Source of the DNA: Gamsiella multidivaricata
Taxonomy: Eukaryota; Mortierellomycota; Mortierellomycetes; Mortierellales; Mortierellaceae
DNA: 64,000 nucleotides
Assembly: GCF_025024155.1 (NCBI RefSeq)
Contig: NW_026251719.1
Location: 496,001 to 560,000 of the forward strand
Direction of reading: 5' to 3'
Of this stretch, positions 1-64,000 are shown piece by piece. The notes under the pieces were generated by a model that was given only the letters and a program-made list of their open reading frames with translations, was not told the DNA's origin and ran no database searches. Position numbers and translations under genes: made by a program. Within the stretch, counting starts at the first letter, position 1. Each line of letters begins with the position of its first letter.

Positions 1-145
1 TGCAAAAGGGTCCCCCCGTCTCTTTTGGTTCCTTTTCGGTTTCCTCCCCTCCCCTGAACTGAAGCACAAACAAAGAAAAATACATACCAAACATCAACCC
101 CACCCAACAAGAACCCCACCAAATACCCAACACAGGACAAACTGA

Positions 146-3100
146 ATGGCGGCCTCCACCATCGCAACAAATACAGCTTCCCCTGCAGGGACTGCAGACG
201 CGAAAGGAGTAGTCACCAACGGTGCCCTAGCGTCAGCAGGAGCAAACGGCGTGTCTACAGCAGGAGCAACACCAGCAGGTGCCGCCGCCAGCAACAGCAA
301 CAATTCTGGCACCGAGGTCTGGTCAAGCCTGTTGAAGAGTGTCGCGTCCTCGCGGCTGGTACCCACAAAAGATGTCATCATCCTTGGCGACCCTCATTCG
401 GGCAAGTCCACCCTGATTGAGCTCCTCAAGACCGCACTGCCGACTCCTTCCTCGAATGGCCTTGCAAACGGTGTCGATGGCTCCAAGACTATCAACGGAG
501 TTGCTGCAGGACCGAACGGAGTTTCCAACACGGGCAATGGCCCTGCGCCGGTGATGGTCGAGATGGGCACGGGCACAAGTGAGGACAATATGTTTGCGGA
601 TGGACAAAAGAAGAATGACCTGGCTCTGAGCTACTCCTACTGGGACGTAGATGACGATGAGCATGAAGGTAACAAAAGAATCTCTTCATTTCACACTGGA
701 AGCTACATTCACTTTCCTCCATACCCCTGCGCCTGCACAGCGACTAGCGAACGTTGACTGACTTCCGGTTTTTTGTGCCCTATAGACACCGTGGCGAGAT
801 TGGGCTTATATCAGATTGCAGGATCACACAAGAGTTATCATGCGTTGCTCAAGTACTGCCTCAACACGAAGACGATTGCAGACTCAGTCGTGGTCATTGT
901 CCTGGACTGGTCAAAACCCTGGACGTTCATGGAGACCCTGCATCGCTGGGTCAAGGTCCTTGAAAGTGCAATCCAGCAGATCTGTCAAGAGGGTGCCGTG
1001 GCAACAGCGACCTGGACCAAAGGAAAGGCCATGATGGATGAGCTCCAGGAGAAGTGTACGTATCTTTCCTTCACCAACACCAATTTGCCTGTCAGTTTTC
1101 TCCCGTTTGCTCGTTCTTGTCTGTGCCTGTGCTTACGTCTGAGGTTGCGCCTGTATTTGTGCTTATACCTGTACCTTGAATCGTTGCGTGCTGATATGTC
1201 AATGCACGTCCTCGCGCGCGCGCGTACGCTCCGCACGTCTCATTTCTCTTTATTTGTCTCTCATGGGCGTGCTGTGGTTTTCCTTTCACTTTGTTTTTCC
1301 CCTGTCCTGTGCTGGGCTAGTACCTTAGTCGCTTGACTGATCACATTTCCACGCCCAACACACGTACCCTGCGTAAAAAAAATTGTTTGATTATAATTAT
1401 TGTTGAGCGTCGCTTGTGCTTTCACATGGGGGATGAATCGCGAGGTCACTATCGCTTTTGCTCCTCTTCTGCAAGGGCTAGCAATTGAAGATACCAAACT
1501 AACGCTCGACCCATGTGCTACCGTTGTTTGGGCATTGTCCGTGCCGCTATCTGTTTAGTGAGCCGCTTCCTTCAGGACTATAACGAGCCACAGTCGAATC
1601 AATCCGCGGGAACCTTCAATGAGAGTCAGACCTTTGGCATTGGATCGACTGATGCCCAGTCCGTTCTTTTACCCTTGACAGAGGGATGTCTCACCAACAA
1701 CACAGGAGTACCTATCATCATTGTCTGCACAAAGGTACTGCGAACGTCACTTGGTTGTCTTCATTTCCTTTTTCTTTTTTTTTTTTTTCTGAGGAGTTTC
1801 CTCCAATTGCACACAGGCGAGGCCCATTCTTATCTCTAACCAATTGATTGCTTACATAGTCCGATCATATCAACAATCTGGAGCGCGAACTGGACTACAA
1901 GGAGGAGACATTCGATTATATCCAGCAGTCGCTGAGGACTATCTGCTTAAAATGTAAGGGCGCGCAGTGCAAATCCCATGAAGTGGCCACACTCAATTGA
2001 CCAACCGTCACCTAATTAAAAATGGTTTCGGATATCCTGCAATAGACGGCGCCAGCTTGTTCTACACATCGATTCATCATCCTCACACATATGCCGACCT
2101 CCGCCAGTATATCTTGCATCGACTCCTGACTCCGTCAACGCTCAACAACCCCCAGCAGCAACAACAGCAACAACATCAGCAGCCGCAGCATCAGCAGCCA
2201 TCGTCGTTCCCGTTCAGGTTGCGCGCGCAGGTTGTGGAACGCGATCAGGTCATGGTTCCCTCTGGCTGGGATTCAATTGGAAAGATCAAGGTGTTGAGGA
2301 ATGGCTTTGATTGTGAAGGTGTCGCTGACGGATGGGACATGGATATGAAGCAGGAAGGGGCACAGGCTGACGGCGCTGTAGTCTCCGCAGGATCACTGGC
2401 TGGGGCTCGACAGGTATATGAAGAAGTCATTACCAACCCAAAGCACAATCATGCAGTAAGTCTCTTCTTGTTTTTTCTCTTGTTTTTCCTCGTTTGGAAT
2501 GAGGTGGTGTGTCGCGATCTGTAAATACTAACCGTTGGGTCTGCACTGTGTTCCGTATGATGATAGCCCGCAGCAATACAACCATTGATCACTGCAGAGG
2601 ACGACCAAGTTTTCTTGGACAGATTTTTTGAAACATTACAGCGTGCCAACGACCGGACCAGTAGTTCTGCAATGGGCGGTGGCGTCGGATTGGGATCTCA
2701 TGGCGCGCAGGGACCGCCAGTAGTTGGACCTCTCAGTTCAGGATACACATCGATGCTCAACAGCCATCACGCTAGTCCGCCACCTTCAATGTCGACCGCT
2801 CAATCGATCGGCAGTGGTGGACGATCAGGAGCGAACGGACTTGATGTAGATGATGTCGAGGGTCGTTTGAAGCGCCTTACTTCAAAATCCAAGGCAAACG
2901 GTGGCGCCAGCTCCTCTAACCTGATTGGTCCGGCATTGACGGAGGCAGGGCTTCACGAGAAGAAGATGAAGATGATGATGGACCAAGCTCGATCACCGCC
3001 TGGATCGGGCGTCTATGGCAGCGCAGTGTCCTCTTCTATGGGAGGCATGGGCTCAACAGGAGCCGGCCTTGCTCGTCCAGGCGGTGTTGGTAGTACAGCA

Positions 3101-3325
3101 GCAGGCACCATTGGAGGCGCCGGTGCAGCGACAGGACAGGCGGAGTCAGCAGCAATCTCACACTTCTTCCAGTCCTTGATGACTCGCAAGGGCACTGGCA
3201 CGCTCACGGGCGGTCTCGGTGGTGCGGGGGGAGCTGGTGGATCGGCAGCCGCTTCTTTGGCCGCATCTCCATCGGCCTCGGCTAACGCGGGATCGGCAGG
3301 TGCACCTGGCAGCAATGACGCATAA
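146..3325 (+). CDS. Cytoplasmic dynein light intermediate chain
   Basis: Subunit of the cytoplasmic dynein-1 motor that joins the heavy chain to cargo adaptors. Model: 146-668, 786-1055, 1559-1734, 1860-1953, 2046-2455, 2567-3325; 743 aa, all phases consistent. Seen: a low-complexity Ala/Thr/Asn N-terminus, then the P-loop-like motif GDPHSGKST (about residue 80), SYWDVDD, VVIVLDWSKPW, PIIIVCTK and MVPSGWDSIGKIKVL, which follow the family in order. The linker ending exon 5 is Gln-rich. AEDDQVFL opens the last exon. Near the C-terminus, SHFFQSLMTRKGTG matches the short adaptor-binding helix of animal chains (NFFNSLLSKKTG). The rest of the tail is Gly/Ala/Ser-rich and looks disordered. The gene converges on the UBX gene downstream. 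The third exon start (1559) was chosen because it alone keeps frame and gives RFLQDYNEP. Confidence 0.93.
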
Positions 3326-3575
3326 TGAGCTTCCAGTAACATGAGTATTTTCAACAGAGTAAAAAAAAAAAAAAAAAACATCCCACTTGCGCGACGGCAT
3401 GCAGACCGTGGTTGGCTAATGTCCGCTTGGGTTGGACAGGTTATCCTAGCCAAATCTTGGAACGGCCTACTGTCGCGCGCACCATCCCACCATACCTCAT
3501 GATAAAGAATTCGCCTACTACTTGTCCATTTCTTTGGTAACAGGTACAGCAGGCACAACAGTTTGAAATCGCATC

Positions 3576-3581
3576 AATAAA
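3576..3581 (+). terminator. Polyadenylation signal AATAAA, dynein light intermediate chain
   Basis: An AATAAA hexamer lies about 250 nt after the stop codon, in the gap before the convergent UBX gene. A run of A at 3361-3378 lies in the same 3' region. Assignment is by position only. Confidence 0.45.
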
Positions 3582-3745
3582 CATACAAGAAACAACAGTT
3601 GAGTGGCTACCACGGAACTTAAAACTGCATGTCAATTTGGATATTATTGGCCTTCGGCTTTCGTTTTTATTCCGCACTGTAAATCGTCTGCAGTCCTGAT
3701 CAAAGGCTGCCCCGTGCATCGCCTGTTCGTGTTCCTGAGTGTTGT

Positions 3746-5417
3746 TCAGCTGGTCGTAACAGCCAAGGCACCCGAGGGTACGAGCTGCAGTTCGTTCAGT
3801 GACTTCTCCAGGTTGTCGCCATCGAGGACCTTCCTTGGAAACGTTGTCATCAGCTTGAAACTTCCCTGTCGATGTTCGCGAACAAAGTCATATACGGCAC
3901 TCAATTTGTCTGATGCCTGGAAAGCTATGGAAACCAATGTGTATCGCAAGAGAGAGGAGGAAGAGTAGTTTGTTAGAAGCTCTGCAAGTTGCGGATATAT
4001 CATAATAAGGGCTAAATGGCGAGAGCCGCCAGAAAGGGGAATAAAACAAACACACGTACTGTGAACAATGGGCTGCTGACCCTCCGGTTGACGGATCTGC
4101 AGTCGTGTCTCCGTATAAACCTTTGCAGGCGCAGCCTTGGCAGCGGCCGCCTCTACATTCGCCTGGGCCACCGCAGCAGCCTCGCTCGCCTGTCGAATCC
4201 CCTGAGCCTCCTGCTTCTTCCTTGCCCTCTCGAGTTTATCGGCCTCGATTCTGGCCTTGATCGCCGCCTTGGCCTTCCGATCCTCTTCCTTCTCCCTCTT
4301 CTTGGCATCTGCAAGCTTCTTCATTTCCTTCTCCTCGAGTTTGGCCTTGACCTCAGTTAGGTCCTGGCCGGCCTTGCGACGGATCTTTTCAGACGTCTTT
4401 TGTTCCTCCTTCTCGACCTGGGCCTTGAGGGCACGCTTCTCCGCAAGGCGTTGTTTGAGCTCGGCGAGTTTTGCTTGCTTCTCTTCTTCCGTCAGAGGTT
4501 TGATCGCGGTCGTGGATTCAGCAAAGTTGACGTGTTCCGTGCGCATGGCGTGTCTCTGGGCCGCGTCAGCTGCGAAAACAGGGCGCAATGTTAGGACACG
4601 GGGGAACGGTGCATGTGAACTTTGTTATTGCATTGTTTTCGGACACGGCAGCAAGAAAAAGAAAAAAAAAAAAGGCTTACCATTCTTGAGGATCATTTGG
4701 CAATCTTGGCAGATAAGTGATTGCGCCGTCTGCTCTCCGTCCTGGATCACATCGCCCTCTAAATCATTTTCCCAGTGAAAGCACAAAAGTTTGGTTCAAA
4801 CCATGTCAGGAACTGTAATGTAACCCATCAATGAGCGACCGGGTCCTGAGATACAATCCACTGAAAAAGAAGGAAAAAAAAGAAAATAAAAAAAAGTACC
4901 CTTCTCCTCTGAATCTTCCGATCCAGCAGCAGCGGATGATGAAGACGCTGCTGTTCCAAGGGCTCCTCCAGTATGTTCGGGAATGGGATCATCAATATCA
5001 GGATCTTCAGAGTGCTCCACAAGCCTGTTTTTCAGAAAGAAAGAAAAAAGACGCAAGGTAGGAAAGGCTGGGGTTAGTTCATTGCCACCACCGTCGTCGT
5101 CGCCGCAGTCGTGTTCCCAGTGGCTCCTGGTCTAGCTAGGACGCTCAAACATACCAATCCATGGCAGGTTGGAGTCCTGCGTTCTTTGTGGCCCTCAATG
5201 CCTTAAGACTGTGTTTAGCGGAGAAAATAAAAAAGACGGCAAGGAAGCATGGAAGCATGGACTTTGAGTGAGTTCTTAAATCTGGTTCAAGTTGAATGAA
5301 CTTCATGTATTTTCTGCGTTGCTGATGTCGAAAGCTCGGCGTTTGCGGATTGCGTTTTCCTTACACGCGGTTTCGGGGGAAGCCCATCTCCACAAGTTGG
5401 TCAGCGTCGGATGCCAT
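3746..5417 (-). CDS. UBA-UBX domain protein, UBXN1/SAKS1-like p97 cofactor
   Basis: Likely adaptor that binds ubiquitin through an N-terminal UBA domain and p97/Cdc48 through a C-terminal UBX domain. Model on the minus strand: 5417-5365, 5208-5155, 5024-4900, 4758-4681, 4569-4060, 3924-3746; 332 aa, phases consistent. Seen: MASDADQLVEMGFPRNRV, then ALRATKNAGLQPAMDWL and EHSEDPDIDDPIP, a textbook UBA; a Ser/Ala linker; a CQDC motif followed by ADAAQRHAMRTEHVNFAEST and KPLTEEEK, as in UBXN1; a long Lys/Glu/Arg coiled coil (about residues 125-230); then a UBX fold with TRLQIRQPEGQ and FQASDKLSAVYDFV and an FP turn. First exon chosen because its ATG begins the UBA and its end restores frame. Six exons interrupt domains, typical of this genome. 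Confidence 0.93.
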
Positions 5418-8400
5418 AGTTCTTGGTCGTGCGGTTTATGGAAGCTGTCGAAGTCGGTTGGTAGAGAAAGGGTTGTCAAAGTGGTGTTGGAAGGAGGAAT
5501 GAGCAGAGCTGGAATGACGCGCCCTCTTTTTTTGGGCTGCGACCACCACCACCCCTCCTACGTGGTGTTCGCGTCATCCCGTGATCTGCCCGCAGTCCAT
5601 TTGGAGAAGAATGTAGAACCGATATTTCGTCTATGCAGAGAGGGTTTGAATACGTACGGCCCAACTATGGGTTATTGGGCATGCTATATAGCGCATATCC
5701 GAGCACCCTAACACCTTAAAAGCTTAGCACCTACCGTCTTTTTACTAGTTTTACCCAAAGAGCTGCTTGTGTGAACTCTAGGCATCAAGGACCGGAGCCT
5801 TGGGATCAAACTGTCTGGCAAAGAAGAAAAAAAAAAAAAAAAAGAGTTTAGAACCATACGGATATGGTTTGCAGTAGACTAAGCATCGACAACAAAGACA
5901 AGAGTGTTTGAAATGATTCAGATATGGTTTGCACAGTGAGCTATCGAGCACAAACATAGCCCTTGAACGCAATCCAGGACAAGCATTAAGGATAGAGTGA
6001 GAGTTAGGTTACGATCGTCATCTTATTTTTTTTTTTGTTGTTGTCGCTGTTGCTGGTTTTTTTTCTTGTCACTTGTTTTTTAACTGTAATGGCGATGTCT
6101 GTACCCTTAACCTTCTCGTGTTTAGGACGCGTTTGGCCATGAGAAGGTCGCCATCGTGTGCTGACGTGCAGTCGAACACACGAGGACAAGCCATTGCACT
6201 TTTCTAGAGAACGCTAGGCAGTGTTGCGCAATTTCTCCGCGGGGAGCATAGTTTTTGCTGTTGTTGGCTGCCATGTCTGGCTCCGTTAGAACGTATACCC
6301 GGAGCAGTGGGGTTCAGCTCACATGCTCATAGTGCCCAATATACTTCAATATACTTTGAATTTAGATTGGCGGCATTTTACATCGGGGTTGTTGGAGGGG
6401 GGCCACAGAGATCTGAAACCTGGAACTGGGTGGACTGACGTGGTGACACCGATGACCAAATTGAGTTCCCGGTATTCTTCTCTGCAGTTCCGGTCGGTAC
6501 CTATGGTTTCATACGTACATGCAATTAACGCTGTGTGTTCAATTACCTCCCCACTTCGTAAACACAACCCCACATGGCTAGATAAATGATGCTGCAAGAT
6601 TAGGTGGATTAGGTGGTACGGACGAACTACTACTTTGATCAGGTGCAGTCGTCGCATGTATTCCCGTCATCATAAAAAAAAAAAAAGAGTGTTGTTTCGT
6701 TCGTGGAAGGCTCAATAGACAACTAACAATACCATTGTAACGATTCTATACCATGGCTCTCAATCAAATGATTATCTGCAGGTCTTCCTCGGATTCGGAA
6801 GAATCGCTGGCCCTTCGAAGGGATAGGAAAGTGGACCCTTGTTTTGGTACGTTCTGAACTACCAAAGTATTCGCTTCGTTCCTGGGGGACGTTTCTGAGA
6901 TCTGCGTAACCAACATTTGAGAGTCATTGTCAAATTACAGCGCCAGTTCATTTAATTTCCGTACGAGACTATTCAGCCAACATCTGCACTGTAACTTAAC
7001 AGGGGGGGGGTTTATAGTTCCTGGATCTAACCCTCCCCTCTGGAAAGATGATTAAGATTTCATGCAGGCCTCTTTTGATAGTCTTTTTTTTTTTTTTGAG
7101 TTGCTTCTGTCTGAAGAGTGTTTATGGACCTGGCAATAAGGTAAAGTATAATTCAAAGCACATGTGGGTCGGGTATCAATCAGACAGTAAAACTTCTTTT
7201 GTGCCCTGCTTCATGGATTCCATGCAATCTACAAAATTTACTCTTCACCTTGGTCTTTTGGTCGATCGAAAGAGAACGTAATCTCCGTCAAGTATGCATC
7301 GATGTAATGGAGGGGCTAATTCGCAAGGTTAGAAAGGAAAACGGAAAAACGCTCAACTCTTCTGCAGAGAAATGCACCAAGTAACCAGACCCGATATTCG
7401 TTATGTAGGTTCATAGTCTAGCACGTCCATTTGAGATGATTAAGCAAATTGCCGCGACGAACAAAATGAACAAAAAAAAAAACGCTCTCTTACACACTTT
7501 CTTTGGGTCGAAAGTGCATGAACATGATCCAGACTGGGCTTGTCCATGTACATATCTGTTCATTTCTTTTTAACTAGGCTATAAGCTCATCGGACTAATT
7601 ATTATTTCGGGATAGTATCGGTGGCGTGGATGGCTCGTTCGGACCCTGCGCTTTGAACGCACACCACGGCAACAAAATATCCGTGGCGATCGATCACGCA
7701 GAAATCTCAGCTCCGATGTGCGCTTGGATAGTCAAAGTCCAATTGGGCTTGATGAAAAGAAACAACATGGGGGCTGGAAGAGGCTAGGCATTACTTTAGA
7801 AAGAATAGCGGGAGGAGAGAGAACCTGGATGAGCGCGGATAGGCTGATCGCAATGCAAAGACCCGCTGGTCGAACTGCGATTTTGTGGGTGAAGTGAGAA
7901 AAGAGCCCCAGTATGAAAAATGACCAGCCAGCTGACTCGAAAGATATTGCTGTGTGCTTTCTATAGCAGTTAGCACATGTCCGCGCAGCGGGACTTCTTT
8001 TTAGGGCGCAAGGTCATAAAAAAAGACACTGGTAAAAATAACATAGCTCTTTGCCATGGACCGAGACAAGGCCCTTTTTTTTATATTTGTTTTGCATGGC
8101 TTCATGAATATTTGGAAGGGCACGGTGGATGGCATTAGAGATGATCTGGTCATTCAGACATTGTTTTTGATCTGTATTAGACAGCAATGTCGCGAGTTCG
8201 TCCAAGGGCGCAGAGCTACATAATCTATTGACCTTGTATCATCCAGGCCTGGAAATCGAACCAATGGAGGGTGAGCTCGTAAGTTCGAGAGTGTGGAGAA
8301 GTAACTGTTCGTTGGCTTATGCAGTCTATTACCTGAGTCGTTCATATTTGTTATCCTGATGATACATTGTACACATGTACGTTGGGTGGCCAATTTGTTG

Positions 8401-10480
8401 TGGATTGGCGCCAAGGCGAGAGAGGACGATGCATCGAAAGGTACAGTACATCCGACTTTGGTTAAACCGCCCCAAGTACCCTAAGCACCAGTGATGCGGA
8501 TTAAAGTTGCAGCTATTACCAAAGACAAGACCAAACCTATTCAGAAGGTTTATAGGGAACTACGCTCGCAACACACGCACTATATGATAACTACCCATGC
8601 CAAGTGCGAATGAAAAGCTGCGTGAGCAGGGTTAAGGCGCATACCCTCGCATATTTTAGAGGATACGGAGGCAGGGGTATGACAGACCATGTCCCCTCCG
8701 AGAGCGAGCGAGCGGGGAGAAAGAGAGCAAGGACGAGAGCAAAAATGACAGATAGACAGAGCGCGAGAGAGCAGCACGAGAAAGAATGGGCCAGGCTGAT
8801 CCATGACCTAAGAGCTCCGAAAGAAGGGACAGCAGGCGCTGGTGCGACCAAGCTTCGAGGAGTGGGCTGCATGCACTGTTAATGACAACAGTCGGTCTTG
8901 GCCCATGGCGCTCTCGATCACGCTCCTGCCATGTGCTTCCTCTGTATCCCTGGACGCTCAGCGCTGCCCACGGTTGGAATGTGATCGAAGACCATTTGTT
9001 GTTGTTGTTATTGTCATCCATCGATTCAGCTCTTCTCCTACAGGGTTCATTTGTCGTACCTTGCTCTGTATACAGTTATACAGTAGAGTTCATTCAGAGT
9101 TCCCACCAGCTCTCAAAGGCTCCGTCCCCAGACACAACATTGGCATGCTTTGTCCCCTCTTTCTTTCCTAAACTTCAAAGTGCGAGCAATTCATCACAAG
9201 GTTCCAATCTTCTTTGTGCAAAACGCCGATTTGCTTCCTCCTGACGTCGCACCGCTCAAGCGACCAAAGACCATCTTTGGGTAACTACTGGCGTTCATCT
9301 AGGTCGCGTAATTACAAACTAGGAAAGTTATGAGTGATCAGTCAATGTGGACTCAATCCCCTATCGCTCTTAGTTTCCATATGCTGAGAGCACATTTTTT
9401 TTTTTTTTTTATCCCACGACCCAACAGAGGAACCAAGAAGGTTCTCAATGGTATGCATCAACGTTAACGAGACACGGAGAAAAACCAGAAGTCCATTTTG
9501 TTGGACCAGGTGCCGATCTCTTGAGCCTGGAAAAGCTCCATTCTTCCTCTTGGCACCTGAAGTCCGCGGAGCCTCGAATCCATTTTGCCCAGCCTGTTGA
9601 AAAAAAAAAAAGTACCCCTGTGCAAGTATTCCCTTGCTACATCCACCTGCTGCAATTGCTTCGGCAGTTACAACCACAGCTACATGTCGACAGTTCCCTG
9701 CCCGTTATCTTCTTCATGACCCGTACCTTGCCAGGTTTCCCTGACCAAACAGCGATAAAACGAAGAAGAAGAAGATATTCACCCTGCAAAAAATACATGG
9801 CAAACGATATAGGCACCGAGAGGAATAGGCCGCTTTTGAATCAAAACGATAGATAGCCCCTTGGACGGCAACGGCTGAGGAAGAGAGACGAGCAGGCAAA
9901 GCATCTGGGCCCGGGGAAAAGAAATTGCTGAGGAGAGAGGCAGGGCTCTTGGGTCTCTTTCATTTACCCATGGCTGGCGACACACTTTTGTCCCAGCGCG
10001 ATGTTATCGCCCGCTCAGGAAGCTCCTGCGCTGTGATTGGCTGTGCGGCATACATTACGAGACCACCCAGGCAGAACCCGGGACCAATTTATCAGCGGAC
10101 ACATGTACGGCGTTTCCAATGCAATAAATCCCATTTTGATTAGCAGACGTCCATCGCCAGGATAAAGTGTCCAAGGAGACTATCATGTCATAGTAGGCCA
10201 GTACATCACCAAGTACGTGCGAACTGCACATCATGACTGGATCGGTCTACCCGAGTGGCTGCAGAGAGCCGGTCTGCAGGAGTTAAGGAGCCATACCCTT
10301 TGCCATTGGCTGCCTGTCCTATCCTTAGTCTACCCATGTATCCCATGTATATCTTTTTATCACATCTCGTCTCTGGACGTCCTATACATTGCCTCTTGTC
10401 CAAAACCGATGTTTTCCTTTAACAGCAAGATAGGACGTATCCCCCCGCAGATACAATAACTTTTTTTACTTAGCTTTTTT
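5418..10480. other. Gene-poor stretch, no supported gene
   Basis: About 5 kb with only short open frames, many T/A homopolymer runs (5828-5843, 6027-6036, 7085-7098, 9393-9410) and no splice-linked reading frame longer than about 100 codons. One short minus-strand frame at 8014-8205 has protein-like composition but no ATG start and no recognisable partner exon. The first few hundred bases probably hold the promoter of the UBX gene. I see no RNA gene here. Confidence 0.6.
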
Positions 10481-12009
10481 TTTTTCTTTTTTTTTTATGC
10501 GTGCTTGGCCCTCCTTACTTTTTTTTTTTTTTAGTCCTATGCAATGTTGGTCCCTAAACCCATATCCACCGTTTTATAGTTTCCCATATTTTTGCTTAGT
10601 TTGCGTCCGTATTTTACGTTTTTTTCCCTGATTCAAAGTAATAAAACAAAAAAATAAATTGTCCGAACTAAACCCTAAACCCCTGGCTCGGTTTGCTGTT
10701 TTCCCAAAGTTGGTCCTTAACTCGCGTGCTGAGGGCGTTAATATCTGCTGAACCCCTGGAATGGATCAGGCACTAGTGATGATGATAATAATAATAATAA
10801 TAGTAAAAAAAAAAAGGAGTAGAAAGAAAAGATGCTGCAAAAGGACCCATGCCAAAATGCCCTGGCAAGTCTTCTCTAATTAAAAGGACCAAATGAAATA
10901 GCTTATATGTCACATGTGTTCTTCTTAAGCAAAGTAATAAAGCAAAGGGGGCTCCTGGGCGGGTCCTCGCTGACCTATAAGGACACAACTCCGAGCTTTG
11001 CGATAAACGAACAATGTCTTCATAGACAAAAAGGCCACGCGGCAGGCCCCCAATCGGGCGGAGGGCCAAGATACCCTTCTCCAGACATGTTTCACTTTGT
11101 TGACGAGTCATCCTTCAGCGATTGGAAAGATAGAGAGGACGAAGGGGGGGGGGACTTACTTCAGCAACAAGCAATAGAAAGACCGCCTTCCAGCGTCTGC
11201 ATAAAAAAAACGATATTAAAAAAAACATGGCAATGGATACCATGGCATCATCATCATCGCCATAGATCTCGACCTGTTCGACGGCCAAACGGATATCTCC
11301 TCATCCATGAGCGTGGGATGAGCAGGATTATGAGAACACAGAGACTTGCCTCCACTTTGTTTCGTTCTGTTTCGTTTCCCTTTTTTTTTTTTTAATATTT
11401 TTTTGTTCCTATGGAGGTTTGGTCAATGAGTACGTTATCCGGGCTTCGTTGTTTTGATTGCTCTTGGTGCAGTATGCAGACGGAGGATGGAAGAAAGATT
11501 CAAGCGGCATTTGGATCTGGTTTTAGCACCTTCAGGAGACGAGTCGAGAATGGATCGAGGTTTTTTTTTTTTTTTTTTTTTTTCTGTTCCTCAACGGCCT
11601 TTTGCATACGTGCTTGCATGCATGCATGCATAGACAATCGTGCAGTTTCTTCGGGAAAGCACGTTGTCCGAGAACATTCTGCCTGCAAAAAAAAAAAAAG
11701 CCCATACACACACAACAACACACAATTCAACAACACACACAACACACGTCCCAATTCTTGGACCCCTCGCGCGTCATTTTTTTGTTTGTCTGTCCGTCCC
11801 TTCCGTATTTGTCCAGCGGCAAAATCAACATCCGATTGGATGAGCTAAAAATAAAAGGGACCCTCTCGCTCATGAAAATTTGAATTCGTTCCCCAGATTC
11901 CTCCACAATTCGATTTCTATTAAATCCATGTTTTTTCATGGTTTCAACGAACAAGTAACAAACAAACAAAAAGGCCAAGTCGGGAAGGGTTGTTTCCCCG
12001 CTCTATATA

Positions 12010-12038
12010 TGTGTGTGTGTGTGTGTGCGCGTGTGTAT
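12010..12038. repeat. (GT)n microsatellite
   Basis: An alternating GT tract of about 29 bases with one interruption, visible directly. No gene overlaps it. Confidence 0.9.
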
Positions 12039-14807
12039 GTATGGTTTGCAAGTACAACATGAAGATGTACCGATGTGGCCCACACCGGGAACTGAGCACT
12101 GTTAACTTCCCCTATGCCTGTGCAGCGGTATTCCACCAAAGATCTTGCATTAAATGGTAATCTGAGACGAGTGGGACAAAAAAAAAAAAAATCGACGATC
12201 TGTGTAATCTTCTCGTCCGTGTGCGCATCTTACAACGGACGTCGCTTTTGGCCCTAACGTTCTAATGCCTCGTGGGAAAGCCCCGCAGTCTTTTTTTTAT
12301 TTTATTTTTTTTACAATGTCGAATATACACATTCAAAAATCCATAAGCAGGATCTCTCTACGGACAGTTGTTGTTTGCTACCCATCTCAGCGAGCGAGGC
12401 ACTTGGCCGTCCAGAAAGTCTGGGCATCGTCTACTCAGATTATCCTCGAGAAAAAAAAAGAAAGAAGGTTTCTGTGCTCAGACTTGGCCCCGGCGTGCCT
12501 TCTACTCTGTTGATCCCGTAAGCGATGTGGGAACTTTTAAGGCTTTGAGCAACAAGCCTAGGTTCCCCGATCCACCTCGCTTGTATGGAAGGACGCCCTT
12601 TTTTTTTTAAAAGTAATCTCGAACCCACATGATAGATCGAGAACTTTTGTTTAACCATGTGGGCACCGAGGAAGACGACGTGGGGGGGGTTGCTATATGA
12701 CTAAACATGGATGCGATTGAACGAATATTGCCCGCAAAATCACTATAATTAACCCCTTTTCGCGGACTTTCTTTCTTCGTTTTTTTTTCTTTCCTTCTTT
12801 TCTTCTTTCTTTCTTTCTTTCTTCAAAAGGGCGAGAACATACCCAGGCCAAAAGAAGTGTTTTGTTGTTAAAAAACCTCGTTGTTTAAGTTGCTCATTTG
12901 GAGCCAAAAAGGCTAGAGGGCAAAGCGTCCTATCTTGATTTCAATGTTTTTGTTTTGAATTAGACGGACATCCAAACGCTTACGGGTTTGTGCTAGTTAT
13001 AAAAAAAAATCGAGAGAGCGTGCACAAAATGAGAAGGAAAACGGAAGCGAAGTGGTGGGTTTAGATCATTACTCCAAAGCAATTGAGAAACCATGGTAGT
13101 GGAAAAGAAGGAGGGACAGGTCATTGTTTTATTTTCCTAAGCGAACAAATGGGGGTGGGGAGCTTCCTGCGCACACCACCAAAAGAAAAATGAGGAAAAG
13201 AGGATATGACACAATGATGCATTGGGTCACTAAAGGAACCAAAGATTGTAAGCAGCGCACTGCGCTCACATCGTTCTCGGAGGGACTTTTTGTGTGAGAC
13301 AAAGCCGTCCAAGTTTTCTCATTGACGCATCTTGCATTGGGATCTCGTCAAAGTGTACACAAAGAGATATGCCTCTCTGACCATATAGTGTTCCATCCCT
13401 TCCCTGCACTCTTTGTCCTCTCCTTGAGCGGGTCGCTTAGTCCCTCATTTTTTTTTCCTGCATCATTGTCCCCCCTGTATGTTTGTGCAGAAAGCATCAT
13501 CTGCCCAGCATGCATCCATTGTAAACAATCATTCTGATGGAGATTGAATGTTCCTCTGTACAGCAATCGGGGTTTATGACAGCATTATAATGTGGGATAA
13601 AAAAGAAACAGCCGAGTGGATGAAGAATAAAGTGTAGATGCAGTTACGTGTAACGTTGCGCGATACAGAAAAAAAATCGCAGCGGATCAAACACGAGAAA
13701 AGATGCAAGGCTAGAAGCCCTAGACTGGAATCCATGGTTTTTTTTTTCTCTCTCTCCTTGACCCGGATTGCACATGTGGGGAAGTCATTCATCGTGAATG
13801 GTCGACTACTTCATAGAACATAAAAAAAATGCTTCCTTTTGCCTCCTACCCCGCCCCTCTCTTCGTTATCACCGTAATGCAAGTTGTTTGCCGATGTTAA
13901 ATGTTGTGCTCCTTTGTTTGTTTTTTCTAGAAAGCTAAATCTTGTTCTCTTGATGTGGCCCAGACATGGTCCATACAGAATGATCCTTGATCCACAAAAC
14001 TGTCGAGCATATTGATCCACCCTGATACCGCACGTAGATGCGTAACATCGCTTCTGTTTCTAGTCCCTTTCATGGAGTTCGGCACAGCATAAGAAAACGC
14101 ATTAGGGCCGAGTGGATTCGGATTTATGCAAAGGGTCGGATTCGTAGAAAAGCAATTAGTGTCGCGCGTTGATTAGAGCCATGAGGCGAGATCCATGGGC
14201 AAGAACAACACAGAAAACCAAGAATCTTAAGTTTAGTTGTTTATGCCGATTCCTCAGGTTTCGTAACCCTTGTAAGGTTAACCCTCGGCCAGATCGGCCA
14301 GATCGGCCATTCAACGGCTACGGAATCACTGTGGACGTTGGGACTGTGAAGCACAAGATTTCAGAGATGTGATATCTTGGGCAGACGACAACGCTGCCTT
14401 GAACATTTGGCCAAGAATTCAGAAGCGTAGACAAGACTTTCTGGCACAAGTTTATGGATCGGGGGAGGTTTTTTTTTTTTTTTTTTTTTCGATATAGACT
14501 CTGAAAGAGGTTTTCTATTTCTCTTTCTCTCCTGGTTGGTCCTTTTTTTTTTGTCCGCTCTGCATGAACAATATATTCTTTAGCGTGAAAACATGAACAT
14601 GTAAATCAAGGAGAGTGAACGACCTGAGCTGGGTCCTTGAAGCGATTATCGGCAAGAGTGGGTCTGGCCCGGAGATGTACAGTAAGGCAGCTCCTCGAAC
14701 AGTAATAAATGCTGCAGCCAACAAATGCAGGTGGAACAGCTGTCGATTCAAAATGAGTAAGGATCTTACCCTTTACCTCCTCCCTCGGTTTATTCGATCT
14801 AATACTG

Positions 14808-14843
<36 letters not shown>

Positions 14844-15131
14844 GTAACCTCTGTGTTTGATGCAGGATTCTAAATTCTCCGGAGGACGACCAGGAGCCAC
14901 AATGGTCAAGACGATGTGGCAGAGAGGAGGAAGGGACCCTAAGATACCTTACTTGAGGTATATAGCCCGATGGGTAAGGTGCATTCACTGTTTGCCCTAG
15001 ACTAGGGTGGTGGGCAAGGATATGCATGCGACATTAGATGGGATATGAAAAGACAGAGGTTAGGGTACAAATGCGCTTGTACAGCTGACTCTACTCTGAC
15101 TGTGGTTATGTGGTGCGCTAGGAGATTGATC

Positions 15132-15166
15132 CAACAACAACAACAACAACAACAGCAGCAGCAACG
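15132..15166. repeat. (CAA)n(CAG)n trinucleotide repeat
   Basis: A run of CAA units passing into CAG units, just left of the transposon. It is in no supported coding frame. Confidence 0.85.
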
Positions 15167-15308
15167 ACAATAGCCCCAAGGGTGCTCCTGGTCGCAAGAG
15201 AGTGAATGCTGTGTCGCGAGAGGGATATACGTTAACCCATCCAGGCACCTTTTTAGGTAGGCATCGAGAAACAATGTGGAGTATGTACTGAACAGTCACC
15301 CTCCAGTA

Positions 15309-15368
15309 ATCCGACGGACTACTGGAGGAAGTGCCCTCAAGTATTCAGTCCAATTGAAAGATATATAG
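15309..15368 (+). repeat. Left terminal inverted repeat of the pogo-like element
   Basis: Starts ATCCG directly after TA and continues through ACTGGAGGAAGTGCCC to ATATATAG. It also forms a local palindrome with the flanking CCTCCAGT at 15300-15307, so the outer end could be argued a few bases further out. Confidence 0.85.
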
Positions 15369-15482
15369 AATATAGGTTTAAGGTGGCATATGTCTTGTTT
15401 CATTCATTTTTATTGCAATCATCCTATCTAGAAAGGACTCTGCAATCTGGAGTTATCGCTGTCAAGGATGTCGTGGGTGGTA

Positions 15483-16938
15483 TTAGCGAGGTCCTGATAG
15501 ATTTCTCGTATAAGACAACCTCTTTTTGCGTGGGTTCGATTCCAACAATGAGTATTCTTCGGGGATAGACGCAGCAGTACTAGCGGTGCGATTACGGAGA
15601 ACAAAAACGACCCTCGCTTCCCTCGGCCTCTGGGGAGCCTCATAATCTATGTCTAAATCGTTAACCTCATCAACTTCGTCCTCATCGATAAAATCACTCG
15701 CGCTGCTTGAAAACGCACGAGCACGAGCTATAATCTCGAGCTTCTTCTGGCTGCATCGAAGCTTGAAAGACCGAATAACGCCAACGTTCAGAGGCTGGGT
15801 AAGGGACGTTGTGTTGGTGGCAGTCGTATGATAGTAACGTTGGTAAGACCTGCGTCCTCGCTTTTACCATGCCTTCCTGCGCTATCGATAAGTCGGCCTA
15901 TCTTGCGTCCTTGTTGTTGCATATCCTTATCTAAGTCTTTAAGCCATTCGTCGAACAGAGAATGGATCATATATCCGCTGCATTTAGTGTCAGCATCAAT
16001 GAGCCCCAGCGTCTCTTCATTCAACCCCTGGGGATGGCTCTTCGCTATAAACAACAAAATGCAATAATAGATCTAGTGAGTATCATTGCGAAGATCATTG
16101 CTCGAATGTGCAGTTATATCTCACTTACATAGCACAAACAGCTTGCGTTTGTCGGAGCCGGTAGCATTGCTGCAAAGCAAGATCGACATACGAGCTGCTG
16201 TTCGAACGATCTTTTTGTCGCGAATCTGACCAGTTTCAAGTGTTTTGTTCGAAAGGGTCTTGAGATAGAGGCTAGTTTCACCACAATTGTAGATATCGTT
16301 GGGGGTTAAAGTCAACGAACTTCCTTTGAGCGTCCTCAATCTGGGGCAGATAACTTGCTAGATCCACAGAACCGCTTTCGCCATGCCCAGTGTACTTCGA
16401 GATTCCCCGCCGAGTCTTGCAATTGAGTTCGGTCTATGATTACTGACGTAGTAATCCTTCATGGCGTCCCATAAAACCGCAGCTGTTCCTTGCAGGCGAG
16501 CATCTGTCACATTGATGCCTATTGAAAAAGAGTGTTTGCGCTCTAGGAGGAGCATTTAACATAACAGAAATGAATAAACAGCTATCATACCGAATTTTCT
16601 TTATGCCATATACCATTCGTAAAGGGCATCTTCCACGGCCTTCATTGTTCGCTTACGACTGCGCAAGACATTCTTGGTAGCTCGGGGTGGCTTTCCCTTT
16701 ATGATAGCTAGGATATTGTCTCGCTCGTTCCATATATCGTGAGCCGTAGAAGCCTTGATGCCATGTTGACGTGCAATATAGGTTAAGAAAGTCTTTTCTT
16801 CCTTCTCTTTGGCAACTAGAACACTGGCGATAAATCGCGCCTTTTCCTCCATTGTACGCGAGTGATAATGTTACTCTGGTTCCTTGGAAGGCAAGACCCC
16901 ATTGTTTGCTCGAGATTTGTGTCCGGCTTTGGGCATGG
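15483..16938 (-). pseudogene. Inactive pogo/Tigger-like (DDE_1) transposase
   Basis: A minus-strand path readable only by changing frame. In order: a start-like MPKAGHKSR at 16938 followed by an in-frame stop; a Psq/CENP-B-type helix-turn-helix stretch with TYIARQHGIKASTAHDIW (16601-16852); a second block with GINVTDARLQ (16358-16555); a GESGSVDLASYLPQIEDA block in another frame; TPNDIYNCGETSLYL (16121-16339); a central block with LFDEWLKDLDKDM (15788-16057); and a C-terminal PLNVGVIRSFK. The first catalytic Asp (family NCDET) is Gly here, and the third (family PLDAG) is Asn. One base is missing in the LPPNTTS motif at about 15810, which shifts frame. So at least four frame or stop lesions and two of three catalytic acids are gone. 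It cannot be an active enzyme as written. Confidence 0.85.
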
Positions 16939-16999
16939 TGTTCGATGAGAGAACAGCGGATGGAGGATGAATGGAGGTGACAAGTGGGCACGAGGTAAG

Positions 17000-17069
17000 C
17001 TATATATTTTTTCAATTGGACTGAATACTTGGGGCACTACCTCCAGTAACCCGTAAAAATTTTCCGGAT
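17000..17069 (-). repeat. Right terminal inverted repeat of the pogo-like element
   Basis: Reverse complement starts ATCCG next to TA and runs through ACTGGAGGTAGTGCCCC to ATATATAG. It contains an A/T-rich insert near its tip that is absent from the left arm. Confidence 0.85.
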
Positions 17070-17071
17070 TA

Positions 17072-18010
17072 AATAGTCTAGCAAGCAGCATCATGGTGCG
17101 ATAAGCGCCAATAAGATAGTTTCACTTAACGTAAAGAGCTGCGAACTCTCCAACAGGACGAATTGTCTGACTAAACCATTTGCTTAATTCCTCTAGTTGC
17201 TTCATTATATTGTACTTTTTAATTTTGATTCGTAGGGTTGCAGAGCAGGCCTATTGCTGTCGCTGCAGTGAAAGAGAGTAAAAAAAAAAAAAAAAACTGC
17301 ATGCAATTACATCCTGGTATTTCCATCCCATCAGCGGTGCTGGACTAGGCTATATTTGCCCCAATTTTCCTTATATGTTTTCTCCATGCGATGCCATGCG
17401 ATGCGATGCGATGCGTTTGAAAAAGAAAAAGAATAGGCAAGGAGGAGGAGCGAGCGAATAGTTGAGCTGACTGAATATTGCTTAGGAGGAGGAAGAAAAA
17501 AAAAATACCATATGGGATGAGACAAGAAGAGACGGCTACAACTGGCTGGCGTGGATGGTGAGCGGGCAGGTTCATAGCCAATGGAGAGGAATCCTCAGTG
17601 TGTGCTGCACCAATGGGACGCAGTGGGGGGGTTATTTCATTTTCTGTATACGAAAAGAAGACTGATAAAGACTGAATAGGCTTGGGGAGGTATTCAATGC
17701 GACTGAGTCGTTTAGATTGAAATTCGATTTACAGCACTTCATTCCAGGCACCCTCCTCCCTCTTCCCTAAACAGCAGCAGCAGCGACGACAACAACACCC
17801 TGCTGCAGCAGTGATGTTTGTTCTTCTGCCCGATTTCCCACTCAGTGCCGTTGTCTCTCTGTGCCCTCACCTCCCATTCATTCACCCGATGTCCGTATGT
17901 CCGATCGATATTTTATATTTCCCTATATTCCACCATTCAGTCCCCCCATATACCGATTCAGTCGCACAATATTCTTATGGCACCAACGCTGTCACTTGCT
18001 CCCCCCTCCT
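17072..18010. other. Intergenic, no gene seen
   Basis: Contains a poly-A run (17281-17297), a short GCGAT-type tandem repeat near 17393-17416 and a CAG/CAA cluster near 17774-17805. It leads into the CT-rich promoter and leader region. Confidence 0.6.
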
Positions 18011-18015
18011 CCGCC

Positions 18016-18024
18016 ATATAAAAG
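18016..18024 (+). promoter_or_regulatory. Putative TATA box upstream of a CT-rich leader
   Basis: ATATAAAAG sits about 25-30 nt before a long CT-rich tract, a common fungal core-promoter arrangement. The nearest plus-strand gene is the WOPR regulator 2.1 kb downstream. Assignment to that gene is inference and depends on the proposed leader intron. Confidence 0.45.
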
Positions 18025-18044
18025 TCCTTCCCCAAAACCTTTTT

Positions 18045-18541
18045 TCTCTCTCTCTCTCCCCCTCCTCCTCTCGTTTTCGTGCTGTAGATCTGCACTCTTC
18101 CTTCTGTTCTTCTCTTCTCTTCTCTCTTTCTCTCTCTCTCTCTCTCTTTCTCTTTCTCTTTCTCTTTCCTCCCTCTGCTCCCTCGTTCCTTTTCCCTATC
18201 CTCGAGCCCACCCCCCTCCTGCCTCAACCTTGCGTTTACTTCCATTGCGCTTATCGAGGTTCCTTAACCTTCCTTCTCCAGTCGAACCTCATTCTTCTCT
18301 TAGTTCGTGTACAGTTCAAACCATCTTTTTCATCCCAGAAAACTCAATCCACCCTCTTCCCCCTCTTGGCCACCGCGCCGATCTCAGCAAGAAAAACCCT
18401 ACTGCCCCTTTGCCACGCCGTCACCGTTGCTCCTACACATCCTTCGTATCCCCCCACATCGTCTGCAAAACAACAGCCCCTCCCCCTCTTTTTGCGCTCT
18501 CCCCGGTCCTCTGACAAGATCGGCCATCTGAAAACCTTCTA
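18045..18541 (+). promoter_or_regulatory. CT-rich putative 5' leader exon of the WOPR gene
   Basis: About 500 nt of strongly pyrimidine-rich DNA ends in TTCTAG followed by a good donor GTAAGC at 18542. A matching acceptor (CTCTTCCAG, ending at 20053) lies 60 nt before the ATG of the WOPR gene. This fits a spliced leader of roughly 560 nt with an intron of about 1.5 kb. All of it is inference; only the sequence composition and splice sites are seen. Confidence 0.35.
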
Positions 18542-19398
18542 GGTAAGCACGCAGCTGGATGCTGAACACAAACTGGAACGATTCCCCCCCCCTCCCCCCA
18601 TTTTCAGTGCATACTCTGGTTGTATACTCTTTCGTTGGTACACATGGTTTCTTTTTATCTTTCTCAGGGACATGGTTGGACGATCTTTTTTTTTTTTTTT
18701 GTGTCCTCCAATGTGCAGAGGGAGCGGCGTCTGTTTGTTGTCGTCCCATCCTGTCATGTTATCCTCCTCCGCCGAGACCCTTCTTCTTACTCTCTGATTT
18801 CATAATCTTGCTCGCTCGTTTGGATAAAAGGGACAAGGAGGGGAAGGAGGGGAGGGAGGGAACCATGGGTTTCCTGGTCGCAGTTTTGTTATTCTTTTGG
18901 GTTTGTATTTTTTCTTTTTTGTTCTTCGTTCAGCGTGCAGGATGATGTAGTTGTTTGCATCTGTTCTATCCCGAATTTTTTCTTGTCATCTGTCCTCAGT
19001 AACCGCCATCCCCGCACCTCCCGATCTTCCAACTCTGTTCCCCACCTCAACCCCCTTGATGCAGTATCTGCCCGATCGATTTCCTTTTTTTTTTTTCTTT
19101 TTTTGGAGTGGACAGGAGGGCGAGTGGGATGTCTCCTAAGGGATGCACAAACATATCAATCCGTGAAGATGGGGGGTTAATGCAACATGCGGACTGGTGG
19201 ACAAGGGCAGCGATAGGGCGATTGGCTAGGCCTTGTAAGGGCTGCCGCATTTTTCGCGGTCTAGAAAGAGAGAGAGACTGACAATAACAACAACAAATGA
19301 TTACAAAGGAGACACGCGCACACATTGTCAACAAAATACCACGCCTCTTATTTTATTTGTTATGGTGGGTATGCTGGTTGCTTGAGCGGAGGAATGTT

Positions 19399-19400
<2 letters not shown>

Positions 19401-19434
<34 letters not shown>

Positions 19435-19440
19435 TGTGTG
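19401..19440. repeat. (TG)n microsatellite
   Basis: Roughly 40 nt of TG dinucleotides with one GA interruption near the end. It lies inside the proposed leader intron. Confidence 0.9.
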
Positions 19441-19820
19441 AGAGAAAGAGAGAGCTGAGAGCGATAAGGGAGGCAGAGAGGATGGGGACTAGGCGTCAAT
19501 CGATTTTCCGGAAGCAGTTCCATCCATCCGGCCAATAGGTCGGAGAGGGGATGCCATATCAAGCGGGCGTCGACATCCGCCTCCCCTCATGTACATGTGT
19601 ACCTGAGGGATGAGAGAATACGTTTGGAGTGTATATGTTGGATGTGATGGATGAATATGTGAGGAGAAAAAAAAAAAAAGGCGCTTCTTCGCTTATCCAT
19701 GCAATGGTGGCGCTTTTTTTTTTTTCTTTTTTGGCTGGTGGATGGCATGCACGCCGGCAGAAGACGTCTTCAGTGGGATGCATGGGGGGGTGCTAGGGGG
19801 CCATCGGATACGCGAATAAT

Positions 19821-19840
19821 GGGGGGGGGGGGGGGGGGGG
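19821..19840. repeat. Run of 20 G
   Basis: Twenty consecutive G, with several further G runs just before it (19783-19800). It lies inside the proposed leader intron of the WOPR gene. Confidence 0.9.
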
Positions 19841-20112
19841 TTGGCAGCATGGGTTGGGTACGCCAGAGAGGGTACATTGACGTACTTCATAAAAGTAGAA
19901 AGAGGAAGTGTGGCGGGATCTCGCCATCAAGCCTCATCTGCACCTGGGGATTGATTTCAAATTCGCTCCATCTCTCTTCTCATCTCAATGGCCACTGGAA
20001 GAACAAAGTTCCTGTCCAACTAACATCTCATCTCGCTCCCTCTTCTCTTCCAGACAGCCGTCGTCCTCCCCCCTCTACCTCTTTTTCTTTTGTCACACTC
20101 CACCGTCGAGCC

Positions 20113-22064
20113 ATGAGCATCGTCGAAACCTTCCACGGGTATATCGAGACCACCCAAGACACTCTCCTCATCTTCGAGGCCTGTCGTCGCGGTCTCTTGC
20201 CACGTATCTGTCGGCGACTTCAGGAAAAGGAGCGTCGCATCGTCCAGTCCGGCACCGTCTTTGTCTTTGACGAGCGCGAGTCCGGTATCAAGCGTTGGAC
20301 CGATGGTCTCGTCTGGTCTCCATCCCGCATTCTCGGCAACTTCTTGGTCTACCGCGAGCTCGACAAGCGCAACTCGGGCAAGAAGGACGCCTCGCCCATC
20401 GACCGTGCCTCGCGCTCCAGCTCCTCAAGCGATGTCGAATCTGCACTGGAAAAGAACAAGGAGCGTGCCCTCGTCGGCTCGCTCACTAACAGCTACCGTT
20501 TTAAGAAGAACGGCCTCGTCAAGAAGACCATGTCGATCGTCGTCAATGGCGTCTCTCAGCATCTGATTTCGTATTATTCCAAGGACGATGTCTTGGCAGG
20601 CAAACTGCGCACGCCATCCTCAGTCCCTGAGCTGGCCAGTCTTGAGATCAGCCCCGAGTTCCTGATGAAGCAGAACTTTAGGATCCCACCTACCGTCGAG
20701 CAACCATACGATCGTGAGTACAACAACAACAACAACGGCAATAACAGCAACAACAACAGCGGTAGCAGCAACAGCAACCACAGCAATGTATTGGGTGTGT
20801 CAATGTGATGACTGGCATATGTGTGGCGGTAGTTTAGGCATGGACCACTGGAGTTGGCTTGTAGTGGAATTGGACTGAAAAGGCTTTTAGTCTAGGCGGA
20901 CCGATGATGATCACCGGTGAATCTGAAAGACGATTTGAACAAGCAAGAGAGATTGACACGACTTCTTGTTCACCGGGTTGTTGGGTTTCTGGGCTGCTGG
21001 GTTGTTTGCGCTATGTATCTTCTTCTGCATACTCTTATGCGCAGAACAGGTGCCATAAGAAGGGGAGCGGGCGGGCGGGCGCGGGAGAGTGGGTAGAAAG
21101 AGTGTTTATCTGTCTTCATTCGGCTGAGCAGATGACACGATACGCTCTTTGCAGAGTTGCACAAAGAAATCATTTTACATTTACACTCATGGCGTAAGGG
21201 AAATTTCTTTTTCTAAACCGGTTTCCTCTCCTTCTGACAATGATAGTGAGCGACCACATGCAGTCCCCCGTCTCCAACAACCACAGCCCGCGCACTCCCA
21301 GCGGCCCCTTCCACACCATGGGCGCCAATGGAGCCGATTTCACGCCTGCTGGCTTTGGGAACCATGTCCGACCCAAGACAGAGCCCGACCTCGTAGGGTC
21401 TTCGCCCCTGGATGTCTTCAACAAGCCCTACCACCACCAGCAGAGCCATCACCACATGCACTCACCGCAGCAAGGATACCATGGGATGGCCCACTTTGGC
21501 GGACCCCAGCATCATCATAACTCTCCTCATGCCTATAGCCCACAGCACGCCACCTTCCCCCCCAACTTTTCATATGGCCCCGTCTCCAACGGCAATGGCA
21601 CTTCGGTCCCTGCTCAAGATCAGACATCGACCACTCCACCACCTATTCGATATATGCCCTCCCGCAACCAGCAGCAGTCCTTCGTACCCTATCCAGCGAC
21701 GACCCAGGGCCAGTCTCCACAGTCCTCTCAGGGTTCACAGCAGCGCCACAGCCTTTCTCCTGGGCAGTACGGAGGAGGATCGCCTGCGATGATGATGCCG
21801 AGCTCAAGCAGCAATGGTCACATCTCTGCACACGACTTTAACCTGCAGATGGGTTACCACTCGCCCGTGACAACAAGTCCCAGCACATTTGGCGGCATCT
21901 CCGGCGGCTCACCTCAGTCCAGCCATCCTCAGTCATCACATCATCACCATGCTTCGCTTCCACCAACGACACAAGGCTGGAGCGACTTTAGCTATCAGTC
22001 CTATTCTGCAGGGCCCATCTCGGATCATCATGACCAGCATGACCATGACAGCTCATCTCCTTAA
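20113..22064 (+). CDS. WOPR-domain transcription regulator (Gti1/Pac2 family)
   Basis: Fungal DNA-binding regulator of the family that includes Wor1, Ryp1, Sge1, Gti1 and Pac2, which control development, morphology or virulence traits. Model: 20113-20713 and 21247-22064; 472 aa. Seen: MSIVETFHGYIETTQDTLLI at the N-terminus, then FEACRRGLLPRICRRL, SGTVFVFDERESGIKRWTDG and SPSRILGNFLVYREL, which is the first half of the WOPR domain (residues 1-100). The second half follows after a short Ser-rich spacer: SYRFKKNGLVKKTMSI and HLISYYSKDDV (residues 115-160). The C-terminal exon is low complexity, rich in His, Ser, Pro and Gln, and looks disordered. The ATG was chosen because the WOPR domain starts directly at it. 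The Asn-rich reading through 20714-20806 is intron: the donor GTGAGT at 20714 and acceptor at 21246 keep frame. Confidence 0.93.
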
Positions 22065-22503
22065 GTTGGGGCTCGTTTCCGGCCGAACCGCTGACCAGGA
22101 TGCAAATATCCACCCATGCCAACGCCAATGCTCTTTATAGACGGACATGGAAAAGGAAAAGATCCTAGAGTGGAGGTCATTTGGGAGGTTTTTTTCTTCG
22201 TTATTTATCTTTTTATTATAGATTCTTTTTATTTTTTTTTATCGCAGTGAGCGAGAGAAAAAAAAAAAAAGCAAGTGCTATTTCTACTCTACTGTTCTGC
22301 TCTGTCTTCTGCTCGTTTTCATTTTCGTTCTTTTAGTTCTCATTTTTCCGTTTCCGCGTTGCTGCTTGTTTCTTTCATTCCTTTTCTTTTTTCGCACCGT
22401 TTCGCACTACCTGCTTTTGTTTGATTCTTATACTCTCATAGTCTAGTTTACCAAAAGTGGGGGCCGTTAGAGTAAGATCAACGGTCCTCTTGTAAAAAGA
22501 CAG

Positions 22504-22571
<68 letters not shown>

Positions 22572-23207
22572 GTATTCATATATACAATATAATCCTCAAT
22601 TGTACCATTAACCTTGCATTTGCGTATGGTTTGATGTGGTGTTTTGTATTGAAAAGACACGAATGGTTGCAATACAAATAGAGTTCGTTTTGTAACACAC
22701 TTAACCTAATGTTCTTGCCGCGCAGTCTCCATCTACCTTTCCCACGCGACAGATGGTTTCTTTTTTTTTTTTTTTTTACGCCGCCCCTGGCAAAATAGCA
22801 CGATGATCGACTCTATTTCTTTTTTTATCTTCCAGGAGAAGCGATTGTACACCTATTGAGCGGCGTAGCCGCTGAACACTAAGAAAGACGTCAGAGAGGA
22901 AAAAAAAACCAGCAACATGGGCGGAACCCTATTACCCTATTAAACTTTTTTGTATATTCGCGTAGTTAGTAGTCCTCTTGATTTGCAGGGTAAGGTTTTT
23001 TTTTCTGCGGCAGGGTCGATCTGGCTGCGGATTTTCTTTACATGGATTAGATAAAAGGAGGAGGGAAGGGTGAGGGGGGGGATTGCAAAATCAAAAAAAG
23101 ATATCGTTCCCAACCTTTCTTTTTCACGCCCTCTATACCTACCCCGCTACATCAGAACATATATTCGTAATCACGTTCATATTCGCAAGGAGACAAGCAT
23201 ACAAGGA
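22065..23207. other. 3' region of the WOPR gene and promoter of eIF6
   Basis: Pyrimidine-rich. It holds a T-rich 3' region (22190-22240), a long (CT)n tract and poly-T (22758-22777). No coding frame is supported. Confidence 0.6.
22505..22571. repeat. (CT)n microsatellite
   Basis: About 67 nt of almost pure CT dinucleotides between the WOPR and eIF6 genes. Confidence 0.92.
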
Positions 23208-24428
23208 ATGGCTGTCCGTACGTAAAAAACAACGATTGTGGATATGATCTCGGGAACACCCACTCTCTGCCACTTTACAGGGCGGGCGCGGACCCTTCAG
23301 GCGATCAAAGGGAATAGTGATATAGCAGCAGCAACAGCAGCAGCAGCAACAGCAGCAGCAGTACGCGGAAGGGGGGGGGGATTAAAAAAAGTATTGACGA
23401 CTCTGTTCTTTCTTCTTGACGACTCGCAGGCACACAATTCGAGAACAACAACGAGATCGGCGTCTTTGCCATGCTCACCAACAGTTACTGCCTTGTCGCC
23501 CTCGGTGGTTCAGAAAATTTTTATAGGTAAACCTGTCCTCCTTAAAAAAAAAAGAAAAGAACCGAGCGCCATATTGTTTGGGCCCACCCTACTCTTAGAA
23601 CCCTTCCTCACCTTTTCTCTCTTTCTCTTTCTTTTTTATATATACAAAACCTTGCCATATTAGTGTATTCGAGCAAGAACTAAAGGACATCATCCCAATA
23701 GTCCACACCTCCATTGCCTCAACCCGGATCATCGGCCGCCTCTGCGTCGGGAACCGCCACGGCCTCCTCGTGCCCTCGACCACCACGGACCAAGAACTCC
23801 TCCACCTCCGAAACTCCCTCCCCGCGACCGTCCGCATCCAACGCGTCGAGGAACGTCTGTCCGCGCTCGGGAATGTTATCGCCTGCAATGATTATCTGGC
23901 CCTCGTCCATCCAGACCTCGATCGCGAGACCGAGGAAATCGTTGCCGATGTCTTGAACGTCGAGGTCTTCCGACAGACCATCGCTCAGAATTCGCTGGTG
24001 GGTTCCTACTGTAGGCTGACGAACCAGGGCGGACTGGTTCATCCGCGCACATCTATTCAGGATCAGGATGAGCTGTCTTCCTTGCTTCAAGTACCACGTA
24101 AGTCTTCGTTTTTTTATCACTCGGATGTCCTTGAAAATAACATGTCCTGTTGTCCTGTTGTCCTGTTGTCCTGCTGTCATGTCCGTCAAATAACACTCGT
24201 AACCTTTTCCTCCATTCTTCTCTCGTAACAGTTGTCGCTGGCACCGTAAATCGCGGTTCAGACGTGATCGGCGCAGGCCTGCTCGTCAACGATTGGTGTG
24301 CCTTCGCAGGCCGCGACACCACCTCCACAGAACTCTCCCTTATCGAAAACGTCTTTAAGCTGCAAGATCAGGGTCCCACTGCCGTAATCGAGGATATGCG
24401 TGATTCTTTGGTCGATTCCATGCTCTAA
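23208..24428 (+). CDS. TIF6: Eukaryotic translation initiation factor 6 (eIF6/Tif6)
   Basis: Anti-association factor that binds the 60S subunit and is needed for 60S biogenesis. Model: 23208-23217, 23430-23526, 23664-24097, 24232-24428; 245 aa, the usual eIF6 length. Seen: [120 protein letters not shown] and [16 protein letters not shown]; identity with known eIF6 is high across the whole chain. The first coding exon is only 10 nt; it is needed to supply MAVR and its donor (GTACGT) is good. Intron 3 holds an 8-nt tandem repeat. The gene converges on NAMPT with about 250 nt between stop codons. Confidence 0.97.
24142..24181 (+). repeat. Short 8-nt tandem repeat in an eIF6 intron
   Basis: About four to five copies of a TGTCCTGT-like unit, with the last copies diverged (TGCTGTCA). 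It lies wholly inside the third eIF6 intron (24098-24231). Confidence 0.85.
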
Positions 24429-24678
24429 AACTCCCATCCTCCTCCTCTTCCTTCTCCTACCTGTACTTGCATTATTTCTCCTTCATCCACGTCAACTGTA
24501 GCATATCCATCTCGAAAGTAAAAAAAAAAAAAACTACATCCGAGAGCAAAAACTGCCTTCTGCCTGATGTCTTTTATTTCAATGATTCAACTTGTGAAAA
24601 TGCCCACGTATCAATCCCTTCTCTCTTCCTCCTGATATGACCTCTATTCCCACAGATACCGTTGTCTTGCTCTCGCAC

Positions 24679-25575
24679 TCAGGGTTCGCCAGCTGCCAAC
24701 ACAACCTTGATTTTCTCGCGCAACTCCTTGCTGATCGGGTCAAACACCTTCGGCAAATTCTCCCACTCCTTTTGAACACGACCCTTGAGCTCGCTAAACA
24801 CTGGCCACGCATGCAATGAACCTGCGGACGACAGAATACGATCCTCTTCGGTGGCCATAGATGGAGTCACAGATGGTGCAAACAGCGAAGACGTTGTTCC
24901 CGTCGCAGCCAGAGGCACTTTGCCGTGATCATAAACCACCTGCAACAGGTTATCCTTGTGCGGTATTCCATCCTCAGCGCGAGGGTAGACCATCGGGATC
25001 TATTACAATGGCGATTAAAAAAATGATATTGCATGTTAGCGGGTCCCAACACAAGGCCATTCTTCGCTTCATGAAGAGGGACAAAACAAAAGAACGTACA
25101 CCCTGGTCGTTTCGGATGACATCGAAGATACCCGGCAAACTGGTCTTTTCAGAATCCGTCTTTGGATGCTTCATGATATCCCTGTTATCGCATCCATGAC
25201 CCCCAAAAAATAAAAATAAAAAACCAACAGTGGAAAGATTAGTAAAACTCAAGTAATGAACTAGACGTCAACAAAATCACTCATTTCGCAACGATTTCTA
25301 TCTCATACCTCCTGGTACCGTCCGCGTAGACGATATGACTCAACTTAGTCGCGAACGACAACGTATCGCGGTTCAACTTCTGAAGCAACCCACCGCCCAT
25401 GCCAAAGGCACAGTTCTGGGCCGCAAAACCCTCCGCCAGCACTGCATCCAGGATCTGACTCAGTGACTTGAAAGTCACTCCATCGCCCTGGATCACACCG
25501 CATCCGCGGATTACCTTGTAGCCCTTCTGGTTCACGTCAACCCCAAATACCTTCTCAGCAGCGCTAAAAGAAAGG

Positions 25576-25606
<31 letters not shown>

Positions 25607-27217
25607 AGCAGAAAGCAACCAACAAAGGTATCAGTAACCGACGTTTTGCACCTACATCCACCATTTCAGACCCATTGCAACAGATATTCGATCGTACTCT
25701 TACCGCAACCCCTGCAGTACGGACTCGATAATATCTCCACTGTCCGGTCGAAGCACCAAAAATCCGCCCTTCTCCAGCTTGAAACTCGCAACCGCCGGCA
25801 GGACAGAATCCAGGGCCCTTTGGTAATCATACGAATCCATCACACACGCAAACACGCCCTCGCCAAAGTGCTCGATCATCGCCTCCATTGCTTCTTTCTC
25901 CGTGCGGAAGGCCATCATCACCGAATGCTCACTCGCCGGAATCGAGCTCGCGACGGGCTCGCCCTTGTTCAGCTGGAACTGTGCATAATAAGCGGCGCTC
26001 AACGTGTCCGTTCCCGTGAAATTGAGCTAATATAGATCGGTCACGAATGGCGGCATAATTAACTCCTGGTGATTGAAGACACGAGCAAGTGAGAATCCAT
26101 TCTTGCAAGCAAAGACGGTAAAAAAATCGAACCCGAACTGACTTACAAGGTGGGCAGTACCCCCGATGACAGACTGTTCAACATTCGTGCACGCACGGAA
26201 CCCAAAGTCATGCAATCGGCTCTCCAATGACCAGAAGCTATCCGCATCCACACTCTTGTCATAAGCGGCCTGAATCAAGTCCCTGGAGCGTCTCGACAGT
26301 GTCGCCACCGTGGTTGGGTACTACTTAAAAGTGGAAGAACGCAGCAAAACGCGTGCTGTGTTAGATCAATACGGAACAGCCAAGGACGACAGATCGTTTC
26401 TTGAACTGAAAATCTGTTCCATCAACAACCAAGTCGCGATCTATCAAGGATCAACGCAATTAATGATAAGCACACGAACGGGGACAACCATACCCAGATC
26501 ATGGTCAACAACGTCTCCAGAAAAGTAACTAGTCGGCTCATATCCCCCTCGGCTGTGATCTGGTACGTAGGCACATGTGTATGGCATGCGGTCCCATCGG
26601 GGAGCGCCTCGATCTTCACAGGGAAGTATCCATCGTGCTCCTTCACAATCTATGTCAAGGAAAAGAAAAAAAAAAAAAGGCCAGGGGGTTGAATGTGTTA
26701 AGGTTTCTGTTCCTGAAATACGGTTGCTCTTGCATTTTTTTTTGGTGGCGATGCAGCCAGTCAGTCAGACTAACGCAGATAAAAATAAGTACCTTGACAA
26801 ACAAGTCCTTTGGGAATGGGAAGGGCATGAACCCAGCGTTGTGGGTCGCAAAAAACACCTCCGCCTGCTCAATATCCTGCATCGTCCATTTCTTGGACAC
26901 ATAGTTTTCAATGCTATCATTTACATTTCCCAGAAAAAAAAAATATAAGCAATGGTCGCCTCGTCATTATATGTCCCTCCAAAGACAAGATTGCCGGTGA
27001 GTCCTGTGTACCAACATGCTACAATGGCATTGTCCTTTAGGATAGCTTACATAAAACGGATGCCATAAAAGACGATACGGTTGTCATGAGGGTCTTTGTC
27101 ATAGGCCTGACGCATCTCTGCGTACGCGACCATCTTCTGTGCCTTTGGGTAGATGAATGGGTGAGTCGTCTTGTACGAATCCGTCAGGACCGCCATCGGG
27201 ATGTTGAACGCCATCAT
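24679..27217 (-). CDS. Nicotinamide phosphoribosyltransferase (NAMPT-type)
   Basis: Predicted to make NMN from nicotinamide and PRPP, the first step of two-step NAD salvage. Model on the minus strand: 27217-27051, 26913-26793, 26649-26494, 26320-26147, 26026-25704, 25563-25309, 25181-25100, 24999-24679; 532 aa. Seen: VLTDSYKTTHPFIYPKA at the N-terminus, VKEHDGYFPVKIEALPDG, SRLHDFGFRACTNVEQSVIG, NFTGTDTLSA (the Asp that in human NAMPT favours nicotinamide over nicotinate), SIPASEHSVMMAF (the phosphorylated His), LRPDSGD, VIQGDGVTFKSL and FGMGGGLLQKLNRD. These follow animal and bacterial NAMPT, not fungal nicotinate phosphoribosyltransferase. A splice-acceptor-like CAG just before the ATG suggests a leader intron or an extra first exon. 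The C-terminus is Ser/Thr-rich and longer than in human NAMPT (491 aa). Intron 5 contains 30 A in a row on the plus strand. Confidence 0.92.
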
Positions 27218-27559
27218 GATCTCGCTGTAAACAGTTCAGGGGAAGAAATGTGTCTCGGGGTAGGGATATATCGAAGAGTGGTATTGAACTGAGTAGCAGT
27301 ATTTTGACAAGCAGAGGGAGGGAGGACGATGGATACGAAGAGTGCAAAAACGCGTAGCAACTTGAGCCTCGTCAAACGAAAATGAGCAGGTCTACGGCAG
27401 TCACCCAGAACCCAGCACGGTGCGTTGGAGAAAAGTCCTTTAAGAATTTGTGCTGCACCATTACCACAAGTGCCCTTTCTGCAGTGCATCTGTACAATTC
27501 ACTTTATTTTGCTCACAAAGGGACCCTTTTTTTTTATCGACAGAAGTGAGCTCCCTAGT

Positions 27560-30500
27560 TTAACGGAACCTGACCACGACATATGGCACTTCAACATCCT
27601 CGCCATCGCGGTCATAGCACACCACTTCGACCGTAAAGGCCTTGACGTGAGGAGGCGTACTCTTCCTCGAGACCGTCTCCACCAGCTTCGAGAACTTCAT
27701 TGGCAAACGCTCCTTCTTCTTGTCCTTCTGCATGAATGAAGTGTACAACATGCTAACGCCCGCGGAAATCATCGCAATCTCGAGCTCGTGCTCGTTCTTG
27801 AAGTAGTCGATAAATTCCTGCAGTGTCACATCCTGATTGATCTCAAAGCGGTCCCACAGCGTGAACTCCGTCTCGTGGTACTTGAACTTGGGTGCAGCAA
27901 TTGGCTCAGAGAATCCAAAGAACGGCAGCGCCAAGTTCACGAATCCGTTCTTGTAGTCGTCAATCTTAGTGCGGTTATCGATGATCTTGTACAGCTCCAA
28001 GCAGACCAATCCAGTCACCATGGCTGTTGTTGTCGCAATGGCAGGAATGATACGACCTGCAATGAACTTGGTACGATATTTGTCCGCAGGGTTGATGCCG
28101 TAGTTAGATGCACGCAAGTTTGATGTTGCCGTGATGAAATCGATGTGGAAGTTGGTGTCATCATCCTTCTCAAACTCGACAGGGTGGAGGCGGTACCCAG
28201 CAAGGGTCGAGGGCGCTGGGAGGGTATCGATCAACTTCTGCAACTCGGCTTGATCGCTATCTTCTGTGGGCAAGGTCTCGCTCTCGGTCACCTGGATCTT
28301 GACACCAGACTTGGGCTTGAACTCGGGAACGATGACGTTTGACAGCACCTGGCGGAAGATCTCTGGGTTTGTCTCTCCCTTCAATCCATAGTTGAACGCG
28401 TGGAGGTTGGCTGCCGCGATAATGAACTCCAGGTGGGCGGGGTCATCAACGTTAAACACGAGAGGGGTTGGGGGACGCTTGGGAGCACTCCAGAACAACG
28501 TTCCTGAGGAGGTGACAGAGTCCTTGGGGAAGTTGAACAAAAGCTGCTGGATGTTGTTGTTGAACTGCTCCTCAAACTGAAGGCGGGCCCAGGTAATGCA
28601 CTCCTCGAAGCTCAAGGGCTTGTTTGAAACCAGGTACTTCTCGATCGTCTTCAAGGTCTCAGTGCTGTTACCTCTGTCCTTCAAAAGACCCTCAATGTAA
28701 TTGGGCTGGCTGAGATAAAGGTTGGCATTCTCGGCTGGCTGCTTGAAGAATCCCTCAAAGGCATCACGGGCCCATTGGATCGTGTGCTCAATGGCGTTGG
28801 GGAAGTTCTTGAGGGTGCAGAGAGGAATAGATGTTTCTGGGGGATCCTGGGACGAGGAGTAGGACTCTGTTACGAATGGAACAACGACCTGGACGTTACC
28901 CTTAGTACCGAGCGTTCCTGACTCCAGTAACGATTTGCGGAAGTAGACGCAGCGTCTATCCATGTACTTGCGGGCATCGAGGTTGTCGAGTGCGTTGGTG
29001 ACACCGTCCAGGTTGGCAAAGAAGTCGTCGTCGTAAACCTTCTCGCTTTCAACGCCAACACGCTCCTCGTATGCGACGACATGGCCGACCGTGGCAGGGT
29101 TCATCTTGGCGATCGCATCCGCAGCCGAACGCGACTTTAGCTTTCCAACGTCTGATGGACGGAACAAGAACTGACGGTTCAAGTTACTCTTCTCAATCGT
29201 GTCCATATCCGTGATGTGGATCTTTCCCTTGGGTCCAGTTCCAAGACCCATCATCGCCCAGTTCTTAAGCATCTCGCATCCGATGGCTCCTGCACCGACA
29301 AGGAACTCTCTGAAGTTCTCAATCTTCTCCTGGAATTCTCTGCCAAAGACAGCGATCTGGTTGTCGTGGCGAGAGCCGATGGGCTGACATGCCTCCTCCG
29401 TCAAGTTGACTGTTGTAGGCAAAGATTCCAGGGAATCAAAGTACATCCACTGATGAATAGGACTGAACTTTCCTGTGCATGCCTTAAGAACTTCCTGAGC
29501 GACAGTGCCACCAATAACAGCGACCATGGGCGACAAATCTCCAATAGCCTGATAAGAGAGTTCACGAATCAGCTTTTCATCCAACTCCGCCTAATAAATG
29601 CAAAGAATTATTAATGAAGGCCAATAAAAGTGGATTAGTAGCTGATATGAGTTGGATACTTCCTGAAAATTAAACAAGGGAGCAGATAGCCTTACCTTCT
29701 CGGTAGCCTTGTTGTTAATCTCGTTTGCAAGAGCGAGCACTTCTGTGGCATCCTCCTCATTTCTTGGGCGAGGTTGACGACCGTGCTTAGCAGCAAAAGC
29801 GTGCAAAGCTTGGAATCCAACATGGAGCTGGGCAGGGCGATCAAACTTGCCGAAATCTGTAATCAAGAACTCGGGCTTCTGAAGAGATTCCTTAAGGTTC
29901 AACTATAATGATGACCAGTAAGAAAGCATAAAAATGCAGTTGTTAATAAAGGGTTCAAGTATAGCTGCATAGCTTGAGTAATGAAACGGGCAATGTTTGA
30001 TGAATAGCTTACAAAGTCCAGCTGCTTAGGCATCTTGACTTGCTGGAAAAGTCCCCCACGGATATATGTTCCCAACCCAGAGGTGTCTCCAATCGAGAAG
30101 GTGTAGGGTCCAAGCACCTTGACCTTTCTTGGTGTGCAACCGTTCAATGCCTCCATGCCGACGACCTCCACAAAGGTGACATAGTCACCATCCTCTAGAC
30201 CATGGCGAGTTTCGTCCAAGCAGGTAACAATGCCCTCATTGTCTGCTGAAACCTCAGCAACCATTCCGGAAAGTGCTTCCTCGCCAGTAACATCGACAAT
30301 GTTGAACCCCTTGCCAAAGTCGTTGAAGGTCTGAGCAAAGAGGCCGTGGAGCTCGGCAGAAATATAGTAGATTCCGTGGGCATGTGCATATTCGTTGAGC
30401 TCCAACTGCTTTTCTAGTGAGGTCTCGGTCACGACGATAACCTAAGGATGGGTGTGAAAGTAATAATCCAAAATAAGGTCAAACATTTAGCATCCCAAAA

Positions 30501-31317
30501 TGATGATCCGATGCTCTGAAGGGTATCCAGCCCGCCTGGAATGTTTATCATACCTTGAACTGTGAAAGCTTGTCAGTGGTCAACTCCCCCTCCAAGACGC
30601 TGATGGGCACATATGCGTTCAGCTCTGCAAGACGTGGCCGGGAGACGACATCGCGGGGTTTGCCAATATCTTCCTTAGTCAAGAAGAACTGTTCACAAAA
30701 AACATCATAACGAAGAGGCTTCAGCATCCACGATCAAATCGATGTATGGGTCAGAAACGGCGATTAGATCTATCCAGACTGTTCCTCATACCTGAGTCGA
30801 CAAGTCTGTAAGCTGGACAGGGGCAGGGTCATAAAGCGTAACACTCTTGACACCAGCGAGGACCACGTTCTTGGCTGTAAGAGTAGCGTGAGAAAGCAGC
30901 TGCGTTAGTCATCTGCGATAATAGAAGACCAAAGTGCGTCTAGTCAGAATGAAGCTACGACACTTACCAATTTCAATCCCCAAACCCTTGAGACCAACAA
31001 TCAAAATGTTGGAAGTACCCATCTTCTTCATGGCCTCATGACCAAGAACGTATCTATGGGGGTTGGTGGCAATAGAGAGAAAAAGAGGATTAGCTTCTAC
31101 ACCCTACAGCCGTTTCCACAAGCTCAAGAAGGCTGGTTTGCACCCTGTCGACTGCACCAAGCTGGAAGCACAGGGTCCGCCATGGGCGATCCGCAGTCAG
31201 ATGTGGCGCCGTTCCTTCCATTGGGTTCGATGGTGGCAGGCATGAGTATGAGGCGAGTACTTACAGCTGACGGGAGTAAAGACCCTCGTCGATAACATTT
31301 TCTTTTTCAACATCCAT
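27560..31317 (-). CDS. UBA1: Ubiquitin-activating enzyme E1
   Basis: Activates ubiquitin with ATP and passes it from an adenylate to its own cysteine and then to E2 enzymes. Model on the minus strand: 31317-31265, 31053-30968, 30874-30792, 30688-30554, 30441-30013, 29902-29696, 29590-27560; 1,007 aa, close to yeast and animal E1. Seen: [18 protein letters not shown] at the N-terminus, [13 protein letters not shown] (inactive adenylation half), [20 protein letters not shown] and [17 protein letters not shown] (active adenylation domain), [20 protein letters not shown] containing the catalytic Cys, and a C-terminal ubiquitin-fold domain ending [11 protein letters not shown]. No lesion was seen. 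Start chosen by match to the family N-terminus. Confidence 0.97.
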
Positions 31318-31644
31318 GCTGAGTACTCGTTGGTTGTATCAATAATAGAGATGTGTGTATGCGTAAGTGTGTGAAATGACAAATGAAAGAACAGAAATGA
31401 AGAAAGGAAAGCGCGAGTACCCTTTTTGCCCCTGCAGCACACTCCTTGTAGGCGCGGTTTGGCTGGACTGGGGGCGCTGTGACTGGATCACGTACGTCAC
31501 TACCACGATTATATTTGTGTGTACGGGAAACCATAGGACTCGTAAGACATCCTATGCTGGGTTTGCACGGTTCCCCGTCCAGTATTTAGTTGTGTATTTG
31601 ATTTGAAGTATGGCTATGGTCTCATGGTCTATGAACTCTGGTCT

Positions 31645-32037
31645 CTATTTCAGATACATTATGTTGCCTTGTTGCTTCAACCACTCCTCCGTTTCCTTTC
31701 GTCGAATATCCCATATAATCTTTTCGTTTACAGTTATGCCCGTACACCTACTCCCAGACACCTTGTCGAGCAGATATACAATGAACGTGTTTTCAGCACC
31801 AAAGAGTAGTGGCCAGTCCTCAATGCGGCCGATCGCTTGTAATCGAAAGAGATATTGCAGGACGCCCATCTCGATCGGTGGATCCATTGATAAATCGATT
31901 TCTGCACACAGTTCCACTGCTGCCGCATCCTGCTTCGCGCTCGAAAACAGGTACTGGAGGGCTCCTTCGTAGTTGAGTTCTTCCCCTGGCGGATCGAGAC
32001 TCAGGTCGTATGTGTCGTTAGAGCTGCTGTTGTTCAT
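31645..32037 (-). CDS. Small hypothetical protein with an internal repeat
   Basis: A single open frame of 130 codons from an ATG (MNNSSSNDTY) upstream of the E1 gene on the same strand. I do not recognise a family. Its N-terminal half contains two similar segments: DLSLDPP...GALQYLF and DLSMDPP...GVLQYLF, about 35 residues apart, so it may be built from a duplicated module. It is acidic, with no signal peptide or membrane segment. Biased codon choice and the internal duplication argue for a real protein, but there is no homologue in my memory and no intron to confirm it. Confidence 0.45.
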   Translation of the reverse strand: MNNSSSNDTYDLSLDPPGEELNYEGALQYLFSSAKQDAAAVELCAEIDLSMDPPIEMGVLQYLFRLQAIGRIEDWPLLFGAENTFIVYLLDKVSGSRCTGITVNEKIIWDIRRKETEEWLKQQGNIMYLK

Positions 32038-34175
32038 GTTTTGAAAAATGAACTGGAAAGGTCCAGATAGTGGAAGGTCAATGGAAGAGGAAAAGAACTG
32101 GACAAGTCCGCATCGTTGAAGCGCTCGACATTTGTTTATGAAGGGGATGGAAAAATATCCACGCTATAATGTTCTCTACATCTGGGCGTATGGCCCCAGT
32201 TGACTGGAAACAGATGGACCGAATGGATGAAAGAAAACAGGGGTGAAGGAGCGAGGTCTATGTAAGCAAGTAGCAGAGACCACACAGCTAATACAAATGG
32301 TGTTGGTGAGCCTGCTCGCCTAATCGCTGTCCATTATCAATTTGCATACCTGGGGATCGGACTCTGGATACAGTATGCCGTTCTTGACGCGTCAGTCGTA
32401 GGAACGAGTACTTGTTCTTGTTTTTCGCGTGTGTTGGACCCCACTCCACGCAAGAGTTCTGGCTCACCCCGGGATTGAGGGTTGCTTGTCCCATTTAACG
32501 GTCCGTCTTCATCCTGGGGTGTTTGCTGGTCTACTCGTCTGTTCAGCAATCATCCTTGTTCCGTATGAGTTCCACATTTCAGTTCACGCTTGTTCTCGTC
32601 CACATCCGCCCATGTTTGGACCATAATACTGTTTACATGAAGAGTGCATAGTAGATGGTCTGTTGGCAGCTAATTCTCCCTTATTCTCCCCTTTCTTGTC
32701 CCTATCCCTCTTTTCAGTTCCCCCTGCAGTCCATCCATCCAACTCTCGTCCATACACACTTCCCGGTCCACTGTAAGGTACACGGGATAGAGTGCTTCAT
32801 GGGGTACATTCTTCATTGCCCTTGGCATCTAGATCCAGGCAGCATTCTCCTCGCTTCTGAGCTTGTGCATGCACTCCTTCCCTAGCATGCTTTGTGCCAT
32901 GTTGTTGCTGCTGAGGACCTTCTGATCTTCATTATGATGCTGCCCGTGCGCGTAGGATCGCTTCGACCTTTCCCCTTTGCTGTTTAGTGTGCAATTGCGA
33001 CACATTGATTTTGTTACAGTCAGCCCATGTTCCATCTGTAGCCTCCCTTTCTGCGTATCCCTTTCTCAAACTAGTCCTTGATCGGGCATCCAGATATTCA
33101 AAAGGACTTTAGGGTTTACTGAGTCTACTGAGTATGATGGACGATGAGAAGCCAGATTGTTATGGAAGCATTTGATCAGGAGCAGTTTAAGAGCAAATGG
33201 CTCATGGGCAGGAGTAGGAGGAGTGAGAGTAGGAGGAGGAGTGTGAGCAGGAGTGCAATTGAGGATGCTACTGATGAGGATGACGAGGATACATGTTCTA
33301 ATCCTTTTGAAGAGCGCACAGCAGCAACAGTGATACAGTGACAGCACCAGCAGCAACAGCAACAGCAGCAACAGCAGCAACAGCAGCAACAGCAATAACA
33401 GGAAGGACCTCATGGTGGTGGTGAGGGTCGCCATTTGCTCCTAATGGATGAATGTTATCTGTGGATGTTACATGTGGCTTCACGTACAAATGCAATTTAC
33501 ATCCACGTCAAACAAACGACGTGCGCGGGAAAAGAGAGGGCATGGGCCATCTCCGTCAGAGAGCCCTTCTTTTTGGGTGCGATGTCCGGTCGAAGGGGAA
33601 AGGAGTCCTTTTCGTGGCACGAAACGGCTCCGGACGATGACGCGCAACAGAGGACTTTTTCCTTCGTTCTTACTCTTACTCTCTCTCTCTCTCTCTCTCT
33701 CTCTTTCCGCCATTCCTTCTCTCTCCTCTTCCTCCTCTTCCTCTCCTCCACAGCCTCCGCTGCCGTCCCTGCGTCTCCGCGCTCCCCTCCCCACTCCCCC
33801 GCCTTCCCACTTTCCCGCCCTCTCAGGCACCGCGACAGAATAACGACCCCACGCTCAGATCTACATTCAGCGCCCATTCAGCACCCATCCAGCACCAGCA
33901 CCCGCGCCGGCAGCATCGCCATCTTCCGCCCTCTCTCACGCACACGCACACTCTCTCTTTCTCTCATCTACAGCTGCAGCTACGGCTTGGGATCCGATAT
34001 CCACAAAGATTTACCACTCAGCCCCGACTCTTTGCTTCCTTCCGCCTTCTCCTCCAGCTAACCAGACCAAGACCCATTCCCCAACCGTCTTCCCCTATTT
34101 TTTTTTCTTTTCATTCAACCCATCCACTTGCGCCCTAGTTCCGGTGACCCTCTCATTCATATCCCACAATCCAAA
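32038..34175. other. Intergenic region with a CAG/CAA repeat and CT-rich promoter
   Basis: No supported gene. It holds a CAG/CAA tract (33319-33400) and, at 33670-33760, a long CT-rich stretch like those before other genes here, which is probably the promoter and leader of the gene starting at 34176. An acidic frame at 33144-33341 is short and isolated. Confidence 0.55.
33319..33400. repeat. (CAG/CAA)n repeat
   Basis: Mixed CAG and CAA units over about 80 nt. It is not in a supported coding frame. Confidence 0.88.
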
Positions 34176-35024
34176 ATGGCCATGGCGGAACAACATTCAA
34201 CCAACTCCTATTTCCAAACCACACACTCCCGAGTCGACTCGAAGCTCCATTCGGATTCCTCCTCTGAAAAGGTCGACGATTGTGCATTCGCCCCGCTGTC
34301 ACGCCCCATCTCCGGTGGTGGACTACGCCGATGTGCTGCCACCAGAGACCTGACCAGGTATGCTATGTTGTCATCACCACCGCTGCCGTCGTGGCTCTTG
34401 AATCCATCCCCAAGCATCTTTAACTAACCTAGGTTCTTTTCATACTCTGATACTGAATTCTTATGATTTAAGCATTGGATCAAACGTCAACTATTGCGCT
34501 AAGGTTTCTGTCGAATACATGCTCGGTGATGCCTCCACGCCGTTCCACGCTCCATCATGGAAATCCCTGTCGGCACCTGAGGGATCAGCCAGTCGAGTTG
34601 TTGTCGATAATGTACGCGCAATGCCCTACCGTCGTTTCTTTTATTTTTTTTTGTGCATTGTTTAGTCAGCGACTGTGAATGGTTGTTCAATCCGCTGAGT
34701 TGTCGAATGCGTTCTTATTCCCATTAGCTTGAGACTGTCCGCCGTTTCAAGAAGACTTTGTACACTCAACTATGTCTCGTCGCCGAGGATGGATCAGAAG
34801 ACACATGGCCCGAGCTGAGCCTTTTCCGGAGAATAGATAGTAATGGGTTTGAACCAATTGATGGCGATCAGGAGGCGCTGTACATGTTTGCACTCAAGGA
34901 TGGTGATCGAGTAGTGCTGCTTGTACACGAGAGTAGCAGCCGGTCAGGATCTGCGGCCGACCCTGTAGCACAATGGGTCGAGGCTATCAGGACACAGACA
35001 GAATTCGAGGCCATTGATGGCTGA
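34176..35024 (+). CDS. Hypothetical protein, 205 aa
   Basis: Three exons, 34176-34357, 34473-34611 and 34728-35024, joined in phase by good splice sites. The ATG at 34176 sits in CCAAAATGG, a strong context; a further in-frame ATG at 34128 is possible. The N-terminal third is Ser-rich and disordered-looking. The rest looks folded, with VNYCAKVSVEYMLGD, VRRFKKTLYTQLCLVAEDG and WPELSLFRRIDSNGFEPIDG followed by a hydrophobic strand DRVVLLVHES. I do not recognise the domain; the alternating strands could suit a small beta domain, but that is a guess. No signal peptide or transmembrane helix. Confidence 0.7.
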
Positions 35025-35477
35025 GCCGTCAAAGCACGCCCCTGGCTCCTTTTCAGCAGCAACACTTCTCAACATTTACCATTGTGCCTTTAAAACATGC
35101 ACCAGTCCAACATGGATCACTCTCGTTCAACACCTTGTATATATAAAGCATTCTTTCTTGTAATATACGCTGCTTCGGATTCTCAAGGAGACTTATTGTG
35201 AGAACATAGGCACATTGTGTATGTAGTAAAATATCTATCTGAGAGCGTCGCTTAGCATCTCCCATATGCGATCTGTAATTTTTGCGGGGAAGATTCCTCG
35301 GTCGCATACATAAGGGGAGGATAAGGGGATTTGGGGGAGAGAGAAGAGCTACTTGCTTTCGCTCTACAAAGTCGAAAATCAAAAACTCTCCTTTTTAGTT
35401 TTCTTTTGTCCCCCTCAACTCATCCCGGTCGACTAATTCACTCCAGCATCAACAACCAGGACAGGACAGGACTAGTC

Positions 35478-37022
35478 ATGCTGACATCAAAGAACCAGGT
35501 CGCCGCCATGGCCATCGCCTTTCTGGCCTTGGCTTTCACAGCCGCAGCAGCAGAGGAGCCCGACTGCACCGTGACTCATCCCTCAACCGGAAAGTTTTAT
35601 GATCTTCGTCCATTGATCAGAAAGGACAATGAGTAGGTTTCATTCTCTGCCAGAAGACACTGTTGCTTCTCAATGTTTGAAGAAAACATCAATGGGTTAT
35701 CAGGAAACTAGAAGAGTCCGTATTTTTTTGCGGTGAAAATATCTAACGCGCATTTTGTTCATTCGTTGGTAAACTCCATTAGCCAGGACTGGACGCCAGA
35801 TACCGGAGCGGACAAGTCAATGGATTTCAAGCTGAATGTCTGCCACACAGTGCTGCAGGAGGAACTTGATGTCAAAAATCCCGAGAATATCGCATCATGG
35901 GGCAAGAAGAACAAGGGTACTTCATTAGGGTAAGATTTGACAGCATTGGTTTCTCCCATCTCCATTTCCTTATTCAAAGCTGATTTTGAGACGCCGTTCA
36001 TTTGCATCGCGAATAGCAAGCTGAGCAAAAATCCATTCTTCAGAGGTACAGCGCTCCTTCCGATATACGATTGCCGCCTACTTGTCCTATGTAGAGTCAT
36101 TTATTTGCCATGATGTTAACCAATTAGAAATTCTTTTTTATACGGTAATAGGCGACAACTTGCTATTGGAATACACGAACGGCGACGATTGCCCAAACAC
36201 CAACGGAAACTACAAAAAGTCGACCTTGATCCGATTCTTGTGCGATACGTCTGTCAGCGGTCAGGTATGAATGGGCTAAACCCCATACTATGCCGTGTGG
36301 GTACAACGGCCTGTGCAATTGCCAGGACTGGTCTTGGCAAAATGGATTTTGTGTGCTGTTTCTCAAACGTGGCAGTTTGCTGTAACAGCATTCAAGTTAA
36401 TTTTTTTTTATGTCTTGGCATATGTATATACATAGGGTAACCCATATTTGCTGTCGAATAATAACGATTGCAATTACTGGTTCGAATGGCGTACTCCTGC
36501 TGCCTGTTCTACGGATCGTCCTAGCGGCAGTAATGGCGGTGGTGTCTTTGGCACGATGTAAGAAATGGTTTTTCGTCTTGCTTTGAGGTAATCGTTGACC
36601 TTGAAGACTGCATTAGACAACTCTAACGTTTTGTGTACGTTTGTGCATATAGCATTGGCGTGGTCGTTTTTGTCTACTTTGTCGGAGGCATTGCATACAA
36701 CCGCATTGTGCATCATGCCAGAGGATTCAAGCAGATTCCCAACTATCAGTGGTGGATTGAGGCATTCGATTTTGTCAAGGTACGCTTGGTGATCTGTGCC
36801 GTTTTTCATGGCAAGGGGTTTATGGCATGTCGTTAATTGTGAGATGGCTGTGGTTGTTGATTCTAACACTCATCTGTGTTGATATGGACAAAACAGGACA
36901 TGGTGGTCATCTTATTTGCCAAGTGCTACAGGCCCAAACGCTCGCAGACATATCACAACCTGCCCGTGGACTCTGAGATCAATACGTTGATCGATGACGA
37001 TTACGAGGACGACGAGGTCTAG
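35478..37022 (+). CDS. Atg27 / mannose-6-phosphate-receptor-like type I membrane protein
   Basis: Likely a Golgi-endosome cargo receptor or autophagy trafficking protein. Model: 35478-35632, 35783-35929, 36017-36045, 36152-36264, 36436-36557, 36653-36779, 36897-37022; 272 aa. Seen: a signal peptide (hydrophobic AAMAIAFLALAFTAAAA after Lys), a luminal domain with paired Cys and the motifs DLRPLIRKDN, NVCHTVL, GDNLLLEYTNGDDCP, IRFLCD and CNYWFEWRTPAAC (MRH/Atg27 pattern), one transmembrane helix IIGVVVFVYFVGGIAY, and an acidic cytosolic tail. The tail holds YHNL, a YxxL-type sorting signal, and the luminal Cys count suits three disulphides. Assignment between Atg27 and cation-dependent M6P receptor cannot be settled by eye. 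Confidence 0.85.
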
Positions 37023-38209
37023 ACAGGGAAGCACGGACACAGAACAATGCTCTTTTTGCAAGAAAGGGAATGAATTCAACTCATGTGGACATAAGCAGAT
37101 GTCTTTGTTTGTTGTTTGTAGATGGATAGTTTTCCTTGTAGGCGATCTTGAGAATAAAAAAGGACGATGATCTTTCAGTTTATTTGGATTTGGGTTTCGT
37201 GATCTAAGACATGAGACATGTGCTATAGCCAAACGAGATATTGTGGGTTGGAATGATGGTGCCTGAAATTCCCCTGGACTGATGCACAGACAGCAGTAGC
37301 AAAAAGACTAAAAAAACTTCTTATCGGATTCGGAAAGAGCGAAAGAGCACTTGACCTGTTTGGTTGTCCTCTGCAGCGCGCACATGCATGTCCCTCTTTC
37401 TTTCTCCTGTCCCCTGCCCTGTAGGAAATGTAGCGTGTCAAAGGGGGCAGAGCAAGGGACCACTCTCGTACCCCGTTTACTCCCTATGCTCTGCGCTTTA
37501 CACTCTGCACTGATTCGCCTGTGCCTGACCTTGAAAAAGAGTTAGGCATTTTGCTTTCCCTGCTGCTTCCTTTTCCCGCCATTACTTTATTCTCATCTCT
37601 ACCGGTTCAGTTCACTATTGCTATCACAAGCTCACTTCTACCTCACTCATCTCCTCGCTGTCCTCGAAACAACTCCTCGGCCCTCGTTTTTTTTTGATCC
37701 AATCCCAGTTGACTGTAGCCTGTAGCACACACATTCACATCTATCTACACACGCTAAGGGCCACGTGCGAACCATTCTCTCTTTTCTCCTTTTTCTTTGC
37801 AGCTCCACCCTCTTCCTTCTTCTTTACCCTCTCCTTTCCTTCTGGCAGACAGACAGATTCCGTTTTTACATCTCATTTCACCACTGAGCAAGACCAATCA
37901 AGCGAAAAAAATAATATAATCAAGAGCCCACCTTTTGCCATTCATCTCCCTTCTTCATCTTTCATCACTTTAATCATTCATCATTTCCTCATTCCACACC
38001 CCACATCCCTTCTCCATCCTCTTCTTCCTCTTCCTTCTCCTCCCCTGGGACACTCTTTTATTAATCAGTTGAAGCCCCTTCTTTTATTTAGTATTTATAT
38101 CTCACACTACTTTGGCACACTTACTCCCCTCCCTATTTATCATACATAAGCTCGACGTCAATCCTTCCCCACTCTCTCCCATTCTTTTTACGCTATAACG
38201 ACCCCCCCA
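37023..38209. other. 3' region of the Atg27-like gene and promoter of the PP4R1-like gene
   Basis: No gene is supported. The second half (37690-38170) is strongly CT-rich like other leaders in this window and precedes the short first coding exon at 38210. Confidence 0.6.
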
Positions 38210-40483
38210 ATGGCTGGTAAGTGTCCATGGGATTTTGCCTCGAGCTCGAACACGGGCTCGGGCGGGCTTGAGCTTGAGCTTGGGCTTGGGCTTAGATATG
38301 GGCTGCATGACACCCCCCTCACACCCTCTAAGAATAATATCATATGCAAGGGAGTGTGACCCATGTTGAGCAAAAACCAGCCAATGCAAGCAACAGCAAA
38401 AAGAGAGAGAAAAAAAAAACGGCAAATGCAGCAAAAACGTAGTGGACATTCAACACAGCACAGCACAGCACAGGACCAAAAAAAAAAAAAAAAAAAAAAA
38501 GCATCGTGGCGCGCTCGGGGGTTTTTTTATTTGCTCCTTCGCGGAATCATATGATGGGAGAGGCTAGTAAGCGAAAGAACGAAAACGAAAACAACAATAA
38601 TATCTGAAACTGCGATTTTTTTTTGGGCCTGGTGTCTGTGTAGGTGTGTATGCCGTAATATGGTTTTCAGAAAGATGGAGTTTAGAGGGGGGGAAAAGGA
38701 CACTAAAAAAATGTCACGATGGGCCATGTGGCGGAACGCATATTGTGATCAAAGGGAAAAAATAGAGAGATTAAAGGAGGAAGGAAGGAAGGAAGGAAGG
38801 TAGAGGAAAAAACGAGAAGAGGCAGGGTTGAATCAATTGTTGTGGTGGTCTGACATCTCTTTCTTGTGCCTGAATTGTGTATGTCCTGTTCAAATAGATC
38901 TCGGCTTGTACTTTGGAGAGGAGGATGACGAACAGCTCGTTCAGGAGGACAAGGCACTCTCATACCTTGTTCTCACCGGTGAACAGGACGACTCTTTTGA
39001 TCCAGTCGATACCGAGAACCTCTTGGCCCAAATGAGTGCCGGTAAAAATATATAACGGAAATCATTAAGGCATAGCTGTAATCTGTCAATGAATGAATGG
39101 CATAGTTAATCATGTATCACTGACAGTTTCTTTTCTTAACGAATAACTCGATAGGTTCACTCATTTCGCATGGGATGGAACTCGACGAGGACACGGATGT
39201 GGTTCAGCTTCTTGCAGAACCGAACCTGTCCCCTGTAGAAAAAGCCCAGCTGTTGTCACAAAGCCAGTTCGACTTTCATCGGTAAGTTTCAAAACATACG
39301 GAAGTCTTAGCCTGGCTCTGACTTGGCTTGAACGAGGGGAAAAAACTACTTTGAACAAACAGGACATTGTTTTTCATTTGTCATCTGTCTGCATCGTCTT
39401 CATTGTCTGCATTGCAATTATCCATTTCCACCATTTGCTGCTCGTAATCACTTTATGTCTATTCGCTAAGAGAGAGATACATGGACGACAAAAGTGCTCC
39501 TCCAAAGGTGCTCCTCCAAAGGATAAAGTAGAATGCAGAGGCATGCGTTTTGTTGACGGTGACACGAGTGCTGCAAAATGTCTAATCTCGTGTGGTTGAG
39601 CGCCTTTTTTTTTTGTTCCTTCACTCTCATGGTTGGTTCTTTGTTTTACGCTGTACGACTCGGTGCTAACCTGTGGCTCTCAAATATAATTTCCTGTCTC
39701 TCGTGCTATATGTTGTACCTGTGGTTGTGCTCCATACCAGATCGTTCCTTGCAAGAGAAATGCCCATACTATTGCAGCAGATGAAGACAAGCCGAGCCAT
39801 CGCCCATCTCATACCCATCATACGCGACTTTTCCTTGGACCCCATTGACTCTGTCAGGGAGTCCCTGGCCTCACAATTGGACAAGATTATTTTGTATTTC
39901 TTTCGAGTAAGTCCCATAAGAATGTTGTGTTTTTATAATTTTTTTGCATGAGTGAGAGCAATTGACCCAAGCCAAGCAGAAAGGCCTTAACGGTATTACA
40001 TATCACTCACTGACTTGAACTTTTTTTTTTTGGGTTAATTATCTCCTTAGAACTCTATTATCACACACAAGACTAAGGAGATGCTGGCCGCGGAGGACTT
40101 TGGGGATGAATATGATGACAATGGCCCTACACAAAATGATCAAGACCCCGGTCCACCACCACCATTGCTGCACGACACGTTTACACCGGTGTTTATGAAC
40201 TTACTCTTGGACCAGAACGCTGGAATCGCACACCAGACCAGATTGGCTATCGATGCCGTAGCACAGAACGTTCCGGATGAGATCATGGACAGTGAGATTC
40301 TGCAGGGTGTGATCGCAGGATTGGAAAGATTGTATACTCCAGAGTCACCCGATGAAGAGAACGTAGAGGAGGGTACAAACGGAGATGATCTGTACTCACC
40401 CAACAAGGATGAGCAGGATGGGGAGGCAGAGCTGGGAAAGATGCTTGTGGTTGTGGTAAGTTCGTGGTTCGTTTGACTTGATT

Positions 40484-40517
<34 letters not shown>

Positions 40518-43500
40518 AACTGGTATGGCATTTCGGATTTTATTGCTATAGCTGTTGACGGCCTTGGCACCTTTGCTTGGACCAGAGAGGTGTGCTCAGA
40601 TCGTTGTCCCGAAACTTGAAAAGTTTACCAATAATTCTCAATTTTATGTCCGCAAGGTGAGTAAAGCATGCAACGCACACAACAACCACAAGTTTGTCCG
40701 AACAGCACAACATAAATAATTAATCACTGCTTTTTTTTTTTCCTATCACAGGAAATCGTTATGGCATTAGGAGCACTCTGCAAGGTTGTGAGTCAGGATA
40801 TGGTTGTTGACAGACTGCTACCTTTGTACGATATCTTTGTCCAAGACGACACCTGGCATATCAGACGCGCCTGCTGTACAATCCTCGCCTCATTTATTGC
40901 CTCCTTACCCGTGGAGATGAAGGCGACCAAGGTGGAGGAGATCTACGGGATCTTCTCGGTCGACGTTAGTCGCAGTGTTCGAAACTCTATCATGGAAGTA
41001 TTGGGCGAGGTGATCGCTGGGTTTGAGAAGGAAAATGTCCCGGACTCGCTATTGAACCATTTCCTGGATATGGGACAACAGCCCATGAACGAGCATGAAC
41101 GTGCCGTCATGTGTGCCTTCAGCTTCCCAGGTAAGTTACCGTTTTCATGACATCCAGACCTTTCAGAGATATGAAATGGTGAAAGAATGAGCACAGCTTA
41201 ATAACTCGCCCAATCCATATCTCGCTTATTTTATAGCTGTTATTCTGACCGCTGGTCGGTCAAAGTGGGAGATCATGAAACCAGTTTATATGCGGCTTGC
41301 AAGTACCTTCCGCTCACCTATTAGGAGGTCCCTCGCCTGCTCCTTACACGAGGTTGCGCGTATCCTTGGACCCGAGCTGGCCGATCGGGACTTGGCTATG
41401 GCATTCGCGGACTGTCTCTTGGCCGAGGATGAGGTCAAGGAGGGCGTGCTCGGACATGTGGTCGAGTTCATCTCATGCCTCTCACCCAAGTGTCGATCAG
41501 AGGCCATGAAGGACCTGTACCGAGCATGGGTCGATTTAGAGAGATCCAGCAACTGGAGGATGCGTGATTCGTTGGCAGGACAATTACCGGCTTTGTGTGA
41601 GCTCGCTGAGGGTAGGGATCTGTTGCAGGTATTACTGCCCCTTAGTGTTAAATCTTGCACGGATGGTGTCTCTACAATTCGAGAGTCCGGTGTCATGTCC
41701 TTCCCGGCGCTTTGGGAAGCCAGTAACCGTGTTGGAGCCGTTCCCGAACCCAAGACCCCTGTGCCCAACTCTGCTGGACTTGACTTCCCAACGTTGGACG
41801 ATATCGATGCAGATGAGAAGATCAAGAAACATTCACGTTCTCCGTTCGATGGCGGACAAGATCACGATCCAGAGGATGTGGAGATGGAGGACATGACCGG
41901 CGACTTCAAGGAACTGTCTAGGGAAGCCGATGATTTTTCAGCTCAGAAGGAGGATCAAAGCACAGAGCCAGCAACACCTTCCATCCAACCCTTGACTACT
42001 GTGAAGGAGCAGATTATCCGCCAAACCACGGATTTTGCTGTCAATGGAGGATTCCGCTCTCGAGTGGTTGCGGTCCAAATTATCCAGTCTCTTCTCGACT
42101 ATGGTATCTCCGTGGCCGAATTCGAAGAGCATTTCTTGCTTCTGTTGGCCGAACGTCTCGCGAACGACTCGGTCGTCAACATCCGTATCTGGGTCGCTCG
42201 TGTGGTGACTTGGATTGTCGAGAGTGGATACTACGGAGATCAGGCTATGTCGCCACGACTGCGGGAACTCCTCCTGGCACTGCAACAGGACCCTGATCGT
42301 GATGTTCGGATGTATTCTGGAGGACCAGCAGAACTACCGAAGCCCAAGAAGACGAAGAAGGATGGTACGCTGTGCAAGGGCAAGAAGAAGGTGAACAGCA
42401 GGTCGTTGTCGGTCTTTCATCAAAATCCTAAGAGCGGACGACTTGAGGCATTGGAGGACGACGTTACCGAGGTCCATTTGATGTTTGATGGAGATGAACA
42501 CGATGATAGCGATGAGGATGACGATGACGACGATGAGGACAACAACGAGGACAGCAATGAGGACAGCAACGAGGACAGCAACGAGGACAGCAACGAGGAC
42601 AGTAATGATGATGATGAAGAGGATGAGGAAGACCAGAGCGAGGCAAACCGCAGCAGCGACGAGGGCTCTGAAGGGTCGATGGAACCCGTTGCGAATGACA
42701 GCGGTGTTTGTGTGACAGTCGAGGAGGACGATAAAGATACCCTCAAGGAATCGGAAACGGTCTTTACAGATCTTTCGCACGATATCATGCCCAACATTGC
42801 CAGCAACCAAGACGAACGTGGTGCCGGACTGGTTCACGAACTGACCAGCCAAGGTGCCGGGAACGAATACGCTGATGAGTACGATGATGACCAGGACGAT
42901 GATGACGATGAAGAGCGGGTCGCCGATCGTGTAGTTCCTTATACCACATTCAATGCGAACGGTGCCAGCCCCTTGGATGTTGAAATGGAGGACACCTTTG
43001 AGGAAGAGCACAACTCTGACGCGGAAGAGGAGTCTGCGAAGCCAATTGCGACCTCGGATGCAGATGCTGCCGAGTCAATCGATCCAATGACGGTCGCGTT
43101 CCCACCGCTTTCACCTGCGACCAACCATCCCATCTCTACTCTACCCCCAGTCGCGTCACTCAGCTACGCGGCCTCTGTCAAGTACGGCGACGACAAGGCA
43201 AAAGCCCCTGTCTCCAATGTCAGCTCGATGACCTCGTTCACTCAGGTCAACATCCCGGAACCCCCACACCCTTCGTCTGTCCGCGCTGCCGAGGAGCAGG
43301 TGATGAAGGCCCTGAGCGTCAAGCTCGGAGTCCACATTAAGCCTCTACAGAACTCGGCCAAACCTACCAAGAAGCACAACGTCATTGTAGAGCCATTGTC
43401 CCCATCCTTCCCGTCCCTATCAGCCTCATCGCTGTCGTCCTCAGTATCGTCGTCCGTGTCTTCTGTACCTTCGTCTCCACTGCCGTTCTCGTACGCCTCA

Positions 43501-43590
43501 GTCGTTGCCTCCGGAGCTGCTGTCGCCTCACGCGCGTTCTCGCCACCTTTGACACCACCCATCACAACCTCAACCGCATTGATGTACTAA
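38210..43590 (+). CDS. HEAT-repeat protein, PP4 regulatory subunit 1-like
   Basis: Probable regulatory subunit of a PP2A-type phosphatase. Model: 38210-38216, 38898-39041, 39155-39281, 39741-39906, 40051-40455, 40552-40656, 40752-41130, 41237-43590; 1,228 aa. Seen: MADLGLYFGEEDD start, then HEAT helices, including FLAREMPILLQQMKTSR, IIRDFSLDPIDSVRESLASQL, ALGALCKVVSQDMVVDRLLP, DDTWHIRRACCTILASFIAS and VRNSIMEVLGEV. The segment CAFSFPAVILTAGRSKWEIM through LHEVARILGPEL closely follows human PP4R1. After about residue 820 the protein turns into an acidic, Asp/Glu/Ser/Asn tail with five NEDS-type units, then Ser/Pro-rich sequence. The first coding exon is 7 nt (ATGGCTG), and intron 1 is 681 nt. 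The third intron is 459 nt. The tail is not in animal PP4R1, so its role is unknown. Confidence 0.85.
42541..42603 (+). repeat. In-frame tandem repeat encoding NEDS units
   Basis: Twelve-nucleotide GAGGACAGCAAC-type units, about five copies, in the acidic tail of the PP4R1-like protein. A copy-number change would keep frame. Confidence 0.85.
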
Positions 43591-43749
43591 TATTGGGACA
43601 ACACAAAAATGTTGTTCGTACATGCAACTCGCGTATCATCAGATCCTTCGCACATACTTCTTTCTTTGTTTTTCTGTCTTCATTGTCTGCATATCCTTCA
43701 TAGCACACGCATTCTTTGTGTAAAATATTTTCTCAGTCGCTTCTGTATC

Positions 43750-43755
43750 AATAAA
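43750..43755 (+). terminator. Polyadenylation signal AATAAA, PP4R1-like gene
   Basis: AATAAA about 160 nt after the stop codon, in the short gap before the convergent aminotransferase gene. Confidence 0.5.
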
Positions 43756-43843
43756 AGTCTATGCTCCATGGTTTTAAGTCCATCGTATATCAGCTTTCTT
43801 CCTCCAAAGGAAAAAATAAATAAAAAAATAAAAACTTCTCAAG

Positions 43844-43849
43844 TTTATT
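43844..43849 (-). terminator. Polyadenylation signal AATAAA, aminotransferase gene (minus strand)
   Basis: Minus-strand AATAAA just 27 nt past the stop codon of the aminotransferase. With the plus-strand signal at 43750 it makes a compact convergent 3' arrangement. Confidence 0.4.
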
Positions 43850-43875
43850 CCAAAAAATAGTAATATTTAGAATGT

Positions 43876-45522
43876 TTAGATGACGACGGACCAGCCCTTG
43901 GGACCCTCAACATCGCCATACTGGATATCCATAATGGCATCGTTGATGCGCTTGGTCAACTTTCCGGCCTGGCTGGTCTTGTCTGAGGCATCCAGGGGCA
44001 CATGAATGTCGTGTCCATCATAATGGATCCTCTTGATAGGGCACACAATGCAGGCAGTTCCAGCGCCTATATGTTTTTTTTTTTTTTTTTTTTGAGAGAG
44101 AGAGAGAGAGAGAAAAAGAGAGATGTTCATTCAAAGTAGAAAAATGATTAGCATCAGGCACCATATCAAGTGTCAAAGAGATAACATCGGGATCCATCTA
44201 TGCTTGCTGCGCAAGAGAAGCAAAGATTGCAAGCAAAGGGATGATTCCTTTCAGCAATAAAAAAAAAAACGTCCGTCCAAGCATTGCGGATAAGATTTTT
44301 TTTTTTTTTTTTTTGTGACCCAAATGAGTAATAAGAGCCACGCGCAGTAAAGCATTGCGCACCCTTATCCTTCTTATCCAAGTTTGCAAAAAAAAACTTA
44401 CCGAACATCTCGATGATACGACCCTCCTTATCGGCCCTGACCAGATCCTTCATTGTGAACTTGCGCTCCGAGACCTTGAATTCTCCCCACTGACGAGCAA
44501 GGGACAAGATACTGTCACGGGTGACACCGGGCAAGATCGATCCATCCAACTCAGGGGTGACCAGCTCCCTTTCACCCTGCTCGTTCTTCCAGAAGACAAA
44601 GCAGTTCATGGTGCCGACCTCGGTGACCTGGTGATCGGGTCCAAACAACCACAGGTTCTGCTGGTACCCTTCCTTGTTGGCATCCAGCTGAGGCTTGATG
44701 CAAGGGGCATAGTTGCCTCCGACCTTGGCGTCACCCGTTCCGCCGGGCCAGGCGCGAACCTTGTCCGAGGTCGCCAACAGGTTGACGGCATTGAATCCCG
44801 AGGGGAAGTAGGGGCCGACGGGCGAGGCAATGACGAAGATCATGGCCTTGTTGGAGGCGCCAACACCCAGAGACTCTTGTGTACCGATCATGGTTGGACG
44901 GAGGTACAGAGAGTAGCCGCGGCCCTTGGGAATCCAGCGATCGTCCACCTTGAGGAAGTCGCCAATCAACTTTGTGAGCTCGTCGCCGTCGAATGACTAT
45001 TTGGATAAAAACGGGTGATTGTTTAGCAAAGGCTTCTATCAGAAAGTGCACAACATTCGTTAAGCAACTGAAGAGATATGGGCTTACGGGAAGAGCAATG
45101 CGCTGAGCACTCTTGTTGAAGCGCTTCATGTTCATATCCGGACGGAACAAACGGGTTTTTCCATCCTTATCCTTGTAGGCCTTCATACCCTCGAAGCACT
45201 CAAAGGCATAATGGAAGACCACAGCCGAGGGATCCAATTGGAGCTTGCCGTATTCCTTGATCTGAGGGACACCCCAGCCCTTGCCAGCCTCCCACTCGAC
45301 CGTCAACATGTTATCGGAGAAGGTCTTGCCAAAGACCAGTTGCGAATTCTCCTGAAGGGACTTCTGGTTCTTCGAGGGATTCGACTGGAGCTTTGAAGCA
45401 TCCAGAGGAGCCAATTGGGTGCTGTAGAAGCGGGAGGAGAGGACCTTGGCGCTGAAGCGGGATGCAGACGCGGCGGTCGTGTGGGCCTTGAGGGCCTGGC
45501 GCATGGTTCTTTGGACAAACAT
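43876..45522 (-). CDS. Branched-chain amino acid aminotransferase, probably mitochondrial
   Basis: PLP-dependent enzyme that interconverts Leu, Ile and Val with their keto acids. Model on the minus strand: 45522-45088, 44996-44402, 44066-43876; 406 aa. Seen: an Arg/Ser/Ala-rich, acid-free N-terminus ([20 protein letters not shown]...) typical of a mitochondrial targeting peptide, then [67 protein letters not shown] with the PLP lysine, [25 protein letters not shown] and a C-terminal [13 protein letters not shown]. Motifs are complete, so the enzyme should be active. Intron 2 is 335 nt and rich in A/T runs and GA repeats. Confidence 0.96.
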
Positions 45523-46616
45523 GGTAGTGTGTAACGTGTGGCGTGTAGTGTGCTGTGTATGAGAGAGAGAAAAGGGATGGGATCCGATGAGGAGTAGAGG
45601 AGTCGATTAGGATCGATGAGGGATGAGAAGAGGGGAGAGATGGCTGATTCAGGAATCAGATGAGGAGGAAGGGAGGAAGGAGTGTGAGGAAGGAAGAAGG
45701 AAAGAGAGAAAGAAAAAAGAGGAGAGAGATAATCTCTCCAGACGCCAAAGGGAGAATGACTGGTCTGACTTGATTTGACAGAAGTGAGTGGATTCAAACC
45801 ACGCTGAGTCAAAGAGTGGGGGACCCGTGGGAAGAAAGGGGGGACAGAAAGGGGAAAGAATCACCCGCACTATCCAGCAATATCGCACTTTACTGAACAA
45901 GACCCTTTCACAATTCTCCCACGGGTCAACAGAGCAGCGCCTAAGTGCAATTGCTGTCTTACCAACCCGAACTGTCCTTCAAGAATTTGATCCGCGCTCT
46001 TGTTCAACGAACGCAAGCGCTGCGACAATAGGGCGTCTACCTCTGTGGATGTATTGCTGATGGAAACGACACAGAGGGCTGCTGAAACCCCCGATTTACC
46101 AGATCATTATAGGATTCAATTGGCACACCGGCTACGATCCTTCGTTCAGCTCTTCAGAGCGGATACACTTTGAAAGGTTCTACCCGGTATACTGGTGTTC
46201 TTGTCTGTGGTATATTACAGGATGCATGCTAGCCATCACAATAACACAGCAAGATCTTGTACGTCCACCAAGCTGAGTACGTATATGTTTTTTTCAGGCA
46301 CTTTAATAGATGCACGTGGCATCCATGTGCCTAAGAACTGCAACAAATCTGGGGCCTCCAGTTTGGTGCTACAAACCCAAACCCTGCAGACACATTGGTA
46401 CACGCAACTCTGTTGAGGCAATGTGGAGCTTGTCCAGCGCTGAAAATACTCAAATGAGGGACCGCATCTGATTGGGCTGGGTAGTCGTACAAGGTATGGC
46501 GAAGCACGAGGCGTGAGCAAGGAGGTTGCATCCCACTTCACTTGTCTCTTTCATTCTCCTTCTCCCTCTCCTTCCCGAACCGTCTTATTTTTTTTTTACT
46601 CAGAGGCAGCTGCACC
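45523..46616. other. Intergenic, GA-rich promoter of the aminotransferase and unassigned DNA
   Basis: The stretch directly upstream of the aminotransferase (45540-45730) is GA-rich on this strand, meaning a CT-rich leader on the minus strand. From about 45890 onward I see nothing assignable. Confidence 0.55.
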
Positions 46617-47926
46617 ATGACAAATCCTTCCCAGACCGAAAAGCACATCCAGCACTTACGAGCACAATCGTCGCCCAAGACAGTCAAGATCCCTTCAAAA
46701 TTGGACAATGCGACTGATGAACGCTACATCCCGTGGAGGCACATCCAGAGGTGCTTCAAGAATGTCCAGTACGTCACGAATGACGAGGAATCCGTGGGGT
46801 TCATGACTGACTATAAGAATGAAGAGTAAGGTCAAGAATGTACTTTTGTTTAAATTACACGTTGAATAATCACGAAGAGCTGGATCCTAACGGTCCCTCG
46901 TTGTCGCCTTAGTGCCCCACAGGATTGTGCCTTGGAGAATCAGCTACCATCCAGGGATCGTGCTCGAGGCGGCAATAGAGGACGTCCACCAAGGAATCAG
47001 TGCTATACCAGAGACTGCCTCTCGCCACACTACTGTCGCTGAAGCCATGCTGTAATACAAAAACCATCCAGTTCAGAACACTGCAACAGCAGTTGCAACA
47101 CAGCAGTCATTCCAGGAGTACATCTAGATCTATCAGTCGTATCTCGAGGCCAGCGTCTCCGGCCAGCCAACCCAAGCAGCGAGGACACAGTGGCCAAGCG
47201 CCTCGGTCCTTTGGAGACTCACGACGCCTTCCAGGTCTACACTCTGCAAATCCATATGCAGATCCTCGACGAGCTGGCGCTCCTTCAGAACCAAGTCCAC
47301 GCTGTTCGCACCCTGACATACGAGCTGCATCAGTACCCGATCCCTCGCATGTTCATTGTCCCCCGAAAGCGCTACGACGTAAAGGACAAGGTCAGCAAGC
47401 TGTTCGCAAAGCAGTTCCGCTTGTTCTCCCTGTGCGATTGCGGCGAGCATACTATGACCGAGGGCACCACGATCCTGCATGAGATCCATCTGGTCAAGCA
47501 CGAAGGATACGGCGTCGAGCAGCTAAAGGGGTGGATACGGATCCCATGCCCTGACGATCATGAAGCTGCTCAAGTATGGCTGTACTGTTGCTGGCGTGGT
47601 TGTGCCACTCCTGGCTTATCTGAACCTTGCTCAAAGCATCGAGACCATCGGGGAGAGCGTCGAAGTCGGCGCAGATGGCATTGCACCTCTGCGACGATGC
47701 GATCAGGTATCTTGAAGAACTGCAGGGCATCAATGGAGGACCAGACACAACGCCTGGGAAGATGGATCTGAATGCGACAGAGGCGCTGGAGGGGGCGGGT
47801 CTTCGACAGTTAGAGCCGTTTCTGCGCGTCAAAGATCAGAATCGCATCTTCAGTGACCTCTACCAGACTATCACATCCCAGAGGCATGTTAAATGGGTTT
47901 GCTTGTACCATTACCGCGACAACTAG
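46617..47926 (+). pseudogene. Broken member of a repeated unknown fungal family
   Basis: Starts at an ATG (MTNPSQTEKHIQHLRAQ) with the block DERYIPWRHIQRCFKNVQYV. A probable intron follows (46828-46912). Downstream the reading path moves between frames: a segment HPGIVLEAAIEDV, stops near 47055 and 47125, then a long good block with AKRLGPLETHDAFQVYTLQI, ELALLQNQVHAVRTLTYELH, YPIPRMFIVPRKR and FRLFSLCDCGEHTM. Next MKLLKYGCTVAGVVVPLLAY continues in another frame, then DDAIRYLEELQGINGG in a third, ending HVKWVCLYHYRDN at 47926. I recall similar sequences in many Mortierella proteins of unknown function, but cannot verify this here. At least three frame changes and two stops make it a pseudogene. 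Confidence 0.65.
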
Positions 47927-50178
47927 AGAAGACCATGGCGCGACTCATATTCGTGCACGTTCTCGATACCATTGGTCATGCAGGAAGAGTAAATCCCTAC
48001 TGTAACCCTATGTTGGCAATTTCTTGTCAAGCGGGCGATGTAGCCATTGGCCCTTCTTTGTGCATTGTCAGTTGCAGACGATACAAATATGAGCGGCAGA
48101 AGACGCGTCGCCGGACAGGACAGGTGTAGCTCTGCGTCCGAGTCAGCAGCCAATCACTGGCTTCTATCTGCTGGACGCCGTCGGCATTTAGGGTTATTTA
48201 GAGTCCATGGTCTGTGCTCCTGGTGATATTCTACGCGCAAGTCGCATTGAGGTTGAGGGTTGAGGGTGCAGCAAGCAGTGCAGCCAGGCCCCAGTTGCCC
48301 TTAGTGCAGTCCGTTAGCTTCTGCTTCGTAGCGTGTTTGCTGGCAACAAAGCTACATCTTCGGCTTCTCTTTTTTACTTTCGCATGTCCACTGACACAGT
48401 CAGTTGGATGGATATAACGACAAGCGAATCCGTGTGGATTCGACTACAACGATTGCATGTTGTGCTCATCATTTGCCACGGCTAGGTGTCCAGGTGTGGT
48501 ATTCATGGTTGCAATACCACACTTATATCACCCATCTAATCGTGCTTATTGGCGATTGCTAAAGTATAAAGAGAATAGCCTTCCAGCACCCTAACATGTC
48601 TTCATACTCTCTTTCTTTATCCTTTGCACATTCGACTTTTCTCCTTATAGTTCTCACCTTGTCCTCACTTTCAGCACTGCGTGTCACTCAGTTCTGTAAG
48701 TTAAAGACCGTTCCTGCCCTCTTGTCTGTCCCATTTCTCCATCCACAACCAGTTCATCCCCAAAATCGACCTCCCACTTGCTCACCTCCTGTAAGCCAGG
48801 CCTGCCGATGTACTTTCCGCTTCCATAACCAACAGCACATACAGCCGAGCCCTGCACCTGATGCACCGTCAGCTAAATCGGCGCCCTAGTACTTATCCTT
48901 CCACATACATTATCCGCACACCCCATCACATAGTACCACTGCCGAACGGCGCTCTTTCTTGCCGCTATTCCACTTGTTCGGTCCTCCTACCCTTGCACCT
49001 ATGACGGACAGCCTTGACCGCAACTTTACATGCATTCCTTACGCACCTCAGCACCAGAGAATGGATCTTCTATCCCTGGGACGCGTTGTTCTATTACAAA
49101 ACACCACACAAAAAGCAGCCCTGGACTTTCCTCTACACATCTGTCGTCTGTGGAAGTACACTCCCAGCCCTTCAGAGTCCCCTCTAATCCTCTAACCTAT
49201 CATTGAGTATTACTAAACTGTCGACGTCCTTTTCAGCGTTAGGCTCTATGACACTGCATCGATGACTCCGATTACCCTGGCCTAGGAGGAATGGGGGTCA
49301 ATGCTGGCACTAGATCCACTGTAAATGGGTCTCCTAGAAAAGCTGGGACCGATGTTACAGTGTCCGCAGAGGTAGGGGCTGGAAAGTAGATTGTTTAGGT
49401 GGATAAAGAGAGCAGCTACTGAACGAACGCGCCTGCAACCCAGGAAGTAAAGATATGATGCTCTTCAAGGAAAGAGTGCTTAGGAGCAGTGAACATGCTT
49501 AGAAGCAGTGAACAAATACCATGAAAATTAGGAAAGAATGCTGTGCGATTCTTCTATTTCTATATCTTACTTCGCTGGCGAAAGAGTCATTAGAAAAGAA
49601 AGGAGCCTTGCAAGGGCTGAACCAACAACAATAAGGAATGCACGCTCCGATTAGTCCTCGAAAGGGGTGCATTTCCCTGCCAAAACTACCCATTCTAATT
49701 CTTCATTCGATGCCAAAGACAGCACGTTTCTCAAGGAGCGGCAGCAGCATAGGGATACGACATCCCTGTGCTCCCTTCCATACACCAAGTTTCGCACAGA
49801 GACCCAGGAAGAGCTGATGAAATGCGTCGAGTCTCTCACCTATTTCTACGAAACTAAACTCTGGTTGCACGATAGATCGTCAATCCACTCCGAATACAGC
49901 CCTTGTCTGCATAGTGATCAATATCACAAGGTCATCACTAAACGCGATCGGCTATATCTATCGTCAATGTACAAAAGAACAGCAGGAAAACGTCTTATCT
50001 TTACGAGCCTGCTACTTCACATTCCTCACTTGTTCAAAAAAAAAAAAAAAAAACGCCTCGAATGCCTTTCCATTCCTTCTTGCGCCAACACCCTTCCTCT
50101 CCCATAGTACGCCACCACAAACCACTACCACCGCCACTCCCTCCTCCACCAGCAGCAGCAGCACCACACACCCCAGCT
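47927..50178. other. Accessory DNA with possible gene fragments
   Basis: No complete gene. At 48596-48889 an ATG opens a 97-codon frame with a signal-peptide-like start (MSSYSLSLSFAHSTFLLIVL), and good splice-like sites (GTAAGT at 48694, CAACCAG near 48750) hint at a broken or unresolved spliced gene; I could not make its exons agree in phase. Around 49040-49190 a different frame gives REWIFYPWDALFYYK, which looks protein-like but is unassigned. A 146-codon frame at 49667-50107 ends in a poly-Lys run from poly-A and is doubtful. Just before 50179 lies a CA/CC-rich leader. Confidence 0.4.
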
Positions 50179-50714
50179 ATGTCGACCTCCTCCGCCGTCG
50201 AAATGATCTTCGAGGGTGCGTCTGCCAAGGTCTCTGAGGGCACCCAAATCGCCTTGTCGACTATCACTCACTCGGGCATCGCCGAGAACTATCTCACCCC
50301 GCTGATCCGGTACATTCACAGGAAATACCTGGAATCATCTTTGCCAGTACGTGTCGGTATGTGGGGGTGTCTTGCGGTGGTCACCGTGCCGGTGACTTGT
50401 TCTCTTGGCGCGTTGTTGATGGTCAACATCGGATGCATTATCGTTACCGCAAGTGCGCTTTTCGCGATGCAGGTATGTTGAATGCGCACATACTTTCTGA
50501 TCTATTCGCTGATCGACAGACATCATTAATAACTAACATGGTGCTGTCGCCTTGATATATTTAGGTGTCCATTATGACGTTTTCCGTCTTTGTGCTCATC
50601 CCATTGCTGGTTTCGGTGCTTGTTGTCGTTGGAGGACCGACATCTTTGCTGATTTTCACACTGTACATCTGTAGATCGGTTTGGTGCCTAGCCTGCTCTG
50701 TCGCAATGGGTTGA
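50179..50714 (+). CDS. Small hydrophobic protein, possibly promethin/LDAF1-like
   Basis: Two exons, 50179-50472 and 50565-50714, in phase; 147 aa. Seen: a soluble N-terminus (MSTSSAVEMIFEGASAKVSE), a short basic stretch (YIHRKYLESSLPVR), then three or four closely spaced hydrophobic segments, with little between them (residues about 58-147). This matches lipid-droplet assembly factors of the promethin family, which sit in the ER membrane as double hairpins. I saw no diagnostic residue motif, so the name is tentative; an unrelated small membrane protein is equally possible. Confidence 0.55.
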
Positions 50715-50905
50715 TCAACAAAATAAATGTAGCAAGAGTATGATGTTTTATTTTGCAAGCCGTGTTTAAGAAAAGCTGCAAGAGTGTCATGAAGCGTCCT
50801 TTGCAGGTGGTGCTTTCCTTCGTCTCTTCTGTCGAGGACCGTCTGATTCACAACTTGATTCCTGGAGCTCCTGTTTCTTTTGAGCTAATTCCATCGCGGC
50901 AGGTA

Positions 50906-51505
50906 CTAAAAAGAAAGTAGAGGATCGCTAGTGTAAGAGAACGCCCTATCGCGATATAATGCTGCAGCCAAGGCTTCGTGAATGGGAACCATGGGCGACA
51001 TACCTTGGATCACGCTCATGCTCTGTTGTGCCGCGGCTGTTGCCATGGTTACCAAGGCAATCAAGTCCTGCTCCTGGAGATTTGCTTGATCAAGGCGCCC
51101 TCCGTCGTGCTGCAGCTCTTGCTGCTGTACATCCTGATGTTGTGTCTCTTGAAGGTCCACTCCTGGCCGTGACGCTTCTTGTTGCTGACCTTCCTGCTGC
51201 TCTCCTTCTTGTTCTCCTTGTTCTTCCCGCTGATCAATACCTCCATTTTCGTGTTCCTTCTGCTGTGACTCTTGTGGTTGTCCCTGTGGTTGAACAGGAC
51301 ACCTTGGAGTAAATCTGTGGTGCTTTTCATAATGCTTCCGCAGAGCAGCCCTGTTCAAAAACTTTGCGAAGCACGTCGGTTCGGAGCACTCCACGGGCTC
51401 CATTCGACCTTTGTCCCCATCGTGCATGTTCTGCTCATGCTCCTTCAGGAACTTGAATTCCCTGAAGCAAAAACGGCAGAATCCAGGAGCAGCCTGGGGC
51501 GGCAT
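50906..51505 (-). CDS. Two-finger C2H2-type zinc finger protein, Gln/Glu-rich
   Basis: One open frame, 199 codons from the ATG at 51505 (MPPQAAPGFCRFCFREF); the frame is open further upstream to 51652 but lacks a family-like start there. Seen: first finger CRFCFREFKFLKEHEQNMH, second finger CSEPTCFAKFLNRAALRKHY plus EKHH, then a long Gln/Glu-rich region and a hydrophobic LIALVTMATAAAQQSM. The spacing (C-x2-C, C-x4-C) fits C2H2 fingers. Function is unknown; a transcription or chromatin role is only inferred from the fold. It converges on the hydrophobic protein gene at its 3' side. Confidence 0.6.
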   Translation of the reverse strand: MPPQAAPGFCRFCFREFKFLKEHEQNMHDGDKGRMEPVECSEPTCFAKFLNRAALRKHYEKHHRFTPRCPVQPQGQPQESQQKEHENGGIDQREEQGEQEGEQQEGQQQEASRPGVDLQETQHQDVQQQELQHDGGRLDQANLQEQDLIALVTMATAAAQQSMSVIQGMSPMVPIHEALAAALYRDRAFSYTSDPLLSF

Positions 51506-51873
51506 CGTTCGACAACTGGAAGCCCCGATGAGTTTGCAAAGGTGAGAGAGGGTAGTCGAGGTCGGCGATGGGTGTGGTTCAGTGTGCTGTGCCTGGATCG
51601 TGAGTGCGGTCGAGAAGGAAAATCGTATAGGCAATCCATACAAGATTTTCACGCAGGAAATCCGCAGAGAAGAGGGCTGTGCTCAAAGTTACTTTTTTTA
51701 TCATCTTTATAGTCTACGGATTGTTGCTGTCGGTGCATTCTTGAAAGGCATTAGAGCTATTGGGATGGCACTCATAAGGCGAAAGAAGCCAGGTCGTAAA
51801 GTGGGCGCTTCTGTACATTCGCCACGCGCATCATCTCTGTCTCCGAGCCATTGGCTGCACTCTCCGGAGTCAA

Positions 51874-52263
51874 CTAGTGCCCCTTATCCTTCACAACCGT
51901 GAGCCAGCCGGTGAAGGTCTCGACATTCGAAACATTAATAGTCGAGAGATTGGACGTACCAGCCTCCTCGGGCGTGAAGATATACTTGCTGTTGTCAAAG
52001 TCGATGTCCTCGTACGCAACATCATCGCTAGTCTCAAGGTTTACTGCCTGACCAAATCTCAATTTGATGTCTCCGTGGCCAGTGCAGCCTAAGAATTCTA
52101 CGGTGTAGTCTTGGTCGATTTGGAGGGTTTCTTGGGCAGCCGCGATTACACAGCTGATAATCTGCGCGGAAACCGAAAGGGGCCTCACGATGGCAAAAGC
52201 AGAGACGAACAGGAGCGTAGCGGAAGCACGGATCATGTTGGACGCAATATAAGAAAGTTGCAT
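51874..52263 (-). CDS. Small secreted protein, unknown function
   Basis: 129 codons from ATG at 52263. Seen: MQLSYIASNMIRASATLLFV followed by SAFAIVRPLSVSAQ, a good signal peptide with a likely cleavage after SAQ. The mature part is about 95 aa, acidic, with two Cys (one in IISCVI, one in LGCTGHG) that could form a disulphide, and several possible N-glycosylation sites such as NLST and NVSN. No transmembrane helix after the signal. I do not recognise a family. Single exon. Confidence 0.6.
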   Translation of the reverse strand: MQLSYIASNMIRASATLLFVSAFAIVRPLSVSAQIISCVIAAAQETLQIDQDYTVEFLGCTGHGDIKLRFGQAVNLETSDDVAYEDIDFDNSKYIFTPEEAGTSNLSTINVSNVETFTGWLTVVKDKGH

Positions 52264-53068
52264 AGTGTTTTTTTGGAAATAAAAGGGCAGAGAGTGATGG
52301 GTTGTTCCCGCCAACTTGCTGGCTTTTGGGGTCGTTTGACGCGCTAAAGGAATAACGCTTCCTGGCTGACCTTGTCCCTTGTAATTTCTAACTTACCACG
52401 CTTTGGCTCGATGAGCGCCATAGGCCGTTGTCTGTTGTTTTATTGCGGAGAAGGATTGCGCATTTGTATTGTGCCCACTCCATTATTTAGGCGGTTAGTA
52501 TCTCCTGGCAATGAAGTTCTTGCCATTGGATTGCATACAGGACCTCCTCGAGATCGAACCCATGAGTATCTCGGGATATGTGCCGAGGCTCAGATTCCAT
52601 GAAATCGCGAGCACCACTCCCTGATCGTTAGGTTTATCGACTAACGGACAGGCACCAGGACGTGTAGACCCATATATTAGCGCCGTGGTCATCAGTTTGT
52701 AGTGAGGTCCCAGACCAAGCGCGCTCAAAGACACCGTTGATCAGCAACTTGACACTGAGCCTCTGTGGCTATTTGTTTGGATGTGCCATTCAACAATAGT
52801 ACTAGTAATTCACGAACAACAGATCAAAGATGAAGGCCGAGTTGACTTTACAGGCATTTATTTCTGATGCAAGCTGGAGTAACAAGACAACAACGAGGTT
52901 TTTGTTTTTTAAATCGTATTAAAGCACAGAGGGAATGTGAGGAAACAACAGATGAGATTGAACAATGTGGGTGAGAGATATATTTGAGCAAGATAAAAGA
53001 GAGAAGAAGTGTAAAGTTGATGCCGTTGCCGTGAAGTGTGGTGTGTGGATGTAATAGGCTTGATTGTG
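52264..53068. other. Intergenic, no gene assigned
   Basis: An open minus-strand frame (52495-52734) has protein-like stretches but no recognisable family and no supporting splice sites. The right end is the 3' region of the phosphatase gene. Confidence 0.5.
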
Positions 53069-54784
53069 TTACAAAAAGTATTGGTTTCCGCCGGCGCCGG
53101 ATGATGACTGGGTATGTTGAACTTCCACCGCTGAAAAAATCTTAAAGTTGGATTCATCCACGGTTGGGCCGTCTAGTTTGAGAATCGCTGCAACGTTGCC
53201 GCATCTGTAACAGTAATTTGGTGCCGACCAAACTAGCAACAACAAAATGGAAACCGATTCCAACGCCATGGTTAGTCTGTAATTCTTTTCTCTCCCCGAT
53301 CCTCAGAAATATGCTATCAAGGGTTGATTATACATACCTGTAACAAGGTTATCATCCGGGAACATGTATTTGAATCCCTCCTGAACAAGTTGATGAGCAC
53401 GAGCGATGAGGTTGAGACCGTTGACATGATTGAATTCGCTCGTGACCTTGGCGCCAAAGAGCCATCCTGCTCCTCTTGGACTCACTCCCCAGCCGTCAAT
53501 ATCATCTGGGTCTGACCACATCAAGTCTATATCGAAGATAAAAGATTGTTGGCACATCAATTAGGAATTCCTGTCCGTCGTGAACCGTAAAGGTGCTGGA
53601 AAAAGCATCGGATCCTTCATACCACAGAAGGCTCCTTCATGTGGGATTTCCTGGCATCTTTGAATGGTACGAATCTGATCCAATGTCCTGACATCGGGTG
53701 AGAGACCTCCATGTACGCACAGCACACGGCCATCGACAATCTATCCAAAGAGGATAGGGCAATACAGATTAGATGACATAGTTTTTCGTTCAAACGACGT
53801 AGATGAGGCATGCGAAATACCAAAGGTCTGTCTTAATATCGTTCCTGCTCATGTCCTCATGCAACTTACAGCAGCCAGCGTTAAATAATCGAACACTTGG
53901 CAGCAGTACTTCCAGACGTTTGCGTTTCCGTACTTGGTCTGGCATTCGTCTAAGAAATAACATTATACCGAGACGTCCATGTTAGTTACTAGAAGCGAAC
54001 CATGGAAATTATAGCCAACAATGACCAGTTCAGAGAGATTCAGACGCACCATAGAAGCCATATACTTGAGTGATCTGTCTACTCTCATGGTTTCCACGAA
54101 GAAGTGTAATCTTATCGGGCCATCTATCGATATTAACCAGAACAAAGAAAGATGACTTGGTTAGTATCACTTTCGGCCGAGCACAACGAAATTACGCGAA
54201 TCTATGTGAGATACACAGTTACTAGCATCAGCGCTAGTCCGTTGTCTATCTATACCTTGCTTTCAACACCATTAACAATGTAAATGTTTCCAAGCTGTTA
54301 AATCCTCGGTCCACAAAGTCGCCCTACAACATCAGTAAGATAAAGGGCGTCCATTAACAACATGAAGTCCTAGCCCTTCCTGCTTGACAACTTGCAGAAA
54401 ACCGTATATGTCTAAAGCACGCTTCCACTGCGCAATCCATGACCATGGCGATGGCCTGTATCCGTACCATAAAGATATAATTCGTTTCTGGAATCTCTCC
54501 TCCGACCCTGAAAAGCTCCATCAGGTCAAAGAACTGTCCATGGATATCTCCGCAGACGGTGACAGGTGAGCGTACCGGCTGGATGTTGGATTCCTCCATC
54601 AAGAGCTCTTTAACCTAAACGCGGCAGAGAAAACATTTGATGAGCGAGTACGTTCGCCTCAATCAAAAGATGCAGGCCAATGTGTTATTTGTTACAGTAC
54701 CATTTCGCACAGCTTCTTGATCTCGAGCTCTGGCAGGGGTTGACATTGTCGGACTGTCTCGAGCCATTCGTCAGGTCCAGGCAT
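53069..54784 (-). CDS. Serine/threonine protein phosphatase PP6/Sit4 catalytic subunit
   Basis: Metal-dependent phosphatase of the PP2A-like group; Sit4 in yeast acts in G1 progression and TOR signalling. Model on the minus strand: 54784-54701, 54614-54468, 54323-54256, 54123-54050, 53949-53870, 53740-53623, 53526-53338, 53232-53069; 307 aa. Seen: [109 protein letters not shown] and [17 protein letters not shown], with all metal and phosphate ligands present, and a C-terminal [14 protein letters not shown] and [19 protein letters not shown] favour PP6/Sit4 over PP4 and PP2A. Eight exons. The 5' end is only 364 nt from the 3' end of the nuclease gene next door. Confidence 0.95.
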
Positions 54785-55148
54785 GGTTGAATACGTGCTT
54801 TTTTTTTAGTGGTTATTGCGTGGTGAATTGAGTTGGTATGAAGGGTATGTGCTGGTGCTGTGTGAAATCAGGATGAAATTGACAAAGGCAATAAGAAAGT
54901 GAGTTGCAGTGCCTCCTTCTTTGATGGGATAATGGGCAACAGGTGAAAAAGAGTTGAGGTCCAACAAGCCTGGCTGATGCAGCAGAATGACGCCGAGGCC
55001 AATGAGGGAAGCGAGAGTCTCACTCGTACGAAATCCGCACATCTGCGCACCTATTACGTCACCGAAGTGGCTTCTAAGCGTCGCATACGACATGGGAAAT
55101 CATCAGGGGGAGTGTGGGGGCGGCACACAAAAAAAACTAGTCTGACTA

Positions 55149-58100
55149 CTATTCCTCGCGGGGTCGGCGCGTCCTCTGGAGAATCGCCATGATCTGTTCC
55201 TCCTCCTCCGAAGCCTTTCTCTTGGATGCCTTTTGGGTGCTGTCTTGGACGCTATCGAGAGTGCAGTTGTCGATGCTGCTACTGCTACTGCTGGTTCCCT
55301 CAAAAGCTTGGTGGTCCTTTTCCTCAGCGCCCCCGGTGGTCTCCGTCTTCATCCACGGATAATTTCCCTCCTCGTCTACCGGCTGCAGGTACAAAGGCCG
55401 CTGTTGGTGGAGCAGATGTCCTTGGACGGCATTCACCATGCTGTGGGCCGCCATCTCATCCCTGTGGAATGGAGTTCCGCAGTCCTCGCAGAAGAGCCTT
55501 CGGATAGACACCTGGGAAACAAATGTGTGACAACGGAGGCATTTCTTGGAGCTGTAATATTCATTAACACCAAGAACGATGTAACTAAGCGACCTGGCCT
55601 AAAGAGCGATGGCGGTGAAATGTGTGAAAGTCAATAAATGGACTATCTGTCGTAGGGACAAGAAATCGCCAGAGGAGTGAAACACTTACCAGGGGCACAA
55701 AGAATGCCAGAAAGGAGTCGTGGAGTGATGTGAGGCGCGAGCAACTGCTGAATTGACCAAGTCCAATGCCAATCACCACCATGTTCTTTTCGTCTCTTTT
55801 GGCGCCTATCGATCCCCCCACCGACCTCAGCAAACTGTTTGCGATTACCAGGTACTCCTCCTCCCGTGCACGTTGGGCATCCCATTTGTGGCTCTGGTAA
55901 AGCCTGTTCGAGCCATTGTAAAAACTGCTCAAGCGCTGCTCGACCATCTCGAGCTGCTGAATGTACTGCCCAACGCTTGCATCTGGCCCGCGGAGCGGTG
56001 GGAGGTCTGACTCAATCTCTTGGATCGATTGAGTTGCACCTTCCGGTACCACCCGTTTTTGCTCCTCTGTCCATCTTCGGAACTTGAATGTGGGTTGGTA
56101 CACGGCCTTCTGGTTAACAGATATGTTGTAGTATGTCTCTGGATAGGGCGGATCAATCAAAGAGGCAGCAGAGTTCGTCCCAGAGGCGGCTGTGGAGATC
56201 AAAGAGGCAGGAGTGACCCTGTGGGTAGTAGCGGTTGGGAAAGCAGAGATCGTCACGACACGCCCCTTTCCTTTTTTGTCGTTGATCGGACGGTCTGTAT
56301 CTGGTAGGAAGGCGCTTCCAGCTACAACATAGGCTTGACCAATATCCAGACACAAAATCTTGATCTTTTCTGGAGGGCAATGCGGCCAGAGTCGAGTGAC
56401 ATCGTCCTTGGTCTTTACGACATTCCGGATCTCCTGCAAGTAATAGTCGGTACCTCCAACCGTTGACGTCAGGCGAGGGGGCAAAATGGCATCTGCCAGC
56501 CTCCGATATCGAACTGCTTGCAACTCCCTTAACTTGTAGGCAGACAGCTGAAGCCTGAAGCCATTGGTGCGGAAAGATCCTGTCAGAACATATCCCTTGA
56601 GGCTGTAATTTCGAGGGTCAAAGTTGGGATCACGGATGGCAGACAAATGGTTCCTCGCATCCAAAAGGGACATGTTGGTGATTGCGCCTCGGTATCCCAA
56701 CTTCCCTCGTTGCCGAACAGTGAGACCAGTAGGAGCGACGTCTGCAATAAGGCTCTTGATTAGGAGCCCTGGCTCTTGATCTGGTAACCATATGGTTATC
56801 ACGTCTTTCTCCGAGGAGCAGCTCGGAAATGTGACCCTTGCCAACTCCAGAATCCGAGTTTAGGAGCGGTCGTTTCCAGCATAAAGTGACGAGCTCTCGC
56901 TCCGAGAACGAGACAAAACCATCCTTTGCCGAAGATAGTGGGGCAATCTTCCGCCTGTTGCCGCTCATCATGTTGAATGTCAGAAAGTCCTCCACGGCTG
57001 TCAACTCGTTATGGATCTCCAAGTCGTATCCAACTACTTCCGGTCTGCCTTTTTTTTGCCAACCTTGAGCTATTGTTGATAAAGCGACCATCTTGTAGTA
57101 GAAAAATTCCTAATGTCATGCTACAGAATTCATTCAAGAAATACACTTGTTACCTGCTCTTGTAGTTCAATCGCTCCATTGCGATAAATACGTTTGAACT
57201 CAGCGCCCAGCTGAGTAGACACACTCCGTACTAGCTCCGAAGGTGAGAAAGGTGTGCTCTAGCGTATAGCACTTGTTAGCCTTGGGGGAGTGTACAAGTT
57301 CAGCTCCTGTAATCGCCCAATGAAGCCAGTAACAAGTTTGCCAACGCCTCGATTCGTGGGAGGATTGCCCGAATAAAGATGTCGTAGAAAGGCATAAAGG
57401 AACTGACTACTGGAACTGTCAGGTTCGCCATCGATGTCGTCGTCAGTGTGATTCTCACTACTGTCCTGGCCGCCATCTGCATCCTTGAGTTCTACCCTTG
57501 GGCATAATCCATCGAGATAGTCTCGGTCCTTTGGTTGCATATAACCAGCCGCCATGCTTTCCACGTACAGAGCAATGAGTCTCTGAGCACGTCGTTTGGT
57601 CCTGTTGGCCTCTCCAACGGCCTCCCGCAAGCAGTCAATCATTTCGTCAGCGACGTCCGCCCTGGTTTTCAATGCCGCCCTGATGTTTGCTTGTATAGTG
57701 CCGATACGAAGAGTCGCCTTTGGGTGCTCCCATTTCAGCCCATTCCAGAGCTGTCGCTTGTCCATGGATTCAATAGGTGTTGGTGGCTTCGATGGCTTCT
57801 TGACTGGCTTCTTAGCTGGCTTCTTAGCTGGCTTCTTAGCTGGCTTCTTTGGGGTCAACTTGTTCTCAACTTTCTCCAAAGGACTCTCAGGCAGCTCGGT
57901 CCATGGCTTCCATTTGTAGCGCTTCATTGCCTGTGGAGGTTCGTGCGTTACTGTTTTCGTCCTGGTTTTAAAGGAGTAGCGAGGGCGAGGAGGAGGTGTG
58001 GTAGTCGAATCCTTGCTGTCCTTCGGAGGCGGGCGGTCGATGGTGCGGTACCTGTTGAACTTTTGAGAGGATCAATGTCGAGGTGGAGAACCGGGGGACA

Positions 58101-59349
58101 ACGCACTACGTACAAAAATGGAGAAAGAAGAAAGGAATTAATAAAACACTGCAAATGCAATTGTCATCACAGACAAACTGAAATGTATTGGTGAGGCATA
58201 CCTCTTTGTTGCCTGTCTGGAAGCTAACTGCGCCTGTTTCCGCTCGGTAAACTTGCTGCGAGCATACTGGTACCTTTCCTTGATGCCCTCCAATCTCGCC
58301 TCAAGTGCGGTAGTATCTGGTTTGTCATGTTGGCCATGCGCGATCGGGGTTTGGTGAAGATGGACGAAAACATTGATGCTCGTGTCGAAAGTAATGCCGC
58401 TTTTGTTCTTGATAACAACACGTTCATCAGCAAGGTATTCTTTCATTAGTGCCGGTACGTCTTTGGCTAAGAGATGAAAGATGAATGTATTAGAACAAGA
58501 CATTTTTTCAATGTGAAAAAGCCAATGCATAGTACGCACCCTGATCGTCTGATCCTTTGGCTTTCATATCCTTAACGATCTCATAGTTGGTCTCGCATCC
58601 CAAGACGTACAGACTGCGATTGTAATCATTGGTCGACACAACACCCAAGACCGTAAGCTGTTCTGCCGTCTCGAGTCCCAGCGCAGACAACATGTCTTTT
58701 TTCCGATACTCCAAGAAACCGCCACCACATACTGGTCGCCAAACAACAGGGATGCTGTGGTAAATGAGAAGGTCCGAGTCCCCGCTGATGACAATGTCTC
58801 CTTCCATGGTATCTGTGGCGATTTTGACATCCGCCTCTGTATCACATTGCACGACCCTCCATCCGTGGTTCTCGAGAAAGCGGACAAGTCCGTTCCGAGC
58901 TTCCACATCCCAGCGAAAGGCGTTTGTGAGTTGCTTATCAACATTGGTAAAATGGCGCTTCCTGATATGTGCGCCTTCGGATACACGATCCATGAAAGTC
59001 GTGACATGATCGTCGGCGGCGTTGATGGCCGTTTTTCGAGCATTCTGGCGCTTTTCATGGGTTGCAAGCTTTCCCTCGCATTGAGCGCCATCGAAGTATA
59101 GAATGACTGTCGTTGAATCCATGATGCGTTTTACGAGATTCTTCATGACCAGAGCATGGGCAGCCTCAAGGCCACTGCAATGAGTATAGGCGTATCGAAT
59201 CGTACAATAAAAGCTTCCTTGCATGTCGACGCGGAATTTGTTGTGTGGTTCACCAAGAGCTTGGCGTTGATTTCGCGGTTTTCGTAAAGCTGGGTCGTAT
59301 CGCTTTTTTTTTTCGCCGTCAGGAAGCGCCAAAAGGAAAGACACCCCAT
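55149..59349 (-). pseudogene. XPG/FEN1-like PIN domain fused to a Fanzor (TnpB-like) RuvC nuclease, copy 1, nearly intact
   Basis: Spliced path on the minus strand: 59349-58540, 58466-58202, 58051-57154, 57091-55690, 55598-55149, about 1,270 codons. N-terminal part: MGCLSFWRFL start, then VDMQGSFYCTIRYAY, VILYFDGAQCEGKLATHEKR, QCDTEADVKIA, ISGDSDLLIY and STNDYNRSL, the set of acidic motifs of XPG/FEN1 nucleases. Next, a linker with four KKPA-type repeats. C-terminal part: TGSFRTNGFRLQL, ILCLDIGQAYVVAGSAFL (RuvC-I, Asp at about 56345), VVIGIGLGQF, VLGVNEYYSSKKCLRC, LFCEDCGTPFHRDEMAAH (zinc ribbon and RuvC-III). Lesions: a 10-A run near 59304-59313 one base short of frame, a TAG at 57259-57261, and one extra base at about 56851-56860. 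The other splice sites and phases all agree. One lesion is a true nonsense codon, so I class it as a pseudogene, or an element needing re-sequencing. Confidence 0.75.
57793..57850 (-). repeat. 12-nt tandem repeat encoding KKPA linker units
   Basis: GGCTTCTTAGCT-type units, four or so copies on the plus strand, read as KKPA on the minus strand. It forms the basic linker between the XPG-like and Fanzor-like parts of copy 1. Confidence 0.85.
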
Positions 59350-60064
59350 GACGCGGACTGGATACCAATGGTGAAATGGAGAGTCGAGGCAACGTTGATT
59401 AGATATGAGATTTATACCAAACAAGGGCTGTACAAGGAAGGAGTGGAATGAGAAAAACGACAAGTGAAGAAATCCGATAGGTGGACTCGACCAATTGCAA
59501 CCAAGGGTGATAAGTGGCAACGAAATGAGATGCAGAGGATGCGGAGCAATAAAAAAGAATATTTGTTCCAATAAGAATGGCACGTACCTGTGAAGGCAAT
59601 GGTTCAAAGGACAAACAGCCAATATTGGTTATGGTAATGGGCAGAAGGAGCGGATAAGGGAAAGTGAGCGCGGAGGAGGAAACAAAAACGACACGCGTCC
59701 TTCTGGCTGGAGCGGGGTGAGAACTCAAAACGCAATTATGCAGCATTTGCGATTACAAGAAGGCATACTTCCTCTAGCATCACCCTTCCCGATATGGTAA
59801 TCCACTCCACTCGTACAGATGACGTTTCCGTACGGTTATGTATCCAGAGCAGCGATTGGCCGAGCATTTGTTTGGAAATAACGAAGCGTATCTTAGTACG
59901 AGACTATTAGCGCTTACTACACTCTTCTTCCTTCTAACACAACTCTTCATAGATAGTTTTTTTTATCTCACACTGTCCATGGTCAATCCCCTCTCGTACC
60001 CTTATTCTTCCTTCACTGTCATTCTTTGAAATAAAGTACCATATTTCTCGTCGTGTAGACTACT
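59350..60064. other. Divergent spacer between the two XPG-Fanzor copies
   Basis: About 715 nt between the two start codons, with the genes pointing away from each other. It should hold both promoters. I saw no clear similarity between the two upstream sides, and no terminal inverted repeats could be defined by eye. Confidence 0.5.
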
Positions 60065-63000
60065 ATGGGCATTGAAGGCCTGTGGCCCTATCTAAAAAAG
60101 AAAGAGTATGAACCCGTTCTTCGCTATCAGTCCTCCATTTATCCAACCTCCCTAGTTCCATTGATCATAATTCCGCGATTTGAGTCGATATCCTTGGGTC
60201 TCTTTATGCCACCGTTCGCTACTCTTATTCCTCGCACCCTATGGACGATGCTCACCCCATTGTCGAGCGAGAAATACTGAAGCTTGGGACCCAGACGAAC
60301 TTGGTTCTTTACCTGGAAGGCCTTCCTTTGAAAGAAAAAGAGCTCATTCAAGAGCATCGAGAGAGGCTTCGCAAGAAAGCTGTTGAACGCGCCCGACAAA
60401 TGTCTGCGTGAGCTCGAGGTTCGCATGGATAAAACCTTCGCGTGCGGAAACACCAGTTCATTGATATCAGAAAACACTTGAGCTCGGCCTTCTATCAGTC
60501 CCTAGACGCTCGACGCGCTTTCGCCGTATATATGCGCAAGAAACTGTAGATAATCGTCGAGTGCTCGACCGAAATAGATCTCACGATGGGCCCTGAATGC
60601 AAGCCTGGCGACATCGTTGTATCAAGTGATAGCGACATGCTCATATACAAGAACGTCGAGACCATTTGGCGACCCATCTCAAAAGGAAAATCTCTTTGTG
60701 TACGACGTTCCAAGCGCCTATGTGACTTTAGATCTCAGCTGGTCCAGTTTTTAGTGCTCAGAATAGCGTCTAAAAACAACTATAACCACAACATCCCCTC
60801 TCTCGGAAGTGCAACCAACTACAGAATCATCAAACTGGATGGAGAAGGAAAACGGATCAATCAGATCATCGTGTATATCACTGATGCAGAAAACGTGCAT
60901 TTTTTGGCTTGCAGACGTTGCGACGATGACGAAGCATTATTTGGCACACAATCAAGAATACTGCGCAGGAAACGTTTGTTATTTTGCAAAGGGTTTTTGT
61001 GAATCTTTTACAGACTCTTGTACAAATTAGCCCACTCCAGCTCAAGCTGCCATGACCTATGGCAGTCTTCGGAAGCAGTCCGATTGCCTTTCTCAGCGGC
61101 AATCCCAAATGCAGAAAAAGATGCGAGAGGCACGCGAGGCGGAGGAGGTATACAACGTCAAACACTGCCTTGCTTTGTAAGAATCCTCACTTGCATGAAG
61201 GCGTGCATAAAATTAACTCTAAATTATGGTAATCGCTACCAACTTTGTTAACTTAATAGTGAGTCAACTGGTACTAAGACTCGGCGGCACAAATCTTCGC
61301 AGACCTTCGCGCGATCGATCACCCTGCTCCACATCAGGCAGAGGCTGCAAGTGAGGTGAACCCTGCCCAGTCTTGTACCAACCCCCCACAATACCGACCG
61401 CAATATCTGTCAAATAGCGCATTCGACTTAAGGAACATGAGCCGCCTGAAACAATGAAGCAGTACACATGGAAGGCATGGAAGAAAACACCCGAGAATCC
61501 CTTGGATCCCGACGCTGGATCTTTCAAGAAGAAGAAGGACGTGAAGGAGAAAAGAGCGAAGAATAAAAAAAGAAGAAAAAGTAGACTACGCCAAAGCCAA
61601 TAAGTGCCCCGACAGGAAAGGCTGCCTTGGTTCGAGCTATGAATTGGGAACATCCGCAATCTGAAGCGAACTTTGGGAGAGTCGGAATTGGTATCCGAAA
61701 TCGAAAGGTGTCTTCGGGATGCTGTTCGGGTTGTGTCTGATACTAAGCGACAGGGGCAGCGACTCGTCAGGCAGTTCATTGAGAGTCTCTTTGTTTCACG
61801 CAACGGACAGAGATATATTGTGCAACGTTTGTCCATGTGTCTCGTCCAAGATCAAAGTTGAGGAAGAGGAGGAGGGAGAAGAATAGGGGGAGGGAGATAA
61901 GGATGATGATGATCCAGGGCGCAAGGACTCAGACCACCTACGCTTCCATACTGTGCTGTCCCAGCACCTCTACACAGGCGACCCCATCATCGCGCCAAAT
62001 GTAGTTGTTAAGCGCATCCAACAGTTTGTCGATCGAGCAGCGAGTCTTGGGCTGCTGCAGAGAAGGAACAATAGAACTGCAATTTTGGTCAGGAAGCCAT
62101 ATCCTGCTGCGGTTTTACTCCGCTCTGTTGCCTCGCAGCTGTCCAGTGAAATAAAAAAAAAAATACAGAAACGACAGCATTGAGCTCGAGAAAAAGGTAG
62201 AGAACAAAATCCGTGTTCTATCGCTACATGCATGCCAGTAGCGGTCAGCTGTAAGAACGACAGCACTAGCATTGACGATCTGTTGAAGACGAAGGGTCTC
62301 ATATCTGATGGGTCACGTATAGAGATCGACCAAGGCATCTCAGCCATCGAGAACTTCGTGCTTTTGAACCAGTCCAGCAGGAGTTACCGCCAGACGGCTC
62401 CACTAACAGGCACGGAGCAGCCTTTCATGTTATTCTCTGAGCGTGAGCTCGGTATCTTGCTTTTGGAAAATGCTGCGCTGAAAAAAAAGCTCCAGGAGCT
62501 AGTACTGGTGGACTATGGGAACAGGGACATCATTCCTTCTCAGCAGAACTTGATCGATTGGCTTGGGCAGAAGGCTTCTGGGTTCCTTATCACAGAGATG
62601 CTTTTGAACGTCGGCAGGCGTGAGCCACGCGAAGGGCCGAGAGATTACAAGGATTCGACGTCCGTGATGGGGTTGAGCATGATGAAAGAACACGTTCAAT
62701 CCATTCGGCTGACCAACTTCGACCTTATGACTTACGAGGGACGCCGCTATGTTCACTGAGGCTCCATTTGGACAGATGGTTTCCGCCTTCATCTGTCGGC
62801 TCTCAAGTTAAAAAGCTGCAATCAGTCAGATACAGGCGACTACTGCAGGATGTCTTGCCCCTTCGAATCACATCCACAGTTGGGGAAGTGGATTATTACT
62901 TGACGGAATTTATAAGCATTGCGAAGCCCCAGCAGGATGTCACCGACCTTTAGGGATATGCGCCGGATCAAATCAGGGCCCTAGGTCTCGACCTCGGCCA

Positions 63001-63990
63001 AGCCTGTGTACCTGTTTACTCGGAGCAAATGCGTTGCTACCAAAGAGCGATGATTCCGGCAGTACGACAACGGGTCCTGGAAGAATGGGAGATAATGTCG
63101 ACATGTGCAGCTCTTCCGAGATTACAACCCCTACTCCCGGTCCTCTCACTAATTACAATCTCGCAGTGAAGCAAAAGGCTGTGTACCAGCCCACGTTCAA
63201 GCACAGAAGATGGATGGAAGAGCAAAAAGAATCGTCCCAGGTAACGGAATGGAGTCCATTGGCAACATTGAGACTAAGTTGCCGTCGCTGCGTGGCAAGG
63301 GAGCTAGTTTTGCGAGCTATGTTACGGAGCTGGAGAGAGTAGAGGCACAACTGAATGAGTTTTACAACGGCAGCAATCGGTTCAAGAGGCATAAGTGGGA
63401 CGCGAGAAGGGCCAAGGATGCGGAGTACAGACTCATAACGGATCGCCTACTTAAGTTGGTCGAAGGACAGATCGGCAGAAAGAGAGAGGAAACCAACAAG
63501 GTTGTGATTGGGGTTGGTCTGGGCAAGCCTTCAACCAAGACGAGAATCTCCTCTTTGCACGAGTCCTTTCAGTCGTACTTTGTTCAGAAGGTAGGAGCAC
63601 TATCGCCTGAGAACCGATGTTATGTAAAATCGTTTTATGTTTTTATTGACTTTGTCTTGATGCCCTTTAGGCCAGATCTCTGGGCTACATCGTAGTTGGA
63701 GTGAATGAGTACGACAGGTCGGAATCCACAGGCTATACTGCTCAACCTGCGACACTTTCATACACCGCGATATCATGGTAGGGCACAACATTTGCAACGT
63801 AGCTCGCAGCCGTTTACTCCATCAACAGCGACCGCTCTTTCTTCAGGCAGTAGATAAGGACGGGCACTACCCTTGAATGCAAGATACAAGGCTGCACACA
63901 GAAGTCGGGGCCAGCAGCAGCACCAGCAGTAGCGCAGTAGAGCAAGGGCAAGGGCAAGGACGGGCTGGAGGACGCAAGCGAGCAGCCTGA
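60065..63990 (+). pseudogene. XPG/FEN1-Fanzor fusion, copy 2, decayed
   Basis: Same order of blocks as copy 1, read through several frames. Seen: MGIEGLWPYLKKKEYEPVL at the start, VDILGSLYATVRYSYSS, NLVLYLEGLPLKEKELI, GDIVVSSDSDMLIYKNVETI, NYNHNIPSLGSATNYRIIK; a linker starting MKQYTWKAWKKTPENPLD; a block with ERCLRDAVRVVSDTKRQGQR; LFSERELGILLLENAALKKK; ALGLDLGQACVPVY (RuvC-I Asp kept); KVVIGVGLGKPSTKTR; ARSLGYIVVGVNEYDRS; and CSTCDTFIHRDIMVGHNICN (RuvC-III). Stops and frame changes are frequent (for example TGA after RARQMSA near 60409, TAG after YMRKKL near 60547, TAG at about 62953). The first CxxC of the zinc ribbon is missing. A reading frame related to the start of copy 1 confirms the fused order is shared. 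Confidence 0.7.
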
Positions 63991-64000
63991 TCCTTGGAAG

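Follow-up and report, generated by a model that had tools for sequence, protein, structure and literature searches.

The gene fusion described below bears on the question of what Fanzors, the eukaryotic relatives of CRISPR enzymes, do for the eukaryotic elements in which they reside. Among the described carriers, the MuDR elements ROr-4, PBl-3 and MCi-4 of Rhizopus, Phycomyces and Mucor harbour a Fanzor1 gene as cargo, terminal inverted repeats and 9-bp duplications, and do not themselves encode a transposase, as stated in the accessible part of PMC3627910. According to the portion of PMC10711439 available, RNAs from the right end of Fanzor1 loci include the terminal repeat and the target duplication. 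Regarding the related nuclease TnpB of IS200/IS605, cutting of the empty site for retention of the transposon is described (PMC11870625, partial text).

The window, i.e. the whole 64-kb stretch of Gamsiella multidivaricata DNA that was analysed, contains a gene almost certainly built as XPG/FEN1/EXO1-type nuclease, linker and Fanzor1-type nuclease, in that order, predicted to encode one polypeptide and travelling as cargo of a transposon of Mortierella-type soil fungi, most likely a Mutator-like element. In the window copy, named copy A, this gene lies on the minus strand, from an ATG at 59349 to a stop at 55149, and consists of five exons separated by GT-AG introns (58540/58466, 58202/58051, 57154/57091 and 55690/55598), all four of which keep phase (Table 1). 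The original prediction had the exons joining in phase; the junctions 58540/58466 and 58202/58051 are indeed exact and in phase, but the joined frame is closed by an in-frame TAG (57259-57261) and interrupted by two frameshifts, one between the start codon and ~59250 and the other near 56860, so that copy A is a pseudogene, a defect that the original prediction did not mention. Both sets of catalytic residues are still legible in its remains. Exon structure and order, the catalytic residues of the relatives, the element ends, the duplications, the decay of copy A and its missing transposase were read from the DNA and protein sequences, and the folds are predictions from a model of the relative P0122.

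Table 1. Features of element A and of the adjoining copy B, in window coordinates.
Feature	Position	Strand	Basis or remark
Target site duplication, start side	59808..59816		GTACGAGTG on minus strand; the same 9 bp recur without mismatch in the other flank
Left element end, shorter than in C128 and C137	59792..59807	-	comparison with the C137 and C128 left ends
Exon 1, XPG/FEN1-type N-region and I-region (VD, FDG, TEAD, SGDSD, NDY)	58540..59349	-	profile and fold matches of relatives
Exon 2, end of XPG-type domain	58202..58466	-	in-phase GT-AG splice; aligns to fusion proteins
Exon 3, basic linker (YRTIDRP, RPRYSFKxR) and start of Fanzor-type part	57154..58051	-	with in-frame TAG 57259-57261
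Exon 4, Fanzor1-type middle part (RTNG) and RuvC-I (LDIGQ)	55690..57091	-	predicted fold of relative P0122
Exon 5, alternative RuvC-II glutamate (NEYYSSKKC), C4 zinc finger, RuvC-III HRD, stop	55149..55598	-	Cas12f1-like_TNB E 6.5e-9
3' noncoding stretch up to right end; candidate guide-RNA (reRNA) scaffold	55030..55148	-	position only
Right terminal inverted repeat, core GCACCTATTAC	55030..55063	+	comparison with C137 end; shared by copy A
Target site duplication, right side	55021..55029		repeat of the other flank
Copy B, another XPG-Fanzor gene, more diverged and degraded, facing copy A head to head	60065..63882	+	tblastn with P0122

Copy B was recovered by tblastn with the fusion protein P0122 as nine ordered pieces running from residue 1 to residue 1134, in the same part order as copy A, and its start codon is separated by ~250 bases from the left end of that element. 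Beyond the right end, a PP2A-like phosphatase gene extends on the minus strand from 54784 to ~53100 (Metallophos match on one exon, start and extent placed by eye); as it starts ~245 bases from that end, element A is inserted in its upstream region. A tRNA search of the 64-kb window returned none.

Regarding the N-terminal part, its XPG-like character, as originally predicted, is borne out by profile, motif and fold, mostly via the relatives. While the window piece gives a weak XPG_I_2 match (E 0.056), the N part of the relatives matches the XPG/FEN1/EXO1 family both in profile and in predicted fold, for which EXO1 and FEN1 tie in Z. The seven acids of the N- and I-regions that serve as metal ligands in XPG/FEN1/EXO1 nucleases, which were also placed by alignment to RAD2, FEN1 and XPG, are kept in 10/10 full-length fusion proteins at a mean protein distance of ~0.6. 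In the P0122 model, the XPG-type domain is predicted as a separate body joined by a low-confidence linker.

The Fanzor-like reading of the C-terminal part is upheld as well, since its motifs and predicted fold agree with those of Fanzor, and the Cas12f1-like_TNB profile is clear on the window piece (E 6.5e-9). The REC/WED/RuvC/TNB fold of Fanzor1 is predicted in the P0122 model; PDB sequence searches matched no Fanzor chain, and membership therefore rests on motifs and fold. The alternative RuvC-II glutamate stands six residues ahead of the C4 zinc finger, itself followed by RD, in 13/16 fusion proteins, the exceptions being P0134 and P0135, which end before the finger, and P0136, which lacks that stretch; copy A shows NEYYSSKKC...HRD. 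Among 120 further C-part proteins, the C4 pattern occurs in only eight, seven of them with the motif. RuvC-I reads DLG in nine of the 16 fusion proteins, DPG in five, DGG in one and DMG in one (DIG in copy A), and the WED motif reads TDG in 13 and TNG in three, copy A having TNG; the pattern [RK]T[DN]G is found in 79/120 C-part proteins, many of them fragments. At the C-terminal end of P0122, PADLOC gave Cas12f/Cas12u matches (2.1e-6 at best) that bring nothing beyond the shared finger region. The BFVD matches carry no aligned ranges and would still allow a viral two-domain relative.

The fusion is not peculiar to this locus. A search with the fused protein, in which the 7994 candidates with most shared words were scored, returned 16 proteins, ten of which cover 99-100% of the query. 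These ten full-length fusions, all of them annotation gene models, come from nine species, namely Mortierella sp. GBAus27b, Linnemannia hyalina, L. exigua, L. zychae, Dissophora globulifera (model marked partial), Benniella sp. (two models), Entomortierella parvispora, Gryganskiella cystojenkinii and Podila verticillata; the genera looked up for the fusion proteins belong to the Mortierellaceae. The relatives thus join both parts in single models, in line with the predicted single protein. A chance arrangement or misjoined exons could be ruled out from these proteins together with the recurring part order, and an assembly artefact from the presence of the fusion in nine other species. Besides, the Apophysomyces protein P0099 aligns with the Fanzor part at 43% identity, covering 68% of the query; Apophysomyces being a genus of the Mucorales, this sequence match hints at a spread beyond the Mortierellaceae.

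Within the G. multidivaricata genome, 123 matches to the N part and 118 to the C part were found, of which 113 and 88, respectively, entered the clustering and yielded 98 N-part and 85 C-part clusters. An XPG part followed by a Fanzor part on the same strand within 8 kb was observed for 44/98 XPG-part clusters, against 3/98 in the reverse order and 10/98 on opposite strands, and the gap between the parts is 1.2-2.5 kb in 34 of the 44 pairs. For the remaining 54/98 XPG-part clusters no Fanzor part lies within 8 kb, and 41/85 Fanzor-part clusters lack an XPG part, hence the parts can occur apart. Some of the lone Fanzor-part clusters lie near contig ends, and part of the lone XPG-part clusters may belong to other XPG-like families. 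XPG-like open frames of ~380-410 aa, with 26-31% identity to the N part and no Fanzor part nearby (e.g. G000:C139:144422, C175:88581, C115:481739, C24:67102), were also noticed, and are possibly the unfused source family or cargo of other elements.

As for the carrier, element A spans 55030-59807, lacks a transposase and has sharp ends in common with copies on C95, C128, C137 and C10 (right end only for the latter), the window copy being on C13. The sister copy on C137 has a full left end, the first 34 bases of which match the inverted right end at 25/34, a score reached by 0/2000 shuffles and the best in the locus apart from the self-match; the right ends of copy A and C137 differ by one base in 40. 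An element without inverted repeats had been envisaged and was dropped once C137 revealed the true left end. The target duplication of copy A (GTACGAGTG, 9 bp) has counterparts around C137 (GCTCAGCTT, 9 bp) and C128 (CACTGTGCA(C), 9 or 10 bp); no convincing one was detected for C93 and C95, the left ends of which probably lie outside the sequence examined. Upstream of the fusion gene, C137 carries a divergent gene with a SWIM zinc finger above the cut-off (E 1.5e-4) and, below it, MULE (E 0.012 in one piece, 0.0032 with two joined) and ZSWIM RNaseH-like (E 0.0012) matches. On these sequence grounds the carrier is most likely a Mutator-like element, and the guess of a mobile element is vindicated by the terminal inverted repeats, the target duplications and the putative Mutator-like transposase gene of the sister copy. 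Since copy A and C128, which sits at another site, are both devoid of transposase, the short form probably relied for its movement on a transposase provided in trans. In subfamily C93, a sharp right end recurs at 14 places, of which 12 match exactly, one has a single mismatch and one has two, against one place for the backwards control, and the flanks of ten distinct sites look unrelated. Compared with copy A, C95 and C128 exhibit single-base indels or a stop, read as frame damage. In C137 (L073 ~3527-3570), a telomere-like CCCTAA run occupies the place of a missing ~2.3-kb portion of the XPG-Fanzor gene, apparently a break filled with telomeric repeats.

Taken overall, these observations are best explained, on balance, by a fusion that is cargo of a Mutator-like element and likely helps this element to copy itself back into the sites it vacates. 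An RNA from the right end would comprise the terminal repeat and the target duplication, followed by the flank that serves as guide, and would direct the Fanzor part to an empty site or element-less allele for cleavage by the RuvC site. Flap trimming or resection of 5' ends at the break would next fall to the tethered XPG-type site, and repair would be steered from simple rejoining to homologous copying off the element-bearing chromatid or homologue, whereby the cut-and-paste of the transposase would become a net gain in copies. The guided cut at the empty site is proposed because TnpB retention (PMC11870625) and Fanzor1 right-end RNAs (PMC10711439), as described in the accessible parts of these papers, are analogous. 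Regarding a candidate guide RNA, the predicted fold of the right-end stretch gives an unremarkable z of -1.08 with the duplication and -0.87 without it in copy A (32/200 shuffles as good), and of -2.57 in subfamily C93 (3/200 shuffles); an Rfam scan of the window gave no match. The joint mechanism, a guided cut together with 5'-end processing favouring homologous copying, is drawn by analogy and put forward tentatively, with a chance somewhat short of even. Slightly more doubtful still would be an all-in-one homing enzyme, by which a transposon would make an RNA-guided break and also dictate its repair through its own resecting or flap-trimming nuclease.

Of the other explanations, the one that best survives, though unlikely, assigns the XPG part to transposition itself, where it would process hairpins, flaps and gapped ends produced by the Mutator-like transposase at excision or integration, with the Fanzor part confined to targeting or retention. 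Cut-and-paste integration yields gapped or flap ends, the fusion gene travels inside a Mutator-like element and the XPG acids are all kept in 10/10 fusion proteins, which would fit; however, the transposase-less copies A and C128 still have the fusion gene, and the XPG part is linked to the Fanzor part and not to the transposase. XPG-family folds bind nicked and flapped DNA, and the separate domain and low-confidence linker of the model would also suit a DNA-structure-binding module that sits near the R-loop and aids Fanzor loading, its own cutting being of little use; the invariance of the seven metal-binding acids in 10/10 fusions at such a distance nonetheless argues for catalysis and renders this second possibility rather improbable. 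Slightly less probable again is a dead relic, i.e. transposon cargo decayed throughout and devoid of any present role: in the A subfamily, the three copies whose gene was compared all show damage, whereas distant relatives retain complete catalytic sets and closely similar C93 copies occupy ten separate sites with the same right end.

As regards one polypeptide or two genes, the frame runs on after intron 2 without a start codon through the conserved linker (YRTIDRP; RPRYSFKxR). For the codons ahead of the first methionine of copy A, the three subfamilies gave pS 0.73-0.80 (with saturation for two pairs out of three) and pN 0.34-0.52, over 41-74 codons of exon 3 in a gappy protein-guided alignment biased to amino-acid agreement; by this sequence comparison, the stretch would be under constraint as protein and read through from the XPG exons upstream of it. 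In C93, an earlier methionine occurs inside the linker. N-half and C-half distances correlate across the ten fusions (r 0.75, reached in 16/5000 permutations), a correlation that would be equally expected for two co-travelling genes. With the XPG half alone as query, 29 proteins were retrieved, of which six extend into the linker motif (P0139, P0143, P0152, P0155 and P0157 by pattern, P0151 by eye) and 23 do not, several of the latter apparently stopping at the exon end, in intron 1. Two short proteins, P0159 and P0163, pass from the XPG part straight into the RuvC-II stretch and are internal-deletion forms. That two neighbouring genes of one element were fused by gene prediction only, as the parts found apart in the genome and the 23/29 XPG-half proteins ending short of the linker would allow, is highly improbable against an exon that opens without a start codon and with its first codons conserved as protein, the phase kept by all four introns of copy A and single gene models in nine species.

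Searches of the open literature found no paper on Fanzor with XPG or on Fanzor with Mortierella, and none with a Mortierell- word on Mortierellaceae transposons with XPG. One line in the accessible part of PMC11071296 mentions 'candidate Fanzor flap endonuclease homologs' in two viruses and is too brief to tell a fusion. As far as these searches reach, the fusion is a Fanzor1 variant not described before. With both active sites conserved, the association of a Fanzor with a repair-type 5' nuclease points to a repair step that matters for the element, and the idea of retention or homing becomes directly testable, as the two sites can be mutated singly. If true, it would provide a natural precedent for an RNA-guided cutter joined to an end-processing enzyme.

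Compared with known systems, the N part resembles XPG/RAD2, FEN1 and EXO1 in its N-region, I-region, seven acids and predicted fold, but these are host repair enzymes, and to our knowledge none of them is fused to an RNA-guided nuclease. For the Fanzor1 proteins SpuFz1, GtFz1 and PpFz1, the accessible parts of PMC10432273, PMC10711439 and PMC11423790 mention no XPG-type domain, and the RuvC-I motif of Fanzor1 is DPG, whereas DLG prevails in the fusion family (DPG in 5/16). TnpB shares the proposed mode of action but belongs to bacterial peel-and-paste transposons, with no end-processing partner in the same protein mentioned in the accessible text of PMC11870625. Closest in setting are the MuDR elements of Rhizopus, Phycomyces and Mucor, for which the available part of PMC3627910 mentions no XPG part; unlike ROr-4, PBl-3 and MCi-4, the sister copy on C137 harbours a putative transposase gene as well.
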